Assembly: GCF_900108365.1 (NCBI RefSeq)
Contig: NZ_FNWQ01000002.1
Span: 248,001 to 312,000, forward strand
Length of the DNA: 64,000 nucleotides
Source of the DNA: Chryseobacterium culicis
GTDB lineage: Bacteria; Bacteroidota; Bacteroidia; Flavobacteriales; Weeksellaceae
Reading direction: 5' to 3'
Under the pieces are notes generated by a model. It did not search any database. It saw only the letters and a list, made by a program, of their open reading frames with translations, and was not told where the DNA came from. Positions 1 through 64,000 of this stretch are shown here, piece by piece. A program made the position numbers and the translations under genes. Within the stretch, counting starts at the first letter, position 1; each line of letters begins with the position of its first letter.

Positions 1-244
1 ACTGAATTCCCGCATATCCGCCCCGGGGACCCAAAGAAAAGTTCAGGGTAGAGTAGTAGGTATTTACCTTTTTGCAGGTATTGTCTGCCATTACTTCAGA
101 ATACCAGAGTTCACCGGAGTTGGCCATATCAAAACCTTCAAGATACGGACCCCAGCTTGGGCAAGTCTGAGCATTGGAGGCATTGAAAAATGAGGATGCA
201 GCAATAAGTACTATCGCTGCACAAGATTTTAATTTTTTTTCCAT
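1..244 (-). CDS. Secreted protein, N-terminal part only (3' end outside window)
   Basis: An open frame begins at the ATG at 244 and runs off the left edge without a stop. The first residues MEKKLKSCAAIVLIAASS form a Sec signal peptide (basic n-region, hydrophobic core) that probably ends near the A-Q pair at residues 28-29. The roughly 53 mature residues visible start TCPSWGPYLEGFDM and are rich in aromatic residues and Gly. This is the style of flavobacterial extracellular proteins that carry beta-rich modules and a T9SS sorting domain, but that end is not in the window. The family is not recognised. It lies downstream of fabI on the same strand, separated by a terminator and about 120 bp of AT-rich DNA. 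Confidence 0.7.
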   Translation of the reverse strand, partial: MEKKLKSCAAIVLIAASSFFNASNAQTCPSWGPYLEGFDMANSGELWYSEVMADNTCKKVNTYYSTLNFSLGPRGGYAGIQ

Positions 245-368
245 AAAACAGATCGTTTGGTAGTACTAATTTATGGATATTTGAATTATTTGTAAGTATT
301 TAACGTTTGTTTTATTAACTATTGAAATAAGTATTTGTAATGATTGAAAAGTATTGATTTATTTTCAT

Positions 369-399
369 AAAAAAAGCAATGCACAGATATGCATTGCTT
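369..399 (-). terminator. Rho-independent terminator of fabI
   Basis: A perfect 10-bp stem (AAGCAATGCA / TGCATTGCTT) with a 6-nt loop is followed on the minus strand by a T run, just past the fabI stop codon. Confidence 0.75.
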
Positions 400-452
400 G
401 TATTGAATAGGATTGCTCCTTTATTGTATTGAAAAAATAAGTTTTGTGCTAA

Positions 453-1262
453 TTATTCAGCATCATATTTACTGATTACTCTCTGAGTAACGCCTGAACT
501 GCTGAAACCTCCATCATGGAAAAGATTCTGCATCGTTACTTTTTTGGTAAGATCAGAGAATAGTGTTACACAGTAGTCAGCACATTCAAGAGCAGTAGCA
601 TTCCCTAGTGGAGACATATCTTCCGCATATCCTAGGAATCCTCCGAAGCCTTTCACACCGCTACCTGCGGTAGTCATGGTAGGCGACTGAGAAACTGTAT
701 TTACACGTACTTTTCTTTCTCCCCAATAGTTCCCGAAAGTTCTTGCGATACTTTCAAGATACGCTTTATTGTCAGACATATCATTATAATCCGGGAATGT
801 TCTCTGAGCAGCAATATAAGTAAGGGCCAGAATGCTTCCCCACTCATTCATACAGTCTTTTTCCCAGGCTACACGCATTACTTTATGGAAAGAAACAGCG
901 GAAATATCCCAGCCTTTCTCCAACCAGTCATAATTCATTTCCGTATAATGTTTTCCTTTTCTTACGTTGATAGACATCCCGATAGAGTGAAGGATAAAGT
1001 CGATTTTTCCAAATTTTGCAACAGCGGCATCAAAAAGTTTTTCAAGATCTTCTATAGAAGTAGCATCAGCACCTATTACTTCAGATCCCGTTTTTTCTGC
1101 TAACCCATTAAGCTCTCCCATTCTCAAAGCAATAGGAGCATTAGATAAAATGAATTCAGCACCTTCCTCATGGCATCTTTCAGCAACTTTCCATGCGATA
1201 GATTGTTCATTAAGGGCTCCAAAAATAATTCCCTTTTTGCCTTTAAGTAAACCGTATGACAT
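453..1262 (-). CDS. fabI: Enoyl-[acyl-carrier-protein] reductase (NADH), FabI
   Basis: It reduces trans-2-enoyl-ACP in the last step of each cytosolic fatty-acid elongation cycle. The 269-residue length fits FabI. The N-terminal GKKGIIFGALNEQSIAW is the Rossmann nucleotide-binding segment in FabI form. The catalytic signature is Y159-x6-K166 inside PDYNDMSDNKAYLES, with the second active-site tyrosine ten residues upstream (Y149 in LTYIAAQR). The SQSPTMTTAGSGVKGF segment matches the substrate-binding loop. It appears monocistronic, with its own -7 box about 25 bp upstream and its own terminator. A lipid-modifying acyl-ACP desaturase lies 14 kb away. The assignment is firm by family; other SDR reductases lack this Y-x6-K spacing. 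Confidence 0.95.
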   Translation of the reverse strand: MSYGLLKGKKGIIFGALNEQSIAWKVAERCHEEGAEFILSNAPIALRMGELNGLAEKTGSEVIGADATSIEDLEKLFDAAVAKFGKIDFILHSIGMSINVRKGKHYTEMNYDWLEKGWDISAVSFHKVMRVAWEKDCMNEWGSILALTYIAAQRTFPDYNDMSDNKAYLESIARTFGNYWGERKVRVNTVSQSPTMTTAGSGVKGFGGFLGYAEDMSPLGNATALECADYCVTLFSDLTKKVTMQNLFHDGGFSSSGVTQRVISKYDAE

Positions 1263-1286
1263 AATTTTTTAATGTTTATTATACTA

Positions 1287-1294
1287 CAAATGTA
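1287..1294 (-). promoter_or_regulatory. fabI promoter -7 box (TACATTTG)
   Basis: It matches the Bacteroidota TAnnTTTG -7 consensus and places the transcription start about 20 nt before the fabI ATG. No clear -33 TTG was found at the usual distance. Confidence 0.5.
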
Positions 1295-1321
1295 ACAATA
1301 ATTGTGCTTATGGCATAATAA

Positions 1322-1355
1322 AAAATGGAGCCTTATCAATTTAAGACTCCATTTT
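1322..1355 (-). terminator. Terminator of the helical small protein gene
   Basis: An imperfect stem (AAAATGGAG-c-CTTA with TAAG-a-CTCCATTTT, 6-nt loop) is followed by a T run on the minus strand, past the stop codon at 1383. Confidence 0.6.
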
Positions 1356-1382
1356 ACTGAAAATATTTATATGACTGAAATA

Positions 1383-1682
1383 CTAATTGGTTTTCTTATT
1401 CCATTCTGCTTTTACATCTTCTGCCGCATCTTTGGTTTTTTCCCATGCTTCATCTGCCTTATCTTTAATATCTTCCCAGGCATCGGATACATTAGCTTTT
1501 ACCCTGTCTAACCAGTCTTCCTGGCTGGCCTCCTCATCATTATTCCTTTTCTCGTTGATATAATCTTTGGCTTTATCTGCGAGTTCATTGATTTTCCATT
1601 TGGTTTTATCCGTTGCATTCTGTAAAGAATTTTCTACATTATTAACTGCATTTTCCGCTTTGTTATACTCTGAATTGTTCAT
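1383..1682 (-). CDS. Small charged all-helical protein (LEA/YtxH-like in style)
   Basis: A 99-residue protein starting MNNSEYNKAENAVNN. The frame is open 13 codons further upstream, but the ATG at 1682 is preferred because the extra residues are hydrophobic and unlike the rest. The sequence is dominated by K, E, D and A with evenly spaced W residues (DAWEDIKDKAD, EAWEKTKDAAE, VKAEWNK), an imperfect 11-residue periodicity typical of amphipathic, LEA-like or stress-related helices. There is no signal peptide or membrane segment. The family is not recognised with certainty; a role in desiccation, stress or membrane surface binding is only a guess from composition. Confidence 0.6.
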   Translation of the reverse strand: MNNSEYNKAENAVNNVENSLQNATDKTKWKINELADKAKDYINEKRNNDEEASQEDWLDRVKANVSDAWEDIKDKADEAWEKTKDAAEDVKAEWNKKTN

Positions 1683-1721
1683 AATACTATAAATTTTAAT
1701 TTGGTAACTGTACTTAAACAA

Positions 1722-2120
1722 TAACTATTCCTAAAATCAGGTTGGCCTGTTAAACTTTTCATAATATTTTGTTATAATTTTCAAAATCAAGCCTGCTAAT
1801 GATCAGTGAGAGTTGGATAATTAAGGAAAATATTTTTAGTTATATCATAAAAAATGAAATATTTAAATTCAAAATTCTTGCTGTAAAAAACTGTTTCACC
1901 GAAGAAGAATAGTTGTTTTTTATTCAAAATATAGTGATGTTTACTGTTAATCAGGCAATACGAAAAATTAAGCAAAAAATAGGAGATCGCCCCAAACATC
2001 AGTCCATGCTTAAGTTAATAACATATTGATAGTTAAACATTTTTCAATGTTTTGTGATTAGGTTTTATTTTAATCACTGCAAGGTGTATTTAATTATGAT
2101 TTTTTCAAAGAAATGGGTGG
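1722..2120. other. AT-rich intergenic region without a convincing gene
   Basis: This holds the divergent promoter space between the helical protein and the YadA-head protein. A 37-codon plus-strand ORF at 1799-1912 and a longer minus-strand ORF cover the same bases; neither has recognisable features. No hairpin with a T run was seen. Confidence 0.4.
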
Positions 2121-2135
2121 TTTGTTAAAAATTTG

Positions 2136-2143
2136 TATATTTG
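2136..2143 (+). promoter_or_regulatory. -7 box (TATATTTG) of the YadA-head protein gene
   Basis: This consensus -7 box overlaps the TTG codon at 2141 that could otherwise extend the frame. Transcription should start near 2150, so translation must begin at the ATG at 2156 or 2165. Confidence 0.5.
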
Positions 2144-2155
2144 CAGCTTCAAAAA

Positions 2156-3442
2156 ATGAACGCAATGCAAAAAAAAGATAAATTTCGATACTTTTTACTT
2201 CTGTTTTTCTTCAGTAGGTGTTTATATGCTCAAGTAGGGATAGGAACTCCTAGCCCTTCACCTTCAGCAATGCTGCACGTCAATGCCGCTCATAAAGGGG
2301 TTCTTCTTCCAAGCGTTGCTTTGACCTCTACAACGGATAACATTACAGTACCTTCACCAGCTGACGGACTTATCGTATGGAACAATGGATCTTCTTCATT
2401 GGTAGAAATAGGTTTTTATTATTGGTTTGAATCAAAATGGAATAAAATTTTAGCCAATGGAGGAACTCCCACAAAAATAGAGGATGGAGCCAACTGGAAT
2501 CTTACAGGTACCAATGTTGGAAATTATGGCGGAGCCAGTACAACGCTTGCTTTAGGAACAAAAACGTACGATGACCTGATCTTTAAGGTTAATTCCTTAA
2601 CTGCCGGAAGACTGGGTGTTGATAACTCCGTAAGCTTTGGAACAGGATCTAATGCGGGACAAAACGGGATTGCCATTGGAAGTGCCAACTCAGCATTCAT
2701 GGGAATTGCTATCGGTAGTGCAACAACGGTCTCCGGAAATGAAGCATTGGCATTAGGGAACAAAACTGCCGCAGCCGGATTCAGATCTACCGCAATAGGG
2801 TTCCATGCTCAGACCGGTAGTAATGAATCTGTGGCGGTGGGAAACAATTCCTCAGCAGACGGATTTCAGTCCATTGCATTGGGATATAACGCAAAAACGA
2901 ATACAAACAGCGAAACCGCTTTAGGATATAATGCAGTAACCAACAGTCAGAATTCAACAGCATTAGGTTCCGGCGCTAATGCATTGGGGCAATACTCAAC
3001 AGCAATAGGCTACGGAGCGGTCACTTCACAGGCTAATGCCATTGTTTTGGGAGATAATAACGCAAATGTAGGCATTGGAACAAGTACTCCAACGATCGCT
3101 GCGAAGCTGGATGTAAGCGGGCAGTTTAAATTGGGTGAAAAAGGCAGTGTGCAGAAAAATCAGATCAGTTTCGAAACATGGCCTGGAATATCCATCAATA
3201 ATTTACCTTCGGGAAAATCCACAACCGTTGACATCCCGGTTCCGAATGGTTATCAGCCGGGTTCTACAAAAGCTGTTGTGGTGGTTTCTCCGGCAGGAGA
3301 TTTTGCAGGAAATTCTTCATTTTCTATCTCAAATCCAAGGCTTACCTCTGCATCAAGCATCACCATCAATCTTACCAACATTTCTGGAAATGCGAGCAGC
3401 CTTTACTCCGGACATTTTTATGTGATGATCAATGAATTTTAA
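2156..3442 (+). CDS. Secreted surface protein with YadA-like head repeats
   Basis: A 428-residue protein. An N-terminal signal peptide (FRYFLLLFFFSRCLYAQ) is followed by a module starting VGIGTPSPSPSAMLHVN, which is common in flavobacterial cell-surface proteins. Residues about 165-310 contain at least nine repeats of about 14-16 residues with the core A-I/L-G-x-x-A/S (for example AIGFHAQTG, ALGYNAKTN, ALGSGANAL, AIGYGAVTS), the YadA/Hep_Hag head repeat that builds trimeric beta-rolls. A second VGIGTSTP motif and a beta-rich C-terminal domain end the protein. The coiled-coil stalk and YadA membrane anchor of type V adhesins are missing, and no clear T9SS sorting domain is visible, so the route to the surface is unknown. 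Start: the ATG at 2156 or 2165, because the promoter box covers the upstream TTG. Confidence 0.75.
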   Translation: MNAMQKKDKFRYFLLLFFFSRCLYAQVGIGTPSPSPSAMLHVNAAHKGVLLPSVALTSTTDNITVPSPADGLIVWNNGSSSLVEIGFYYWFESKWNKILANGGTPTKIEDGANWNLTGTNVGNYGGASTTLALGTKTYDDLIFKVNSLTAGRLGVDNSVSFGTGSNAGQNGIAIGSANSAFMGIAIGSATTVSGNEALALGNKTAAAGFRSTAIGFHAQTGSNESVAVGNNSSADGFQSIALGYNAKTNTNSETALGYNAVTNSQNSTALGSGANALGQYSTAIGYGAVTSQANAIVLGDNNANVGIGTSTPTIAAKLDVSGQFKLGEKGSVQKNQISFETWPGISINNLPSGKSTTVDIPVPNGYQPGSTKAVVVVSPAGDFAGNSSFSISNPRLTSASSITINLTNISGNASSLYSGHFYVMINEF

Positions 3443-3476
3443 GTAATCGGTTTTTTATGATGGCTGATAGGGTGTG

Positions 3477-3508
3477 AAGAACTTCCGGACGGAGGTTCTT
3501 TTTTATTT
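3477..3508 (+). terminator. Terminator after the YadA-head protein
   Basis: A 10-bp stem with one G-T pair (AAGAACTTCC / GGAGGTTCTT) and a GGAC loop is followed by TTTTATTTT. Confidence 0.7.
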
Positions 3509-3549
3509 TCTTTTATTGATGTTAAATTGAAATACGCCGGCAAATAGAG

Positions 3550-3557
3550 TATTTTTG
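3550..3557 (+). promoter_or_regulatory. -7 box (TATTTTTG) of the YeeZ-like gene
   Basis: A consensus TAnnTTTG box 30 bp before the ATG at 3587. Confidence 0.45.
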
Positions 3558-3586
3558 TATCATTAAAAGAAAATCACTTTCGAAAT

Positions 3587-4348
3587 ATGAAGAAAATTGG
3601 AATTATAGGCTATGGCTGGCTGGGGGAGAGAATGGCGCCTTTCTTATCCGAAAGATATACCCTATCGGCTACCACTACCACGGAGAGTAAAGCACATGAG
3701 CTGAATAAAAGAGGAATTAATGCCATAACAGCTACTTTTCCGGACTATCAGCTGTCTGAACCTGTTTCTCAGTGGAAAGACATTCAGGATGCCGATGCAC
3801 TTATTATTACCATTCCTGTTTCTGAAAAAAGCTGTTGTGTAAGTTCTTTATATAACAGAATTCAGAATTTATCAGCCTTTATCGGAGATTTTAAAGGACA
3901 AATGTTTCTTATGAGTTCCACAGGCGTTTATCCGGATCTTGCCAAAGAATTTACAGAAGAAGATGTTCCTCTGGAAAAAGTATCGGGAGAGCGGATGCTG
4001 AGAAGTAAATATCCACAGCTTAACATTCTGAGGCTTGGCGGTTTGATGGGAGATGACAGACTTCTGAAAAAATATAATGTAAGCAATCTGGACCATGCAG
4101 TGAATCATATTCATTATGCTGATATAAGCAGGATCATCTCAGAAATGATTGAAAGAAAAACTGAATCCAGGTTATACAATGTAACGGCTCCGCTTCATCC
4201 GGCAAAGAGCCAGGTGATTAATGCTCAGAAGGATATCATTGACGATGAAGAGTTTGAGGTGAAAGGGAAGAAGGTGTTGTCTTCAAAATTAATTTCAGAG
4301 TTGGATTATGTATTTCAGTATCCGGACCCGAGAACGTTTCATCTGTAA
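3587..4348 (+). CDS. NAD(P)-binding Rossmann protein, YeeZ-like SDR
   Basis: A 253-residue cytosolic protein. MKKIGIIGYGWLGERMA is a Rossmann beta-alpha-beta with the glycine motif GYGWLG at residues 8-13. Later segments fit an extended/atypical SDR of the YeeZ (UDP-galactose-4-epimerase-like) group: the MSSTGVYP strand-turn, LRLGGLMGDDR, and a C-terminal substrate-binding part. The canonical YxxxK pair is not evident, as in YeeZ relatives, so the catalytic activity is uncertain. It appears monocistronic and faces the convergent nucleoside phosphorylase gene. The fold is firm; the substrate is unknown. Confidence 0.7.
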   Translation: MKKIGIIGYGWLGERMAPFLSERYTLSATTTTESKAHELNKRGINAITATFPDYQLSEPVSQWKDIQDADALIITIPVSEKSCCVSSLYNRIQNLSAFIGDFKGQMFLMSSTGVYPDLAKEFTEEDVPLEKVSGERMLRSKYPQLNILRLGGLMGDDRLLKKYNVSNLDHAVNHIHYADISRIISEMIERKTESRLYNVTAPLHPAKSQVINAQKDIIDDEEFEVKGKKVLSSKLISELDYVFQYPDPRTFHL

Positions 4349-4401
4349 TTATTTATCGTATTAGATTCATTTTACTTACAGGATTTCCTTTACCGCCTTT
4401 A

Positions 4402-4461
4402 TCATTTCGTAGAATTCTCTATGAAGCTTTTAAAAATCAGTATTTAGATTCTACGGAATGA
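4402..4461. repeat. Imperfect inverted repeat (CGTAGAAT / ATTCTACG arms)
   Basis: The left arm at 4402-4418 (TCATTTCGTAGAATTCT) and right arm at 4446-4461 (AGATTCTACGGAATGA) pair almost fully across a 27-bp spacer. A degenerate relative of the right arm (TTTAGATTCC...CTCGGAATGACA) occurs at 26533-26562, so this is probably an interspersed intergenic repeat. Confidence 0.55.
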
Positions 4462-4530
4462 CAAGCTAAGTGAGTAGTTTTAATTATTGTGAAAAGATCA
4501 CTATTTTCGATAAATACAATCAAATTAATT

Positions 4531-4593
4531 CAATAGGAGCGGGCTTTAGCCCGTTAATGAATAGATTAAAAATCCATCGGCTTTAGCCAAAAC
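4531..4593. repeat. REP-like two-palindrome element, copy 1
   Basis: CAATAGGAG leads into the palindrome CGGGCTTTAGCCCG (4540-4553). After 25 bp comes a second palindrome GGCTTTAGCC (4579-4588) followed by AAAAC. The same architecture recurs at 19816-19883 with a compensatory base-pair change in the first stem. Confidence 0.75.
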
Positions 4594-4597
4594 CTAA

Positions 4598-4629
4598 TAA
4601 AAAAAACCTCCGGAAACTATCGGAGGTTT
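4598..4629 (-). terminator. Terminator of the nucleoside phosphorylase unit
   Basis: A 9-bp perfect stem (AAACCTCCG / CGGAGGTTT, 8-nt loop) is followed on the minus strand by eight T. Confidence 0.75.
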
Positions 4630-4651
4630 AATTTTGTAAATAACTAACTAA

Positions 4652-5506
4652 TTACTTAATAATTCTTTCCAGTACCCATTCAATAAGGTTTTTCTCAGAA
4701 GCATGGTGGTCTGCGGAAAACTCTCCGCGTCTTCTGTTGGCAATCACGTTATTTACGGTGATCGCTTTATGTCCTAATAGTTTGGATAGGGCATAGATTG
4801 CGGACGTTTCCATTTCAAAATTGGTGATTCCCAGATCATTCAGGGTTTCTAAGAATTGGTCGTCCACTGCCTTTAAGCGGAGCTGTCTGCCCTGTGGTGC
4901 ATAGAAGCCCGGGAATGTTGCCGTATTACCGTGATACTTGGCATCTTTGTAATAGTTGCCCATTTCTTCTGCCCAGTCTGAGAAATAAAGCATAGGCTTG
5001 ATTTTTTCGTAAGGGAATTTCTCCAAGAAACTTTTAGAAAATTCATTTTCAAACTGGTAGTCCTGATAGAAATGCATCAATCCGTCTAAACCGACTACAT
5101 TCTGGGTAACCAGCATATTGTCTACCTGTACATCCGGGTTTACACTTCCACAGGTTCCCATACGGAATAGCTCAAGGGCCTTGTGCTCAGTTTTGAATTC
5201 CTTATTCTGAAGATCAATATTCACCAATGCATCCAGCTCGTTCATAACGATATCGATGTTTTCAGTTCCGATACCGGTAGACATTACCGTAATTCTTTCT
5301 CCACGAAGGGTACCTGTATGCGTATAGAATTCTCTTTTATTTTTTTTGATTTCTACGGTATCAAAGTATTTTGAAACTTTAGCTACCCTGTCAGGATCTC
5401 CTACAAGGATAATTTTATCAGCAATATCTTCAGGAAGAAGATTCAGGTGGTATACACTTCCGTCTTCATTCAGAACAAGTTCTGAGGCAGCAAGTTTGTT
5501 TAGCAT
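4652..5506 (-). CDS. Nucleoside phosphorylase (uridine phosphorylase-like)
   Basis: It catalyses phosphorolysis of nucleosides to base and (deoxy)ribose-1-phosphate in salvage. The 284-residue protein is of the PNP_UDP_1 fold: the phosphate-binding segment IILVGDPDRVAKV, the central RMGTCGSVNPDVQ (conserved G-T-x-G), and the base/ribose-binding FEMETSAIYALSKLLG with the E-M-E motif near the C-terminus. The sequence fits the uridine phosphorylase side of the family better than the purine enzymes, but substrate choice cannot be read reliably. It lies 22 bp downstream of a small secreted protein gene and probably shares its transcript; a terminator follows. Confidence 0.88.
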   Translation of the reverse strand: MLNKLAASELVLNEDGSVYHLNLLPEDIADKIILVGDPDRVAKVSKYFDTVEIKKNKREFYTHTGTLRGERITVMSTGIGTENIDIVMNELDALVNIDLQNKEFKTEHKALELFRMGTCGSVNPDVQVDNMLVTQNVVGLDGLMHFYQDYQFENEFSKSFLEKFPYEKIKPMLYFSDWAEEMGNYYKDAKYHGNTATFPGFYAPQGRQLRLKAVDDQFLETLNDLGITNFEMETSAIYALSKLLGHKAITVNNVIANRRRGEFSADHHASEKNLIEWVLERIIK

Positions 5507-5528
5507 AATATAGGTATATTTTTTGTTT

Positions 5529-5855
5529 TTAGTTAATCATAATGGCCTCTTTATAAGGAGATGCCATAACCTCGTAGATGTCATTATATTCTTCTACAAT
5601 CCTTTTCTGTCCGTTCATTACTTCATATACAGTAACAACGGTCTTCTCAATGTTTTTAGGATCCTTCCTCTGTGAAGTGATTTCGTAGAAGTGATCATCT
5701 TTTTTAAGGATAGAAATCAGTTCTTCTTTGGTAGAATTGTTGGAAGTCATCATTCCCTGCTTGCCGGCTTGTTTTTCCTGCTGCTTTTTCTTCTGGGAAA
5801 ATGCTGTCACAGAAAGTAAACCTGCAGCAACAGCAAACCATAGTTTTGTTTTCAT
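5529..5855 (-). CDS. Small secreted/periplasmic hypothetical protein
   Basis: A 108-residue protein with a clear signal peptide (MKTKLWFAVAAGLLSVTAFSQ) followed by a basic, glutamine-rich stretch (KKKQQEKQAGKQG). The rest, about 65 residues, reads as a single small alpha/beta domain (DHFYEITSQRKDPKNIEKTVVTVYEV). It has no cysteines and no lipobox. The family is not recognised. It is the first gene of a two-gene unit with the nucleoside phosphorylase; the metabolic link, if any, is unknown. Confidence 0.65.
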   Translation of the reverse strand: MKTKLWFAVAAGLLSVTAFSQKKKQQEKQAGKQGMMTSNNSTKEELISILKKDDHFYEITSQRKDPKNIEKTVVTVYEVMNGQKRIVEEYNDIYEVMASPYKEAIMIN

Positions 5856-6064
5856 AATCCTATTTTAGTTTTTTGATGTGTTGAATTTAATTTTAAAAAA
5901 TCCTCTCCCAATAATCTTGCGCCATTATTTTCCGGTATTTCGAAGAACCGTTTTTCTTTAGAATAATGAATTTGATTTCGGGGTTTAAAATTAGTGAAAA
6001 ATATTGTATCAGAAATATAAACATTATTTAATCTGCTATTAAAACTGAGATAACATCAGATCAG

Positions 6065-6072
6065 TACTTTTG
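6065..6072 (+). promoter_or_regulatory. -7 box (TACTTTTG) of the peroxidase gene
   Basis: A consensus box 13 bp before the ATG at 6086, giving a very short leader. Confidence 0.45.
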
Positions 6073-6085
6073 CCGCTAAAAATTC

Positions 6086-7915
6086 ATGAGAACGTATCCG
6101 CTGCTTGTAATTGCCGTTCTGATAGGGCTTGCAGTAATGTCTTTTAATCCCGTTTATAAAGGAAAAGAAAGCGACAGTACATTTGTCAATAAAGGGTTGT
6201 CCGACTTTAAAATAAAGCTTGAACAGCTGAAATCAGATGTTGATAAGTTCTCTGAAAACCGTATTTCTCTGGAAGAACTGCAAAAATCCCTGAGCAGTAC
6301 AAGAAATTCATTTAAAGAAATAGAATTCTATATTGCTTACCATTATCCTGAATTTACAAAAACCCACCTTAACGCGGCCCCTCTTTTTCATATTGAAGCT
6401 GCTGGAACATCATCCTATACACTTCCACCGGAAGGATTACAGGTACTGGATGAGCTTATATTTTCAGATGAAGCAGAAGATGAGAAAGAGAAGATAAAAA
6501 CCATTACCACCTTTTTGTATAACAGCTATTCCGGATTTTACTTAAGCGCTTTAAAAAATGGATTAAGCAAAGGCAATAACAAAACACTGCCTTTAAGGAT
6601 CGAGCTGATCAGGATTTACTCACTGGGAGTTTCGGGCTTTGATACCCCGGGTTCCCTGAATATTTCCGAAGAGGCAAGCCACGCTCTTGCAGGAATGCAG
6701 AAATACATCAATGATGATCCTTATTTTAAAAATTATCATACTGACAAAGCTAATCAGATGTTAACAGAAGCTATCGGTTATCTTGCTAAAAATACCGATT
6801 TTGAAACCTTTGACAGGATCGAGTTTTATAAAAAATACCTACAGCCTTTGTATGAAGAATGGGGAAAATGGGATGGCAGACCGGATGACCTTAAAGAATT
6901 TTCAGGATGGAATATTAATAATACAAACTTTTTCAGCAGCGATTTCCTGGATCCCTATTTTTATACCTTATTGAAATCCTCAGAAGATAATCCGGACCTC
7001 AGGAATCTTGGGAAATCCATTTTCTACGATCAGAACTTAAGTGGTAACGGGAAAATGAGCTGTGCTACGTGCCACCTTCCGCAAAATGCTTTTACAGATC
7101 TGAAAACCCAGTCACCAAGCAATGTGGAAGGAAAAACAGTACTGAGAAATTCTCCCTCTTTATATAATGCAGTTTTTGCCAAGAGGTTTTTCTATGATCT
7201 TCGTGCCTTCTACCTTGAGCAGCAGGCAGAACATGTCATCTACAACGAACAGGAATTCAACACAAGCTACGAAAGCATTATTCAGAAACTAAAAGCAAAA
7301 TCTGACTATAAAAAAGCATTCCGAAAAGCCTTCAAGGACGGGGAAATCAGCAAAGAAAATTTTTCAAAGGCATTGAGCTCCTATGTAGCATCCCTGTACT
7401 CATTTGACAGCGATTTTGACAGTTTTATGAGAAATGAAAAGGATGTGCCTGACGATGTAAAAAAAGGATTCAATCTCTTTATGGGAAAAGCCAATTGCGC
7501 TACCTGCCATTTTGCCCCACATTTTTCGGGGTTGGTGCCTCCTTTCTTTAATGAAAACGAATCTGAAGTACTCGGAATTACCAGGAAACCCATCACACAG
7601 CTTCCAGTAGAGCTAGATCAGGATCTGGGGAGAGGAAACAGCCCGGTGAAAAAAGAAAAATCATGGATTTATGATTACTCTTTCAAAACGGTAACGGTGA
7701 GAAATATTGCCCTTACCAAACCTTATTTCCATAACGGAGCTTTCAATACCTTGGATGAAGTGCTGGATTTCTATAACGAAGGTGGAGGAGAAGGGTTAGG
7801 ATTAAAAATGAAAAACCAAACCCTGGCTCCGGATAAACTCAACCTTACAGAAACAGAAAAGAAACAGATCATCGCCTTTCTGAATGCTCTTACGGATGTG
7901 AGTAAAGCGAAATAA
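6086..7915 (+). CDS. Dihaem cytochrome c peroxidase (CcpA/MauG family) with long N-terminal domain
   Basis: A 609-residue exported protein. A hydrophobic N-terminus (YPLLVIAVLIGLAVMSF) is a signal peptide or anchor. Residues about 30-290 are a helical domain not found in standard CcpA (length about 320-350). The C-terminal half carries two c-type haem sites, CATCH at 326-330 and CATCH at 471-475, with flanking family features (GKSIFYDQNLSGNGKMSCATCH, LRNSPSLYNA, VRNIALTKPYFHNGAF). The N-terminal part resembles the imelysin-type helical region seen fused to peroxidases in Bacteroidota; that is inference. Likely activity: periplasmic H2O2 reduction or oxidation of a protein or metal substrate. 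The gene is followed by a PhoX-like gene and an LRR gene on the same strand, with a divergent-strand XRE gene between. Confidence 0.85.
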   Translation: MRTYPLLVIAVLIGLAVMSFNPVYKGKESDSTFVNKGLSDFKIKLEQLKSDVDKFSENRISLEELQKSLSSTRNSFKEIEFYIAYHYPEFTKTHLNAAPLFHIEAAGTSSYTLPPEGLQVLDELIFSDEAEDEKEKIKTITTFLYNSYSGFYLSALKNGLSKGNNKTLPLRIELIRIYSLGVSGFDTPGSLNISEEASHALAGMQKYINDDPYFKNYHTDKANQMLTEAIGYLAKNTDFETFDRIEFYKKYLQPLYEEWGKWDGRPDDLKEFSGWNINNTNFFSSDFLDPYFYTLLKSSEDNPDLRNLGKSIFYDQNLSGNGKMSCATCHLPQNAFTDLKTQSPSNVEGKTVLRNSPSLYNAVFAKRFFYDLRAFYLEQQAEHVIYNEQEFNTSYESIIQKLKAKSDYKKAFRKAFKDGEISKENFSKALSSYVASLYSFDSDFDSFMRNEKDVPDDVKKGFNLFMGKANCATCHFAPHFSGLVPPFFNENESEVLGITRKPITQLPVELDQDLGRGNSPVKKEKSWIYDYSFKTVTVRNIALTKPYFHNGAFNTLDEVLDFYNEGGGEGLGLKMKNQTLAPDKLNLTETEKKQIIAFLNALTDVSKAK

Positions 7916-8036
7916 ACGGGGTGCGGGAATAATATAGTAAAATGAAATAAGCTAAATTTTGAAACTTGGGTAAATATGATGTACGCAGGTTTCAGAATTT
8001 AGCCTGAAGTTTTACAGATAGGATCCGTCTGTCTGT

Positions 8037-8432
8037 TTATTTGTTTTGAATCAGTTTTTCCAGCTTATCAATCATTTCCTGCTGTTGTTTCAGCATACGC
8101 TCGTAAAGTTCAACCATTTTATCAAGAGGATTGAAAGTAGGCTGTACATTGATAGCATTCAAAGTCGATGTATCGTTGCTTGTGAATGTATTAGAGATAA
8201 TATTCACTGCCTGTTCCTCATCAAAATTCTCAATTGCTTCTGCCGGAACCTTCAGAATCTGGGCTACCTGGGCCAAAACATCAGACTCTACAATTTCTTT
8301 TTGTTCCAAAAGAGAGACTTTCTTCTGATTCCAGTCGTCACCTAATTCAAAAGCTAAGGCTTCCTGCTTGATACCCAGTATTTCGCGGAAACGTTTAATA
8401 TTTCTGCCCTGATGTATTTTTTTATTTTGCAT
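8037..8432 (-). CDS. XRE-family helix-turn-helix regulator with C-terminal coiled coil
   Basis: A 131-residue DNA-binding protein. The HTH_3 domain spans about residues 6-65 (IKRFREILGIKQEALAFELGDDW...LAQVAQILKVPAEAIENF). The C-terminus (MVELYERMLKQQQEMIDKLEKLIQNK) forms a heptad-patterned helix, probably for dimerisation. The frame is open to an ATG at 8447, but a -7 box at 8453-8460 puts transcription at or after that codon, so the start at 8432 (MQNKKIHQ) is preferred. It is transcribed away from the PhoX-like gene across a 360-bp divergent region; whether it controls that gene is not known. Confidence 0.82.
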   Translation of the reverse strand: MQNKKIHQGRNIKRFREILGIKQEALAFELGDDWNQKKVSLLEQKEIVESDVLAQVAQILKVPAEAIENFDEEQAVNIISNTFTSNDTSTLNAINVQPTFNPLDKMVELYERMLKQQQEMIDKLEKLIQNK

Positions 8433-8452
8433 AGCTGTGTCAATCATAATAA

Positions 8453-8460
8453 CAAATATA
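8453..8460 (-). promoter_or_regulatory. -7 box (TATATTTG) of the XRE regulator; decides its start
   Basis: A consensus box that ends six bases before the upstream ATG at 8447, leaving no leader for that codon; the ATG at 8432 gains a leader of about 15 nt. Confidence 0.5.
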
Positions 8461-8763
8461 AAGTTTTAAGAGATAAGAATAAAGTTTGCTTTTAAAATAA
8501 ATTATCTTCTAAAATATTCTTGTTTTTGAGTAAAAATTTCTTTTCTCTGGCAGATTTGTCCTGTTGAATAAGTCGTTCTTGTGATCAATCAATAAAAATT
8601 TACACTTCATTCCCGATTACGTACGCACCAAACCCGAAATCCTGCATATAGTATCCTCACTGCTTAACACAAAATTAATCCCCTTAACATTAGGTTTCAG
8701 ATAAGTTAATATTAGATCATTTAGATTTAAAGTCCTATTAACAGAGGAAAAGCTCTAATAAAA
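8461..8763. other. Divergent intergenic region, XRE / PhoX-like
   Basis: AT-rich DNA with no ORF of note, no hairpin terminator and no clear inverted operator. It holds both divergent promoters. Confidence 0.4.
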
Positions 8764-8771
8764 TAGTTTTG
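8764..8771 (+). promoter_or_regulatory. -7 box (TAGTTTTG) of the PhoX-like gene
   Basis: This consensus box overlaps the TTG codon at 8769, which is therefore not the translation start; the ATG at 8796 lies about 25 bp downstream. Confidence 0.5.
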
Positions 8772-8795
8772 CAAGGTCTAATAAATCAAATAAAA

Positions 8796-10949
8796 ATGAA
8801 GAAAAAACTACTAACAGTGGGAGCTTTGGCTATACTGGCCAGTTCTGGCATTCAGGCGCAGACTCTTATATTCGATAAGAGCGCATCATGGAGCTACAAA
8901 GATAACAATCAGGCACAGCCGGCCGGCTGGAATGCCAAAACTTATGATATTTCAACATGGGCAGTAGGAAACGGACCTCTGGGATACGGAGATCCTGTAA
9001 CAACAACTATTAATTCCGGATTAACTACAGCTTATTTCGCTAAAGATTTCACCGTAGACCTTTCAACACTTTCCGATACTATGGAACTTGGAGTAATGAG
9101 GGATGATGGTATCATTGTTTATCTTAACGGAGAGGAAGTGGTAAGGGATAATATGCCTGCCGGTACTGTTACATTCAATACTTTTTCTAGCACAACTATT
9201 GATGGGGCTGCAGAGAATGTATACAATGTTTTTTCCATCCCAAAATCAAAATTTGTAAACGGAGTCAATAGATTTTCTATTGAATTGCATAACAGAAGTA
9301 CTACCAGTTCAGATCTCAGAATAGATGCTTATCTGAAAACAACCGCCAATACCACTACACCGGTAACATGTAACGGAACGCACATCAGCTGCTTTACTTC
9401 TATTGTTCCTACCGCACAGACCAATAAACTGATTATCCCGGCCGAGCATAAATACCAGCTTATCCTAAAAGAGGGGGACAGCTATACAGAAGGTGGAGGA
9501 TTGGTAGGTGGTCAGAATGACTTTACCGGATATGTTGCAAAGGCAGGAAGCAGTACAAACGGGTATCTTTCCGTAAACCATGAAACCAATCCTGGAGGAG
9601 TTACCATGGCGGAAATCAATTATAACGCAACTTCAAAGCTTTGGCAGTTAACAAAATCCAGAGCAGTAAGTTTTTCAGATCCAAGTTTAGTTCAGACGAT
9701 CAGAAACTGTTCAGGAGGAGTTACCCCGTGGGGAACCATTGTGACAGCAGAAGAATCTGTAACTTCCAATGATGTGAATGCAGACGGATACAAAGATTAC
9801 GGCTGGCTGGTAGAAATTGATCCCGCAACAGCTTCGGTTATTTCTAAAAATCCCGACGGTTCCAAAGGAAAACTTTGGCAGATGGGAATCATGAACCATG
9901 AGAACGTAGTTGTTAACAGTGCCGGAACTATCGCTTATTACGGAGAAGACGGAGGAACGCATATGGTATACAAATATGTATTAGATACTCCGAATGATCT
10001 TTCTTCCGGAAATCTTTATGTCCTGAAATTAGATCAAGGATTAACTGCTGCTGGAGATCCGGTAGGAACTACAGCCACATGGGTGCAGGTTCCGAACAAA
10101 ACAAAAGCAGACCAGAACAATACCAATACAAATGCACAGTCAGTAGGAGGAACAAAATTCAACGGAGTAGAAGATGTTGACATCAGTCCGCTGGATGGAA
10201 AAATCTATTTTACAGCCAAAGGATTGGACAGAGTATACCGTCTTCAGGATAACGGAACTACGGCTTCTCAGGTAGAGACCTTCGTAGGTGGAGGTTCTAC
10301 TGTATACTCTTTCAATACAGCTCAGGGAATCAAATCTGAAGCGTGGGGAGATGGAAACGATAACCTTACTTTTGATGAACTTGGAAACCTTTGGGTACTT
10401 CAGGATGGAGGTAAAAACTATATCTGGGTCATTGCTCCGGATCATACACAGGCCAATCCTAAGGTAAGACTATTTGCTTCGATGCCAGCTGGAGCGGAAC
10501 CTACAGGGTTGACATTCACTCCGGATCATAAATTCGGTTTCTTCTCTATTCAGCACCCGGATTCAACAATCTCTACTGACGTTGATGCAACAGGAAATAC
10601 TATTGATTATAAAGGGAAATCCGCAACAATCGTTATTGCCCTTAAAAATAACTTAGGAATTGAAGGAACCTTAGGAACTATAGAAAACAATGCCGCAGAA
10701 AATACAGTAACAGTAGCGCCTAACCCAACATCAGGAATCGTAAAAATCAATTCACCAAAAGGATTGAAAGATATTTCTGTAACCGCTTACAGCATGGACG
10801 GGAAAATTGTTTATACAAAGAAATTCAACGGTACAAATAAAGTACTGGATCTGGATTTCACACCGCAGTTAGAAGGATCCCGTGTTTTAGTATTAAATAT
10901 AGAAGCGGAAGGAGGTTTCCAGAAAACCGTAAAACTTTTAAAGAAATAA
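8796..10949 (+). CDS. PhoX-like (DUF839) phosphatase with T9SS sorting domain
   Basis: A 717-residue secreted protein starting MKKKLLTVGALAILASSGIQAQ (signal peptide). Residues about 25-185 are a beta-sandwich of the kind often placed before phosphoesterase domains (MELGVMRDDGIIVYLNGEEV). Residues about 200-630 match the PhoX/DUF839 propeller: LSVNHETNPGG, NCSGGVTPWGTIVTAEES (N304 onwards), FNGVEDVDISPLDGKIYF and GLTFTPDHKFGFFSIQHP. PhoX enzymes are Ca/Fe-dependent alkaline phosphatases. The last 75 residues (VAPNPTSGIVKI...GFQKTVKLLKK) are a type-A T9SS C-terminal domain, so the product is probably exported by the Por system to the surface. No Pho-box-like site was recognised. Confidence 0.85.
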   Translation: MKKKLLTVGALAILASSGIQAQTLIFDKSASWSYKDNNQAQPAGWNAKTYDISTWAVGNGPLGYGDPVTTTINSGLTTAYFAKDFTVDLSTLSDTMELGVMRDDGIIVYLNGEEVVRDNMPAGTVTFNTFSSTTIDGAAENVYNVFSIPKSKFVNGVNRFSIELHNRSTTSSDLRIDAYLKTTANTTTPVTCNGTHISCFTSIVPTAQTNKLIIPAEHKYQLILKEGDSYTEGGGLVGGQNDFTGYVAKAGSSTNGYLSVNHETNPGGVTMAEINYNATSKLWQLTKSRAVSFSDPSLVQTIRNCSGGVTPWGTIVTAEESVTSNDVNADGYKDYGWLVEIDPATASVISKNPDGSKGKLWQMGIMNHENVVVNSAGTIAYYGEDGGTHMVYKYVLDTPNDLSSGNLYVLKLDQGLTAAGDPVGTTATWVQVPNKTKADQNNTNTNAQSVGGTKFNGVEDVDISPLDGKIYFTAKGLDRVYRLQDNGTTASQVETFVGGGSTVYSFNTAQGIKSEAWGDGNDNLTFDELGNLWVLQDGGKNYIWVIAPDHTQANPKVRLFASMPAGAEPTGLTFTPDHKFGFFSIQHPDSTISTDVDATGNTIDYKGKSATIVIALKNNLGIEGTLGTIENNAAENTVTVAPNPTSGIVKINSPKGLKDISVTAYSMDGKIVYTKKFNGTNKVLDLDFTPQLEGSRVLVLNIEAEGGFQKTVKLLKK

Positions 10950-10965
10950 ATTATTTATAATTCTT

Positions 10966-11000
10966 GTCTGTCGGTGGTTTCGGCTGCCGGCAGACCTTTT
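10966..11000 (+). terminator. Probable terminator between PhoX-like and LRR genes
   Basis: A 9-bp stem with one G-T pair (GTCTGTCGG / CCGGCAGAC) and a 12-nt loop is followed by CTTTTATTTTT and then the LRR start. It may attenuate rather than fully separate the two genes. Confidence 0.55.
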
Positions 11001-11006
11001 ATTTTT

Positions 11007-11906
11007 ATGAAAAAGCTTTTTTTGTTGATTTCAATTCTTACACTTTCTCAGATCAAAGCCCAGATTGATCCGGTAAAGTATCCCACCTTTACCAACATTG
11101 AAGATGCTTTAAAGAGCGAAAAAACAGTGTATAGCATAAGTTTCCGGGAGAAAGGTCTTTTTAATCTCCCTCCACAGATTGTAAAACTGCATTCGTTATT
11201 CTTTTTGAATATCATGGCCAATAAGTTGGAGAAAATGGATCCGGAACTTTTTGCTTTAAAAGAACTGGAAATTTTAAATGTCAACGAAAACAGTATCAAA
11301 TACATTCCGGATGAGGTAGGCAATCTGAAGAAACTGACCACTTTTTCCATGAATCTGAATAGCCTTACCAATATTAATCCCAATGTTGCAAAACTTCAGA
11401 ACCTAAAAGTGGTACATTTTGATGCCAATAACCTGAATACTTTTCCAGAAGCCCTTATGGAAATTCCTGCACTGGAAGAAATTAACCTTCAGGGAAATCA
11501 GATCAGCTTTATTGCAGACAGGCTGGATCAGCTTAAAAATCTGAAATTTCTTAACCTTTCGGATAATCAGATTAATGACCTCGGAAATTTGTCTTTTCCT
11601 GAAAATATAAAATATCTTGAGTTACAGCAGAATGCAATAATCAGACTTCCGGACAATCTTTTCAAATCAAAAAAACTTGAATTTTTGAATGTAAGCGGAA
11701 ACCATATTACAGCAGTTTCGCCCAAAGTAAAGGGGCTGAAAAATATCGTCAGTATGAATCTGGCTCATAATAACATCAAAGATATTCCTGTAGAAATCAA
11801 ACAGCTTAAAAATCTGAAAACATTGATTCTTACAGGAAATCCTATAGAAAAGTCTACCATTGAATATATAAAAACCTTATTGCCGGAAACCCAGATCTAT
11901 TTCTAG
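11007..11906 (+). CDS. Secreted leucine-rich-repeat protein
   Basis: A 299-residue protein. The signal peptide MKKLFLLISILTLSQIKAQ fixes the start at the ATG at 11007 rather than the GTG at 10974, which lies inside the terminator hairpin. Residues about 60-290 form some ten LRRs of 22-23 residues with the pattern LxxLxxLxLxxNxI (LKELEILNVNENSIKYIPDEV, LKNLKFLNLSDNQI, LKNLKTLILTGNPI). There is no sorting domain or anchor, so it may remain periplasmic. LRR proteins bind other proteins; the partner is unknown. It lies 57 bp downstream of the PhoX-like gene with a hairpin between. Confidence 0.82.
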   Translation: MKKLFLLISILTLSQIKAQIDPVKYPTFTNIEDALKSEKTVYSISFREKGLFNLPPQIVKLHSLFFLNIMANKLEKMDPELFALKELEILNVNENSIKYIPDEVGNLKKLTTFSMNLNSLTNINPNVAKLQNLKVVHFDANNLNTFPEALMEIPALEEINLQGNQISFIADRLDQLKNLKFLNLSDNQINDLGNLSFPENIKYLELQQNAIIRLPDNLFKSKKLEFLNVSGNHITAVSPKVKGLKNIVSMNLAHNNIKDIPVEIKQLKNLKTLILTGNPIEKSTIEYIKTLLPETQIYF

Positions 11907-11908
11907 AT

Positions 11909-12232
11909 CTATCCGCCAACACGCTTGGTTTTATATCCCATTTCTTTAAGGATATTCATTATTTTATCACGGTTATCACCCTGGATGATAATCGTTCCAT
12001 CCTTTTCAGAGCCGCCTATACCTAAGGTGGTTTTTATTTTCTTTGAGATTTTTTTTAAATCCTCCTCACTGCCTTCCCAGCCTTCAACAATGGTTACTGG
12101 CTTACCGTTTCTTCCTTTCTTCTCAAATTTGCATACCAATGGCTCCTTCTGCTTGAATTGCTCTTCAGGCATCTCAAAATCCTGCTCTTCATGATCAGGA
12201 AAAAGATTCTTCAGTTGATCTCTTAAATCCAT
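11909..12232 (-). CDS. yciH: SUI1/eIF1-family translation factor, YciH-like
   Basis: A 107-residue cytosolic protein. The SUI1 domain (about residues 35-107) is recognised by RNGKPVTIVEGWEG, the helix EEDLKKISKKIKTTLGIGGSEKDG, and IIIQGDNRDKIMNILKEMGYKTKRVGG. In bacteria YciH resembles eIF1 and may influence start-codon selection; its role is not settled. The stop codons of this gene and the convergent LRR gene are only two bases apart, so their 3' ends overlap as transcripts. Confidence 0.88.
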   Translation of the reverse strand: MDLRDQLKNLFPDHEEQDFEMPEEQFKQKEPLVCKFEKKGRNGKPVTIVEGWEGSEEDLKKISKKIKTTLGIGGSEKDGTIIIQGDNRDKIMNILKEMGYKTKRVGG

Positions 12233-12308
12233 ACGGCAAAATTAAAAAGATTTACGGATTAATTGCATAGACATGACAAATTCATGAAAACTCGGACATA
12301 AGTTTTTA

Positions 12309-12316
12309 TATTTTTG
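12309..12316 (+). promoter_or_regulatory. -7 box (TATTTTTG) of the Zn-peptidase gene
   Basis: A consensus box 33 bp before the ATG at 12349. Confidence 0.45.
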
Positions 12317-12348
12317 ACCGTTAGATAGCATATATTTAAAAAACTAAT

Positions 12349-13278
12349 ATGAAAACCGGATACGTTTTTGCATTTCTTCCTTTAGCTTTTGGTGTTGCCA
12401 AAGCTCAGACAGGATTTTCCACTGATCCATTAAACGCTGTATTTGAAACTAAAGATACAGACCGTTTCTGGAAAGCATTTGATACCATGAACAATTCTAA
12501 ACAAAATCCCTTTACAGATTATATTAAAAATGGATCCCAGGGAGTAAAAGGTTTTATGGAATATAGGATCATTAATGCCGATTCTTTATATGCGACGGTG
12601 AGAAAGAGAAAAGAAGATTATCTTAAGAGCAGGAATGTTTTGGCAGGAATTAGCCAAAAAGAAAGAAGAATCAGAGCTGTTTACAGTGCATTGAAGTATT
12701 GGTATCCGCAAGCCAAATTCCCGCCTATATATTTTGTCTATGGAAGATTCAATACAGGAGGGACGTTTTCTAAAAACGGAATTATGATCGGAACAGAAAC
12801 TCTTCAGAATCTGGAGGGTATGGTAGGACTTGTTTCTCATGAGCTGATTCACTTCCAACAGGATATCAAAGGAACTGATAACCTGTTAAAATATACATTA
12901 AGCGAAGGAAGTGCTGATTTTATCAGCGAATTGGTATCAGGAGAAACCAATAATAGTCCGTTTTATACATATGGAGAGGTAAATTCTGATAAATTATGCA
13001 AAGAATTTGTAACTGCTCTAAAAAAGAATGATCCTATAGATTGGCTTTACGGAACCAGTAAAAAAGATGATCGTCCTAATGATCTTGGCTATTGGATGGG
13101 TTATAAAATTTCTGAGGCCTATTTCAAAAAACAACCGGACAAGCATAAAGCTGTTCAGAATATTTTAAATATTCAGAATCCGATTGTGTTTCTTAAAGAA
13201 AGTGGTTTTTTGGATCAGTACATCAAACAATATGTACAAGAAAATAACATGAGTTTTGAGGACTTTTTTAAAGAATAA
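12349..13278 (+). CDS. Secreted gluzincin-type Zn peptidase (DUF2268-like)
   Basis: A 309-residue protein with signal peptide MKTGYVFAFLPLAFGVAKAQ. The zinc site is H164-E-L-I-H168 (VGLVSHELIHFQQD) with a likely third ligand E186 in LSEGSADFISEL, 17 residues on, the spacing of gluzincins. The general layout (substrate-facing helical N-terminal part, HExxH, Ser-Glu-Gly motif) is like DUF2268/Zn-dependent protease relatives. It acts in the periplasm or outside; the substrate is unknown. It stands alone between convergent yciH and gpmI, with its own promoter. Confidence 0.75.
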   Translation: MKTGYVFAFLPLAFGVAKAQTGFSTDPLNAVFETKDTDRFWKAFDTMNNSKQNPFTDYIKNGSQGVKGFMEYRIINADSLYATVRKRKEDYLKSRNVLAGISQKERRIRAVYSALKYWYPQAKFPPIYFVYGRFNTGGTFSKNGIMIGTETLQNLEGMVGLVSHELIHFQQDIKGTDNLLKYTLSEGSADFISELVSGETNNSPFYTYGEVNSDKLCKEFVTALKKNDPIDWLYGTSKKDDRPNDLGYWMGYKISEAYFKKQPDKHKAVQNILNIQNPIVFLKESGFLDQYIKQYVQENNMSFEDFFKE

Positions 13279-13464
13279 TTTGGTCTGATATGAGCAATTT
13301 AATAATTCTTTTTGTTAGCTCTGTCAAAGTTCAGACTCTTCACAAGATGTGATGCCTACAAATAGAACTCATTTTTATATTATAATTTTAAAAGGAATTG
13401 ATTGGCATAATCAGCAATCAATAAAATTCGAAGCCGCAAATTCTTCTATTCATAGGAAATTAGG

Positions 13465-13472
13465 TAAATTTG
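13465..13472 (+). promoter_or_regulatory. gpmI -7 box (TAAATTTG)
   Basis: A consensus box 20 bp before the gpmI ATG at 13493. Confidence 0.5.
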
Positions 13473-13492
13473 TATAACAAAAGTTTTACAAA

Positions 13493-15034
13493 ATGTCAAA
13501 AAAAGCAATACTGGCCATTCTTGACGGATGGGGATTGGGAACAAACCCTGACGTTTCAGCAATAGATAAAGCAAATACACCATTCATAGACAGCTGCTAC
13601 CAAAAATTTCCACATACCACGCTTGAAGCAAGTGGACTGGCTGTAGGATTACCAGCCGGGCAAATGGGGAATTCTGAAGTAGGACACATGAACCTTGGAG
13701 CCGGAAGAGTAGTATACCAAAACCTGGTAAAACTGAACATGGCCGTTGAAAACGGAACACTGGGTCAGGAAAAAGTAATTCAGGACGCTTTTGATTATGC
13801 CAAAAAAGAAAATAAAAAAGTACATTTTATCGGATTGGTTTCCGATGGAGGTGTACACTCCCATATTAATCACTTAAAAGGACTACTGACAGCTGCAAAA
13901 GAATTTGGTCTGAATGATAACGTTTTTGTTCATGCATTTACTGATGGCAGAGACTGTGATCCGCATTCGGGATTAGGATTTATTGATGAACTTCAGAAGC
14001 ATATGGAAGCCACTACCGGAAAGCTTGCAACAGTAGTAGGAAGATATTATGCAATGGACAGAGATAAAAGATGGGAGCGTGTAAAGCTGGCCTATGGTGC
14101 CCTGGTAGAAGGAATAGGAGAACAGACAACAGATGTTCTGGCTACCATTAAAAGGTATTATGATAATAATGTTACCGATGAATTCCTGAAACCAATCATT
14201 TTAATGAATACTACTGCTACAGGAAATGTAGTACCGGTAGCAAAGATTATTGATAATGATGTGGTAATCTGCTTTAACTTCCGTACAGACAGAGGAAGAG
14301 AAATTACAGAAGTTCTTACTCAGAAGGATTTTCCTGACTTTGGAATGAAAAAACTGAACCTTTATTACATCACGCTCACAAACTATGATAAGACCTTCCA
14401 GAATGTACAGGTTGTTTTTGATGAAAACGTTTTAACGGAAACAATGGGTGAAATCCTCGAAAAAAATGGAAAAACCCAGATCAGAATAGCAGAAACTGAG
14501 AAATATCCGCACGTTACCTTCTTTTTCTCAGGAGGAAGAGAAGAAGAGTTTAACGGTGAAAGGAGATTATTGTGTCCAAGTCCCAAAGATGTTCCTACCT
14601 ATGATCTGAAGCCGGAAATGTCTGCATATGATATTACCAGTGCAATCGTACCGGAACTGGAGCAGGGCACCGCTGATTTTGTCTGCTTAAATTTTGCCAA
14701 TACAGATATGGTAGGGCATACAGGCGTTTTTGAAGCCGCCGTAAAAGCTGCCGAGGTAGTAGATCAGTGCATTGAAAAAGTGGCAACCGCTGCCTATGAA
14801 AACGGATATGCGGTCTTCATTCTTGCCGACCACGGAAATTCAGATGTAATGAAGAATCCTGACGGAACACCGAATACACAGCACTCCACCAACCTGGTTC
14901 CTTTTATTGTGATGGATAAAGACCATACCTGGAATGTAAAACCAGGAAAACTGGGAGATGTTGCCCCTACAATCCTTAAAGTAATGGGCGTTGAAATACC
15001 GGATGCAATGACAGGAGATGTTCTGGTTAATTAA
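13493..15034 (+). CDS. gpmI: 2,3-bisphosphoglycerate-independent phosphoglycerate mutase
   Basis: It interconverts 3- and 2-phosphoglycerate in glycolysis and gluconeogenesis using two Mn ions. The 513-residue length is typical. The alkaline-phosphatase-fold start is AILAILDGWGLG, with the metal aspartate. The phosphoserine nucleophile is S61 in GQMGNSEVGHMNLGAG. Further signatures are AFTDGRDCDPHSG, GRYYAMDRDKRWERV, FNFRTDRGREIT, NFANTDMVGHTGVFEA and ILADHGNSDVM. It is monocistronic with a strong downstream terminator. Confidence 0.97.
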   Translation: MSKKAILAILDGWGLGTNPDVSAIDKANTPFIDSCYQKFPHTTLEASGLAVGLPAGQMGNSEVGHMNLGAGRVVYQNLVKLNMAVENGTLGQEKVIQDAFDYAKKENKKVHFIGLVSDGGVHSHINHLKGLLTAAKEFGLNDNVFVHAFTDGRDCDPHSGLGFIDELQKHMEATTGKLATVVGRYYAMDRDKRWERVKLAYGALVEGIGEQTTDVLATIKRYYDNNVTDEFLKPIILMNTTATGNVVPVAKIIDNDVVICFNFRTDRGREITEVLTQKDFPDFGMKKLNLYYITLTNYDKTFQNVQVVFDENVLTETMGEILEKNGKTQIRIAETEKYPHVTFFFSGGREEEFNGERRLLCPSPKDVPTYDLKPEMSAYDITSAIVPELEQGTADFVCLNFANTDMVGHTGVFEAAVKAAEVVDQCIEKVATAAYENGYAVFILADHGNSDVMKNPDGTPNTQHSTNLVPFIVMDKDHTWNVKPGKLGDVAPTILKVMGVEIPDAMTGDVLVN

Positions 15035-15055
15035 AATTCAATACTATTGTCCAAA

Positions 15056-15090
15056 AAATGCCGTTATACTTTTATAGTGGCATTTTTTTT
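15056..15090 (+). terminator. gpmI terminator
   Basis: A long stem (AAATGCCGTTATA / TATAGTGGCATTT with two G-T pairs, 4-nt loop) is followed by a run of T. Confidence 0.8.
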
Positions 15091-15154
15091 ATGACTTATG
15101 TCAGATAATATATGAGTTGCATACATTATTATGCGCCAAATAATAAATAAATCA

Positions 15155-15162
15155 TATCTTTG
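15155..15162 (+). promoter_or_regulatory. Desaturase -7 box (TATCTTTG); decides its start
   Basis: This consensus box lies inside the frame that is open from the ATG at 15131, so that ATG cannot be in the mRNA; the ATG at 15185 lies 23 bp downstream. Confidence 0.55.
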
Positions 15163-15184
15163 TAAATTAAAACTGAATAGTAAA

Positions 15185-16162
15185 ATGTATCAAAAGCTTG
15201 TAAGGAAAGAAGTAATGGGATTATTGGAAAAGGAAGTAAGTTCTTTTCTTGATAAATTTTTAACGCCAATTGAAAAAATATGGCAGCCTTCCGATTATTT
15301 ACCAGATCCTTCAAGTGATGAATTCAAACATGATTTAGAAGAAATTCAGACTTTTGCCCGCGAAATGCCTTACGATCTTTTTGTAACCCTGATCGGAGAC
15401 TGTATTACAGAAGAAGCACTTCCTTCCTATGAATCTTGGTTAATGGGAGTGGACGGAATTAATCAGGAAGAAAAAGTAGGATGGGCCAACTGGGTAAGAG
15501 CATGGACTGCTGAAGAAAACAGACACGGAGATTTATTAAACAAATATCTTTATCTGTGCGGAAGAGTCAACATGAGAGAAGTGGAAATCACAACCCAATA
15601 TCTTATCAATGACGGTTTTGACTTGGGGACAAGTATGGATCCGTACAGAAACTTCATTTATACAAGCTTCCAGGAAACAGCTACCAATATCTCTCACAGA
15701 AGAGTAGGAACCTTAGCAAAACAGTCCGGAAACGGAAAACTGGCTAAAATGTGCGGGGTAATTGCGGCAGACGAAGCAAGACACGCTAAAGCATACAAGC
15801 ATTTCGTAGCAAAAATCCTTGAAGTAGACCCTTCAGAAATGATTCTGGCATTCGAAGATATGATGCGTAAGAAAATTGTAATGCCTGCCCACTTAATGAG
15901 ACAGTCCGGACAAAAAGCGGGAGAGCTTTGGGGACATTTCTCAGATGCTGCACAAAGATGTATGGTGTACACTGGTCAGGATTATATTAACATTATGAAA
16001 GACCTTTTGGATGAATGGAAAATAGAGCATGTAAAGGGGCTTACAGAAAAAGCAGAAAAAGCTCAGGAATACCTGATGAAGCTTCCTGCAAGACTTCAGA
16101 AAATCACAGACAGGGTTGCTACACCAGATCTTCAGTTCCAGTTTAGCTGGGTAAAAAGTTAA
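15185..16162 (+). CDS. Soluble acyl-ACP desaturase (stearoyl-ACP type)
   Basis: It introduces a cis double bond into acyl-ACP using O2 and reduced ferredoxin. A 325-residue cytosolic diiron protein. The two diiron motifs are E110-E-N-R-H114 and D196-E-A-R-H200, the paired (D/E)ExRH signature of ferritin-like desaturases. Other family features are WTAEENRHGDLLNKYLY and YTSFQETATNISHRR. The N-terminus MYQKLVRKEVMGLLEKEV is chosen because the promoter box covers the upstream ATG. It has its own promoter and terminator. Fatty-acid synthesis is also represented by fabI in this window. The ferredoxin partner is not nearby. Confidence 0.93.
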   Translation: MYQKLVRKEVMGLLEKEVSSFLDKFLTPIEKIWQPSDYLPDPSSDEFKHDLEEIQTFAREMPYDLFVTLIGDCITEEALPSYESWLMGVDGINQEEKVGWANWVRAWTAEENRHGDLLNKYLYLCGRVNMREVEITTQYLINDGFDLGTSMDPYRNFIYTSFQETATNISHRRVGTLAKQSGNGKLAKMCGVIAADEARHAKAYKHFVAKILEVDPSEMILAFEDMMRKKIVMPAHLMRQSGQKAGELWGHFSDAAQRCMVYTGQDYINIMKDLLDEWKIEHVKGLTEKAEKAQEYLMKLPARLQKITDRVATPDLQFQFSWVKS

Positions 16163-16198
16163 TGAGAATCTATAGATTTTTTAAAATATAAAACTAAT

Positions 16199-16230
16199 GA
16201 GTGCCTTTCTTTTCGGCACTCTTTTTTATT
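16199..16230 (+). terminator. Desaturase terminator
   Basis: A perfect 7-bp stem (GAGTGCC / GGCACTC, 9-nt loop) followed by TTTTTTATT. Confidence 0.75.
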
Positions 16231-16233
16231 TCT

Positions 16234-16241
16234 TATCTTTG
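16234..16241 (+). promoter_or_regulatory. -7 box (TATCTTTG) of the HAD-like gene
   Basis: A consensus box immediately after the previous terminator and 22 bp before the ATG at 16263. Confidence 0.5.
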
Positions 16242-16262
16242 CAAAGCTAAAAAAAGAACAAA

Positions 16263-16694
16263 ATGTTAAATAATAAAAAGATTGCTGTTGACTTTGACGG
16301 AACTATTGTAGATGACGCATACCCGGCAATTGGAAAACCAAAAACCTTTGCGTTCGAAACGTTGAAAAGACTTCAGGCTGAAGGTTTCAGACTTATTCTC
16401 TGGACATACAGACACGGAAGAGCATTAGATGAAGCTGTAGAATTCTGCCAGAAAAACGGGATAGAATTTTATGCCGTGAATTCAAGTTTTGAAGGAGAAG
16501 TTTTTGATCCTGAAACCCAATCCAGAAAATTAGATGCAGACTGGTTTATTGATGACAGAAATTTAGGCGGTTTCCCGGGATGGGGTGAGATCTACAACAT
16601 TATTCAGGAAAGAATAGAATTCCGTGTAGAAGGAAAAGAAGTTCTTGCTTATTCAAAACTTAAAAAAGAAAAGAAAAAAGGACTTTTCTGGTAA
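16263..16694 (+). CDS. Small HAD-superfamily hydrolase (BT0820-like)
   Basis: A 143-residue cytosolic protein. Motif I is D10-F-D12-G-T, motif II is the T in LILWTYRHGRALDEAV, and the late acidic motif is WFIDDRNLGG. The short cap-less form with NGIEFYAVNSSFEG matches the BT0820-type phosphatase group of Bacteroidota. The substrate is unknown. The tail is lysine-rich (SKLKKEKKKGLFW). It has its own promoter and no clear terminator before the tandem repeat upstream of map. Confidence 0.78.
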   Translation: MLNNKKIAVDFDGTIVDDAYPAIGKPKTFAFETLKRLQAEGFRLILWTYRHGRALDEAVEFCQKNGIEFYAVNSSFEGEVFDPETQSRKLDADWFIDDRNLGGFPGWGEIYNIIQERIEFRVEGKEVLAYSKLKKEKKKGLFW

Positions 16695-16810
16695 AATATA
16701 GAATGAGAAGCCAGATAGTAGAACGTAGTGGTCTTATATCACATTAAAGCTTCTGTTTTTATCAGAAAGAGTCTGTAGATCGTTATAATTTAGAAATACA
16801 CATCATGCTG

Positions 16811-16845
16811 TAATCTAGCTTCTAACATCTAATATCTAACATCTA
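16811..16845 (+). repeat. Heptamer tandem repeat, unit NNNTCTA x5
   Basis: Five head-to-tail 7-bp units (TAATCTA, GCTTCTA, ACATCTA, ATATCTA, ACATCTA) keep TCTA and vary the other three bases. The array ends six bases before the map start codon, so it is probably in the map leader. Confidence 0.75.
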
Positions 16846-16851
16846 TATACA

Positions 16852-17661
16852 ATGATTCAATTAAAAACAATAGACGAATTGCGTCTGATGAAGGAGAGTG
16901 CCCGACTGGTTTCTAAAACATTGGGAATGCTGGCAAAAGAAATTAAACCGGGAATAACCACTTTATATTTAGATAAACTGGCACATGATTTTATCAAAGA
17001 TCATGGTGCAGAACCTGCATTCTTAGGATACGGAGGGTTTCCGAACTCACTTTGTATTTCTCCTAACGAGCAGGTGGTTCACGGTTTTCCAAACAATGAC
17101 ATCATCAAAGAAGGTGATGTACTGTCAGTTGACTGCGGAGCCATTCTGAATGGTTTTGTAGGAGACCATGCCTACACTTTTGAAATCGGAGAAGTAAAGC
17201 CTGAGGTTAAAAAATTACTGCAGGTTACCAAAGAATCTCTATATAAAGGAATTGAGCAGTGTGTAAGAGGAAAAAGAATAGGAGACATCTCCCATGCCAT
17301 CCAGGCACATTGTGAAAAAGAAGGGTACGGAGTGGTACGAGAGCTTGTAGGACACGGATTGGGTAGAAAAATGCACGAAGATCCACAGGTTCCGAACTAT
17401 GGAAGACAGGGAAGCGGAAAAGTTATTAAAGACGGTCTGGCAATCGCTATTGAACCGATGGTTAATATGGGAACTGAAAAAGTGAAGTTCCATAATGATG
17501 GCTGGACGGTCACCACTTTAGATAATATGCCATCTGCCCACTTCGAGCATGATGTAGCGGTGATCAACGGTAAACCGGTATTGCTCTCAACATTTGAATA
17601 TGTATACGAAGCTCTGGGCATTGTAAGTGACGAAGAAAAGCAGTTCCAACTGGATTTTTAA
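16852..17661 (+). CDS. map: Methionine aminopeptidase type I
   Basis: It removes the initiator methionine from nascent proteins and is essential in most bacteria. The 269-residue protein has the pita-bread fold ligands: D in LSVDCGAILNGFVGDHAYTF (both aspartates), H in ELVGHGLGRKMHEDP, E in AIAIEPMVNMG and E in the C-terminal segment (SAHFEHDVAV). The PNSLCISPNEQVVHG segment holds the substrate-pocket histidine. Its stop codon overlaps the ATG of the methyltransferase gene (TAATG), so the two are translationally coupled. A heptamer repeat occupies the leader. Confidence 0.96.
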   Translation: MIQLKTIDELRLMKESARLVSKTLGMLAKEIKPGITTLYLDKLAHDFIKDHGAEPAFLGYGGFPNSLCISPNEQVVHGFPNNDIIKEGDVLSVDCGAILNGFVGDHAYTFEIGEVKPEVKKLLQVTKESLYKGIEQCVRGKRIGDISHAIQAHCEKEGYGVVRELVGHGLGRKMHEDPQVPNYGRQGSGKVIKDGLAIAIEPMVNMGTEKVKFHNDGWTVTTLDNMPSAHFEHDVAVINGKPVLLSTFEYVYEALGIVSDEEKQFQLDF

Positions 17662-18428
17662 TGAAAAAGGTAACGAAGCTTTTACTGAATAAAATTCCAC
17701 GTCCAATGCTTATTAAAATGAGCATCTGGGCAAGACCGCTTATTTATCAGTTTTTCAAAGGAGATCAGTTTTATGATCCCATTGACGGCAGGTCTTACAG
17801 AAAATTCCTTCCCTACGGATATGGAAAACAAAGAGAAAATGCATTGTCTCCGGGAACTTTAAGTTTGGAGAGACACCGTCAGATGTGGCTGTATCTTCAG
17901 AACGAAACTGATTTTTTCATTAAAAATTATAAAGTTCTGCATATTGCTCCCGAACAGGAATTTTTAAGGAAATTTAAAAGGATGAGCAATCTGAATTATA
18001 TTTCAGCAGACCTGTATTCTCCCATTGTGGACGTGAAGGCTGATATCCTTAATTTACCTTTCGAAAATGACAGTTTTGATATCGTTTTCTGTAACCATGT
18101 TCTGGAACATATTGAAGATGATGCAAAAGCAATGAGCGAGCTTTACAGGGTAATGAAACCCGGCGGATGGGGAATTCTTCAGGTTCCGATGAAAAACTCA
18201 TTGGAAAAAACCTATGAAGATTTTACGATTAAAGATCCAAAAGAACGCCAGAAACACTTCGGACAGTATGATCATGTTCGCTGGTACGGAATGGACTATT
18301 TTGACCGCCTAAAAAAAGCAGGCTTCGAAATAGAACAGAACTTCTATTCACAGAAATTCTCTGAAGAAGAAATAAAGAAATACGGATTAAGACATAACGA
18401 AATCTTACCTGTAGTTTATAAAAAATAA
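17661..18428 (+). CDS. Class I SAM-dependent methyltransferase
   Basis: A 255-residue cytosolic protein. The Methyltransf_11 core runs from about residue 90: a variant SAM-binding motif I (KVLHIAPEQEFLRKF) where the usual glycines are replaced, motif II with the acidic residue (YISADLYSP), and DIVFCNHVLEHIEDDAKAMSELYRVMKPGG. The glycine-poor motif I is typical of a subgroup also annotated as SAM-dependent methyltransferases. Translation is coupled to map by a one-base overlap of stop and start. The target, possibly a small molecule or sugar, is unknown. Confidence 0.82.
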   Translation: MKKVTKLLLNKIPRPMLIKMSIWARPLIYQFFKGDQFYDPIDGRSYRKFLPYGYGKQRENALSPGTLSLERHRQMWLYLQNETDFFIKNYKVLHIAPEQEFLRKFKRMSNLNYISADLYSPIVDVKADILNLPFENDSFDIVFCNHVLEHIEDDAKAMSELYRVMKPGGWGILQVPMKNSLEKTYEDFTIKDPKERQKHFGQYDHVRWYGMDYFDRLKKAGFEIEQNFYSQKFSEEEIKKYGLRHNEILPVVYKK

Positions 18429-18432
18429 AATA

Positions 18433-18465
18433 AAACCCGCTTCAACCATTGAAGCGGGTTTTTAT
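18433..18465. terminator. Bidirectional terminator between convergent genes
   Basis: A perfect 13-bp stem (AAACCCGCTTCAA / TTGAAGCGGGTTT) with a 3-nt loop, A-rich before and T-rich after, serves the methyltransferase and the convergent T9SS gene. Confidence 0.85.
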
Positions 18466-18484
18466 ATGAATGAAATGTTCTTTT

Positions 18485-19195
18485 TTACTCTTTGATAAAA
18501 GAATTAGACTTATAATTCTCCATCATTACAACATATTGTCCCTTTGGTAAGCTACTTGTATCAATTGATATTTTACTGCTGTTAGTGATTGTTTCAAATA
18601 CCAGTTTGCCTGAAAGATCGTATATTTTAAGCGAAAGATTTTTCTCAATATTTTCAATATTTAAAACCTCTTTTACCGGATTAGGATATGTTTTAAACGT
18701 CTTCGTTGCTGTGCTGACTTCCTTAGTACTCAATTGGTTAGTATTGTTATAGTAGATCTTATTTCCTGAAGGATCTGTCATTATCAAAGTTTTAACGTTG
18801 CCGTTGGTTGTAATCTGGTAGCTATATATGGATGCATAAGGTCCTAAACCATAAATATCACAGTTTTTCTGATCATAAGCACGAACAGGCGCTGCATTTC
18901 CTCCGTTATAAAATAAAAGAGTGCAGGAGCTTGATGTTTTGATAAGATTGTTGCTTCCGGGCATAACCCCGAAACCCATCATGGAAGTATTATAATATTT
19001 GGAATTAATAACATAGCTTGTTCCTCCCGCTGAATTGAATGTAGTTCCAGGGACTCCGTTATCAATGAATGGAGTATTCGTTGTCTGCCCGCTGCTTGTT
19101 ACTATTTTGGAAATATACCACGTATTGGAAAGTAATTCAGAGGTTTGCTGGGCAGTCAGTAAACTACCAGCTAAAAGGAATAGTATTTTTTTCAT
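18485..19195 (-). CDS. Secreted protein with T9SS C-terminal sorting domain
   Basis: A 236-residue protein. Signal peptide MKKILFLLAGSLLTAQ; residues about 17-155 form a small lipocalin- or heat-resistant-like beta domain (LLSNTWYISKIVTSSGQTT) with two cysteines (SSCTLLF and KNCDIYG). The C-terminal 75 residues begin FKTYPNPVKEVLNIEN and end FIKE, the standard type-A sorting domain for Por/T9SS secretion. It is expected on the cell surface or in the medium. The function is unknown. Confidence 0.8.
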   Translation of the reverse strand: MKKILFLLAGSLLTAQQTSELLSNTWYISKIVTSSGQTTNTPFIDNGVPGTTFNSAGGTSYVINSKYYNTSMMGFGVMPGSNNLIKTSSSCTLLFYNGGNAAPVRAYDQKNCDIYGLGPYASIYSYQITTNGNVKTLIMTDPSGNKIYYNNTNQLSTKEVSTATKTFKTYPNPVKEVLNIENIEKNLSLKIYDLSGKLVFETITNSSKISIDTSSLPKGQYVVMMENYKSNSFIKE

Positions 19196-19272
19196 GAGTT
19201 AAAAGTTTACGGTAAAGATATAAAAGAATTTCTTTTTCCTGATTCAATTTAATCATGATCAAAAAAATGATT

Positions 19273-19302
19273 AAAAAAACCGCCTTCACTGCGAAGACGG
19301 TT
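19273..19302 (-). terminator. Terminator of the SMR exporter gene
   Basis: A 10-bp stem with one C-A mismatch (AACCGCCTTC / GAAGACGGTT, 5-nt loop) followed on the minus strand by seven T. Confidence 0.75.
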
Positions 19303-19338
19303 CCCATTTTTAAATATAGATAGAAGTTTATGCACTTT

Positions 19339-19671
19339 CTAGTGTGAAGAAGATACAGCTTTTAATCCTACCACAGAACCAATAAGCGTTACAATAAAGA
19401 AAACTCTCCAAAAGCTCACAGGATCCTTAAAAAAAATAATTCCCATTAAGGCCGTTCCTACAGCACCAATTCCCGTCCATACTGCATAAGCAGTTCCGAT
19501 AGGCAGTGTCTGAGTAGCTTTGATCAGCAAAAGCATACTGATCGTCATCGTTATCAGAAAACCGGCATACCACAGGTACATCTCCGTCCCTGATGTTTCC
19601 TTTGCCTTTCCCAAACATGACGCGAAGGCAACTTCAAATAATCCCGCGATAACTAATATTAACCAATTCAT
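19339..19671 (-). CDS. sugE: SMR-family small membrane exporter, SugE/Gdx type
   Basis: A 110-residue inner-membrane protein with four predicted helices, functioning as a dual-topology dimer in this family. The helix-1 glutamate (LVIAGLFEVAFAS) binds substrate. The sequence PIGTAYAVWTGIGAVGTALMGI is nearly identical to the SugE/Gdx signature, which favours guanidinium or quaternary-ammonium export over the broader EmrE type. No guanidine riboswitch-like structure was recognised upstream; instead the upstream spacer carries a heptamer repeat and the REP-like element. It lies downstream of a Crp/Fnr gene on the same strand, 250 bp apart. Confidence 0.88.
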   Translation of the reverse strand: MNWLILVIAGLFEVAFASCLGKAKETSGTEMYLWYAGFLITMTISMLLLIKATQTLPIGTAYAVWTGIGAVGTALMGIIFFKDPVSFWRVFFIVTLIGSVVGLKAVSSSH

Positions 19672-19764
19672 TTCTTAAATTTTTCTACTGCAAATTTCAG
19701 AATTTGAAGGGAGAAAAAATTTTACAATTGTTAAAAAATAAAAATGTGGAGAGATTGAAGAGAG

Positions 19765-19793
19765 GAAGAAAGGAAGATGGGAGCTGGAAGAAG
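19765..19793. repeat. Heptamer tandem repeat, unit GGAAGAT-like x4
   Basis: Consecutive 7-bp units GAAGAAA, GGAAGAT, GGGAGCT, GGAAGAA lie in the spacer between the Crp/Fnr and sugE genes. It is purine-rich on the plus strand and weaker than the array before map. Confidence 0.55.
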
Positions 19794-19815
19794 TAAAAAA
19801 ATAATATCGTTCTAT

Positions 19816-19883
19816 CAATAGGGGCGGACTTTAGTCCGCTCGCTCTCAATATAAATACGTATTCCTCCGGCTTTAGCCAAAAC
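19816..19883. repeat. REP-like two-palindrome element, copy 2
   Basis: CAATAGGGG leads into the palindrome GCGGACTTTAGTCCGC (19824-19839). After 29 bp comes GGCTTTAGCC (19869-19878) and AAAAC, as in copy 1 at 4531-4593. The A-T pair in the first stem replaces a G-C pair in copy 1, so pairing is preserved. Confidence 0.75.
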
Positions 19884-19922
19884 ATAAGAATTTTTAAATC
19901 CTTCAATCTTTGAATTTTAAAT

Positions 19923-20486
19923 TCATTTTATCTCCGCCCGAATTCTGCTTAAACTCACCTGCGTAATCCCCAGATAAGACGCAATATATCCTAACTGAAC
20001 CCTTTTCAGTAAGTCAGGCTGATAGGTAATAATATCCTTGTAGCGCTCCAGTGAAGTTTTGAACTGTCGGGAAATAATCAGTTCCTCAGATTTTATCATC
20101 TCTGCTTCGGCCAGTTTTCTCCCCCAGTTAGCAATATGAATGTCTTCATTGAAAAGTTTTCTTAAACTTTCCGTTTCCATTCTGTAAAGATCACAGTCTT
20201 CCAGCAATTCGATACTTTCATAGCCGGGTTTGTCCTCTACATAGCTTTTCATAGAAAGAATGCATTGTCCTTCACTCCCGAACCAGAATGTAATATCATT
20301 ATCAGCAGTTGAGGAGTAGGCACGTGCAATTCCTCTTCTTATAAAATAAAGATAAGGAATCACTTTATCAGCTTCCATAAGGCAAAAACCTTTTGGGTAC
20401 GAAACTTCAGTGATGTGCTCTTTTAAACTGTTTTTTGAATCTTCCGGAAGAAGGAAAACTTGGTCAAGAATCTGGTCTATAGTCAT
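19923..20486 (-). CDS. Crp/Fnr-family transcriptional regulator
   Basis: A 187-residue protein. The cNMP-binding jelly roll spans about residues 1-115 (EVSYPKGFCLMEADKVIPYLYFIRRGIARAYSS, FGSEGQCILSMKSYV) and the C-terminal HTH is RVQLGYIASYLGITQVSLSRIRAEIK. The cAMP-contact motif of E. coli Crp is not conserved, and there is no Fnr cysteine cluster, so the ligand is unknown. This subgroup is abundant in flavobacteria. It is transcribed toward sugE, which it may or may not control. Confidence 0.85.
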   Translation of the reverse strand: MTIDQILDQVFLLPEDSKNSLKEHITEVSYPKGFCLMEADKVIPYLYFIRRGIARAYSSTADNDITFWFGSEGQCILSMKSYVEDKPGYESIELLEDCDLYRMETESLRKLFNEDIHIANWGRKLAEAEMIKSEELIISRQFKTSLERYKDIITYQPDLLKRVQLGYIASYLGITQVSLSRIRAEIK

Positions 20487-20505
20487 AAAGATGAATTCTA
20501 ATAGT

Positions 20506-20513
20506 CAAAAATA
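20506..20513 (-). promoter_or_regulatory. -7 box (TATTTTTG) of the Crp/Fnr gene
   Basis: A consensus box 19 bp before the ATG at 20486. Confidence 0.45.
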
Positions 20514-20640
20514 TCAGTTTTCAGTAATGCAATACAAAATTAGAAGGTAATTTTTATAAGAAATATTACAATAAGGATGATTATAATTTTTCAGAATTCA
20601 ACTTATTTATAATCAAAATTACAAAAGAAAAGGTAAAAAT

Positions 20641-20700
20641 TCCCCACCATTGGAGGGGTGGCGAAAATTCAAAGAATTTTTGGCGGGCTGGCAGACCAAC
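20641..20700. repeat. GC-rich palindromic segment, possible mobile-element remnant
   Basis: TCCCCACCATTGGAGGGG is followed by TGGCGAAAATTC-AAA-GAATTTTTGGC, two nested inverted repeats in an otherwise AT-rich 344-bp spacer (20487-20830). It resembles short dispersed repeats seen between genes in many Bacteroidota. No transposase is present. Confidence 0.45.
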
Positions 20701-20802
20701 AGTCAACTCTTTATAACTCCTTTTTCCATACCTTATTGGGAATATAACTCTCTTTTTTCCTTTAATTATTGAGATTAACTGTAAAGACCAATTTTGTTTT
20801 AT

Positions 20803-20810
20803 TAACTTTG
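20803..20810 (+). promoter_or_regulatory. era -7 box (TAACTTTG)
   Basis: A consensus box 20 bp before the era ATG at 20831. Confidence 0.5.
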
Positions 20811-20830
20811 CAGTTCGTAATATTATTTTT

Positions 20831-21706
20831 ATGCACAAAGCTGGATTTGTTAATATAGTTGGAAAGCCCAATGCGGGAAAATCGACCTTGCTCAACCAAT
20901 TGATGGGGGAGAAACTGGCGATTGTAACGCAGAAAGCACAGACAACCCGTCACAGAATTTTTGGAATTTATAATGAAGATGACCTTCAGATTGTATTTTC
21001 TGATACTCCCGGAGTATTGGATCCGAAATACGGACTGCAGGAAAAAATGATGGATTTTGTAAAGGACTCTTTACAGGATGCAGATGTATTCCTGTTTATT
21101 GTAGATGTTACCGATAAAGCAGAACCTTCAGAATTTTTAATTGATAAACTGAATAAAATTCCCGTACCGGTACTGCTTTTATTAAACAAAGTAGACCAGA
21201 CGGATCAGGCAGGTCTTGAAAAACTGGTGGAAGATTGGCATGCCAGAATTCCAAAAGCTGAAATTCTGCCCATTTCTGCATTAAATGCCTTTAATACCGA
21301 TGTAATTTTACCGAAAATAAAATCGCTGCTTCCTGAGAACCCTCCTTATTACGATAAAGATCAATATACAGACAAGCCTGAAAGATTTTTCGTGAACGAG
21401 GCAATTCGTGAGAAAATTCTTCTGAATTACGATAAAGAAATTCCCTATTCAGTGGAAGTTGTAACAGAACAGTTTAAAGAAAAGGAAGGCATCATTTTCA
21501 TCGATTCTATTATTTATGTAGAAAGAGAAACCCAAAAAGGAATTATTATCGGGCATAAAGGAGAAGCCATTAAAAAAGTAGGAACGGAAGCAAGGTTGGA
21601 TCTTGAGAAATTCTTTACCAAAAAAATTCATCTGAACCTGTTTGTAAAAGTGAAAAAAGACTGGAGAAAGAACGACAGAGATCTTAAGAATTTCGGTTAT
21701 CGTTAA
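20831..21706 (+). CDS. era: GTPase Era, 16S rRNA maturation
   Basis: A 291-residue GTPase needed for 30S assembly. G1 is GKPNAGKST (residues 11-19), G2 is the TTRH segment (KAQTTRHRIFG), G3 is SDTPG, G4 is NKVD and G5 is ISAL. The KH domain at about 200-290 contains IIGHKGEAIKKVGTEARLDLEKFF, the KH RNA-binding loop. Length and domain order are typical. It has its own promoter, and DoxX follows 65 bp later on the same strand. Confidence 0.97.
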   Translation: MHKAGFVNIVGKPNAGKSTLLNQLMGEKLAIVTQKAQTTRHRIFGIYNEDDLQIVFSDTPGVLDPKYGLQEKMMDFVKDSLQDADVFLFIVDVTDKAEPSEFLIDKLNKIPVPVLLLLNKVDQTDQAGLEKLVEDWHARIPKAEILPISALNAFNTDVILPKIKSLLPENPPYYDKDQYTDKPERFFVNEAIREKILLNYDKEIPYSVEVVTEQFKEKEGIIFIDSIIYVERETQKGIIIGHKGEAIKKVGTEARLDLEKFFTKKIHLNLFVKVKKDWRKNDRDLKNFGYR

Positions 21707-21771
21707 ACTAAAACGGCCGGAATCCCGTTGTATTAAAAGATTTTTATTACCTTAGTATAAATTTTTAGTAC

Positions 21772-22200
21772 ATGAACTATAATAATTCAAATTCGAGCTC
21801 AATACCTAAAGATATTATTTTGTTAGTGGTGAGAGTGTTTGTAGGTTTTGCCATGCTTTCTCATGGTTTTCCAAAACTTCAGATGCTGTTGGCAGGCGGT
21901 AAAATCGAGTTTTTTGATTTTATGGGACTTGGGCCTCAGATATCACTGATTCTTACGGTTTTTGCTGAATTTGTATGTTCAATACTCCTTATACTAGGCC
22001 TCTTTACAAGAGTTTCTCTTGGATTTCTAATCTTTACAATGATCATTGCAGGTTTTGTAGTACATGGTGCAGATCCTTTTGAAAAGAGAGAAATGGCGCT
22101 TGTTTATCTTTCCGTTTATCTTTTATTGATGGTAATAGGAGCCGGAAAAATTTCCGTAGATCACATGATAGAAAGAAGAAAAAGAGCTTCGGAGTGGTAA
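21772..22200 (+). CDS. DoxX-family membrane protein
   Basis: A 142-residue inner-membrane protein with four hydrophobic helices (about residues 15-35, 60-80, 87-105 and 112-132). The first helix RVFVGFAMLSHGFPKLQML and the AEFVCSILLILGLFTR segment are typical DoxX features. The family is linked to redox or thiol stress, but its activity is poorly defined. It may be cotranscribed with era. A shared bidirectional terminator separates it from the convergent GG-leader peptide gene. Confidence 0.82.
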   Translation: MNYNNSNSSSIPKDIILLVVRVFVGFAMLSHGFPKLQMLLAGGKIEFFDFMGLGPQISLILTVFAEFVCSILLILGLFTRVSLGFLIFTMIIAGFVVHGADPFEKREMALVYLSVYLLLMVIGAGKISVDHMIERRKRASEW

Positions 22201-22224
22201 TGTTATCATAAAACCAACAAAATA

Positions 22225-22254
22225 AAAAGGCACTTCATATTTGAAGTGCCTTTT
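22225..22254. terminator. Bidirectional terminator, DoxX / GG-leader peptide
   Basis: A perfect 13-bp stem (AAAAGGCACTTCA / TGAAGTGCCTTTT) with a TATT loop lies between two convergent genes; it ends six bases before the peptide stop codon. Confidence 0.85.
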
Positions 22255-22260
22255 CTGTTA

Positions 22261-22413
22261 TTAAGGTCTGCAAGATGGTAAACACTCCCAGATTGGAGCG
22301 CCACTCGGCGTTTTCCCCACTCTGCAGGCCATGTATCCGGAATCACATAATGGAGCATTTCCTCCGATAATAGTTTTCAGACTGTTCTTTGATAATTTTC
22401 GTAAGTTTTTCAT
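22261..22413 (-). CDS. Bacteriocin-like small peptide with double-glycine leader
   Basis: A 50-residue ORF. The leader MKNLRKLSKNSLKTIIGG matches the flavobacterial MKNLxKLxRxxLKxIxGG leader cleaved after Gly-Gly by C39-peptidase ABC transporters. The predicted mature part is 32 residues (N19-P50) with four cysteines (C23, C30, C44, C48), one tryptophan and five prolines, fitting a disulfide-stabilised secreted peptide. It has its own terminator and a near-consensus -7 box (TACATTTA) upstream. Similar genes are annotated in Chryseobacterium as bacteriocin-like proteins with no proven activity. No modification enzyme, immunity protein or C39 transporter is adjacent, so export would depend on a distant transporter. 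Confidence 0.8.
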   Translation of the reverse strand: MKNLRKLSKNSLKTIIGGNAPLCDSGYMACRVGKTPSGAPIWECLPSCRP

Positions 22414-22532
22414 ATTGTTTTATTTTGTGAAGTAAATGTAACAAAAAAATAAATATGACACTAAAAAGAGTCTTATTTATTTCATTTTATCAATCTTCTA
22501 AAATTTACTATATTCGTAAAAAATGAATTTAT

Positions 22533-24935
22533 ATGAAGATAAAACTGACCATCTGCCTTCTGGCATTTCTCAATTTTTATGATGCACAGGAGAATATCAC
22601 GTACCAAAAGCCATCAGCTGAAATCCTGAAACTGGCAGATTATCAAAGACCGCCAAGTGTTCTGATGAACAGTAAAAAAGATTGGGTGGTCTTTACTTAT
22701 CGTCCAACATATAAAACACTGGAAGATCTCAGCCAGCAGGAAATGAAACTTGGAGGGCTGAGAATTAATCCTGTTACTAACATCTCAAGCAGCACAACCT
22801 ACTCAAATAATCTTAAGATCAGAAAGATCAATGATAAAAATGAGCTTCAGGTAAAAAATCTTCCTTCCAACCCGAAAATTACGTATGTTTCTTTTTCTCC
22901 GGATGAAAAAAAACTGGCTTTTACCAATACTACCGCTAAAGGGGTAGAGCTTTGGGTGGTAGATCTGGAAACGGCTTCGGCCAAAAAAATAACAGCTGAT
23001 AATCTTAATGCTAATTTAGGAATGCCTTATGTATGGTATAATGACTCTCAAAGCTTCCTGATCAGAGTAATTCCACAAAACAGGCCGGCTCTCATAGATG
23101 CAAGCAAAGACCTTCCTACAGGCCCTATTGTTTCAACAGCAGACGGTAAAGTTTCACAGAACAGAACCTATCAGGATCTTTTGAAAAATCCTCAGGATGA
23201 AAAAAACTTTGAAACGCTTACCGCTTCGGAAATTTACAATGTTGACCTTACGGGAAATCTTAAAAAACTGAAAGATCAGGATATGTATGCAGGCCTAAGT
23301 TTTTCTCCGGATGGAAATTATCTGATGGCTACCACAATCAAAAAGCCGTTTTCCTATATTGTTCCACTTAACAGATTCCCATCGCAGACAGTGGTGTATG
23401 ATATGAAAGGAAATGCTGTAAAAACAGTAAATGAAGTTCCTCTGAATGAAATTATGCCAAAAGGTTTCTCTTCTGTCAGAACCGGAAAAAGAGACATGGC
23501 CTGGAGAAGTGATGCTCCAGCTACGCTTACTTTTGCTGAAGCTTTGGACGGAGGAGATCAGTCTAAAGCAGCGGAATACAGAGACGAGGTATTTACGTGG
23601 GATGCTCCATTTACAGCGGCTCCGAAGTCTTTCTTCAAAACAAAGCAGAGATATGATGATGTAGTTTGGACGAATGATCATTATGCGATTGTCTCCGAAG
23701 GCTGGTATGACACAAGAAATACAAAATCTTACCTGATAGATACCAATAACGGGGAATCTAAGGTTTTCGATGACAGAAATTATCAGGATGTCTACAGTGA
23801 TCCGGGAAATTTCAATACCACAAAAAACCAGTATGGAAGATACGTAATTGATATGAAGGGTGGAAAAGCCTATCTGATCGGAGACGGGTTTACCAAAGAC
23901 GGTCAGCATCCGTTCATTGATGAAATGGATGTGAAGTCACTGAAAAAGAAAAGACTGTACACCTCTAATGTAAAGAATGGTAAAGAAGAAATTATTGATA
24001 TTCTTAATGCTTCAAAAGGAGAAATCCTTACGACTCAACAGTCACCGAGCCTATATCCTAATTACTTCAAAAAGAACATCAAATCTAATAAAGCAGAAGC
24101 GGTAACTAACTTTGCAAACCCTTTTGAAAGCATCAAAGACGTTTACAAAGAAGTCATTACCTATAAGAGAAATGACGGTGTTACTTTAACCGGAACGCTT
24201 TACCTTCCGGCTAATTACGACAGAAAAGCGAAAAAAGAAAAGCTTCCGTTGCTGATCTGGGCTTACCCTACAGAATATAAAGACAAAAATACAGCAGGGC
24301 AGAATACCCAAAACCCTAACGACTTTACATTCCCGTACTACGGATCTTTTGTATACTGGACAACGAAAGGATATGCTGTTCTTGATGATGCGGCTTTCCC
24401 GATTATCGGTGAAGGAAAAACAGAGCCTAATGATACGTTTATCCCACAATTGGTGTCCAATGCGGCGGCTGCAATTGATGCAGTAGATCATCTGGGATAT
24501 ATTGACAGAAAAAAAGTGGCTGTAGGAGGACATTCTTATGGGGCTTTTATGACTGCCAACCTTCTGACCCACTCTGATCTTTTTGCCTGCGGAATTGCAA
24601 GAAGCGGAGCCTATAACAGAACTTTAACGCCATTTGGGTTCCAGAGCGAGCAGAGAAACTATTGGGATATTCCGGAGATCTACAATAAGATGTCTCCGTT
24701 CATGAATGCAGACAAAATGAAGACTCCGCTTCTTCTGGTTCATGGGGATGCAGATAACAACCCTGGAACATTTACCCTGCAGACGGAAAGATACTTCCAG
24801 GCATTGAAAAACCTTGGGGCTCCGGTAAAAATGGTTCTTCTTCCAAAAGAAGCCCACGGATATCAGGCCAAAGAAAATATCTTCCACCTTTTATGGGAAC
24901 AGGATCAGTTCCTTGAAAAGTGCCTGAAGAAATAA
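22533..24935 (+). CDS. Secreted S9-family prolyl oligopeptidase-like peptidase
   Basis: An 800-residue exported serine peptidase. Signal peptide to about residue 19 (LLAFLNFYDAQ). Residues about 40-540 form the beta-propeller (KITYVSFSPDEKKLAFTNT, GLSFSPDGNYLMAT); the alpha/beta-hydrolase domain is about 560-800. The catalytic triad is S668 (GGHSYGAFMT), D739 (VHGDADNNPGT) and H775 (PKEAHGYQ). The layout resembles S9D glutamyl-endopeptidase-type enzymes, which are common in periplasmic peptide breakdown by Bacteroidota. It is monocistronic with a strong terminator. Confidence 0.9.
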   Translation: MKIKLTICLLAFLNFYDAQENITYQKPSAEILKLADYQRPPSVLMNSKKDWVVFTYRPTYKTLEDLSQQEMKLGGLRINPVTNISSSTTYSNNLKIRKINDKNELQVKNLPSNPKITYVSFSPDEKKLAFTNTTAKGVELWVVDLETASAKKITADNLNANLGMPYVWYNDSQSFLIRVIPQNRPALIDASKDLPTGPIVSTADGKVSQNRTYQDLLKNPQDEKNFETLTASEIYNVDLTGNLKKLKDQDMYAGLSFSPDGNYLMATTIKKPFSYIVPLNRFPSQTVVYDMKGNAVKTVNEVPLNEIMPKGFSSVRTGKRDMAWRSDAPATLTFAEALDGGDQSKAAEYRDEVFTWDAPFTAAPKSFFKTKQRYDDVVWTNDHYAIVSEGWYDTRNTKSYLIDTNNGESKVFDDRNYQDVYSDPGNFNTTKNQYGRYVIDMKGGKAYLIGDGFTKDGQHPFIDEMDVKSLKKKRLYTSNVKNGKEEIIDILNASKGEILTTQQSPSLYPNYFKKNIKSNKAEAVTNFANPFESIKDVYKEVITYKRNDGVTLTGTLYLPANYDRKAKKEKLPLLIWAYPTEYKDKNTAGQNTQNPNDFTFPYYGSFVYWTTKGYAVLDDAAFPIIGEGKTEPNDTFIPQLVSNAAAAIDAVDHLGYIDRKKVAVGGHSYGAFMTANLLTHSDLFACGIARSGAYNRTLTPFGFQSEQRNYWDIPEIYNKMSPFMNADKMKTPLLLVHGDADNNPGTFTLQTERYFQALKNLGAPVKMVLLPKEAHGYQAKENIFHLLWEQDQFLEKCLKK

Positions 24936-24940
24936 ATGAC

Positions 24941-24977
24941 AAAAGAGACTGTTTATCACAAACAGTCTCTTTTTTTG
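24941..24977 (+). terminator. Terminator of the S9 peptidase gene
   Basis: A perfect 14-bp stem (AAAAGAGACTGTTT / AAACAGTCTCTTTT, 5-nt loop) continuing into a T run. Confidence 0.85.
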
Positions 24978-25068
24978 ATTAAAATATAATAAGGAAGTTG
25001 TATTAAAACTTAATTGAAGCTCATCTTAATGATCTTATCTGCTTCATAAAATTTAATGGTTTTAAAAA

Positions 25069-25758
25069 TTAAAGATGCTTCAGGATTTCATTAATTCTTT
25101 TAAGCTCCATAAAATTTGGATGTTCAAGATTAACATCATGCTGTTCATGGCTCCAGGTCACATGATAAGGAATATGAGCGGCAGATCCTCCAATTTCCAA
25201 TACCGGTAAAATATCCGACTTGATAGAATTTCCCAGCATCAGAAAATTCTCAGGCAGGCAGTCCAGGTGTTTCAAAAGCTTTTTGTAATCATATTCTTTT
25301 TTATCACTCATGATTTCAATATGGTGGAAATAGTCCTGTAATCCGGAATTTTTAAGCTTACGTTCCTGATCCAGCAGATCACCTTTTGTAGCAACGACCA
25401 GCCTGTATTTTCCCTTTAAGCTGTCAAGAGTTTCTGTAACGCCATCCAGAAGTTCAATTGGTTTCTGAAGAAGTTCCTGACCCAGCTGAAGCGCTTTGTT
25501 AACCAATGCTATAGGTGCTGTGTTGTTGGATATCCTGGATATGGTTTCAACCATACAAAGCATAAATCCTTTTACGCCATAACCATACAAATGCAGATTC
25601 TGCATTTCCGTTTTAAACAATTCCTGTGATACGGAGTGCTGCGGAAGATAATCCTCCAGCAGTATGCAGAATTCTTTTTCAGCTTCCTGAAAGTAAGGTT
25701 CATTGATCCAAAGTGTATCATCTGCGTCAAAAGCAATGGTTGTAATATGATTATTCAT
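25069..25758 (-). CDS. HAD-superfamily hydrolase (phosphoglycolate/pyrophosphatase type)
   Basis: A 229-residue cytosolic protein. Motif I is FDADDTLW, motif II RLVVATKGD (T in the second beta strand), motif III K in KKEYDYKKLLKHL, and motif IV MLGNSIKSDILPVLEIGG. An inserted helical cap follows motif I. The substrate is unknown; relatives act on phosphoglycolate or dehalogenate acids. It is divergent from a Crp/Fnr gene with only 76 bp between starts, so the two may be co-regulated. Confidence 0.82.
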   Translation of the reverse strand: MNNHITTIAFDADDTLWINEPYFQEAEKEFCILLEDYLPQHSVSQELFKTEMQNLHLYGYGVKGFMLCMVETISRISNNTAPIALVNKALQLGQELLQKPIELLDGVTETLDSLKGKYRLVVATKGDLLDQERKLKNSGLQDYFHHIEIMSDKKEYDYKKLLKHLDCLPENFLMLGNSIKSDILPVLEIGGSAAHIPYHVTWSHEQHDVNLEHPNFMELKRINEILKHL

Positions 25759-25813
25759 TTTTGTTTTGTAATTTTCTGTCCGTAAAATTCAGTATAAAAA
25801 ATAAACAGGCAAA

Positions 25814-25825
25814 GGACATTTGTCC
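25814..25825. promoter_or_regulatory. Inverted repeat GGACATTTGTCC, candidate regulator site
   Basis: A 5-bp perfect inverted repeat (GGACA / TGTCC) with a TT centre lies ten bases before the Crp/Fnr start at 25835, in the divergent HAD/Crp promoter region. The position suggests autoregulation; the site is short. Confidence 0.45.
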
Positions 25826-25834
25826 CGGTTACAT

Positions 25835-26398
25835 ATGTTAAGGACGAATCATACATTTTTAAACTATCTTGATGAGCTTTATGGAAAGCAGAATATCGGT
25901 GATGATATTGCATTAAAATCTTTTTCTGCAGGAGATAAAATCTTGGTACAGGATCATCAGCTACCTCATGTCATGCTGATTAAAGATGGGATTGTTAAAT
26001 GCTTTTTCGTGGAAGAAAATGGGAAGGAATATATCGTAGAATTTTTGGGAAGTGGGGAAGTAATAGGGGAAGTGGAACTGATTAAGAATATAAACTGTCT
26101 GTGCAGTATTGAAGCGCTTACGGAAGTTAAGGTGTACGCAATTAAGATCCCTGCTTTTAAAGCTTTGATCAAAAATGATCTTGTATTGAATCATCTTCTT
26201 TTAGAATCATTTGCAGAAAGGGTGATCAATACTTCCAGCAGGGCTTCCTATCAACAGTTATATACGGTAGAACATACCTTAAAACAATTATTGCAAATGC
26301 AGTCAAAGCAGAATATCCGGATCTCGAAAGAAGACATGGCTGCCTATCTCGGAATTGCGGTGAGAAGCTTGAATAGAATTTTGAAGGATTTGAAATAA
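25835..26398 (+). CDS. Crp/Fnr-family transcriptional regulator
   Basis: A 187-residue regulator. cNMP-binding domain about residues 10-120 (FSAGDKILVQDHQLPHVMLIKDGIVKCFFVEENGKEYIVEFLGSGE, given here by its end motifs VMLIKDGIVK and FLGSGEVIGE) and C-terminal HTH ISKEDMAAYLGIAVRSLNRILKDLK. The frame is open to a TTG at 25820 inside the inverted repeat; the ATG at 25835 (MLRTNHTFLNYL) is preferred. The ligand is not predictable. It is the second Crp/Fnr gene of the window and is divergent from a HAD hydrolase gene. Confidence 0.84.
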   Translation: MLRTNHTFLNYLDELYGKQNIGDDIALKSFSAGDKILVQDHQLPHVMLIKDGIVKCFFVEENGKEYIVEFLGSGEVIGEVELIKNINCLCSIEALTEVKVYAIKIPAFKALIKNDLVLNHLLLESFAERVINTSSRASYQQLYTVEHTLKQLLQMQSKQNIRISKEDMAAYLGIAVRSLNRILKDLK

Positions 26399-26403
26399 TT
26401 TTG

Positions 26404-26650
26404 TTGGAAAATCGCAAAGTCACAAAGTTTTTGATCTATGTTTAAAATCTTTAAGGCGCAAGAACATTTCGACTTCGCCAAATGGGATATTTTTGGAAAG
26501 TTGTGCGTTATTATTTTTTCTTGCAGTTAAAGTTTAGATTCCTAACTTTGCTCGGAATGACAAACAGAGTTTTGAAATTTTATCGGAGATAAAATCTTTG
26601 CGACTTAAAAGTATTCCCTCTACTAATACTTGCGCCTTTGCGTTTTCCAA
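26404..26650. repeat. Long inverted repeat ends of an intergenic element
   Basis: The left end 26404-26427 (TTGGAAAATCGCAAAGTCAC, then AAAG) pairs with the right end 26629-26650 (CTTGCGCC, then TTTGCGTTTTCCAA), about 80 percent over 22 bp. The left end contains the period-8 unit CGCAAAGT CACAAAGT. The interior holds direct repeats of AAAATCTTT and a degenerate relative of the 4446-4461 arm at 26533-26562. It lies in a 536-bp region with no supported gene (26399-26934). Confidence 0.5.
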
Positions 26651-26899
26651 ACCTTACTTTTCGATTGAGATTGCTTCACCTTCGGTTCGCAATAACAGTG
26701 GTAGTGTGAAATTTTACCGAAGCCAAAATCCTTGCACTTTAAAAATATTCAAAGTTTAAATTCCCTTGCTTCTTTGTGATTTATTTAGGAAATATCAAAA
26801 CAAATATAAATATTGGTTTCATTTTAAGGGGCTGTTCTGTTATAATATGAAAATTTGTATAAAATAGCTGAAATAGATAGGGGTAATTTTAAAATTTAG

Positions 26900-26907
26900 T
26901 ATTTTTG
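26900..26907 (+). promoter_or_regulatory. -7 box (TATTTTTG) of the GNAT gene; decides its start
   Basis: A consensus box 12 bp before the possible TTG start at 26920 and 27 bp before the ATG at 26935, which gives a normal leader. Confidence 0.5.
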
Positions 26908-26934
26908 CACTAAGATAAATTGAATCCTATATTC

Positions 26935-27438
26935 ATGGAAACACTAAAGTTCAGAAATGCTGAATTAGAAGATTTAAATAAAATCGTTGCCATCTACAAC
27001 TCAACGATTGCCTCAAGAATGGTGACTGCGGACATGGAGGAAGTTTCTGTGGAAAGCAAGCTGCAATGGTTTGAAGAACATAACCCTCAAACAAGGCCTC
27101 TTTGGGTAGTTGAAAATGATCAGAATCAGATTATTGGCTGGGTAAGTTTCAGTTCATTCCATGAAAGGGCAGCCTATAACGGTACGGTAGAAGTAAGTAT
27201 TTACCTGGATGAAACCTGCAGAGGAAAAGGGTATGGGAAAACCATTCTTCAGTATTGTATTGATAATGCCGGGAAATTTGGAGTCAAAAATCTGGTAGCG
27301 CTTATCTTCCTTCATAATGAACCCAGTCTGAAACTGTTCAGGCACTTCGGATTTGAAGATTGGGGAAGTCTTCCTAATGTGGCGATTCTGGATGGCGTGG
27401 AAAGAAGCCTGAAAATTTTAGGAAAGAGAATAGATTAA
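26935..27438 (+). CDS. GNAT N-acetyltransferase, phosphinothricin acetyltransferase-like
   Basis: A 167-residue cytosolic acetyltransferase. The acetyl-CoA loop is CRGKGYGKTIL (motif A, Q/RxxGxG), preceded by GTVEVSIYLDETCRGKG and followed by NLVALIFLHNEPSLKLFRHFGFEDWG, the arrangement of the PAT/YncA group. YNSTIASRMVTADMEEVSVE is the typical N-terminal segment. The group acetylates phosphinothricin, methionine sulfoximine or related amino acids. It has its own promoter and shares a convergent terminator with the MATE gene. Confidence 0.88.
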   Translation: METLKFRNAELEDLNKIVAIYNSTIASRMVTADMEEVSVESKLQWFEEHNPQTRPLWVVENDQNQIIGWVSFSSFHERAAYNGTVEVSIYLDETCRGKGYGKTILQYCIDNAGKFGVKNLVALIFLHNEPSLKLFRHFGFEDWGSLPNVAILDGVERSLKILGKRID

Positions 27439-27472
27439 GTAAAAACGTAAATGTAAAAGTATCATTAAATAA

Positions 27473-27506
27473 AAAATAGCTGCATCAAATGTGATACAGC
27501 TATTTT
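27473..27506. terminator. Bidirectional terminator, GNAT / MATE
   Basis: A 10-bp outer stem (AAAATAGCTG / CAGCTATTTT) and a 4-bp inner stem separated by one mismatch, with a T run on each strand. Confidence 0.8.
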
Positions 27507-27510
27507 GTTT

Positions 27511-28872
27511 TTATGGATTCTGCTTAATTCTTTTCGCAGACATATTCAGGAATCGTTTTACCAGGAAAACGGCTGAGACCGTTAATCCCAATCCGAGTGC
27601 AATCCACATTCCGAATGCTCCCATTTCTAAAGTAACACAGAAGAAATAGCCCAAAGGAATAGTGATCACCCAGTAAGCGATAAAGGTATAAATAGACGGG
27701 ATTTTCACATCCTGTAACCCTCTCAGCATTCCTAAAGCTGTCACCTGAATTCCGTCAGAAAGCTGGAATAGAGCTGCAATAATCATTAATTTGGCAGCAA
27801 GTGCAATCACTTCAACTTCTTCTTTCTTTGTGAAGAAAGTAGGCAAAATATTTCTTCCCAGGATAAATACCAATCCGCAGATGCACATGAAGATAAAGGC
27901 AATCTTAAGATTGTTGATTCCCACTTTTCTGAGCTCAACAAAATTCTGCTCGCCCAATTTTCTTCCGATCATTACCGTAGAGGCAACACTGAACCCGACA
28001 CATAAGTTAAAGGTGAAGGAAGCCATACTTAAAGCGATCTGGTGAGAGGCAATATCATGAGCCGAGATCAGTCCGCAGATAAATGCGGCTCCTGCAAAAG
28101 CTGTTACTTCAAAAAACATCTGCAAAGCTGTTGGAAGTCCCAGTTTTACCATTTTATCAAACATTTTCTTTGAAAAAACCTGTATTTTTAAAGAAAAATC
28201 TTTAATGTAACGTCTCGTTCTTTTTTCTTTTAACAAGACAAAATAAAGGAAAACAACCATAAAGATTCTGGAAATCAGGGTAGCCAGAGCAGATCCCTTA
28301 ACCCCCATCGGAGGTATTCCCCAAAGCCCTTTGATAAAGACATAGTTTAAGACAATATTGATGATATTGGCAATAATAGTTGCTTTGGTAACTCCAATTG
28401 TATATGATAACCCTTCAGAAACCTCACGAAGCGTCTGAAATGCCATAAACGGAATCATACTGACCACCATTATGCTCAGAAAACTTACTGTATCAGGAAT
28501 GATTTTAGCTGGCTGGCCGGAGTGATAGAGTAGCGGCATCCCCAAAAGGAGAATGACCATCAGAATAATCCCTACAGACATATTGATGATAAAGCCATGG
28601 CTGAATACCGAATTGATTGTAGCGTGATCCTCTCTGGAGTGCGCTTCTGAAACCAATGGCGGGATCGCAAATGAAAACCCCAGCGCTAATACAAATATGG
28701 AAAAAAACACCGCATTTCCCAATGAAACGGATGCCAACGCATCAGCACCCAATAGTTTTCCGACAATAATATTATCGAATAAGTTGACCGAAACCTGCCC
28801 CACCTGGGTCAGCATCACAGGCAGAGCCAAAGTCAGGCATTCTTTCGTATAGTTTTTGTTTAAAAAGTTCAT
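27511..28872 (-). CDS. MATE-family multidrug/Na+ or H+ antiporter (NorM-like)
   Basis: A 453-residue inner-membrane protein with about 12 helices in two homologous halves. Typical MATE features: LALPVMLTQVGQVSVNLFDNIIVGKLLGADALASVSLG in the first helices, GEGLSY-like turn (EVSEGLSYTIG), and GLPTALQMFFEVTAFAGAAFICG at the start of the second half. It probably exports cationic drugs or metabolites. Hydropathy and length are normal. It appears monocistronic. Confidence 0.92.
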   Translation of the reverse strand: MNFLNKNYTKECLTLALPVMLTQVGQVSVNLFDNIIVGKLLGADALASVSLGNAVFFSIFVLALGFSFAIPPLVSEAHSREDHATINSVFSHGFIINMSVGIILMVILLLGMPLLYHSGQPAKIIPDTVSFLSIMVVSMIPFMAFQTLREVSEGLSYTIGVTKATIIANIINIVLNYVFIKGLWGIPPMGVKGSALATLISRIFMVVFLYFVLLKEKRTRRYIKDFSLKIQVFSKKMFDKMVKLGLPTALQMFFEVTAFAGAAFICGLISAHDIASHQIALSMASFTFNLCVGFSVASTVMIGRKLGEQNFVELRKVGINNLKIAFIFMCICGLVFILGRNILPTFFTKKEEVEVIALAAKLMIIAALFQLSDGIQVTALGMLRGLQDVKIPSIYTFIAYWVITIPLGYFFCVTLEMGAFGMWIALGLGLTVSAVFLVKRFLNMSAKRIKQNP

Positions 28873-28912
28873 AATATTTTAAGATTCATATAGTTTATTA
28901 TTCAAACAGGGC

Positions 28913-28948
28913 AAAAAAAAATTTGCAGTGGTAACACTGCAAATTTTT
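28913..28948 (-). terminator. Terminator of the sigma-54 activator-like gene
   Basis: A perfect 14-bp stem (AAAAATTTGCAGTG / CACTGCAAATTTTT, GTAA loop) with a T run on the minus strand. Confidence 0.85.
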
Positions 28949-28971
28949 ATAATATCGTAAATAATAGCTTA

Positions 28972-30156
28972 TTATTTCCTTACAAAACTTGCAACGTCAC
29001 CTTCAGAAACAGTGTTTCCACCAAGAATAATCAATCTCTCAACAACATTTCTTAATTCTCTGATATTTCCAGTCCATGAAAGCGATTTTAAAGCATCAAT
29101 AGCTTTATCGTCAAACTTTTTCACCGCTGTACCATGCTCATCGGCAATCATACCAGAAAAATGCTCCACCAATAATTTGATGTCTTCTTTTCTTTCATCC
29201 AATGGCGGAACATAGATTTCAATTACAGAAAGTCTGTGATAAAGGTCTTCTCTGAATTTGCCTTCTTCAATTTCTTTCTGCATATTTTTGTTGGTAGCGG
29301 CAATCACTCTTACGTCTACCTTAATTTCTTTATCGCTGCCTACAGGAGAAACTTTGCTTTCCTGAAGTGCTCTCAATACTTTAGCCTGAGCAATAAGGCT
29401 CATATCTCCAATCTCATCAAGGAAGATAGTACCACCGTTAGCCTGCTCAAATTTTCCCTGCTTATCTTTAATAGCACCGGTAAAAGATCCTTTTACGTGC
29501 CCGAAAAGTTCAGATTCAATAAGTTCAGATGGAATGGCGGCACAGTTTACCTCAATCATAGGTCCTCTTGCACGTTCGCTTTGATTATGGATCGCATGTG
29601 CTACCAGTTCTTTTCCGGCACCGTTAGGACCTGTAATAAGAACTCTGGCATCTGAAGCTGCTACCTTTTCGATCATATCCTGAATCTTTTGAAGCGCAGG
29701 AGAATCACCAATCATCTGGTATTTTTTGCTTACTTTTTTCTTTAAAGTTTTATTTTCGGTCTGAAGATTTTTGTTTTCTTTCTTCAGGGTTTCCTTAGCC
29801 AGTGCGTTTTTCACGCTTGTGATCAATCTGTTGATATCAATGGGCTTGGAAATAAAATCGTATGCACCTTCTTTCAGACAGGAAACCGCAGAATCAATGT
29901 CTGCGTGGCCTGATATCATAATAAAAGTAGTTTCTGGTTTTAGTGCGAGACTCTGCTTCAAAAGTTCGGTTCCTGAAACTTTAGGCATCTTGATATCGGA
30001 AATCACCAATGCGAAATCTTCTTTTTCTACCTGTTTATAACCTTCAAGGCCGTCTTCGGCAATAACAAATTCATAATCGGTGAGTTCATCCGAAAGAATA
30101 CTGTGAAGTACTCCCGAGATTGCTTTTTCGTCTTCTACTATAAGGATTTTTTGCAT
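28972..30156 (-). CDS. NtrC-type sigma-54 response regulator lacking the Fis HTH
   Basis: A 394-residue protein. The receiver domain (residues 1-120) has the phospho-acceptor D54 (LVISDIKMPK) and K104-like lysine (FISKPID). A coiled linker (about 118-145) leads to the AAA+ domain: Walker A GPNGAGKE (one residue off the usual GESGTGKE), the sigma-54 loop G223-SFTGA228 (GAFTGA variant with Ser), and Walker B GTIFLDEIGDM. The protein ends at GDVASFVRK right after the AAA+ lid, with no C-terminal Fis-type HTH. Such forms act from solution or through a partner. It is followed by a strong terminator; the cognate kinase is not adjacent. Confidence 0.9.
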   Translation of the reverse strand: MQKILIVEDEKAISGVLHSILSDELTDYEFVIAEDGLEGYKQVEKEDFALVISDIKMPKVSGTELLKQSLALKPETTFIMISGHADIDSAVSCLKEGAYDFISKPIDINRLITSVKNALAKETLKKENKNLQTENKTLKKKVSKKYQMIGDSPALQKIQDMIEKVAASDARVLITGPNGAGKELVAHAIHNQSERARGPMIEVNCAAIPSELIESELFGHVKGSFTGAIKDKQGKFEQANGGTIFLDEIGDMSLIAQAKVLRALQESKVSPVGSDKEIKVDVRVIAATNKNMQKEIEEGKFREDLYHRLSVIEIYVPPLDERKEDIKLLVEHFSGMIADEHGTAVKKFDDKAIDALKSLSWTGNIRELRNVVERLIILGGNTVSEGDVASFVRK

Positions 30157-30161
30157 AGTTG

Positions 30162-30169
30162 CAAATTTA
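30162..30169 (-). promoter_or_regulatory. -7 box (TAAATTTG) near the NtrC-like gene
   Basis: A consensus box that ends only five bases before the ATG at 30156. Either the transcript is nearly leaderless or the true promoter is a weaker box further upstream. Confidence 0.3.
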
Positions 30170-30211
30170 AATTTTTTGTTTCAATTATTAGCAAAAACTA
30201 TACCTAAATAT

Positions 30212-30871
30212 CTATTTTGAATAGTCTCTTCTGCCAAAAATGGCCGAACCCACGCGTACAGAATTTGCACCGCACTCAATGGCTAGAGGAAAATCATCAC
30301 TCATTCCCATTGATAAGGTATGTATTGTTTTTAATTGATTTAATTCATCAAAAAGCCTCTTAAGAATTAAAAATTCATTTCTAACCTGTTGCTCATCATC
30401 CGTGAAAGTGGCCATTCCCATTAATCCGGTAATTTCTACATGAGGAAATTTACCTTCAATATATTGCTGAAAAAGATCTCTGGCTTCAGAGATTTCAAGA
30501 CCGAACTTTGTTTCTTCAGCGGCAATTTTCACCTGCAGAAGAACTTTTATCGTTCTGTCGTTTTTTCCTGCTTCTTTGTTAATTTCTGCCAACAATTTTT
30601 CAGAATCCACACTTTGAATGGTATTGATAAAAGGAGCAATGTATTTTACTTTATTGGTTTGTAAATGCCCAATAAGATGCCACTGGATATCCTGAGGAAG
30701 AAGAGGGGCTTTTTCCATCAGTTCCTGCACCTTATTTTCTCCAAAAATTTTCTGTCCGAGATCATACACTTCCTGAACTGCCGAAACGGGATGTGTTTTT
30801 GAAACAGCAACCAGCTGAACATGAGATGGCAGCTGGTCTTTTATAATTTTATAGTTTTCTTTTATGCTCAT
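30212..30871 (-). CDS. PLP homeostasis protein, YggS/PROSC family
   Basis: A 219-residue cytosolic TIM-barrel protein. VQLVAVSKTHPVSAV holds the PLP lysine; GENKVQELMEKA, WHLIGHLQTNKVKYI, LLQVKIAAEETKFG and LSMGMSDDFPLAIECGANSVRVGSAIFG are the family signatures. It buffers PLP and affects amino-acid metabolism; it has no known enzymatic turnover. It lies upstream of the NtrC-like gene on the same strand but with a separate promoter region. Confidence 0.95.
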   Translation of the reverse strand: MSIKENYKIIKDQLPSHVQLVAVSKTHPVSAVQEVYDLGQKIFGENKVQELMEKAPLLPQDIQWHLIGHLQTNKVKYIAPFINTIQSVDSEKLLAEINKEAGKNDRTIKVLLQVKIAAEETKFGLEISEARDLFQQYIEGKFPHVEITGLMGMATFTDDEQQVRNEFLILKRLFDELNQLKTIHTLSMGMSDDFPLAIECGANSVRVGSAIFGRRDYSK

Positions 30872-30946
30872 AGATGCAAATTTCCGAAATTTCCCTGACA
30901 GTTGCCAGTTATGAATACATTTTTACTCAGTACTCCTCAGAGCACA

Positions 30947-31813
30947 TTAATTCAGTACTTCATTGATCTTAGGATATTGGGAGATTTTTCTGAAGACAAA
31001 TTTATTGCTCTTCTGCAGCTTTTCAATAAAAAGATCAAGCTCGTTGATAGAATCTGCATCTCTCAGATATTGATCATGAGTAAGGAACACGAGGTGTCTT
31101 GAGGTTTTTTCAAGATCATTCAGGAAAATACTGTCTACTTTCTTGATCATCGCCTCATGGCTTCCTTTCAGAGTCATTTTTTGGGATGGCCTCCATTCAA
31201 GATCCCAGCCAATCACTTTGTAGCCGGCTTTTTTAAGACCGTCTGCCGCTGCGGTAGAGCTTTTAATATCCGTTACATTAATATTATTGAGTCTCCAGAT
31301 ATTTCTTCCCGGAGTTCTGGCGATTTTGTCAAAAAGCTTCAGGCTGTCTTTGGCAATATCAAAATCGTGAACCACAGCGTCTGCATTTTTATAAAAATCG
31401 GTGTATTTATTATGGGCATGAGTAAAACTGTGGTTGGCCAATTCAATAAGAGGATTTTGCTTCAAAAGCAGAAGGTCATCTTTCTGTCTTTTGCTTCCAT
31501 AAGCATGCTTTCCAACTAAAAAGGCCGTTGCACAAACGTTTCTTTTGTCCAGAATTTTTAAAAGATTTTCGGTTCCCTGGTTGGGACCGTCATCGAAAGT
31601 AAGGTAGATCACTCTTTTATCCGGGTCTACGTTTTCATCGTCCATATCATGGGGGACTATTTCTGCGGAAGGATGTTCTTGCGAATTGACGACGGGGTCA
31701 CTCACTTCACTCTTGAAATTACAGCTGTTCAATAAAACCGAAGATGCACTCACCAATGCAAACATCCCGAGAAAAGTCATATTTTTTGACTTTCCCGCAA
31801 AAATTTTTCTCAT
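30947..31813 (-). CDS. NodB-domain polysaccharide deacetylase lipoprotein
   Basis: A 288-residue protein. The N-terminus (MTFLGMFALVSASSVLLNSC) is a lipoprotein signal with a LNSC lipobox, starting from the ATG at 31813 or an internal ATG 11 codons later. NodB motif 1 is T72-FDDGP with the metal/base aspartates D74-D75; motif 2 is H128-SFTH132. Segments RTPGRNIWRLNN (motif 3) and the late HDQY (motif 5) are also present. It probably deacetylates an envelope or extracellular polysaccharide, anchored in the outer or inner membrane. Confidence 0.87.
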   Translation of the reverse strand: MRKIFAGKSKNMTFLGMFALVSASSVLLNSCNFKSEVSDPVVNSQEHPSAEIVPHDMDDENVDPDKRVIYLTFDDGPNQGTENLLKILDKRNVCATAFLVGKHAYGSKRQKDDLLLLKQNPLIELANHSFTHAHNKYTDFYKNADAVVHDFDIAKDSLKLFDKIARTPGRNIWRLNNINVTDIKSSTAAADGLKKAGYKVIGWDLEWRPSQKMTLKGSHEAMIKKVDSIFLNDLEKTSRHLVFLTHDQYLRDADSINELDLFIEKLQKSNKFVFRKISQYPKINEVLN

Positions 31814-32096
31814 AAAGATAATGGAATTTTAAATTGTTAAAAATCGTTAAAAATAACAGGTGAAAATTAACAAATTATATGCCATGCTGTGCAGCATTTT
31901 TTGTTTTTAAGGTTATTTTAAGAACTTTATAATAAAGGTTATTTCCATTAACGGTTGAATTGTAAATTTATGATTTAGTTTTGTTTGTGTTTTAACATTT
32001 ATAACTGTCAAAACGATAGTTTTTCTCTATATTTTTTGAAATTTCAATATTCTTCATTTGGCGGGGAATTATTTTTATTTTAACAAAAGCTGAAGA
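31814..32096. other. AT-rich intergenic region without a gene
   Basis: It holds the NodB promoter. A weak 5-bp hairpin (31884-31897, ATGCT/AGCAT) followed by T on the plus strand has no gene upstream on that strand and is not called. Confidence 0.4.
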
Positions 32097-32825
32097 TTAT
32101 TCTACCATACTTTTTAAGTACAAAGAATTATTAATGGCAGCAGTTCCCCAGGTATTATTGAAAAATATAAAAGAGGTTTGTGGGAGTTTTTTGATTTTCT
32201 CAGCAAGATTTTGGATAACCTCTTTGCTGTATTCTGATTTGTAGAGGACAGGTTTTCCGTGGAGTCTGTAATAAAAAACTTCGGGATGATTGATGATAAA
32301 ATCCTCTGGAAGATCACCGGGAAAACTTACACCGGAGAAGACGATATTCTGCTTTTGTAAAAGATCAAACAGCTCTTTCTGCCACCAGGATCTGTTTCTG
32401 AATTCGATGACATTCAGAAAACGCCGGTCAATATTATGAGTAATCCGATCAATATTTTCCGGAGTATTTTTAAAAGAAGGAGGGAGCTGGTAAAGAAAAC
32501 CGGATAATTTGTCTTTCAGATGGCTTTGGATATGACTGCAGAATAACTCTACCTCCTCTTTGCAATCTTCGAGGCGGCTCTGATGCGTGATGGATTTTGG
32601 AATCTTAATAAAAAATCTGAAATCATCAGGAGTTTCCCCGTGCCATTTCAAAAGTGTTTTGGGAGTTGGCTTCCTGTAAAAAGTTGAATTGATTTCTACC
32701 GCATTGAATGTTTTGGAATATAAAGAAAGAAAATCTTTACTCTTGGCATCTTCGGGATATAAAGACCCTTTCCAGTCGTTATTATAAAATCCTGAGCAGC
32801 CTATGTAAAGATTTTCTTTTTTCAT
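32097..32825 (-). CDS. DUF72 (YecE-like) TIM-barrel protein
   Basis: A 242-residue cytosolic protein. Family marks: YIGCSGFYNNDWKGSLYP at the start, AVEINSTFYRKPTP, FFIKIPKSITHQ, FLYQLPPSFK, IEFRNRSWW and FYYRLHGKP. YecE/DUF72 proteins have a conserved acidic-aromatic barrel pocket and no established activity. Its start is five bases downstream of the copA stop, so it is probably cotranscribed with the copper ATPase, though a functional link is not known. Confidence 0.9.
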   Translation of the reverse strand: MKKENLYIGCSGFYNNDWKGSLYPEDAKSKDFLSLYSKTFNAVEINSTFYRKPTPKTLLKWHGETPDDFRFFIKIPKSITHQSRLEDCKEEVELFCSHIQSHLKDKLSGFLYQLPPSFKNTPENIDRITHNIDRRFLNVIEFRNRSWWQKELFDLLQKQNIVFSGVSFPGDLPEDFIINHPEVFYYRLHGKPVLYKSEYSKEVIQNLAEKIKKLPQTSFIFFNNTWGTAAINNSLYLKSMVE

Positions 32826-32830
32826 GATAA

Positions 32831-35698
32831 TTATTTTATATCCAGATCTACGGAATTTAGTCTCAACGAATTCAGAATCACAGAAAGGGAGCTGAAGCTC
32901 ATGGCGGCAGCTGCAATCATGGGTGATAATAGAATTCCAAAAAAGGGATACAATAATCCTGCCGCAACGGGAACTCCCAGAACATTATAGACAAATGCGA
33001 AAAAAAGGTTTTCTTTAATGTTTCTGAGCAGTTTTTCGCTGAGAAGCTTTGCTTTGGCAACCCCCAGAATATCGCCTTTCAGTAACGTTATTTCTGCACT
33101 TTCAATGGCAACATCTGTTCCGGTTCCCATAGCAATGCCCACATCAGACTGGGCAAGGGCAGGAGAGTCATTGATGCCGTCGCCGGTCATCGCTACGATT
33201 TTACCTTGTTGCTGTAGTCTTTTTACTTCATTTAGCTTATCTTCGGGAAGACAGTTGGCTTTGAAATGTGTGATGCCTAATTCATCAGCAACAGCCTTTG
33301 CAGTATGCTCATTATCACCCGTCATCATGATGACATCTATTCCCTCGCTCATTAACTGTTTTACTGCTTTTTTAGAGCTTTCTTTAATTCTATCGGTAAA
33401 ACTTATGAATCCCAGCACCTGCTGATCCTGTGCGATGTACGAAATAGTGTGCGCTTTTGACTGTATTTCTACTGCTTTCTTCTTTACATTTTCAGGAATT
33501 GTAATGTGATGTGAGGTCAGAAGACTTTCGTTGCCAAGATAAGCTGTTTTTCCATTGATATTTCCTTTCACTCCTTTTCCTGAGATATTTTCAAACTGAT
33601 CTACTTTTTCGGCAGCTATATTCTCTTCTTTTGCTCTTTTTATAACGGCGTTGGAAAGTGGGTGTTCGGAGTTTTGATTTAAAGAAAAAGCGAGTTTTAA
33701 AATCTGATTTTGCTCTGCGTTTATTGTTTCGATATATTCCACAGAGGGTTTTCCTTCCGTTAAAGTTCCGGTTTTATCCGTAATCAGAACATTTACTTTA
33801 TTCATTTGCTCCAGGGCTTCTGCGTTTTTAATCAGGATTCCGTTTTTGGCGCCTTTCCCGATTCCGACCATTAAAGACATGGGAGTTGCCAGGCCGAGCG
33901 CACAGGGACATGCTACAATCAGAACTGCCACAGCATTTACAAAAGCAAATAAACTTCTTTTTCCTTCCGGTCCGAAAAACTGCCACAGCATAAAAGTGAG
34001 AACAGCAATAAGGATTACTACAGGCACGAATACTTTTGAAACCTTGTCGGTAAGCTTCTGGATAGGTGCTTTGCTTCTGCTGGCCTCGTTCACCATCTTA
34101 ATAATTTGTGAAAGAAGTGTTTCATCGCCTACTTTTTCAGCCTTCATAATGAACACCTGATTGCCGTTGATGGTCCCGGAAGATACTTTATCATCCACGC
34201 CTTTTTCAACGGGAACGGGCTCTCCCGTTATCATGCTTTCATCTACAATTGAATTTCCTTCTATTATTTTTCCGTCTACCGGAATTTTTTCACCTGGTTT
34301 TACTTTTAACAAATCTCCTATTTTTACCTGAGAAAGCAGTACTTTCTTTTCTTCACCGTTTACCATAAGGTTGGCTTCATCCGGAGAAAGATTCATAAGT
34401 TCTTTGATGGCATTTCCTGTTTTTTTATGAGCTGCAGCTTCCATCAGCTGGCCTAAAATAACAAGGGTTAAAATCACACAGACCGCTTCAAAATATAGTG
34501 GAATTTCATGATTGTGACCACGAATTTCATGCGGAATAATATCCGGGAAAATCAAAGCTACAATACTGAATATAAATGCTGCGGCTACACCCAAAGCAAT
34601 AAGGCTGAACATATTCAGATTCCAGGTTTTGAAAGAAACCCATCCTCTTTTTAACAGAAACCACCCGGAATAAAATAGGACTGGAAGTGTTAAAGCAAGC
34701 TCAATAAATCCCTGAACCTGATGTGAGAAAGGGAAATTGATGAACATTCCACCCATTGAAAGAATGAAAACCGGAATAGTAAAGGCTAATGAAGTAATGA
34801 ACTTTCTTCTCAATATGTTGTAGGTTTCATCTTCCTCATCATCTCCGCTATCTGGCATTCTGACAAGATCCATTCCGCAGATCGGACAGTCTCCCGGTTC
34901 ATCACGAATAATTTCCGGATGCATCGGGCAAGTGTATTTTGCGGTTTTCTTTTCGGGATATTTTACAAGATCCATCCCGCAGACAGGGCATCCTACATTG
35001 GAATCATAGGTTTTGTCACCTTCGCAATACATAGGGCAGTAATATCTGCCTGCCATTTCATCAGTCACTTTAGGAGCTTCATGATTATGACCGTGGTGGT
35101 GATCATGACGGCTGTGATCATGGGAATGAGAGTGTTGGTGCTGTGAAGTAGCTTTTTGTGCAAGTTCTTCAGTAATTGGTTCTAAATCCATATGACAAAC
35201 CGGACATTCTCCTTTTTCATCATACACTTTATCACCCTCGCAAAACATTGGGCAATAATACTTTCCAACGCTATCTTTAAAGTTTTCCGGAAGATTGTTT
35301 GCTGAATAGGCGGGTTTGTGATTAGGATCTTTGGCTAGTTTTTCTTCAACAGGAACCAGATACATTTTGCAGACAGGACATCTTTCCCCCTGTTTGAAAT
35401 ATACTTTGTCTCCCTCGCATTCCATGGGGCAATAGTATACTGAAGACGGAGATACGCGGTCCTGAGGTTTTACAAAGGCAGTCTCAGGAGTGTTGGGATC
35501 TTCAAGTCTGTAATTTCCTACTGCGGCCAAAGCCTTATTTAAATCTGAAAGCTGTATTTCATGATCAGAAGTGATGGTTGCTGTATTGTTTTCCAGATTT
35601 ACATCGGCATTTACCCCTTCCATACTGTTCAGTTGGTTGGATATCTTTTTCTGGCAGCCGGAACAGGTCATTCCGAGTATTTTATACTGTCGTTCCAT
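32831..35698 (-). CDS. copA: Copper-translocating P1B-type ATPase with four heavy-metal-binding modules
   Basis: A 955-residue inner-membrane ATPase that exports Cu(I). An N-terminal HMA domain carries GMTCSGC. Four HMBD/YHS-like modules follow (about residues 88-118, 146-176, 217-247 and 254-284), each with YxCPM...CPVCxMxL or CPICGMDL, and a histidine-rich stretch ([20 protein letters not shown]) lies between the second and third. The transport core starts at about 295; C597-P-C599 is the transmembrane metal site, D641 (DKTGT) is phosphorylated, and TGEP and GDGIND are present. At least two extra HMBD modules make it longer than typical CopA. The neighbouring HMA-AraC gene is a likely regulator. 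Confidence 0.95.
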
Positions 35699-35802
35699 GA
35701 TTTTAAATTTATACTACAAATTTCCAAAATGGAAAAATAAGGTTGTTATAAATTTAAGGATAATAGTTATAAAATTAGGCTAGTGTGAGTTTTAGGGTTG
35801 GA

Positions 35803-35905
35803 GAGTGTTAGAGTGGGAGAGTTGCAGGGTTTGAGCGTTTGAGTGTTTTGTAAGTGAAGTAGAAATATGTAACTCCTTCGCTCTCAAACACTCAAACACT
35901 CAAAC
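35803..35905. repeat. Octamer repeats in inverted orientation (GAGTGTTT / AAACACTC)
   Basis: The left part 35803-35848 has about six units of 8 bp with the core GAG (GAGTGTTA, GAGTGGGA, GAGTTGCA, a shortened unit, GAGCGTTT, GAGTGTTT). The right part 35886-35905 has AAACACTC twice plus a half unit. Twenty bases of each arm are complementary with one mismatch across a 37-bp loop. It lies in the copA upstream region, behind the HMA-AraC gene. Confidence 0.7.
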
Positions 35906-36466
35906 TTATAGATTATCGAGTGCTTTGCGGTTGTGCTCTTTCAGTTTTTTGAATTCAGTTGGGGTGAATCCTGTTGTGTTTCTGAATTGGGAAGAAAGAT
36001 GCTGTACGCTTTTATAGCCCAGTTTTCCGGCAATTTCAGTAAGGTTGAATTCATTATATAAAAGGAGTTCTTTTACCTTTTCAATTTTCTGGAGGATGAA
36101 GAATTGTTCCAATGTAACGTTTTCGTTTTGTGAAAATGTTTTTGAGAGCGCGCTGTAGTCTTTATGGAGTTTCGAGCTCAGGAATTCCGAAAGCAGAAAG
36201 TCTTCGGCAATATCAAGGCTGCCTATTTTTACGATGATCAGATTTTTTATTTTTTCTACCGTCTGATGGGCAGAATCCATTATCCTTTCAAAGCCGGTAG
36301 TGAGCAGTTCTTTTTCTATGGTCTGCATTTTTTCAGGTGAAATTTCATCATCTGTTTCGATTTCGCCTAATAAGACTGCATTTATTTTTACATCCGCATT
36401 ACGGAAGATATTTTCCACCGCAGAAATGCATCGGTTGCAGACCATATTTTTGATGAAAATTTTCAT
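35906..36466 (-). CDS. HMA-AraC fusion regulator, likely copper-responsive
   Basis: A 186-residue protein. The N-terminus MKIFIKNMVCNRC is a heavy-metal-associated (HMA) start with C10-x-x-C13; the fold continues to about residue 65. The C-terminal part, about 115-180, is an AraC-type double HTH (LLYNEFNLTEIAGKLGYKSVQHLSSQFRNTTGFTPTEF, seen as NLTEIAGKLGYKSVQHL and GFTPTEFKKL). Fusion of a metal-binding domain to AraC is known in Bacteroidota and fits direct sensing. It overlaps the thioesterase gene by four bases (ATGA) and stands upstream of copA. Confidence 0.85.
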   Translation of the reverse strand: MKIFIKNMVCNRCISAVENIFRNADVKINAVLLGEIETDDEISPEKMQTIEKELLTTGFERIMDSAHQTVEKIKNLIIVKIGSLDIAEDFLLSEFLSSKLHKDYSALSKTFSQNENVTLEQFFILQKIEKVKELLLYNEFNLTEIAGKLGYKSVQHLSSQFRNTTGFTPTEFKKLKEHNRKALDNL

Positions 36467-36858
36467 AGGCTGTTGTTTAACCTGTCTTTTACGAATTCAA
36501 TCTGTGTTTTGCCGTGAGGGGCAGGATTACCGTCTGCATCAAGGTTTACCATGACAATTTTTTCTACGGTAATAATCGTTTGATGGGTCATTTTGTTTCT
36601 TACATCACATCTTAACGTAATAGAAGAAGAACCGAAATGAGAAGCTTCAATTCCTATTTCTATAATATCTCCCTGTTTTGCAGAACTTACGAAATTGATT
36701 TCAGAAATAAATTTGGTTACTACTTTTGTGTTTTCCAGCTGAATGATGGCATACAGCGCCGCTTCTTCATCTATCCACTGCAATAGTCTTCCTCCGAAAA
36801 GAGAGTGGTTGGGATTTAGGTCTTCGGGTTTTACCCATTTTCTTGTATGGTAGTTCAT
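36463..36858 (-). CDS. Hotdog-fold acyl-CoA thioesterase (YciA/BFIT type)
   Basis: A 131-residue cytosolic protein starting MNYHTRKWVKPEDLNPNHSLFGGRLLQWIDE, where the N-H-x-x-x-F-G-G-x-x-L-x-W-x-D motif defines acyl-CoA thioesterases that include YciA. It hydrolyses acyl-CoA. The frame is open to a TTG at 36882, but a -7 box at 36880-36887 covers that codon; the ATG at 36858 fits. Translation of the downstream HMA-AraC gene is coupled by ATGA overlap. Confidence 0.88.
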   Translation of the reverse strand: MNYHTRKWVKPEDLNPNHSLFGGRLLQWIDEEAALYAIIQLENTKVVTKFISEINFVSSAKQGDIIEIGIEASHFGSSSITLRCDVRNKMTHQTIITVEKIVMVNLDADGNPAPHGKTQIEFVKDRLNNSL

Positions 36859-36879
36859 GTTTTTTAATAATTTGCAGTA

Positions 36880-36887
36880 CAAATTTA
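36880..36887 (-). promoter_or_regulatory. -7 box (TAAATTTG) of the thioesterase / HMA-AraC operon
   Basis: A consensus box whose span includes the TTG start alternative, so the ATG at 36858 is used; leader about 15 nt. Confidence 0.5.
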
Positions 36888-37300
36888 GTGTTAATAGCTG
36901 ATGTATTCAAAAGAAACGTATTTATTGATCTGAAAAGAATCATTCATTTTCTCAATCGTTTTATTTGGGAACAGGCTGCTATCATTTTTGCAGCAACACC
37001 GTCCATCAGCAATATTTGAATGGTTTGCTTTCCAGGGAATAAAGGCCGGGTTAAAAATTGCGAAATGTGAAATGTAATGATATAGCTTACCTCTTATTAG
37101 TTTGATAATGAGCAGTTAGCTTAACTTTTATTGTTAGTTCTTAACTCATTTTATGATAAAATGTTTTTCGGTTTAAAATGTTGATAATTAGTGTTTTAAA
37201 TCATTTTCGCTGCTTGTTTCTTTTTTGGGATTCAACATAATGTGAGAAATATTTAAAAAAAGCTTTGATTTGAAATTTTTAATTGTATCTTGCATACGTT
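36888..37300. other. AT-rich divergent region, thioesterase / RRM protein
   Basis: About 410 bp without an ORF or strong hairpin. It holds the two divergent promoters. Confidence 0.4.
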
Positions 37301-37308
37301 TATATTTG
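37301..37308 (+). promoter_or_regulatory. RRM protein promoter: -7 box (TATATTTG) with TTG 15 bp upstream
   Basis: A consensus -7 box with a TTG at 37283-37285. It predicts an A/T-rich leader of about 70 nt before the ATG at 37387, long for this genome and of the kind used for cold- or growth-regulated RNA-binding proteins. Confidence 0.5.
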
Positions 37309-37386
37309 GAATCAATATTTGTTCATTAATTTATGTTGTTTTTCTTTTATATACCAAATTTTTATTAATTTTTTAATTTATTCAAA

Positions 37387-37746
37387 ATGAACATTTTTGT
37401 TTCAAACATCAATTACGCAACTAAAGAGTATGAGTTGCACGATCTATTCGCAGAATTTGGTGACGTATCATCAGCTAAAATCGTTACAGACAGAGAGACT
37501 GGACGTTCCAGAGGTTTCGGTTTTGTAGAGATGGGTGATGAAGAAGGAAAGCAAGCTATCGACGCTCTTAACCAAAAAGAATTTAACGGAAAAACTTTAA
37601 ACGTATCTGAAGCTAAGCCAAGAGAAGAAAAGCCAAGAAGAAGCTTTGACAACAACAGAGGTGGCGGTTACGGAAACAACCGTGGAAACGGTGGTGGATA
37701 CGGTGGAAACAACCGTGGAGGTAACGGCGGAGGAAACCGTTGGTAA
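37387..37746 (+). CDS. RRM RNA-binding protein with glycine-rich tail
   Basis: A 119-residue protein. The RRM (residues 1-78) shows RNP2 IFVSNI (3-8) and RNP1 R42-GFGFVEM49. The C-terminal part (about 85-119) is RGG-rich (GGGYGNNRGNGGGYGGNNRGG), with about eight arginines and asparagines among glycines. Single-RRM plus glycine-rich proteins are common in flavobacteria and cyanobacteria; roles in cold adaptation or mRNA binding are inferred. It has a strong terminator. Confidence 0.92.
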   Translation: MNIFVSNINYATKEYELHDLFAEFGDVSSAKIVTDRETGRSRGFGFVEMGDEEGKQAIDALNQKEFNGKTLNVSEAKPREEKPRRSFDNNRGGGYGNNRGNGGGYGGNNRGGNGGGNRW

Positions 37747-37753
37747 AAATATG

Positions 37754-37780
37754 AAGCGGCTCTTAAGCCGCTTTTTTTAT
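37754..37780 (+). terminator. RRM gene terminator
   Basis: A GC-rich stem (AAGCGGCT / AGCCGCTT, 4-nt loop) followed by TTTTTT. Confidence 0.8.
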
Positions 37781-37795
37781 GGAATTTATTTTCCT

Positions 37796-37828
37796 GTAAA
37801 GAGGCTGTCCAAAGGACAGCCTCTTTAC
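37796..37828. terminator. Second hairpin, DUF4153 3' end
   Basis: A perfect 15-bp stem (GTAAAGAGGCTGTCC / GGACAGCCTCTTTAC, AAA loop) just beyond the DUF4153 stop. It serves the minus strand, although its own T run there is poor. Confidence 0.65.
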
Positions 37829-37831
37829 TTT

Positions 37832-39616
37832 TTATTTTAGTCTGATAAGAATATAAACATTTTCGTAATAAATGCTGGCGGCATCTTGTTCAGAATATTT
37901 TTCCCGGGTAATTTCATTGAAGATAAGTTTAACATGGTATTTGCCTAAATCGGATTCCATAGCTATTTCAGGAATTTTTACATTTCCTGTTTTGTTTTTA
38001 TTTTCTTCAAAAAGTCGGATGATCTGCGGTCCGAAATCTACTTCCTGTTCAGAATTTAATATTAATTTTAACGAGGACTTATCCGTCAGTTGGTCTTTAA
38101 GCTCAAATTCATCTTCATTCAGTGTCTGCGGATCTCTGCTATAGCGGTAAAAAGAAATTAAGTATTGATAATTCACAAGCTCTACTGCCTGTTTTTCACG
38201 AACAAGAACCAGTCTGTTTGTTTCGTATGGTCTGTTTTTTACAGTGACATTCACATCGGAAAATTTGTTCTGTATGTCATATCTTACAGTATAAAATTCT
38301 CCCGCGGATATTTGATTAGCCAGCTCAGTCCTGTCTTTTTCGTTTAATAACTTAGATAGAAAATCAACCTGTTTTCTTTCTGCCAGAAACACAAATTTAT
38401 CAGCAATTTCATTTCTGATGGTATCATTAACTTTCTTGCTGAAATTAATTGTACCTGCACTGATGAGCTGATTCTGTTTTAAAATACTCATTAATTGCTT
38501 TTTCTGGCTTCTGTTTGCCACGCTAAAAGCGTTCAGATAAGGAAAAATAAGAGCAAAAGCGCCAAACAGGAATAAACTGATGGGAATGAACTTTATAGTA
38601 GATTTTCTGCTGAAAATACTATATACAACAATACTCAGCAGCCAAAGGGCAAGCAGAAGCACAAAGTATCTGGGCTCTGTATAGCCATATTCCAGAATTC
38701 TGGTAAAAACAGCGGTGAAAAGCAATACGATTAAAGGAACAATTGTATAGTAGAATGCTTTTGAAAATATTTTTACCCATGATCTGGCATTTTCTTCTTT
38801 CAAAGGATAGACAAGAAGCAGAGCTAAAATACCAACCGTACTGTACGCTAACACCAGATAAGAAACCCAGCCTCTTGGAAGCTCCCAGTGGATCAGGATT
38901 TTAAATGAATATAGGTAAAGAATAGCTGCATAAATAAGCAGTAAAGGGATTAAGACAAACTGAGTGAAAAACTTTAAAATAACAGGATATTTGCCATCTT
39001 GTTCAAGATTATTGAGTCCCTTATCATTAAATAAAAGAAAAATAAAACTGCTTCCCAAAATAGCGAGAACAAAGAAGGTGTCCCTGTAAACTCTGCTATG
39101 GAAGCTTAAATCAAAAAGCTGATCAACCGCTAAGATGGCCAACTCAACTCCCCCCGTTAAAACTCCTGTAAATACGGCAGTCAGAAAGGTATTGATAAAA
39201 AGATTCTTATTATACTGCCAGAATCTCAGTTCTCTGTCTTTTTCAAGAAAAGGGGCAAAAGATACCAATAAGTGGGAGAGTAGTGCCGTAACAGCAATGG
39301 TATAGATATAGATTTCTGTAAAACCACTCTTTTTATCAGGCAGGATAAGATAAAATCCTGAAAGAAAGACAATTCCGGATATATGCAGAAGCAGTTCTTT
39401 CCCGATTCTTTGTGAGAGCATTTTCAGGGCGAACATCAATGAAATTCCGAGGCAGCAGCAAATGGTAAATTTGATATAAGCGGTGATTTCACTGCGTTCT
39501 GTTTCAGCAATACATATGGCACCTGCAGAAGCTGATAAAGCCATTACCAAGATCATAGGATATCGGAAAATGACTTCATTGGCCCTGTTCAGCGTTTCCC
39601 GGAATTTTGTTTTCAT
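37832..39616 (-). CDS. DUF4153 multi-pass membrane protein
   Basis: A 594-residue inner-membrane protein with about 12 predicted helices in its first two thirds (RYPMILVMALSASAGAICIAE, FVLLLALWLLSIVVYSIF) and a soluble C-terminal part. The N-terminal MKTKFRETLNRANEVIFRYP and GVELAILAVDQLFDL segments are typical of DUF4153. The function is unknown. It lies 23 bp downstream of the BlaI-like gene on the same strand, so it is probably in that operon with the PAP2 gene. Confidence 0.82.
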   Translation of the reverse strand: MKTKFRETLNRANEVIFRYPMILVMALSASAGAICIAETERSEITAYIKFTICCCLGISLMFALKMLSQRIGKELLLHISGIVFLSGFYLILPDKKSGFTEIYIYTIAVTALLSHLLVSFAPFLEKDRELRFWQYNKNLFINTFLTAVFTGVLTGGVELAILAVDQLFDLSFHSRVYRDTFFVLAILGSSFIFLLFNDKGLNNLEQDGKYPVILKFFTQFVLIPLLLIYAAILYLYSFKILIHWELPRGWVSYLVLAYSTVGILALLLVYPLKEENARSWVKIFSKAFYYTIVPLIVLLFTAVFTRILEYGYTEPRYFVLLLALWLLSIVVYSIFSRKSTIKFIPISLFLFGAFALIFPYLNAFSVANRSQKKQLMSILKQNQLISAGTINFSKKVNDTIRNEIADKFVFLAERKQVDFLSKLLNEKDRTELANQISAGEFYTVRYDIQNKFSDVNVTVKNRPYETNRLVLVREKQAVELVNYQYLISFYRYSRDPQTLNEDEFELKDQLTDKSSLKLILNSEQEVDFGPQIIRLFEENKNKTGNVKIPEIAMESDLGKYHVKLIFNEITREKYSEQDAASIYYENVYILIRLK

Positions 39617-39639
39617 GATTTGGTGTTTTTGGGTTTAGG

Positions 39640-40137
39640 CTAATCCTTTTTTTTCTTCTTCTTTTTATCCTTATCTTTCTCTTTCTCTTTCTCTTTTCCT
39701 TTAGTTTTCTTTTCTTTTTTCGGACTGAGGATTTCTTCGGCAATCTCAAATTTAGGTTCTTCCACCTTTGTTGGTTTTATTTCAATTTTAAGATCAAAAT
39801 GTCCTTTCATATCTTCCTGGGAGATTAATTTTTCACTTAATAAAAGCTCCAGAATCTCCTTCCCGGAATTATTAAAAAAGTGATCCGAAAGTTCTTTCAA
39901 TAGGAATTTTTTATACTCATCCAAAGGAACAAGTACAGTGTATTTGAAGATTCTTCCTTCCTTTATCGTGGATAAATAGCCTTTTTCAACCAATATTTTC
40001 AAATAGGTGGAAACCGTATTCTGGTGTGGTTTCGGTTCCGGATGCTGCTCCATAACGTCCTTCAGATAAAAAGATTCCATTTTCCAAAACAGCTTCATAA
40101 AGTTTTCTTCTGCGGCAGTAAGATGATGTATTTTCAT
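39640..40137 (-). CDS. BlaI/MecI-family repressor with lysine-rich C-terminal tail
   Basis: A 165-residue protein starting MKIHHLTAAEENFMKLFWKM (the frame is open upstream into the PAP2 gene but the ATG at 40137 fits). The winged helix KPHQNTVSTYLKILVEKGYLSTIKEGRIFKYT (about 35-75) is the BlaI DNA-binding domain; HHFFNNSGKEILELLLSEKLI holds the dimer part. From residue about 139 the tail is K, E, D only (KGKEKEKEKDKDKKKKKKKD). No BlaR1 sensor peptidase is linked. The acidic/basic tail is odd for the family and sits on a homopolymer-prone A-rich stretch. Confidence 0.85.
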   Translation of the reverse strand: MKIHHLTAAEENFMKLFWKMESFYLKDVMEQHPEPKPHQNTVSTYLKILVEKGYLSTIKEGRIFKYTVLVPLDEYKKFLLKELSDHFFNNSGKEILELLLSEKLISQEDMKGHFDLKIEIKPTKVEEPKFEIAEEILSPKKEKKTKGKEKEKEKDKDKKKKKKKD

Positions 40138-40145
40138 AGAGTATT

Positions 40146-40748
40146 CTAATGTTGAAATTGAATATTGCAATAAAGATAGATAAAAGATACCAGAAAAGCT
40201 ATTCCAGCCCCCATAAATACTTCTTTTACGGTGTGTCTTTTCAAAATAATACGGGTGATTCCCACCAAAGCGGCAATTCCCAGCCATACTATACCCATTT
40301 TCCAGTTCAGCGAAAAAAATAAGGCCGCTACAAATACATTGAATGCCGTATGCATAGAGCTTTTGATGGATAGATTGCTGATCTGGAGAGCAAAAAGAAG
40401 CACCAGAATAAACAGCATCACAAGATCTATATATCCGTTTCTTATGTAGTTAAAAAGAAGGTAAGAGATCACACAGGCTGCAATAAATATATATAATGTC
40501 TTCCTTTGAACGCGGTTGGAAACATCCATATTGGTATATCTTCCGGTTTTTACATTCCATACCAGCCATATGATAACCGGAACAATGATCATTAGTAATA
40601 TAGGAAGAAAATAAAGGATAGAATCTTTAAAGTTGTATTGTCTGATGCTCATATATACAAAAAATAGGATCAGGGACACCAATGGATTAAAAAAATCAGA
40701 AATGACTTTTGAAATGTTGTGTAGTAATGAAGACTGCTTTTCTTCCAT
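40146..40748 (-). CDS. PAP2-family phosphatase, membrane bound
   Basis: A 200-residue inner-membrane protein with five or six helices. The PAP2 motifs are atypical but present: motif C1-like RVQRKTLYI, C2 KSSMHTAF and C3 RIILKRHTVKEV, giving the catalytic His pair. Members dephosphorylate lipid phosphates or undecaprenyl pyrophosphate. It is the first gene of a likely operon with the BlaI-like and DUF4153 genes (9 and 23 bp spacing). Confidence 0.75.
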   Translation of the reverse strand: MEEKQSSLLHNISKVISDFFNPLVSLILFFVYMSIRQYNFKDSILYFLPILLMIIVPVIIWLVWNVKTGRYTNMDVSNRVQRKTLYIFIAACVISYLLFNYIRNGYIDLVMLFILVLLFALQISNLSIKSSMHTAFNVFVAALFFSLNWKMGIVWLGIAALVGITRIILKRHTVKEVFMGAGIAFLVSFIYLYCNIQFQH

Positions 40749-41234
40749 ATTTTAGTTTAAAAACCAAATATACTATTATAACCTCAAAAAACAAGACGTG
40801 AGACAGCAGTACGATGAGCCCGGAAAAGGGTTAAATTCCTGTCTGTAAGTACATTTTTATACAGCAGATACGATTTCGTTTATTGTCATTTTTTTTTGAC
40901 AGAGTGAGATCGAAATTTTTACAACAAAGAAAATTGTCTCCTGCAACAAACGGATAAAATACCCAAAAGCTATGTTAACAATAATTAAAGATAAAAGAAG
41001 TGAGGGATAAAATGGGATGAATTTTTAATATTTCAGTTCTTTCAATTGTTTAATAAAAGCCAGATCAACAGGAATGTTTTCCTTGTTTCGAAATAGAAAA
41101 AAAACAGTGGACATGCCGTTTTATAAGCCCCGGATAGGCTCGAAAATTAAGAATAATCCGTTCAGCCCGCAAATAGATTTTACAGAAAAAACGAAAAGTT
41201 ATGTATGTATAGAATAAAAACAAAGTTTTTTTCA
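40749..41234. other. Intergenic region without a supported gene
   Basis: About 490 bp. A 29-codon minus-strand ORF at 41025-41114 has coding-like codons but no recognisable family. No strong hairpin with a T run. Confidence 0.4.
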
Positions 41235-41242
41235 TAATTTTG
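41235..41242 (+). promoter_or_regulatory. pdhA -7 box (TAATTTTG)
   Basis: A consensus box 37 bp before the pdhA ATG. Confidence 0.45.
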
Positions 41243-41279
41243 CTCAACTATTTCATCATAAAAAAGCAAGAGCTAACAC

Positions 41280-42281
41280 ATGAAAGAATTTTCTAAAGAG
41301 GTATACCTGAAGTGGTATGAAGATATGACAATGTGGAGAAGGTTTGAAGACAAATGCCGTTCTCTTTACCTAAAACAAAAGATCAGAGGTTTTTTACATT
41401 TGTATAACGGTCAGGAAGCTATCCCTGCCGGGTTTACGCATGCAATGGACCTTACAAAGGATAGCATGATTACTGCTTACAGATGCCACATCCATCCAAT
41501 GGCGATGGGAGTAGATCCTAAGAGAATCATGGCCGAACTTTGTGGTAAAGCTACAGGTACATCCGGAGGTATGGGTGGATCTATGCACATTTTCAGTAAA
41601 GAACACCGTTTTTACGGAGGACACGGTATCGTTGGAGGACAAATTCCTTTGGGAGCTGGTATTGCTTTCGCAGATAAATATTTCGACAGAAAAGCAGTGA
41701 ATATCTGTTTCTTTGGAGACGGAGCTGCAAGACAGGGTTCTTTACATGAGACTTTCAACATGGCAATGAACTGGAAACTTCCTGTAGTATTTGTTGTAGA
41801 AAACAACCAATATGCAATGGGAACTTCTGTAAAAAGAACAGCCAACCACGAAGATATCTACAAATTAGGATTAGGATACGAAATGCCTTGTCTTGCCGTA
41901 GATGCCATGGATCCTGAAAAAGTGGCTGAAGCTGCTTATGAAGCTGTTGAAAGAGCTAGAAGAGGGGATGGACCTACATTCATTGAAGCAAGAACTTACC
42001 GTTACAGAGGACACTCTATGTCTGATGCTGAACCTTACAGATCTAAAGAAGAAGTTGCTATTCATAAAAATGATGACCCAATTGAGCTTGTAAAACACAG
42101 AATTTTAGAAAACGGATGGGCTACAGAAGCAGAATTGGAAACCATAGACAATAAGTCAAGAGACTTCGTTGAAGAGTGTATCGAATTTATGGAAAACTCT
42201 CCATATCCGGATGCTGAAAAAGTATATGAGTATGTGTATGCTCAGGAAGATTATCCATTCCTAGACAAATTAGAAAACTAA
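41280..42281 (+). CDS. pdhA: Pyruvate dehydrogenase E1 component, alpha subunit
   Basis: A 333-residue protein of the alpha2-beta2 type E1; with E1-beta it decarboxylates pyruvate using TPP. The TPP motif is GDGAARQGSLHETFNMAMNWKLPVVFVVENNQYAMG (key GDG...NN, about 143-180). The phosphorylation-loop type segment YRYRGHSMSDAEPYRSKEE matches E1-alpha. It is followed after 84 bp by aceF. The E1-beta gene is not in the window, so the complex is encoded at least at two loci. Confidence 0.94.
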   Translation: MKEFSKEVYLKWYEDMTMWRRFEDKCRSLYLKQKIRGFLHLYNGQEAIPAGFTHAMDLTKDSMITAYRCHIHPMAMGVDPKRIMAELCGKATGTSGGMGGSMHIFSKEHRFYGGHGIVGGQIPLGAGIAFADKYFDRKAVNICFFGDGAARQGSLHETFNMAMNWKLPVVFVVENNQYAMGTSVKRTANHEDIYKLGLGYEMPCLAVDAMDPEKVAEAAYEAVERARRGDGPTFIEARTYRYRGHSMSDAEPYRSKEEVAIHKNDDPIELVKHRILENGWATEAELETIDNKSRDFVEECIEFMENSPYPDAEKVYEYVYAQEDYPFLDKLEN

Positions 42282-42293
42282 AAAATAAAAATT

Positions 42294-42351
42294 AATTTGA
42301 AATTTGAAGTTTGAAATTTCTGAAATCTCAAATCTCAAATCTCGAGTCTCA
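42294..42351 (+). repeat. Heptamer tandem repeat (AATTTGA x3, AATCTCA x4)
   Basis: Three units AATTTGA/AGTTTGA, a 9-base transition, then four units AATCTCA, AATCTCA, AATCTCG, AGTCTCA between pdhA and aceF. Period 7 holds throughout except the transition. It ends 14 bp before the aceF start, so it lies in the pdhA-aceF mRNA if cotranscribed. Confidence 0.75.
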
Positions 42352-42365
42352 AATCAATATAGATT

Positions 42366-43958
42366 ATGGCAGAAGTAATTACGATGCCCCGCCTGTCCGA
42401 CACTATGACGGAAGGCAAGGTGGCAAAATGGCATAAAAAAGTAGGAGATAAAGTAAAAGAAGGAGATATTTTAGCCGAAATTGAAACGGATAAAGCGGTT
42501 CAGGATTTCGAATCTGAAATAGAAGGTACCCTTTTATACGTAGGTGTAGAAGAAGGAGGTGCTGCTGCTGTAGACTCTGTTTTAGCTATTATCGGAAATG
42601 AAGGAGAAGATATTTCAGGTTTGACAGGCGGAGCTGCTGCTCCTGCTGCAACTGAAGAAAAAAAATCAGAAGATCAGCCTAAAGCAGAAACTGCTGCCCC
42701 TGCTGCTGCAGAAGTTCCGGCAGGAGTGGAAGTGATTACAATGCCAAGACTTTCTGATACAATGACAGAAGGTAAAGTGGCTAAATGGCACAAAAATGTA
42801 GGCGATACAGTAAAAGAAGGTGATCTTCTTGCTGAGATCGAAACAGATAAAGCAGTACAGGATTTCGAATCTGAATTCAATGGAGTACTATTGAAGCAGG
42901 GTGTAGAAGAAGGTGGTGCTGCTCCGGTAGATTCAGTACTGGCAATCATAGGCCCTGCAGGAACAGATGTTTCGGCTGTAGGTGCTCCAAAAGCGGCGGC
43001 TCAGCCTGCTGAAAAACCAGCTGAACAAAAAACAGAAGCTCAATCAGAAGAAAAAGCCGCTCCGGCTGCCAGCTCTTCATCTTCTGACAGAGTAGCGATT
43101 TCTCCACTGGCTAAAAAAATGGCTCAGGATAAAGGCGTTGATATTAACAGCGTTCAGGGTTCTGGTGAAAACGGAAGAATCGTTAAAAAAGATATTGAAA
43201 ATTATCAGCCAGCTGCAAAACCGGCTGCTTCAGCGCCTGCGGCAAGTGCTGCTCCTGCTGCAGTCAGCTTTGTACAGGGTGAAGATACGGAGACTCCAAA
43301 CTCACAAGTAAGAAATATCATTGCAAAACGTCTTTCCGAAAGTAAATTCTCTGCACCTCACTATTATCTGATGGTTGAGATCAATATGGATAAAGCTATT
43401 GAAGCAAGAAAAGAAATCAATTCTCTACCTGATACAAAAATTTCTTTCAATGATATGATCATCAAAGCTACTGCCATTGCTTTAAGAAAGCACCCACAGG
43501 TCAATTCAAGCTGGGCAGGCGATAAGATCATCCACAGAGGAAATATCAATATTGGTGTAGCAGTAGCTATTCCGGACGGTTTGGTAGTTCCTGTATTGAA
43601 GAATACAGATCAGATGACGTATACTCAGATTTCTGCATCCGTTAAAGATATGGCTTCAAGAGCTAAGAGTAAAGGCCTTAAAGCTAACGAAATGGAAGGG
43701 TCTACATTCTCTATTTCTAACCTGGGAATGTTCGGAATTGAAACATTTACAAGTATCATCAACCAACCTAACTCTGCAATCCTTTCAGTAGGAGCAATTA
43801 TTGAGAAGCCAATCGTAAAAGATGGTCAGATCGTAGTTGGAAACACCATGAAACTTTCATTGGCTTGTGACCACAGAGTAGTAGACGGTGCTACAGGGGC
43901 TCAATTCTTACAGACATTAAGAACCTATTTGGAAAATCCGTTAACATTGTTACTGTAA
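42366..43958 (+). CDS. aceF: Pyruvate dehydrogenase E2, dihydrolipoyl acetyltransferase
   Basis: A 530-residue core protein of the pyruvate dehydrogenase complex. Two lipoyl domains carry lipoyl-lysines K43 and K162, each in ETDKAVQDFESE. Alanine/proline-rich linkers (AAAPAATEE..., PAAKPAASAPAAS) separate them and the peripheral-subunit-binding domain at about 243-282 (AISPLAKKMAQDKGVDINSVQGSGENGRIVKKD). The catalytic domain ends in DHRVVDGATGAQF with H503 and D507. It follows pdhA after a heptamer repeat and ends with a good terminator. Confidence 0.96.
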   Translation: MAEVITMPRLSDTMTEGKVAKWHKKVGDKVKEGDILAEIETDKAVQDFESEIEGTLLYVGVEEGGAAAVDSVLAIIGNEGEDISGLTGGAAAPAATEEKKSEDQPKAETAAPAAAEVPAGVEVITMPRLSDTMTEGKVAKWHKNVGDTVKEGDLLAEIETDKAVQDFESEFNGVLLKQGVEEGGAAPVDSVLAIIGPAGTDVSAVGAPKAAAQPAEKPAEQKTEAQSEEKAAPAASSSSSDRVAISPLAKKMAQDKGVDINSVQGSGENGRIVKKDIENYQPAAKPAASAPAASAAPAAVSFVQGEDTETPNSQVRNIIAKRLSESKFSAPHYYLMVEINMDKAIEARKEINSLPDTKISFNDMIIKATAIALRKHPQVNSSWAGDKIIHRGNINIGVAVAIPDGLVVPVLKNTDQMTYTQISASVKDMASRAKSKGLKANEMEGSTFSISNLGMFGIETFTSIINQPNSAILSVGAIIEKPIVKDGQIVVGNTMKLSLACDHRVVDGATGAQFLQTLRTYLENPLTLLL

Positions 43959-43979
43959 TTTTCTGGATTAAAAATACTG

Positions 43980-44004
43980 AAACCTCCCGCTTGGGAGGTT
44001 TTTT
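43980..44004 (+). terminator. aceF terminator
   Basis: An 8-bp perfect stem (AACCTCCC / GGGAGGTT, GCTT loop) followed by TTTT. Confidence 0.75.
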
Positions 44005-44217
44005 GCTTTCTGTAAATTAAAATGCAGGTTTCTGCCTCACTTATAGGATTTTTAAGAAACATATAGATTGAGGAATACGAACTTCTGAAAAGAAAACACT
44101 TAGCCTTTATAAATTTTTACACAAAAAATAAGCACGAAATAATTAAAAAAATTAACAAAAAAGATTGATGTAAATAGGTTAGAATCATCTAATGGGAGTA
44201 AAACTAAAATAAAATAT

Positions 44218-44243
44218 AAACCGCTTGAAAAAGCGGTTTTTTA
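44218..44243 (+). terminator. Orphan terminator before the LolD-like gene
   Basis: A perfect 9-bp stem (AAACCGCTT / AAGCGGTTT) with a GAAA tetraloop and a six-T tail. No gene on the plus strand lies between it and the aceF terminator 214 bp earlier, so it may end a small RNA or be a second stop for aceF. Confidence 0.65.
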
Positions 44244-44256
44244 TTTGCATGCAAAT
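44243..44256. promoter_or_regulatory. 14-bp perfect palindrome ATTTGCATGCAAAT
   Basis: It lies four bases before the -7 box of the LolD-like gene, in the position of a regulator site overlapping the promoter. Confidence 0.45.
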
Positions 44257-44259
44257 CAC

Positions 44260-44267
44260 TATTTTTG
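44260..44267 (+). promoter_or_regulatory. -7 box (TATTTTTG) of the LolD-like gene; leaderless?
   Basis: A consensus box that ends four bases before the ATG at 44272, which would make the transcript leaderless or nearly so. Confidence 0.4.
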
Positions 44268-44271
44268 AATC

Positions 44272-44940
44272 ATGATTAAAGCAAGAAATATCCATAAATC
44301 GTATGGGAATTTAGAAGTACTGAAAGGAGTTGATATTCATATCAAAATGGGTGAAGTGGTTTCTATCGTAGGAGAATCAGGAGCAGGTAAGTCTACATTG
44401 CTTCAGATTTTAGGAACTTTGGACCATCCTACCCAGTCAAACAAATATGATACTGAGATTGAAATAGCAGGAGAATCATTTATTAATATGAATGATAAGC
44501 AGCTTTCAAAATTCAGAAATCAGAATATTGGTTTTGTATTTCAGTTCCATCAGCTGCTGCCGGAGTTTACGGCACTGGAAAATGTATTGCTGCCTACAAA
44601 AATAGCCGGAGCCAACGAAAGAGAGGCTATTGAAAAGGCGTATGCCTTATTTGAAGATTTAAAAATAGAACAAAGACTGAATCATAAACCCAATCAGCTT
44701 TCCGGTGGGGAAGCCCAAAGGGTAGCTGTAGCAAGAGCTTTAATCAACTCTCCCAAAATTATTTTTGCAGATGAACCTACAGGTAACCTGGATTCCAGGA
44801 ACGCGGATGATCTTCACAGACTGTTTTTCGATCTTAGAGACAAATACAACCAAACCTTCGTCATTGTAACGCACAATCCAAATCTTGCAGAAATTACAGA
44901 CCGCAAGTTAGTAATGAAAGATGGAATGATCATAGAATAA
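44272..44940 (+). CDS. ABC transporter ATP-binding protein, LolD-like
   Basis: A 222-residue ATPase. Walker A G34-ESGAGKST42, Q-loop [15 protein letters not shown], signature [15 protein letters not shown], Walker [14 protein letters not shown] and the H-loop VTHN. The MacB/LolD/FtsE type is shown by [12 protein letters not shown]. LolD releases outer-membrane lipoproteins with LolC/E, but no permease gene is adjacent, so another partner is possible. It is first in a likely operon with an L,D-transpeptidase-like lipoprotein, radC and others. Confidence 0.9.
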
Positions 44941-44956
44941 AAGTATACAGCACCAG

Positions 44957-45535
44957 ATGATGAAACACTTTATTTTTCTTTTTTTAATTTTAATTTCCTG
45001 TTCAAAAGCTGAATCCCAGCAGTTGAACTCATTAAATCTGCCTCAGGCTAAAGTCTCGGAAATCAAAAACTATATTAAAGGAAAAGAATACAATCAGGAA
45101 CTGGCTGTTTTTATCAACTTTAAGATACCTTCCGGGAAATACCGTTATTTCATCTATAATCTGGAAAAGAATGTCATCGTACAGCAGGCTGTAGTGTCTC
45201 ATGGTTCAGGTTCTGTAATTCCGAAATCGGATGCTTTGAAATTCAGTAATATTGAAGGATCCTACCAGTCTTCTCTTGGAAAATATGCTATCGGAGAAAG
45301 CTATATAGGAAAATTCGGAAAAGCATATCGTTTAAAAGGCGTTGATCCTACTAACAGTAACGCTATGCAGAGAGCCATCGTTCTGCATTCTTACGGCTGT
45401 ATTCCGGATGTAGAATCCAAGGTTCCGGCGTGTCTGAGCTTAGGATGTCCGATGCTTTCTGAAAATGCTCTGAAAGCATCAGCAAAATACCTTGATAAGT
45501 CTACCAAACCTGTAATTCTCTATGCTTTCTATTAA
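44957..45535 (+). CDS. L,D-transpeptidase-like (YkuD-fold) lipoprotein
   Basis: A 192-residue protein. Two ATGs in tandem (44957, 44960). The signal ends in a lipobox (LILISCSK). The catalytic part contains H-S-Y-G-C-I-P and S-L-G-C-P-M-L: the family H-x-x-x-C-type active site for peptidoglycan L,D-transpeptidases of the murein catalytic-domain group. Upstream VVSHGSGSVIPKSDALKFSN and KYAIGESYIGKFGKAYRLKG match that group. It is 16 bp after the LolD-like gene. Confidence 0.85.
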   Translation: MMKHFIFLFLILISCSKAESQQLNSLNLPQAKVSEIKNYIKGKEYNQELAVFINFKIPSGKYRYFIYNLEKNVIVQQAVVSHGSGSVIPKSDALKFSNIEGSYQSSLGKYAIGESYIGKFGKAYRLKGVDPTNSNAMQRAIVLHSYGCIPDVESKVPACLSLGCPMLSENALKASAKYLDKSTKPVILYAFY

Positions 45536-45562
45536 CTGATAATTCATCTCAAATTTTTTCCC

Positions 45563-46240
45563 ATGGCCATAAAACTACTTGCAGAAGATGACAGACCCAG
45601 AGAAAAGTTTTTGCAGAAAGGCAAAAGCTCTCTTTCTGATTCTGAGCTGCTGGCGATTATTATGGGCAGTGGAAGCAGAGAGGAAGATGCTCTGGAGCTG
45701 GCAAGAAAAATTTTAGCTTCGGTTAATAACAGCTGGAACCAGTTGAGCCTCCTTTCCGCCAAAGATTTGATGAAATTCAAAGGCATCGGAGAAACAAAAG
45801 CGATTTCAATTATCTCAGCTTTAGAAATAGGTAGAAGGAGGGCAGTACAGCAAATTCCGGAAAAAGCAATCATCGGTAACAGTAATGATGCGTATATGGT
45901 TCTAAGAAATCAGCTATCAGATTTAAGAACAGAAGAATTCTGGGCTATTTTACTGAATAATAACAATAAGGTAATCCATGTGTCACAATTGACGCACGGA
46001 GGAATAAGCCAGTCTATTGTAGATGTAAGGGTTTTGTACAAAACCGCACTGGATCATTTTGCAACAGGTATCATTATTGCCCACAACCATCCTTCCGGAA
46101 GTCTAAAGCCGAGCCGTGAAGATGTCAGTATTACACAAAAAATAAAAGAGGCCGGAAATACTCTAAATATTCAGCTTTTGGACCATATTATTGTTACGCA
46201 GGATTCCTACTTCAGCTTCTCGGACTCTGGATTATTATGA
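45563..46240 (+). CDS. radC: DNA repair protein RadC-like, JAMM domain
   Basis: A 225-residue cytosolic protein. N-terminal helical segment RPREKFLQKGKSSLSDSELLAIIMGSG, helix-hairpin-helix LMKFKGIGETKAISIISALEIGRR, and the C-terminal JAMM/MPN+ metalloprotease fold with HNHPSGSLKPSREDVSIT (H-x-H...D). RadC's in vivo role is not settled. It overlaps the next gene by four bases (ATGA). Confidence 0.93.
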   Translation: MAIKLLAEDDRPREKFLQKGKSSLSDSELLAIIMGSGSREEDALELARKILASVNNSWNQLSLLSAKDLMKFKGIGETKAISIISALEIGRRRAVQQIPEKAIIGNSNDAYMVLRNQLSDLRTEEFWAILLNNNNKVIHVSQLTHGGISQSIVDVRVLYKTALDHFATGIIIAHNHPSGSLKPSREDVSITQKIKEAGNTLNIQLLDHIIVTQDSYFSFSDSGLL

Positions 46241-47151
46241 TTAGAAGATTAAAATACCATGAAATTGATTTTGTAAAATATGCTCAGTGTTTAAAAAATT
46301 CCGAACAAAGAAAATATTCTGCTACAAAAGATTTCTTAGATACTACGTCAACAATGCCCTGGGAACTTCTTGTTTATAAAGATTATGAGGCTGTAATGCC
46401 CGTACCTTTTGTCAGGAAATATGGACTGAAAATCGTTCATAATCCAAAACTTTGTCAGCAGCTCGGTGTTTTTTCCCGAAAAGATAATATTGATCTCAAT
46501 GAGGCTTTTTTAGAATATCTGGAGACAAATTATTTGATCAGAGCATATCCGTTTAATGATGCAAACCAGCTCCGGACAAAGATCAGGATCAAAAAGAACT
46601 TTATACTTTATCCTGATACTTACGAAAAAGTTTATGCCAGATATTCTCCCAAAAGGAAGAGAAAATTAAGACTGAGTGAAGAAGTTTTGAAACAATCACA
46701 GATTAAAACTATCTCCTTTGATAAAGGAAAAGCTTTTATCGAGGCCAATACCATAGGGCTTAGTAAAGATAATGATCTGGGTGAATTCATGAGGATTTTT
46801 GAAAGTTTTTATCTAGTGAATTATCTGAAATTCACTGCTTTTTATTACCAAAATAGAATTATCAACGTTATAGCTACCTATACAGACTGCAATATGGTGG
46901 CACTTTTGGGCAATTTTAATGATAAGGATTATGTGAAATTATCAGGTGCTTCTGTGTTGATTGATCATCTACTTAAGGAAAATATCAATACTCATATTTT
47001 TGATTTTGAAGGAGGAGAGTTGCCCAATATTGAAGAGTTTTTCAGAGGATTCCGCCCGGAACTGAGACCTTACGGAATTATTGAAAATTCAAAAAAGAAT
47101 CTTTTAAAAAAATTAGGAAGCCTTATCATCAGAGGAAAATTTTTTTTATGA
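46237..47151 (+). CDS. GNAT/FemAB-like protein
   Basis: A 304-residue cytosolic protein with no clear family motif. The length, the two similar halves and the segment ESFYLVNYLKFTAFYYQNRIINVIATYTDCNMVALLG suggest a tandem GNAT-like (FemABX-like) fold: beta-rich with helices, as seen in hypothetical proteins of flavobacteria. It carries KKNLLKKLG at its end. Translation is coupled to radC; a link to L,D-transpeptidase-type envelope work is possible but not shown. Confidence 0.65.
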   Translation: MIRRLKYHEIDFVKYAQCLKNSEQRKYSATKDFLDTTSTMPWELLVYKDYEAVMPVPFVRKYGLKIVHNPKLCQQLGVFSRKDNIDLNEAFLEYLETNYLIRAYPFNDANQLRTKIRIKKNFILYPDTYEKVYARYSPKRKRKLRLSEEVLKQSQIKTISFDKGKAFIEANTIGLSKDNDLGEFMRIFESFYLVNYLKFTAFYYQNRIINVIATYTDCNMVALLGNFNDKDYVKLSGASVLIDHLLKENINTHIFDFEGGELPNIEEFFRGFRPELRPYGIIENSKKNLLKKLGSLIIRGKFFL

Positions 47152-47224
47152 TGAAAAGCATTGTTTAGATTGGTTCTAATTAAGTAATAATCCTTACCTT
47201 TATAACATCCTTAGTAAAACAGCT

Positions 47225-48157
47225 ATGTTACAACAGATTCGTCAGTACAAACTATCATACATGCTTTATAACCTGTTTAAAAAGAGTAAACTGAAGCATA
47301 ATATTCCATTGTATAAAAAATACGGAATCAATAAGAGCTATTTTTCAAGTATTTCAAGTAAAGATTTTGCCCACCTTCCTGCCAGCGATAGAAAAGTAAA
47401 TTATGCAAAACTTACAGAAACTCCTTTTTTTAAGAAACTGACACAAGAAAATAAAGAAAGTGCTCTTCAGTATGATGACCGTGGATATATGATTCTCAGA
47501 AACTTCATCACAACGGAAGCTGCAGATCAAATCAACACCGAAATTGATAAGCTGATGAAGGACGGGACACTGAAATTTATTTATGGGGGAAAGCTTATGT
47601 TCGCCATCCATCATTCAGAAATCATTAAAAACATAGGAAGCGATAAAGAATTGCTGGACTTTTTATCTGTTTTACTGGACGGAAAATCTAAGCTATTTCA
47701 AAGTATCAATTTCATTAACGGAAGCCAGCAAAAAACGCACTCGGACAGTATTCATATGACCACGTATCCATTAGGTGGATTACTGGGAGTCTGGATCGCA
47801 CTTGAAGATGTGGATGAAACCAATGGAGCGCTGCATTACATTCCTAAAAGCCATAAACTCCCGTATTTCCTGAATTCTGATTACGATAACGAAGGTACAG
47901 CCCTGAAGATCGGTAAGAAAAGTTACAGAGCATATGAAGCTTTTCTTGAGGATAAAGTAAAAGAGCTCGGCCTGAAAAAAGAAATCTTTAAAGCTAAAAA
48001 AGGAGATTTACTAATCTGGCATGCCAATATTCTTCATGGAGGAGAGCCCCATACAGACAAAACCAGAACAAGAAAAAGTCTTGTCTATCATTTTTTTGAT
48101 GAAAATAGTGTCTGCTACCATGAAGTGACCCAGAGGCCGGCATTATTTGAACTTTAA
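47225..48157 (+). CDS. Phytanoyl-CoA dioxygenase (PhyH) family protein
   Basis: A 310-residue Fe(II)/2-oxoglutarate oxygenase. The facial triad is H172-x-D174 (THSDSIH) and H271 (ILHGGE); the 2-oxoglutarate arginine is probably R281 or R283 (TRTRKSLVYHFF). GVWIALEDVDETNGALHYIPKSHKLPYF is the family jelly-roll core. The substrate is unknown; PhyH relatives hydroxylate lipids, amino acids or natural products. It lies 73 bp after the GNAT-like gene in the same run. Confidence 0.85.
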   Translation: MLQQIRQYKLSYMLYNLFKKSKLKHNIPLYKKYGINKSYFSSISSKDFAHLPASDRKVNYAKLTETPFFKKLTQENKESALQYDDRGYMILRNFITTEAADQINTEIDKLMKDGTLKFIYGGKLMFAIHHSEIIKNIGSDKELLDFLSVLLDGKSKLFQSINFINGSQQKTHSDSIHMTTYPLGGLLGVWIALEDVDETNGALHYIPKSHKLPYFLNSDYDNEGTALKIGKKSYRAYEAFLEDKVKELGLKKEIFKAKKGDLLIWHANILHGGEPHTDKTRTRKSLVYHFFDENSVCYHEVTQRPALFEL

Positions 48158-48221
48158 CAGAAGTTCTGGCTTTCTTATAAAAGCTTTTTATTAGAATACG
48201 GATTTAAAAAGATAGTTTTTT

Positions 48222-48229
48222 TACATTTG
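48222..48229 (+). promoter_or_regulatory. -7 box (TACATTTG) of the polytopic membrane protein
   Basis: A consensus box 20 bp before the ATG at 48249. Confidence 0.45.
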
Positions 48230-48248
48230 CATTCTTATAATACCATGT

Positions 48249-49424
48249 ATGAAAAAAAGGGGAAATATTCTTGTCTTTATATTTTCAATCTACGTATGCT
48301 TCATGTCATACTACCTGTATACCCACCATTATTACAACACTGATATGGAAGCATATATGGGGCTTATTTATAAAACAGAGTATCCCGATATGAAGATTGA
48401 AGAAATTCATAAGAAGGTATATGATGAACTGCGGGAAAAGAATCCCGACTTTGCCGGTTTAGGTCCTGTGGATCCCATGGTGGAAGAAGTAGCGAAGGGG
48501 GAGAGTACGTATTATAAAATTATCTCACAAAATCCCAAAGCTTACGAGGAAGAATTACAGCTTTTTGTGGTAAAACCTTTTTATAACTTTATCAACTGGT
48601 CGTTCTTTAAACTGGGTTTCAGCGCATCTGCCTCTACTTCTTTAATTTCTATTATTTCTTATGTCCTTATCCTGATCTTAATTTTCGGCTTTTTAATTAA
48701 AATCCTGAAAAATTATAGTTTAGCCTTTATTATCGTTATTTTAATTTCGATGTTTAAGCCTCTTCCGGAATCCACAAGGCATGTTTCTGCAGATACTTTA
48801 TCATGTTTGCTGCTGCTTTTGAGTTTTTATGTATTTTTAATCAGAAAAAATTTCTTTCTTGCAGGGATCTTTGCCATGCTGTGTATTCTTACAAGACCTG
48901 AATATTTCATTTTCTATACATTCCTGTATGGTCTTGTTTATCTTTACAGAAATAAGCTTGAGGTGAAAACAGCTCCTTTATTATTATCATATGGATATCT
49001 GTTTCTTTCCTTCGCTTTGATACAGGCTTTTAATCAGGTCGCCTGGTCTACGCTTTTTATGAATCAGTTTACAAAAGTTCAGATTTATCCTGTTTCAAAT
49101 CCGGATCCGTTTTCGTTTTCAGAGTATATTCAATTTATTAAAAGTAAAATAATGCTGGAATTTAATACTTCTTTTTTTCCGCTTTTGCTGATTTTTATTG
49201 TGATTATTGTGGCGAACAAATTTTCTCTTCACAGCAAAAAGAATCAGGCACAGGTCTTATTTTTCGCTATTATATATATAACGGTAATGCTGAGGTTTCT
49301 TGTTTTTCCTTCTCTGGTAAACAGAATGATGCTCGGCTATTATCTTATCATTATACTGGCACTGGTCTATATACAAAGTTCTAGAGTGGATATCTTTAAA
49401 AACTCTTTAGAAGACGGAAAATAA
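48249..49424 (+). CDS. Polytopic membrane protein, glycosyltransferase-39/83-like in style
   Basis: A 391-residue inner-membrane protein with about nine helices. A large first exterior loop after helix 1 contains DMEAYMGLIYKTEYPD, in the place where GT-C fold enzymes keep an acidic catalytic residue; LTRPEYFIFYTFLYG in the middle also recalls GT-C proteins. Identification as a GT-C glycosyltransferase is inference from topology. It has its own promoter and continues with a conserved small protein gene. Confidence 0.6.
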   Translation: MKKRGNILVFIFSIYVCFMSYYLYTHHYYNTDMEAYMGLIYKTEYPDMKIEEIHKKVYDELREKNPDFAGLGPVDPMVEEVAKGESTYYKIISQNPKAYEEELQLFVVKPFYNFINWSFFKLGFSASASTSLISIISYVLILILIFGFLIKILKNYSLAFIIVILISMFKPLPESTRHVSADTLSCLLLLLSFYVFLIRKNFFLAGIFAMLCILTRPEYFIFYTFLYGLVYLYRNKLEVKTAPLLLSYGYLFLSFALIQAFNQVAWSTLFMNQFTKVQIYPVSNPDPFSFSEYIQFIKSKIMLEFNTSFFPLLLIFIVIIVANKFSLHSKKNQAQVLFFAIIYITVMLRFLVFPSLVNRMMLGYYLIIILALVYIQSSRVDIFKNSLEDGK

Positions 49425-49428
49425 TTAG

Positions 49429-49436
49429 TAATTTTG
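49429..49436 (+). promoter_or_regulatory. -7 box (TAATTTTG) inside the tail of the previous gene region
   Basis: A consensus box that covers the TTG at 49434; the ATG at 49449 is therefore the start of the next gene. Confidence 0.5.
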
Positions 49437-49448
49437 CAGTCTAAAATT

Positions 49449-49961
49449 ATGACGAGTCTTTCAGGATATTTACCCTATGCATTTGCATTGATTATTGCAA
49501 TTCCTTTTTTGGTTTTGCTAAGACAATTTGTACACTCGTACATTACCCTTAAAAACCAGGAAATCAAACTACTTAGCGTGAAATCAAATTCAGAGAATAA
49601 GGCGCATTCCTACGAAAGAATGACCTTGTTTCTGGACAGAATAAAACCTTCAAACCTTATTCAGAGATTTGACAGAGGTCTTGCCGTTCATGAGTTTATC
49701 TTCCTTACAGAGAAAGCCATTAATGAAGAATTTGAATATAACTCATCACAGCAGTTATACATCACAAAAAATTCATGGAAGAATATAGTAGAGTCAAAAA
49801 ACGCCATTATAGATTTACTGCATACAACCTATGACGGACTGAAAGGAGAGGTTCAGCTGGATGAATTCAAAACAGTTTTCATCATGAATTATATGGAAAG
49901 CAACGATTATATCGCTGAAACTATAGAAGATCTAAGAAAAGAAATTTTAATAATAACTTAA
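49449..49961 (+). CDS. Conserved flavobacterial small membrane-anchored protein
   Basis: A 170-residue protein with one N-terminal transmembrane helix (YLPYAFALIIAIPFLVLLRQF) and a cytosolic helical part (QRFDRGLAVHEFIFLTEKAINEEFEYN). It resembles a conserved hypothetical family of Flavobacteriia. No catalytic motif is visible. It lies 17 bp before ppa, so it is probably cotranscribed with the soluble pyrophosphatase. Confidence 0.7.
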   Translation: MTSLSGYLPYAFALIIAIPFLVLLRQFVHSYITLKNQEIKLLSVKSNSENKAHSYERMTLFLDRIKPSNLIQRFDRGLAVHEFIFLTEKAINEEFEYNSSQQLYITKNSWKNIVESKNAIIDLLHTTYDGLKGEVQLDEFKTVFIMNYMESNDYIAETIEDLRKEILIIT

Positions 49962-49978
49962 AAAATAACAGATAAATA

Positions 49979-50590
49979 ATGATTCCAAATTTTAAAGCAC
50001 ATCCATGGCACGGAATTTCTGCAGGAGAAGATGCGCCAAATGTTGTAAACGTATTTGTGGAAATTGTTCCTTCAGATACTATTAAATATGAAGTAGATAA
50101 AGAAACAGGATATTTAAAGGTAGACAGACCGCAGAAATTTTCTAACATTATCCCTGCTTTATATGGTTTTGTTCCAAGAACATACTGTGATAAAGAAGTG
50201 ATGAGACTTGCCGTAGAATCAGGAGCCACTGATGTTACGATGGGAGATCATGATCCTCTTGATATTTGTGTTTTAAGTTCTCACAACATCCACGCCGGAG
50301 GTCTATTGATGGAGGCTATTCCAATCGGAGGATTCAAAATGATTGATGGTGGTGAAGCTGACGATAAAATTGTCGCGGTAATGATCAATGACCATGCTTT
50401 CGGACACTTCAGAGATATTGCTGAATTACCGGAAGCTGAAGTAAGAAGGTTAATGCACTACTTCCTTACGTATAAAAACCTGCCGGATGAGCCTGCAAAA
50501 TGCAGAATCCAGGAAGTGTACGGAGCTGAGCACGCAAGAAAAGTGATCAAAGCTTCTCAAACAGACTATGCAGATAAATTCGGAGGATAA
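49979..50590 (+). CDS. ppa: Soluble inorganic pyrophosphatase, family I
   Basis: A 203-residue cytosolic enzyme that hydrolyses PPi to phosphate with Mg. The family signature D-H-D-P-L-D (GDHDPLDICVL) is present, with further ligands in ALYGFVPRTYCD and DDKIVAVMINDHAFGHFRD. It is followed, across an amidohydrolase gene, by a membrane-bound pyrophosphatase that uses the same substrate. Confidence 0.95.
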   Translation: MIPNFKAHPWHGISAGEDAPNVVNVFVEIVPSDTIKYEVDKETGYLKVDRPQKFSNIIPALYGFVPRTYCDKEVMRLAVESGATDVTMGDHDPLDICVLSSHNIHAGGLLMEAIPIGGFKMIDGGEADDKIVAVMINDHAFGHFRDIAELPEAEVRRLMHYFLTYKNLPDEPAKCRIQEVYGAEHARKVIKASQTDYADKFGG

Positions 50591-50610
50591 GACTTTCCTT
50601 CCAAAGCATA

Positions 50611-50642
50611 AAAAAAGCAGATGAATTTCATCTGCTTTTTTT
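50611..50642. terminator. Bidirectional terminator, ppa / amidohydrolase
   Basis: A stem (AAAAAAGCAGATGA / TCATCTGCTTTTTT, 3-nt loop) with A and T runs on its two sides between convergent genes. Confidence 0.85.
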
Positions 50643-50670
50643 ATGACTGTTTTATTCTGTATCAACCGAC

Positions 50671-52392
50671 TCAGTTTCTTTTGTATACGGAATTTCCTTC
50701 TTTTATGGTTTCAAGAACCTTAATATCTCTTAACTTTTCAGGGCTTATCGTTAAAGGATTCTGGTCCAGAATAACAAAATCCGCTATTTTACCTGCTTTA
50801 ATAGAACCTTTTCTGTTTTCTTCCTGCAATTGATACGCACCGTTAATAGTAATTGCTTTTAAAGCTTCCATCGGAGAAATTCTTTCATGGGGTCCTAAAA
50901 TCATTCCTGAACGCGTTTTTCTGTTCACCGCTGCATATACCGCAGTAATCAGATCTGGTGGTGTAACCGGGGCATCATGATGAATAGTAAATGTAATTCC
51001 TGCTTTTAATGCTGAATTGGCCGGGCTTATAAAAGCTGCTCTCTCAGGACCGAAAACACTTGAATAATGCCAGTCTCCCCATAAATAAGCATGAGTGGAA
51101 AAATAAGAAGGAATTACCCCTAATTCTTTTATCTTTTGAATATGATCGGGGCGGCTGTTCTGTACATGAATTAATGTTGCCCGCAGTTCCGGACTGTAAA
51201 TATTCTCATCTTTTAATCTTTTAATAACCCGTATAGCCTGATCAATTGCAGCATCCCCGTTTACATGAAGCTGCGCGGTTATATGATGTTGAAAAAGTAT
51301 TTTCAGATCGTTATATAGCGTTTCATCCGTGAAGATGGGAAATCCCCTGTAATCTTTGGACTGACCTTCTGGAGGAACAAAATAAGGCTGGGTAAGCCAT
51401 GCCGTTTTTCCTTGCGGTGAACCATCATCCGAAAATTTGAACCCTGCCAGTTTCAAACGATTTTCATACTTCATATACTTTGGCTTGAAACTGCTGAAAT
51501 TCTTTTTGAAATATTCGTAATCAGGAAAGTACACAATATCAGCTTTAAAAAGGTGCCGGGAGGCTGCTTTTTCCAGCAGAGCAACGCTTTCTCCCATAGT
51601 TCTCCCATCACAGATAGTGGTCTGCCCATAGCTGAGCCATTCATCCTGGGCTTTCATCAGATTTTCCATCGCATGAGCCTCGGTATCTTGACCTTTACTC
51701 ATTTTCTCGGTTAAGGTTAATAATGCAGTAAAGCTTGCATTCTCTTCCAGTTTTCCGTTCAGTTTTCCTGTCTTTTTATCCCTTCCGATGTGTCCTCCTT
51801 CAGGGTCTTTTGAGGTTTCTGTTATTCCAACAAGTTGTAACATTGCACTGTTTGCTACGCTGGCATGTCCGGAAGCATGGATAACAATAATGGGATTGGT
51901 TTTACTTATTGCATCCAGTTCTGCTTTTGTTGGATGACGGTGTTCTGTCATAATCGCATCATCATAACCATTTCCGATAATTGGCTGCTCATCTGTAGTT
52001 GTATGGTCTTTAATATAGCTTCTAATCCTCATCTGCAAATCCTGGATCGAATTTACAGTGCCATACGGTTCCGGAGACAGATCAACTGCATCCATAGTTC
52101 CTGCTCTTGAAGTAAGATGCCCATGAACATCTATAAATCCTGGAAGAAGCGTTTTTCCCTTTAGATGGATCATTTTAGTAGCTGGCCCGGAAAAACGTTC
52201 GGCCTCGGTTCTTGTTCCGGTAAAAAGTATTTTGCCTTCTTTAACTGCAACAGCTTCAACCTGGGGAGAAGAATCTTCCATTGTGAGAATAGGCCCCCCA
52301 AAATAAAGTATTTCAGCTTTTTCTTTGGGAATATTATGTTGGCAGCTGCTTATAACTGCACATAAAAAAATAGTGTATAATATCCTTTTCAT
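50671..52392 (-). CDS. Lipoprotein amidohydrolase (Amidohydro_3, YtcJ-like)
   Basis: A 573-residue protein. The lipoprotein signal ends at ISSC (FLCAVISSCQH). The metal-dependent barrel begins with the HxH motif GFIDVHGHLTSR; IVIHASGHASVANSAML and VNGDAAIDQAIRVI contribute further ligands, and GPHERISPMEALKAITINGAYQL and GSIKAGKIADFVILDQNP are typical C-terminal marks of the Amidohydro_3/YtcJ group. It probably hydrolyses an amide or imide in the periplasm or at the outer membrane. Confidence 0.9.
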   Translation of the reverse strand: MKRILYTIFLCAVISSCQHNIPKEKAEILYFGGPILTMEDSSPQVEAVAVKEGKILFTGTRTEAERFSGPATKMIHLKGKTLLPGFIDVHGHLTSRAGTMDAVDLSPEPYGTVNSIQDLQMRIRSYIKDHTTTDEQPIIGNGYDDAIMTEHRHPTKAELDAISKTNPIIVIHASGHASVANSAMLQLVGITETSKDPEGGHIGRDKKTGKLNGKLEENASFTALLTLTEKMSKGQDTEAHAMENLMKAQDEWLSYGQTTICDGRTMGESVALLEKAASRHLFKADIVYFPDYEYFKKNFSSFKPKYMKYENRLKLAGFKFSDDGSPQGKTAWLTQPYFVPPEGQSKDYRGFPIFTDETLYNDLKILFQHHITAQLHVNGDAAIDQAIRVIKRLKDENIYSPELRATLIHVQNSRPDHIQKIKELGVIPSYFSTHAYLWGDWHYSSVFGPERAAFISPANSALKAGITFTIHHDAPVTPPDLITAVYAAVNRKTRSGMILGPHERISPMEALKAITINGAYQLQEENRKGSIKAGKIADFVILDQNPLTISPEKLRDIKVLETIKEGNSVYKRN

Positions 52393-52526
52393 AAATAATT
52401 AATTCAAATCATGGTGATAAACAAATTTACAAAATAATAGATTATTATTAATGAATTTTATTAAGTGTTTATAATTTCATTATATTTATAAGGCTAATCT
52501 CAATTATTAATATAAAATAATAAACT

Positions 52527-55259
52527 ATGGATCTATTTGTTTTAGTGCCAGTTTTTGGTGTCGTAGCTTTGCTTTATACATTTCTTCAGAGCAACTGGGT
52601 CAATAAACAGAATGCCGGAAATGAAAAAATGAAAATCATCAGCGGCCATATTGCAGACGGTGCAATGGCCTTTCTAAAGGCTGAATACAAAATCTTAACG
52701 TACTTCGTTGTTGTGGTTGCTATTTTATTGGCCGTAATGGGATCTACAAACGCCAACTCACACTGGAGTATCGGAATTGCCTTTGTTATAGGAGCTGTTT
52801 TCTCTGCGTCAGCAGGATTCATCGGGATGAAAATCGCTACCAAAGCAAATGTGAGAACTGCTGAAGCCGCCAGAACTTCACTCTCCAAGGCTCTTAAAGT
52901 CTCTTTTACAGGAGGTTCTGTAATGGGAATGGGGGTTGCGGGGCTGGCTGTTCTTGGTTTAGGAGCTTTATTTCTGATCATTAAGCAGATTTTTGCACCG
53001 GAAGCTACAGTAGACTCCCATGAAATGGAAAAAACCATTGAAATTCTTACCGGATTTTCTCTTGGCGCTGAATCCATTGCGCTTTTCGCGAGAGTAGGCG
53101 GCGGTATTTATACAAAAGCTGCAGACGTAGGGGCCGACCTTGTAGGTAAAGTAGAAGCCGGAATTCCCGAGGATGATCCGAGAAACCCTGCTACCATTGC
53201 AGATAACGTAGGAGATAATGTAGGAGACGTTGCGGGAATGGGAGCGGACCTTTTCGGATCTTATGTAGCAACGGTTCTGGCCACTATGGTATTGGGTAGA
53301 GAGACTGTTTCTGATGATGCTTTCGGAGGTTTTGCCCCAATTCTTTTACCAATGCTGATCGCAGGAACAGGAATTATTTTTTCGATGATCGGAACGTTAT
53401 TTGTGAAAATTAATGATAATGAAGGTTCGTCCACTTCCAGTGTTCAGAACGCGTTAAACCTTGGAAACTGGGGAAGCATCGTCATTACGGCCATCGCATC
53501 TTACTTTCTTGTAACGTACATATTACCAGAAAAAATGGTTCTCAGAGGCCATGAATTTACCAAGATGGGAGTGTTCGGAGCCATCATGGTAGGTCTGGTA
53601 GTAGGAACTTTAATGAGTATAATTACGGAATATTACACTGCAATGGGCAAAAGACCTGTTTCCAGTATTGTAAGACAGTCTTCTACCGGCCATGCAACCA
53701 ATATTATCGGCGGACTTTCCGTAGGAATGGAATCTACTTTACTCCCGATTCTTGTCCTTGCAGGAGGGATCTATGGTTCTTACTTATGTGCCGGACTATA
53801 TGGAGTGGCTATTGCTGCCGCAGGAATGATGGCTACTACAGCAATGCAGCTTGCCATTGATGCTTTTGGTCCTATTGCAGACAATGCCGGAGGTATTGCC
53901 GAGATGAGTGAACTTCCTAAAGAAGTACGTGAAAAAACAGATATCCTGGATGCTGTGGGAAATACAACAGCAGCCACAGGTAAAGGATTTGCCATTGCCT
54001 CAGCAGCTTTAACGGCGCTGGCTTTATTTGCTGCATTTGTAGGAATTGCAGGAATTGACGGTATTGATATCTACAGAGCAGATGTTCTTGCAGGGCTGTT
54101 TGTTGGCGGAATGATTCCGTTTATCTTTTCATCGCTGGCCATTACAGCAGTAGGACAGGCGGCTATGGCTATGGTGGAAGAAGTAAGAAGACAGTTTCGT
54201 GAAATTCCGGGAATTCTGGAAGGAAAAGCACAGCCGGAATATGAAAAATGCGTTGCTATTTCAACCGATGCCTCCATCAGAAAAATGATGCTGCCTGGTG
54301 CTATTGCAATCATTTCACCTTTGTTAATAGGATTTATCTTTGGACCGGAAGTATTGGGAGGATTCTTGGCGGGAGCCACCGTTTGTGGGGTTTTGATGGG
54401 AATGTTCCAGAATAATGCAGGAGGAGCCTGGGACAACGCAAAAAAATCATTTGAGAAAGGCGTGGATATCAATGGACAAACGTATTACAAAGGTTCAGAA
54501 CCTCATAAAGCATCTGTAACCGGAGATACCGTGGGAGACCCTTTTAAAGATACATCAGGGCCGTCCATGAATATTCTGATCAAGTTGATGTCCATCGTTT
54601 CCTTAGTGATTGCACCTACTTTGGCCGTTTTACACAAAGATAAAATAGAAGCGAACAGACAGGCAAAAATTGAAAGTCTTACTGGGATTTCAGGTGCTGT
54701 AACAGGTGTGAGTGGAGATACAAAAACAATTATTGCCGTTCCGGGAGAAATAAAAGGCCACCTTAATGAAAACGGAGATTTTGTATATGAAACAGGAAAT
54801 ATTCAGAAAATAAAACTGAACGGAGGAAAAACAATTGCCATTGGAGACGGAAGTCAGCTTTACCAACTTTATAATGCAGTTAAGCAAAAAGATAAATCTG
54901 CTTTGGATCCGAATAAATGGTATACCATTGAAAATCTATATTTTGAAACAGGTTCAAGTGATCTTAAAGCAGAATCTGCTCTTCAGCTGAATACGCTGGC
55001 TGAGATATTAAATGCCTATCCTGATCTCAAAATAAAGCTTGGCGGCTATACAGATAACAGCGGTAACGAAGACAGTAATCTTAAATTGTCCAATTTGAGA
55101 GCACAGACAGCAAAATTGAAATTGCTTGAGCTGGGTATTGCGTCAGACAGAATAGAAGCCGAAGGATACGGTTCGCAGCATCCTGTATGTGAAGCAAATG
55201 ATACTGACGAATGCAAAGCAAAAAACAGAAGAATTGATGTAAGAGTACTCGCTCTTTAA
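52527..55259 (+). CDS. hppA: Membrane-bound proton/sodium pyrophosphatase fused to an OmpA domain
   Basis: A 910-residue protein. Residues about 1-705 are a complete membrane pyrophosphatase of about 16 helices: the PPi site begins at D200-VGAD204 with [27 protein letters not shown], and the ion/potassium site is G478-NTTAATG485, with A482/G485 (Ala rather than Lys) that is the K+-dependent form. An approximately 95-residue linker follows, then an OmpA-like peptidoglycan-binding domain (about 800-910) with [25 protein letters not shown] and NRRIDVRV. Since mPPase C-termini face the exoplasm, the OmpA domain would be periplasmic and anchor the pump to peptidoglycan. Terminated downstream. Confidence 0.95.
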
Positions 55260-55280
55260 AATCAATCAAAAAATACTAGA

Positions 55281-55307
55281 AAAGCATCGCCCTGGCGGTG
55301 CTTTTTT
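55281..55307 (+). terminator. hppA terminator
   Basis: A stem (AAAGCATCGCC / GGCGGTGCTTT with one G-T pair) followed by TTTTTT. Confidence 0.8.
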
Positions 55308-55404
55308 ATTGATTATCCTTAAAAATAAAACCTGCACAAATAAAATATCCATAATCATCTGTGAAAATCTGTGCGGTCTGTGGGGAAAAACAACAGCAGA
55401 AACA

Positions 55405-56544
55405 TCAAAGATTCCTTTTCAAATGCTCCAGAGCCTGAATAATCAGCTCATCTTTCTTCGCAAAACTAAACCTTATATAATCAGAATTGTTTTTTGAATG
55501 ATAAAAGGCAGAAAGAGGAAGGCATGAAACTTTTTTCTCAATCGTAAGCCATTTTGAAAATTCCACATCTGTCATTGTTTTAGAAATATTCCTGAAATTA
55601 ACAATCTGAAAAACACTCCCTTCCGATTTCTGTTCTACCTGTAAAGGCGTTTCTTTAATCAACTCATTAAAAATATCCCTCTTTTGCTGCATGAGCCTTT
55701 TGTTAATTACCGGATCAAATAAATCAAGATACTTAGCGATTGCATACTGTGCCGGAGCGTTTGCGCTGTAAGAAATATACTGCTGATGACACTGGAATTT
55801 TGCTGTTAAAGTTTCAGAAGCAAGCATATAGCTCACTTTCCATCCGGAAGTATGAAACATTTTTCCAAAAGAAAAAATACAGAAAGTCTTTTCCCTGAGT
55901 TCAGGATGAATAAAAGAACTGTAATGTTCTGCCTCATCATAGCAGTACGTGTCATATATTTCTTCGGAAATCAGATAAATATCTCGGTCTTTAATCAGTT
56001 CATAAAGTTGATGCCAGTCTTCCTTTTTCCATATTTTTCCCGTCGGATTCTGAGGAGAATTGATAATAACAGCTTTGGTTTTTTCACTTATGCAGCTTTT
56101 GAAAACTTCCCAGTTGATGGCAAAATCTGCTTCTAGATCATAATAAACCGGAATCCCGCCATTCATTACGACTGCAGGAGCATAAGTATAATAAGAAGGC
56201 TGGATGATAATTACTTCATCACTCTGATTAAGAATTGATTTCAGGGAAGTATATAAAGCAAAGGTTGCACAGGGAACCACTGTAATTTCTTTATGGGTAA
56301 CAGAAATGCTGTTTGCCCGTTTGGCATTGAAACGTATGATGCTTTCAATCAGCAGGGGATTACCGGCAAGCGGTTCGTAGTGATGGGTGCCGTTGTCAGC
56401 AGCTTCCTTTAAAAATACAGTAAGACGTTCATCAATATCAAAATCCGGAAGACCCAGAGAAAGATCAAAGCTTCCGTGCCTGGCTGCCAGTTCGGACATT
56501 TCCGTGAAAAAGGAATAATGAGTAAATCCGTAAATTTTATCCAC
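55405..56544 (-). CDS. PLP aminotransferase, class I/II (methionine/KAT type)
   Basis: A 379-residue cytosolic enzyme. The PLP lysine is K228 in SFGKMFHTSGWK; INSPQNPTGKIWKKED, EIYDTYCYDEAEH and IRFSFAKKDELI are family landmarks. The group includes methionine and kynurenine/cysteine-conjugate aminotransferases, and substrate cannot be read further. The start is an unusual GTG at 56544, supported by a TAG stop directly upstream in frame and a consensus -7 box 18 bp before it. Confidence 0.88.
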   Translation of the reverse strand: MDKIYGFTHYSFFTEMSELAARHGSFDLSLGLPDFDIDERLTVFLKEAADNGTHHYEPLAGNPLLIESIIRFNAKRANSISVTHKEITVVPCATFALYTSLKSILNQSDEVIIIQPSYYTYAPAVVMNGGIPVYYDLEADFAINWEVFKSCISEKTKAVIINSPQNPTGKIWKKEDWHQLYELIKDRDIYLISEEIYDTYCYDEAEHYSSFIHPELREKTFCIFSFGKMFHTSGWKVSYMLASETLTAKFQCHQQYISYSANAPAQYAIAKYLDLFDPVINKRLMQQKRDIFNELIKETPLQVEQKSEGSVFQIVNFRNISKTMTDVEFSKWLTIEKKVSCLPLSAFYHSKNNSDYIRFSFAKKDELIIQALEHLKRNL

Positions 56545-56561
56545 CTATTTTGTATTTTAAT

Positions 56562-56569
56562 CAAATATA
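56562..56569 (-). promoter_or_regulatory. -7 box (TATATTTG) of the aminotransferase; supports GTG start
   Basis: A consensus box 18 bp upstream of the GTG at 56544, leaving a leader of about 10-12 nt. Confidence 0.5.
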
Positions 56570-56701
56570 ATAAAAATTCAATATCATATTTAATTTAAAA
56601 TTAACAAATTGTTAGATTTGTTATGGATTTCACTTTGTGTTGTTGGTTGTAATGATGCTGCTATTCAATAAAATTTGTTATTTTTAAGAAATTTATTCTT
56701 T

Positions 56702-57742
56702 ATGAAAAAAATACTTATCCCGTTATTGGCCATGGCTGTGATGACCAGTTGTGGAACGGCAAACATATCCAATGGAAATACTTCCCATCCTGTATCTACC
56801 AAGCACAGTAAAGCATTTAACAATGCCTATAAAGAGATCAACGCAGCAGATTTAAAGAAAAATCTGTACGTGATTGCGGCAGATGATATGGAAGGACGTG
56901 ATACAGGAAGCAAAGGACAGAAGAAAGCGGGTGAGTATATGATCAATTACTATAAAAATCTTGGTATTTCCGCACCTAAAGCCTTAGGATCGTATTATCA
57001 GAAAGTACCCTCTGAATTTATGAAGCAGAGAGGAGGAGGCAATCTTCCTGACTCCGAAAACATATTGGCTTTCATCGAAGGAAGCGAAAAACCAGATGAA
57101 ATTGTTGTAGTTTCTGCACACTATGACCACGTAGGAACAAAGAATGGAGTAGTCTACAACGGAGCAGATGATGACGGAAGCGGAACTGTAGCTGTAATGG
57201 AAATTGCCAAAGCTTTCCAGCAGGCTAAAAAAGCAGGAAAAGGACCTAAAAGATCTATTCTGTTTCTCCATGTCACAGGGGAAGAGCACGGTTTGTTTGG
57301 TTCAGAGTACTATTCCGAACATCCTGTTTTCCCATTAGCCAATACAGTTGTGGATCTTAATATTGATATGATCGGACGAGATGATCCAGCCAACAGAGGA
57401 AAGCAATACGTATATGTAATTGGTTCTGAGATGTTAAGCTCCCAGCTTAAAGTAATTAACAAAGCCGCTAACAAAAGAACCAACAACCTTGAGCTTAATT
57501 ATAAATATGATGATCTGAATGACCCTGAACAATTGTACTACCGTTCGGATCACTATAATTTTGCCAAGCATAACATTCCTGTAGCTTTTTTCTTTGATGG
57601 GATTCATGAAGATTATCACAAGCCAGGCGACGACCCTGAAAAGATTGATTATCAGCTCCTGGAAAAAAGAACGCAGCTTATCTTTACTACAGCCTGGGAT
57701 ATTGCCAACAGAGAAGAAAGAATTGTTGTGGACAGAAAATAA
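56702..57742 (+). CDS. M28-family metallopeptidase lipoprotein
   Basis: A 346-residue protein starting MKKILIPLLAMAVMTSCGTA, a lipoprotein signal with MTSC lipobox (the upstream in-frame start at 56675 adds a non-signal stretch). The M28 di-zinc site is recognised by SAHYDHVG (His), GADDDGSGTVAVMEIAKAFQ (bridging Asp and following), HVTGEEHGLFGSEYY (Glu-Glu) and DMIGRDD, with a late His in DYHKPGDD. It probably releases N-terminal amino acids from peptides outside the cytosol. Confidence 0.9.
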   Translation: MKKILIPLLAMAVMTSCGTANISNGNTSHPVSTKHSKAFNNAYKEINAADLKKNLYVIAADDMEGRDTGSKGQKKAGEYMINYYKNLGISAPKALGSYYQKVPSEFMKQRGGGNLPDSENILAFIEGSEKPDEIVVVSAHYDHVGTKNGVVYNGADDDGSGTVAVMEIAKAFQQAKKAGKGPKRSILFLHVTGEEHGLFGSEYYSEHPVFPLANTVVDLNIDMIGRDDPANRGKQYVYVIGSEMLSSQLKVINKAANKRTNNLELNYKYDDLNDPEQLYYRSDHYNFAKHNIPVAFFFDGIHEDYHKPGDDPEKIDYQLLEKRTQLIFTTAWDIANREERIVVDRK

Positions 57743-57847
57743 TCAACGGTTTTATTGGGGCTGGCCTGATCCTTAACAGGTTTTTAATCCCCGATAAGGA
57801 TTAAGTGAATTTAACAGAAGCCCCAAAAATTGATAAAACAGAAGATA

Positions 57848-58222
57848 ATGAAACCAAAACTGAAATCCATCAGACCATTTATCGGCGCAAAGAATTTTGA
57901 AATCAGCAGAAACTTTTACAGGGATCTGGGATTTGAAGAAGTTATTCTCGAACCTAAATTATCACTTTTTACCCGTGAAGAAATTGGCTTTTATCTCCAG
58001 GATTATTACACAAAAGATTGGGTTGACAATACCATGGTATTTATGGAAGTTGCAGATACTGATGAATTCTGGAAAGAACTTTTGTCTTTAGAACTTACGG
58101 ATAAATACGAAAATGTAAGACTTACTCCTGTAAGAAAGATGGATTGGGGAAAAGAATGTTTTGTTCATGATCCATCCGGAATTTTGTGGCATTTCGGTGA
58201 GTTTTTTAAAAGAACTATATGA
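57848..58222 (+). CDS. VOC/glyoxalase-bleomycin resistance-like protein
   Basis: A 124-residue cytosolic protein starting MKPKLKSIRPFIGAKNFE; the TTG at 57830 is a less likely start. The paired beta-alpha-beta-beta-beta repeats include NFYRDLGFEEVILEPKLSLF and CFVHDPSGILWHFGE, the vicinal-oxygen-chelate fold with a late His-Glu metal pair. The activity is unknown. Its stop overlaps the next gene's start by four bases (ATGA). Confidence 0.82.
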   Translation: MKPKLKSIRPFIGAKNFEISRNFYRDLGFEEVILEPKLSLFTREEIGFYLQDYYTKDWVDNTMVFMEVADTDEFWKELLSLELTDKYENVRLTPVRKMDWGKECFVHDPSGILWHFGEFFKRTI

Positions 58223-58719
58223 TTTACGCGTTTGATACCTATTATTATGAAGATTATGCTAATACCGTGTGTATTGCATTTGAGGACTGGTCATCTGAAA
58301 ATGAAGTGGAAACTTTTATAGAGCAGATTCCCGTGAGTTCAGAATATGAAAGCGGAGCTTTTTATAAGAGAGAATTACCCTGTATCGTAAGCCTGCTGAA
58401 GAAAATTACTTTAAGGCCCGGAGATATCATTGTTGTTGATGGTTATGTTACTTTAGATAATGACGGGAAAATTGGTTTGGGAGGACACCTTTATACTGAA
58501 TTGGAAGAAAAGTATCCTATCGTCGGGATTGCCAAAAATGAATTCACAACGCCGGATTCCCAGCGCAGAAGGGTATTGCGTGGAGAAAGTAAAACACCGC
58601 TTTTTGTTACAGCAAAAGGAATGAATGTAGATGAAATTCAGCTAAAAGTTGAACAGATGCATGGCAGTTACAGAATTCCTACGCTCCTGAAAAAATTAGA
58701 TCAGTTAAGCAGGGCATAA
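58219..58719 (+). CDS. Endonuclease V-like protein
   Basis: A 166-residue cytosolic protein matching the endonuclease V/Nfi fold: D in YAFDTYYY, RELPCIVSLLKKI (Glu), VVDGYVTLDNDGKIGLGGHL (Asp) and VGIAKNEF. In canonical Nfi, D35, E89 and D110 bind Mg for cleavage near deaminated bases. Here the protein is shorter at the N-terminus, and the VDGY(V) segment replaces the usual VDG-G/H, so activity may differ. It is translationally coupled to the VOC gene. Confidence 0.72.
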   Translation: MIYAFDTYYYEDYANTVCIAFEDWSSENEVETFIEQIPVSSEYESGAFYKRELPCIVSLLKKITLRPGDIIVVDGYVTLDNDGKIGLGGHLYTELEEKYPIVGIAKNEFTTPDSQRRRVLRGESKTPLFVTAKGMNVDEIQLKVEQMHGSYRIPTLLKKLDQLSRA

Positions 58720-58725
58720 ATTAAA

Positions 58726-58757
58726 AAATCTTACCGCTCCGGTAAGATTTTTTTTTA
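58726..58757 (+). terminator. Terminator after the endonuclease V-like gene
   Basis: An 11-bp perfect stem (AAATCTTACCG / CGGTAAGATTT, CTC loop) followed by a long T run. Confidence 0.85.
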
Positions 58758-58761
58758 CTTT

Positions 58762-58781
58762 AATATACCGATTGGTATATT
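58762..58781. promoter_or_regulatory. Operator 1 of the thiolase gene
   Basis: AATATACCGATTGGTATATT is a near-perfect palindrome (AATATACC / GGTATATT). It overlaps the -33 region of the promoter box at 58787-58794. The style is that of TetR-family operators. Confidence 0.75.
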
Positions 58782-58786
58782 TTGTT

Positions 58787-58794
58787 TATCTTTG
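58787..58794 (+). promoter_or_regulatory. Thiolase promoter -7 box (TATCTTTG)
   Basis: A consensus box between two matching operators, giving a leader of about 70 nt before the ATG at 58871. Confidence 0.55.
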
Positions 58795-58835
58795 TTGTAT
58801 CCCCGAAGAAATAGAAGGGATTTTTTTTAATTAAA

Positions 58836-58855
58836 AATATACTGATCGGTATATT
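58836..58855. promoter_or_regulatory. Operator 2 of the thiolase gene
   Basis: AATATACTGATCGGTATATT matches operator 1 at 17 of 20 positions; it lies in the predicted leader. The centres of the two sites are 74 bp apart, about seven helical turns. Confidence 0.75.
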
Positions 58856-58870
58856 GTAAAACAGAAAACT

Positions 58871-60046
58871 ATGAAAGAAGTATTTATAGTAGCAGCTAAG
58901 CGCACTCCTGTTGGTGGTTTCATGGGAAGCCTTTCCGCATTTACAGCACCTCAGCTGGGTGCTCTTGCCATTCGGAATGCTTATGAAGGCATTGCTCTTT
59001 CCCCGGAGCATATAGACAGTGTGTATATGGGAAATGTACTGAGTGCAGGGCTTGGACAGTCACCGGCAAGACAGGCTGCGATTTTTGCTGATATTCCGGT
59101 TGATAAAGACGCTTCAACCATCAACAAAGTCTGTGCATCCGGTATGAAATCAGCAATGATCGGAGCTCAGCAGATTCAGCTTGGGTGGGAAGATATTGTC
59201 ATGACCGGAGGAATGGAAAGCATGAGCAATGTTCCTCATTATGTAAAGCTCCGCCAGGGAAATAAGCTGGGAGATACTAACCTCACCGATGGATTGATTA
59301 AAGACGGGCTATGGGATGTTTATAATGATTTCCACATGGGAAGCGCAGCCGAATTGGGAGTGAAAAAATATGGACTTACCAGACAGGAGCTTGATGATTA
59401 CGCTTTGTTTTCCTACCAGAGAGCTCAGGACGCAGCCAAAAATGGTAAATTCAATAGTGAAGTAATCGAGGTAAAGACCCAAAAGAAAAAAGAAATTACA
59501 ATTGTTGACAGAGACGAAGATATTGACAAACTGATCCCGGAGAAAATTTCTCTGCTGAAACCTGCATTTGAGGCAGACGGAACTCTTACAGCCGGCAACT
59601 CCAGTAATCTCAATGACGGGGCAGCAGCTATACTATTAGCATCGTCTGAAGCTTTGGAACGTCATAATCTTAAGCCTCTGGCCAGAATAGCTGCCTATGC
59701 AGATGCAGCCCAGTCACCGGAATGGTTTACGACTTCACCTTCCATAGCGATTGAAAAACTGTTAAAACAAACTGGTCTTAAACTGACTGATATAGACTTT
59801 TTCGAAATTAATGAAGCGTATTCCTCTGTGATCTTATCCAATCAGAAAATTCTGGGCTATGATATCAGCAAGGTAAATGTGTACGGAGGAGCCGTTGCAC
59901 TGGGCCATCCGATTGGTGCTTCAGGTGCCAGAATTATAACCACTTTAGTGAATGTTTTGCGCGAGGAAAAAGGAAGATTTGGAATTGCCGCCATCTGTAA
60001 TGGAGGAGGAGGTGCTTCTGCAGTTCTTATCGAAAATGTAAGCTGA
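58871..60046 (+). CDS. Acetyl-CoA C-acetyltransferase (thiolase)
   Basis: A 391-residue cytosolic tetrameric thiolase. The nucleophile is C88 (INKVCASGMKSAM), with H346 (GHPIGASGAR) and C376 (ICNGGGGAS) completing the active site. NEAYSSVI and GGMESMS are typical. It condenses or cleaves acetoacetyl-CoA, either in beta-oxidation or in acetoacetate/butyrate metabolism. Its promoter is flanked by two operators, so it is probably repressed by a TetR-type regulator that responds to acyl-CoA or a related signal. No partner dehydrogenase is adjacent. Confidence 0.93.
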   Translation: MKEVFIVAAKRTPVGGFMGSLSAFTAPQLGALAIRNAYEGIALSPEHIDSVYMGNVLSAGLGQSPARQAAIFADIPVDKDASTINKVCASGMKSAMIGAQQIQLGWEDIVMTGGMESMSNVPHYVKLRQGNKLGDTNLTDGLIKDGLWDVYNDFHMGSAAELGVKKYGLTRQELDDYALFSYQRAQDAAKNGKFNSEVIEVKTQKKKEITIVDRDEDIDKLIPEKISLLKPAFEADGTLTAGNSSNLNDGAAAILLASSEALERHNLKPLARIAAYADAAQSPEWFTTSPSIAIEKLLKQTGLKLTDIDFFEINEAYSSVILSNQKILGYDISKVNVYGGAVALGHPIGASGARIITTLVNVLREEKGRFGIAAICNGGGGASAVLIENVS

Positions 60047-60087
60047 AAAGATAAAATACCTTAGATTTCAATGATGATAATAAAAAG

Positions 60088-60124
60088 ATCTTTCTTAAAG
60101 GTAAAATTTTGAGAAGGATCTTTT
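60088..60124 (+). terminator. Weak terminator after the thiolase gene
   Basis: A hairpin with arms AAAAGATC-TTTCT and AGAAG-GATCTTTT and a long loop; weaker than the others in the window. Confidence 0.4.
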
Positions 60125-60255
60125 ATCGTATAACAGATTGATTATCTACTCTTCAATCAAATTATTTGATGCTTATTTAAAAGTTCGTAAGTGTCTATTT
60201 TTGCTAAACTGACAAATGTCATCACTGTGTTATTTTTATTCATTCTAAATAAATA

Positions 60256-60263
60256 TAAATTTG
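60256..60263 (+). promoter_or_regulatory. -7 box (TAAATTTG) of the GEVED protein
   Basis: A consensus box 23 bp before the ATG at 60286. Confidence 0.45.
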
Positions 60264-60285
60264 TCTCAAGAAATTTAATGAAGAA

Positions 60286-61596
60286 ATGAAAAAAATAACT
60301 ACTCTTTCAGGTCTTGTACTGGCCTCGCTGATCAATGCACAGCTCCAATATTGTACACCCGCTTTTCAGTATGGAGCAGACAGCAACATGATCAGTAACG
60401 TAACTTTCAGTACTATTAATAATACATCTTCCGTTCAATCCGGAAATGCGCAAATTTATGAGAATTTTACGGCAATATCTACAGATCTGCAACCGGGAAG
60501 CTCTTATCCGATATCGGTGAAAGGCCCTTCCAGCACATTTCCAAGTGATGTAGTTGTTTATATAGATTTTAATCAAAATGGAAATTTTGACGATGCGGGA
60601 GAAAGCTTTTCCATCGGAAGGCTGGAAGCCGCCAACCCAGCCAATGCTTTTACAATAAGCAATACGATAACAATTCCTGCCAATGCAGCGAATGGAAGTA
60701 CAAGAATGAGGGTTCTTAAAAATACCAATGTTCAGGCTTATTCCAATCCTTCTGCAGCTAATTCTATCAGTTCAGCCTGCGATACGGGCTTAAGAGCAGG
60801 ACAGGCAGAAGATTACACGGTCAATATCATTGGAAATTCCGCCAATTTTCCCGCTCCTTACTGTGGTACTGAAAATATTACGAGTCTTACTGTAAGCGAA
60901 ATAAGCACTGTCGAATTTGCAGGAACCGTTAAAAACAGCGTGCTTGACGGGAACTCTGATGTTCTTGAAAATTTTACGGCAACTGTTTTCAATGTAAACC
61001 GCGGAAATACCTATCCGATAACAGTCACAGGAGGAACCCATGGCCAGGCGACTGTATCAGCCTATGCTTATATTGATTTAAACCATAATAATCAGTTTGA
61101 TGCTGATGAGATATTTAACCTGGGCTATCTGGATAATTCCAATCCGGTTCCTGGCCAGCAGTCCGGAGTTACCACAGGTAATATTACCATTCCCGCTGGA
61201 GCTAAGCTTGGGAACACCCGTTTCAGACTTGTAAAAGCGTATGAATCCAATTCATGGATGGGGACTTTGGAGAATCTTCCGTGCCCTTCAGGGTGGTTTA
61301 TTGGCCAGGTGGAAGATTATACCGTTGCAATTCAGCCTGAAAATCTTTCAACGTCAGAAGTTTTCAAAAACAGTTCAACCAACGTTCAGCTATATCCGAA
61401 TCCTACATCAAATTCCTTCACAATCAAGATGAAAGAGCCATTGGAAAAATATGAGATTTACAATATGTCTGGACAAAAAATGCTGGAAGGTAATTCTATG
61501 GAAGTCTCTGTGGACCGTTTTGCTCCGGGAACTTATCTGATTAAAATTAAGACTGAAAATCAGAAGGTTACTACAGAAAAAATTATTAAAAAATAG
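60286..61596 (+). CDS. Secreted protein with two GEVED domains and T9SS sorting domain
   Basis: A 436-residue secreted protein. Signal peptide MKKITTLSGLVLASLINAQ. Two GEVED-type beta domains of about 160 residues (residues 20-190 and 200-350) end in GQAEDYTVNI and GQVEDYTVAI; both contain YIDFNQNGNFDDAGE or YIDLNHNNQFDADE, calcium-type DxNxNGxFD loops. The C-terminal 75 residues start NVQLYPNPTSNSFTIKM, the type-A T9SS sorting signal. Such proteins are surface-attached or released adhesin or enzyme-associated factors. Confidence 0.9.
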   Translation: MKKITTLSGLVLASLINAQLQYCTPAFQYGADSNMISNVTFSTINNTSSVQSGNAQIYENFTAISTDLQPGSSYPISVKGPSSTFPSDVVVYIDFNQNGNFDDAGESFSIGRLEAANPANAFTISNTITIPANAANGSTRMRVLKNTNVQAYSNPSAANSISSACDTGLRAGQAEDYTVNIIGNSANFPAPYCGTENITSLTVSEISTVEFAGTVKNSVLDGNSDVLENFTATVFNVNRGNTYPITVTGGTHGQATVSAYAYIDLNHNNQFDADEIFNLGYLDNSNPVPGQQSGVTTGNITIPAGAKLGNTRFRLVKAYESNSWMGTLENLPCPSGWFIGQVEDYTVAIQPENLSTSEVFKNSSTNVQLYPNPTSNSFTIKMKEPLEKYEIYNMSGQKMLEGNSMEVSVDRFAPGTYLIKIKTENQKVTTEKIIKK

Positions 61597-61642
61597 ACAC
61601 ATCATATCTAAATCATATCCATATCAATTTTTGTTTTTTAAT

Positions 61643-61672
61643 CGACAGGTCATTTTACCTGTCGGTTTTTTT
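61643..61672 (+). terminator. Terminator after the GEVED gene
   Basis: An 8-bp perfect stem (CGACAGGT / ACCTGTCG) followed by eight T. Confidence 0.8.
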
Positions 61673-61708
61673 TGGGTAGAAACGTTACAATTTTTCAAAG
61701 ATTGCGAT

Positions 61709-64000
61709 CTATTCGCCGGATTTCAGCAAATCCATGAGATCCTGCTTAGAAAGTCCCAGAAGTTTTTTTCCGTCGGTGGTAAGAAGATTTTGAGCCAGCT
61801 CCTTCTTTTTTTTCTGAAGCGCAAGAATTTTTTCTTCAACGGTATTGGTGCAGATCATCCTTACGGCAATTACATTTTTGGTCTGTCCGATACGATAACT
61901 TCGGTCGATAGCCTGATTTTCAGCGGCAGGATTCCAACAGGGGTCTACCAGATAGATATAATCTGCCTCAGTAAGATTAAGACCGACCCCTCCAGCCTTT
62001 AAGCTGATCAGAAATAGGCGGATATCTTCATTTGTTTGAAAATTTGCTACCTTTTCGCCTCTGTCTTTCGTTTGGCCCGTTAAATATTCAAACGGAATGC
62101 TGTGACGCTCCAGTTCTGCTTTTATAAGATCAAGCATTCCTACGAACTGAGAGAAAACAAGAATTTTGTGATCTTTTGATTTGCCAAGGATCTGCTCCGT
62201 CAGAATTTCGATTTTAACGGCATTTTCACCGGAATATCCCTCTTTCATAAGAACAGGGGAATTACATATCTGTCTGAGCCTTGTAAGGCCTGTCAGAACG
62301 TGCATGCTGTTTTGGTTCAGGTCATCGTCATCATGGGCTGCAATAAACTCTCGAAGTTCTTTCTCGTACGCATCGTAGATTTTACGCTGTTCTGCATTCA
62401 TTTCACAGTAGATTACCGTTTCTGTCTTCTCCGGAAGCTCTTTGGCCACCTGTTTTTTCGTTCTTCTGAGGATAAATGGCTTTATCTTTTGCTGAAGCTC
62501 TGCGGCGCGTTTGTTGAATTCAAATTTATCAATCGGAATGGCATAAATATCTTTGAAATACTGTTTACTTCCCAGCAATCCCGGACAGGCAAAGGAAAGC
62601 TGGCTGTAAAGATCGAAAGTGCTGTTCTCGACAGGTGTACCGGTCAGTACAATCCTGTTTCGCGACTGAAGAAGACGGGCGGCTTTATATCGTTCTGAAT
62701 TTGGGTTTTTAATAACTTGTGATTCGTCCAGAAATACATAATTGAATTTAAAATTTTTCAGAAACTTACTGTCAGAAAGAAGCATTCCGTAGGTGGTAAG
62801 AATAACTTCATAATCGCTCATATGAGTTGCTGTCTTCGGCCGGTCTGCCCCATAATGAAGCAGAACTTTTATGGAAGGAGCAAATCTGCTGATCTCTTCC
62901 TGCCAGTTGAAAAGCAGGGAAGTGGGAACTACAACCAGATTGGTGGTATGGCCTCGTTTTTCCCTCTGAGAAAGAATAAAAGCAATAATCTGAATGGTTT
63001 TACCCAGACCCATATCATCAGCCAGGCATCCTCCGAAGTTGAATTCATCAAGAAAATTTAACCAGTTCAGTCCGTCATGCTGATAATCTCTGAGTTCAGC
63101 ATTCAGTCCATCAGGAACAGCTGTTTCCGGAATCTTTTTTACTTTGGAAAACTTTGCGGAATAAAAGCTGAGCTCTTCCTGAACCTCATGGCTCAGAACT
63201 TCTTTCTCAAACAGCGAAGCAACTTCCGTAAAATTGATTTTAGGAATTTTTAAGAGCTCTTCATCAATTTCTCCTGCATGGAAGTAAGCCGATATCTTTT
63301 CGATCCATTCTTCAGGAAGAATACCTGTGCTGCCGTCATCCAGCTGAACAAATTTGCTTTTGTTCCGAATCGAACGGTGAAGCTGCTTCAGAGAAGCTTC
63401 TTTAGGACCAAACCTTACTTTTAGCTGGGCATTAAACCAGTCCAGCCCACTGGTGATCTGGATATTGATTTTAGCGCGGTGAGGGTTTAATTTATTGTTT
63501 TTCAGTTCGTTAAATCCGAGTATGATGATCCCTTCATTTCTCCATGTCTCGAATGCATCAAGAAACCAGTTGTTATCCAGGAACTTATCTCTGTGAAGAT
63601 AAAAATACTGATAGCCGTCCATCTGCTCTTCAAAGTCAGGATGCTGCTGCATTACTACAGAGGTAAAGCGTGCTTCTGCAGATTCATCTCTTTCTATTTT
63701 AAATGGATTTCCATTCTGATCCGTATCAAAAAGCTGCTTTCTGGAATAGACAGGAACTTCTATATCACCGTATTTCATAACGGGAGTAATTCCTATATAA
63801 TTTTCCTGCTGACGGAGATAAATGACTTTTTCAGTCTGATAATTCTTGTCTTTAAGCTGTACTTTTGTTGCGGGCTGTATGTAGCTGTAATTGATATGAA
63901 TACGTTCTTCTAAATTAGAGAGAATTCCCTGCATAAATGCCTCATATTTTGAAGAATGAACCAGCAGGATCTCATTATTAGCTTTAAAAAACCGGATGAT
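61709..64000 (-). CDS. SNF2-family DEAD/DEAH-box helicase, 5' part outside window
   Basis: 763 codons are visible. The frame stays open from the Met at 63934 to the right edge (22 further codons), so the true start lies outside. Motifs in order: Ia/I ADDMGLGKTIQIIAF, Walker B-type LDESQVIKNPNS, III LTGTPVEN, IV/V LISLKAGGVGLNLTEADYI, VI QAIDRSYRIGQTKNVIA. The N-terminal part of about 260 residues is the SNF2-associated region of bacterial helicase-like ATPases. Family members remodel protein-DNA complexes or act on RNA polymerase; the exact role is unknown. Confidence 0.93.
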   Translation of the reverse strand: MIRFFKANNEILLVHSSKYEAFMQGILSNLEERIHINYSYIQPATKVQLKDKNYQTEKVIYLRQQENYIGITPVMKYGDIEVPVYSRKQLFDTDQNGNPFKIERDESAEARFTSVVMQQHPDFEEQMDGYQYFYLHRDKFLDNNWFLDAFETWRNEGIIILGFNELKNNKLNPHRAKINIQITSGLDWFNAQLKVRFGPKEASLKQLHRSIRNKSKFVQLDDGSTGILPEEWIEKISAYFHAGEIDEELLKIPKINFTEVASLFEKEVLSHEVQEELSFYSAKFSKVKKIPETAVPDGLNAELRDYQHDGLNWLNFLDEFNFGGCLADDMGLGKTIQIIAFILSQREKRGHTTNLVVVPTSLLFNWQEEISRFAPSIKVLLHYGADRPKTATHMSDYEVILTTYGMLLSDSKFLKNFKFNYVFLDESQVIKNPNSERYKAARLLQSRNRIVLTGTPVENSTFDLYSQLSFACPGLLGSKQYFKDIYAIPIDKFEFNKRAAELQQKIKPFILRRTKKQVAKELPEKTETVIYCEMNAEQRKIYDAYEKELREFIAAHDDDDLNQNSMHVLTGLTRLRQICNSPVLMKEGYSGENAVKIEILTEQILGKSKDHKILVFSQFVGMLDLIKAELERHSIPFEYLTGQTKDRGEKVANFQTNEDIRLFLISLKAGGVGLNLTEADYIYLVDPCWNPAAENQAIDRSYRIGQTKNVIAVRMICTNTVEEKILALQKKKKELAQNLLTTDGKKLLGLSKQDLMDLLKSGE

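Follow-up and report, generated by a model that had tools for sequence, protein, structure and literature searches.

The window is a stretch of 64,000 nt from the genome of Chryseobacterium culicis (our genome G000; window coordinates G000:C8:248001-312000), and we analyzed a small gene within it that encodes a cysteine-containing peptide with a double-glycine leader. The genes and features at the locus are as follows.

22261..22413, minus strand: gene for the GG-leader peptide, ATG start, 50 aa, recognized by its open reading frame, synteny, conservation and dN/dS
22360..22413, minus strand: leader of 18 residues ending in GG, matching the NCBIfam model NF047798 (leader_Chryseo)
22264..22359, minus strand: mature part of 32 aa with four Cys, predicted by AlphaFold2 to be a beta-hairpin
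22224..22255, minus strand: terminator-like hairpin 3' of the peptide gene, 14 pairs with a T-rich tail
22457..22472, no strand assigned: inverted repeat GAC(A/T)C-N6-GTGTC in the upstream region shared by two divergent genes, seen in an alignment by eye
21772..22200, plus strand: neighboring open reading frame convergent with the peptide gene, which we take to be DoxX-like
22533..24935, plus strand: neighboring open reading frame divergent from the peptide gene, presumably an S9-type peptidase

The preliminary description had read the small gene correctly as a 50-residue open reading frame with a GG leader and a 32-residue part; GG occupies residues 17-18 and the cysteines lie at 23, 30, 44 and 48. 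Residues 1-18 aligned with positions 1-18 of the 18-position NF047798 profile at 30.2 bits (E 3.7e-7), above the curated cut-off of 23.5. The peptide is a further member of this leader family, which NCBIfam has already catalogued under the name 'bacteriocin-like protein', and the earlier remark that normal gene calling would pass over so short a gene is doubtful, since NCBIfam has a model built for exactly such a leader. That model covers the 18 leader positions only and includes no mature part, exporter or oxidase.

Cleavage after the GG would release a mature peptide that probably carries disulfides; with two of them its computed monoisotopic mass is 3374.513. The peptide has a net charge of +1, and AlphaFold2 modeled the mature part as a hairpin with strands at mature residues 10-16 and 22-27 (mean pLDDT 91.9, pTM 0.48). 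Compared with NCBIfam, Pfam, PDB sequences, PHROGs and PDB folds, the mature part gave no match to any named family. At a limit of E 10 the fold search gave 35 PDB matches, none of them reaching E 0.001; R-spondin furin repeats and the other fold matches were set aside for their short overlaps, one PDB-sequence profile match (E 0.58) was taken as chance, and PHROGs returned nothing at E 1. Scores stayed below threshold for Pfam PF10439 Bacteriocin_IIc (16.2 bits, gathering score 27.1), TIGR04149 rSAM-modified RiPP (14.5 bits, curated cut-off 25) and NF047792 CCPGW (18.3 bits, curated cut-off 80). The mature sequence also lacks the YGNGVXC motif of class IIa pediocin-like bacteriocins, as that motif is named in PMC6671954.

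A terminator of its own and a convergent neighbor had been claimed for the gene. The DoxX-like gene at 21772..22200(+) is indeed convergent, and a hairpin is present at 22255-22224(-), but a plus-strand version of the repeat (13 pairs) was recorded too, and the hairpin may therefore be common to the peptide gene and the DoxX-like gene. When the downstream regions of 17 sequences were aligned by eye, the hairpin was kept in most of them, with varying letters in its arms. The inverted repeat at 22457-22472, recognizable in many but not all of 17 aligned upstream sequences, is a possible operator.

The window ORF is a real gene and more than a chance reading frame, because its leader scores above the cut-off, its synteny is conserved, GG and all four cysteines are invariant, and dN/dS is well below 1. 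Among 48 named loci that were matched, 17 (L001-L015, L017 and L021, the last with a damaged copy) have the peptide between the same flanks, in the order Era, DoxX-like gene, peptide, S9-type peptidase, and the other 31 carry other paralogs or have a different context. The best 29 genus loci besides the window's own (L153-L181) all have it in this slot, 28 of them intact; the two sets overlap, L158 and L001 sharing match coordinates (4358-4507) on a contig numbered 21. With paralogs counted in, at least 111 of 148 genomes of the genus carry a relative at E 1e-6. Loss of the leader or of the cysteine spacing in close relatives had been named in advance as an observation that would speak against the proposal; both are conserved. 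In an alignment of 17 rows (the window sequence, L001-L015 and L017), the invariant residues were M1, K2, N3, L4, K6, L7, K9, K13, G17, G18, A20, P21, C23, G26, C30, W42, C44 and C48. Over these sequences, pooled pairwise dN/dS came to 0.161 (leader) and 0.193 (mature part); six close sequences gave 0.134 and 0.135. The recurring slot and a dN/dS below 1 bear out the view that this is a separate gene.

The gene is accessory. We examined 16 genomes of the genus, most of them selected for the absence of a strong match to the peptide. Both flanks were visible in 13 stretches, and 12 of these had no peptide match, L182 having one. The L183 gap seems to retain the last codons of the peptide gene together with its terminator and may be a deletion scar. 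Two damaged copies were seen in the usual slot: in L021 the leader is disrupted and the core contains a stop, and in L179 the start codon is absent and the leader contains a stop. These copies, and the 12 of 13 empty gaps between the DoxX-like and S9-type genes in genomes picked mainly because a strong match was missing, are what might be expected if the peptide were an unexpressed relic of a decaying family. We consider this very improbable, as the gene is intact in 28 of the best 29 genus loci and evolves with a dN/dS of 0.13 to 0.19.

No immunity gene was seen at the peptide locus, where the neighbors are the Era, DoxX-like and S9-type genes. The DoxX-like gene was rejected as a dedicated immunity gene since it is kept by all 16 of the examined genomes, which had been picked mainly for missing the peptide. 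The S9-type gene bears on a different proposal, in which the peptide leaves the cell by the export and oxidation route described below and acts on another outside target, as a protease inhibitor, an adhesin or a matrix component. A disulfide-braced hairpin, such as the one predicted here, is a common inhibitor scaffold, and an S9-type peptidase gene adjoins the peptide in the 17 and the 29 syntenic loci. That gene, however, persists where the peptide is missing (12/13 stretches), and the fold search with the mature model found nothing in the PDB at E 0.001 or better, so that we regard an outside target of this kind as quite unlikely.

The preliminary description proposed looking for paralogs, and the peptide turns out to be no lone novelty: it is one of about 53 paralogs with a catalogued leader. 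A search of its own genome with the NF047798 leader model gave 57 hits, 29 of them over the cut-off. We left out four hits within long open frames (437, 569, 285 and 456 aa), dropped C17:174488 (46 aa, no GG and no Cys) and added C15:203231, and so counted 53 GG-type peptides, with the split between leader and core set by hand for four of them. Their leaders are alike and their mature parts dissimilar: mean pairwise identity was 0.522 for leaders and 0.250 for mature parts, as against 0.240 for shuffled mature parts. The number of cysteines was even and non-zero in 52 of the 53 (52/54 if C17:174488 is kept), a parity count that ignores kinship. Alike leaders, dissimilar mature parts and even cysteine numbers together fit disulfide peptides with a common processing route. 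The mature parts are mostly acidic, with a median net charge of -2; 37 of 53 are negative and three stand at +2 or more. All 12 sampled genomes of the genus had leader matches, 4 to 40 each at E 0.01 among the matches listed.

We also compared the stretches upstream of the family genes, using a set of 53 that still had C17:174488 and was without C15:203231. TAnnTTTG occurred in 12 of the 53 own-genome stretches, compared with a mean of 3.1 in mononucleotide shuffles; it is absent upstream of the window gene and was rejected as a common promoter signature. GACTC/GACAC-N(3-9)-GTGTC was found in one of the 53, that of the window gene, and in no other. The DUF805b RNA (Rfam RF02914) gave 15 strong hits in the genome (E below 1e-4), 10 of them over the gathering score. 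Eight of the 15 immediately precede peptide genes of the GG or AG type; one of the eight is G000:C18:98411-98443(-), in front of the GG peptide of the exporter operon described below. The remaining hits precede various other ORFs and a gene that we take to be caspase-like; none was found at the window gene. One paralog, with the core IPMCLAGYFWCS... or a close variant of it, hardly differs between many Chryseobacterium species (L019, L020, L022-L039), and the own-genome copy, C8:1149880, carries the DUF805b motif. In another stretch (L109 5218-10232, corresponding to G000:C15:198217-203231), two more GG-type Cys-rich peptides of 64 and 60 aa are each followed by their own VKOR-thioredoxin-like oxidase and a 275-aa protein, with no C39 exporter among the ORFs of the stretch.

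A C39 transporter was the other item that the preliminary description proposed to look for. The genome encodes two C39 proteins at E 0.01, neither of them local. As in double-glycine C39 substrates, the GG of the leader directly precedes a short core and a C39 transporter is present in the genome. The C39 transporter of contig C9 sits in a LanB/LanC cluster. This stretch (L090, G000:C9:640000-655000) is of the lanthipeptide type, with a LanB-like dehydratase, a LanC-like cyclase, the C39 ABC transporter and a protein that is presumably luciferase-like. Given this cluster, the window peptide could be a lanthipeptide precursor, its cysteines joined by the LanB/LanC enzymes to dehydrated Ser/Thr. 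Yet across the 17 sequences all four cysteines are invariant and none of the mature part's Ser or Thr residues is, the cysteine number is even in 52 of 53 family members, and the peptides co-occur and cluster with a disulfide oxidase, which makes this the least probable of the explanations, extremely unlikely in our estimate. An operon of another make-up lies on contig C18.

G000:C18, about 96850-102350, all genes on one strand, on a different contig from the window: operon for a VKOR oxidase, a C39-ABC transporter, a GG peptide and HlyD

The products are a VKOR-thioredoxin oxidase of 504 aa, a C39-ABC protein of 731 aa, a GG peptide of 64 aa with six Cys and an HlyD protein of 432 aa, with gaps of about 190, 60 and 45 bp. 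The oxidase has exactly six cysteines, at 175/189, 256/259 and 368/371. The window peptide's transporter is likely not local but encoded in this exporter/oxidase operon. Among the matches listed, the C39 exporter (90-100% identity) and the oxidase were present in 12 of 12 genomes of the genus; they lay less than 400 bp apart in 10 of the 12, 3 kb apart in G082 and on separate contigs in G116, and a leader hit fell between them in G020, G043, G091 and G112.

Across 120 genomes of the family, leaders at E below 1e-4 and the oxidase occurred together in 21, the leader alone in none, the oxidase alone in 5 and neither in 94; outside the own genus the counts were 9/0/5/94 (Fisher p 5e-10, a value that ignores kinship and depends on a cut chosen after the data were seen). 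With all 24 leader-positive genomes at E 0.01 included, they became 21/3/5/91 (p 8e-16), and outside the own genus 9/3/5/91 (p 1e-7), kinship again being ignored. Among the matches listed, the three leader-positive genomes without the oxidase were G016, G018 and G107, whose leaders matched at E 2e-4 to 3e-3, and five oxidase-positive genomes had no leader. Among these same matches the pairing holds within three mixed genera (g12, g23 and g26), the oxidase occurs without the leader in g9, g10, g21 and g22, and weak leaders occur without the oxidase in g17 and g19. The C39 exporter is more widespread than the leader, with copies 82-87% identical in genomes without leader hits, among the matches listed.

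A cluster in Flavobacterium hydatis (L016) contains a homologue of the window peptide with another leader and a similar core (NAPLCD.G...); 14 of 28 mature-part residues are identical.

L016, 4128-5693: VKOR oxidase, with 15 GG peptides following
L016, 9587-11779: C39-ABC transporter
L016, 11783-13078: HlyD, with two more GG peptides following

The homologue lies inside this VKOR/C39-ABC/HlyD cluster, so the core type of the window peptide does occur with this machinery where the parts stand together. All 17 GG peptides of the cluster, counted by leader pattern and leaving out a GG-like ORF without Cys at 3705-3875(-), have four or six cysteines. The C39 domain at the N terminus of the L016 ABC protein was read from its sequence and from an alignment with the two own-genome exporters, the Pfam scan having covered the C-terminal part.

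In the L016 oxidase, Pfam C39 matches a stretch ahead of the VKOR domain (E 1.8e-6). In an alignment of 24 fetched oxidases, six N-terminal stretches matched Pfam C39 (best E 2e-7); the own-genome C18 oxidase had no Pfam C39 match. Comparison of the N-terminal domain with three exporter C39 domains by hhalign gave E 7e-4 at a probability of 25.7%, which is weak alone. AlphaFold2 modeled the own-genome N-terminal stretch with a mean pLDDT of 83.0 and a pTM of 0.66, and a Foldseek search with this model gave 17 matches at E 0.001 or better (best E 2.4e-5), all of them C39 domains or transporters carrying one. The matched folds were ComA, PCAT1, a PCAT-type protease in complex with a leader and the HlyB C39-like domain; fold comparison gave Z 11.2 and an rmsd of 2.8 over 108 residues, with other papain-fold proteins close behind (Z 10.0 and 9.4). 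On the predicted model, then, the N-terminal domain has the C39 fold, like the C39 domains of HlyB (3zua), ComA and PCAT, but it is fused to VKOR and thioredoxin and theirs to an ABC transporter. No cysteine was present in this stretch in 21 of the 24 oxidases, and no alignment column had more than one. With the active-site cysteine absent, the domain should not be a cysteine peptidase; the C39-like domain of HlyB, which also lacks this cysteine, is inactive. The simplest reading is that this domain is a docking site for leaders, through which precursors are delivered to the oxidase, and such a domain in an oxidase suggests leader-guided disulfide formation.

We propose that the gene is expressed and that the precursor would be exported by the C39 peptidase ABC transporter with HlyD and cut after the GG. 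The oxidase's Cys-less C39-like domain would probably hold the GG leader, with disulfides made as the peptide emerges, and the mature peptide would fold into a small two-disulfide beta-hairpin. The C18 machinery would serve the roughly 53 scattered peptides in trans. Once secreted, the peptide would most likely inhibit competing bacteria, working like the bacteroidetocins. We judge the export and oxidation route to be probable and the antibacterial use to be a tentative reading, somewhat below an even chance; the explanation taken whole, an exported two-disulfide hairpin peptide with machinery in trans and bacteroidetocin-like action, stands at about even.

According to PMC6671954, bacteroidetocins (class IIf) have a GG leader, four cysteines, a thiol oxidoreductase and a C39 transporter and can be toxins; deletion of the thiol oxidoreductase attenuates toxin activity in a producer, there is no obvious immunity gene, and producers show no self-protection. 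Compared by description, the window peptide shares with them the GG leader, the short four-Cys mature peptide, the C39 ABC transporter, the thiol oxidoreductase and the lack of an obvious immunity gene. The earlier statement that the mature part resembles no known bacteriocin class accordingly stands for the mature part in the searched libraries but not for the biosynthetic logic, which resembles that of class IIf. The four-gene class IIf locus (TM protein, peptide, thiol oxidoreductase and C39 ABC transporter) was not found around the window peptide, whose neighbors are the Era, DoxX-like and S9-type genes. Unlike the bacteroidetocin peptides, the Chryseobacterium peptide lies far from its presumed machinery, and about 53 peptides would use one machinery. 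Its operon includes HlyD, its leader has 18 aa against 15-16 aa, and its family is mostly acidic, whereas bacteroidetocins A and B have net charges of +6 and +2 (both bacteroidetocin values from PMC6671954).

A simple transfer of the toxin function is weakened by the mostly acidic family and by the slow evolution of the window peptide at a fixed site. The acidic family and the lack of an immunity gene beside the peptide leave room for signaling, in which the same export and oxidation route would deliver a signal or pheromone within Chryseobacterium communities and not a killer. Fixed synteny with a dN/dS below 0.2, and the near identity of another paralog across species (L019, L020, L022-L039), also point this way. 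On the other hand, some 53 mature parts, dissimilar and all from a single genome, are a large number for signals, none of the Era, DoxX-like and S9-type neighbors is an evident receptor, and bacteroidetocin producers likewise show no self-protection (PMC6671954). We consider a signal unlikely, though worth keeping in view.

Within the same genus, PMC8939145 describes chryseoviridins, graspetides whose lactam/lactone linkages are made by ATP-grasp ligases encoded with the precursors, and PMC8584744 mentions that bacteriocin gene clusters have been reported in Chryseobacterium indologenes. The window family resembles the chryseoviridins (PMC8939145) in having several precursors per system, but the evidence here points to disulfides. 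Our search of literature outside subscription journals found nothing on the NF047798-leader Cys-peptide family or on the C39-VKOR oxidase.

In prochlorosins and other families in which one enzyme has many substrates, the substrates are scattered, have leaders of one type and differ in their cores, and they are processed in trans. The peptides described here are likewise many and scattered, combine one leader type with variable cores, and would have disulfides in place of lanthionine rings. Some 53 peptides, most of them orphans, together with a single candidate exporter and an oxidase with an inactive C39-like domain constitute a variant of known GG-peptide systems.

The usual way to find GG-leader peptides is to inspect the surroundings of their transporter. 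Such a search would miss most of the peptides here, which are orphans seemingly served in trans. The broader proposal, that about 50 scattered small genes form a library of secreted disulfide peptides folded and exported by one machine, with the GG leader read by the inactive C39-like domain on the VKOR-thioredoxin oxidase so that oxidative folding is leader-guided, is one that we hold with slightly less than even confidence. If it is true, the oxidase would be, to our knowledge, the first case of an inactive C39 domain guiding disulfide formation via a leader. The genus would then hold a large stock of uncharacterized disulfide peptides with a ready system for export and folding, and a whole library of small folded peptides may be secreted by the bacterium, perhaps for use against other bacteria.
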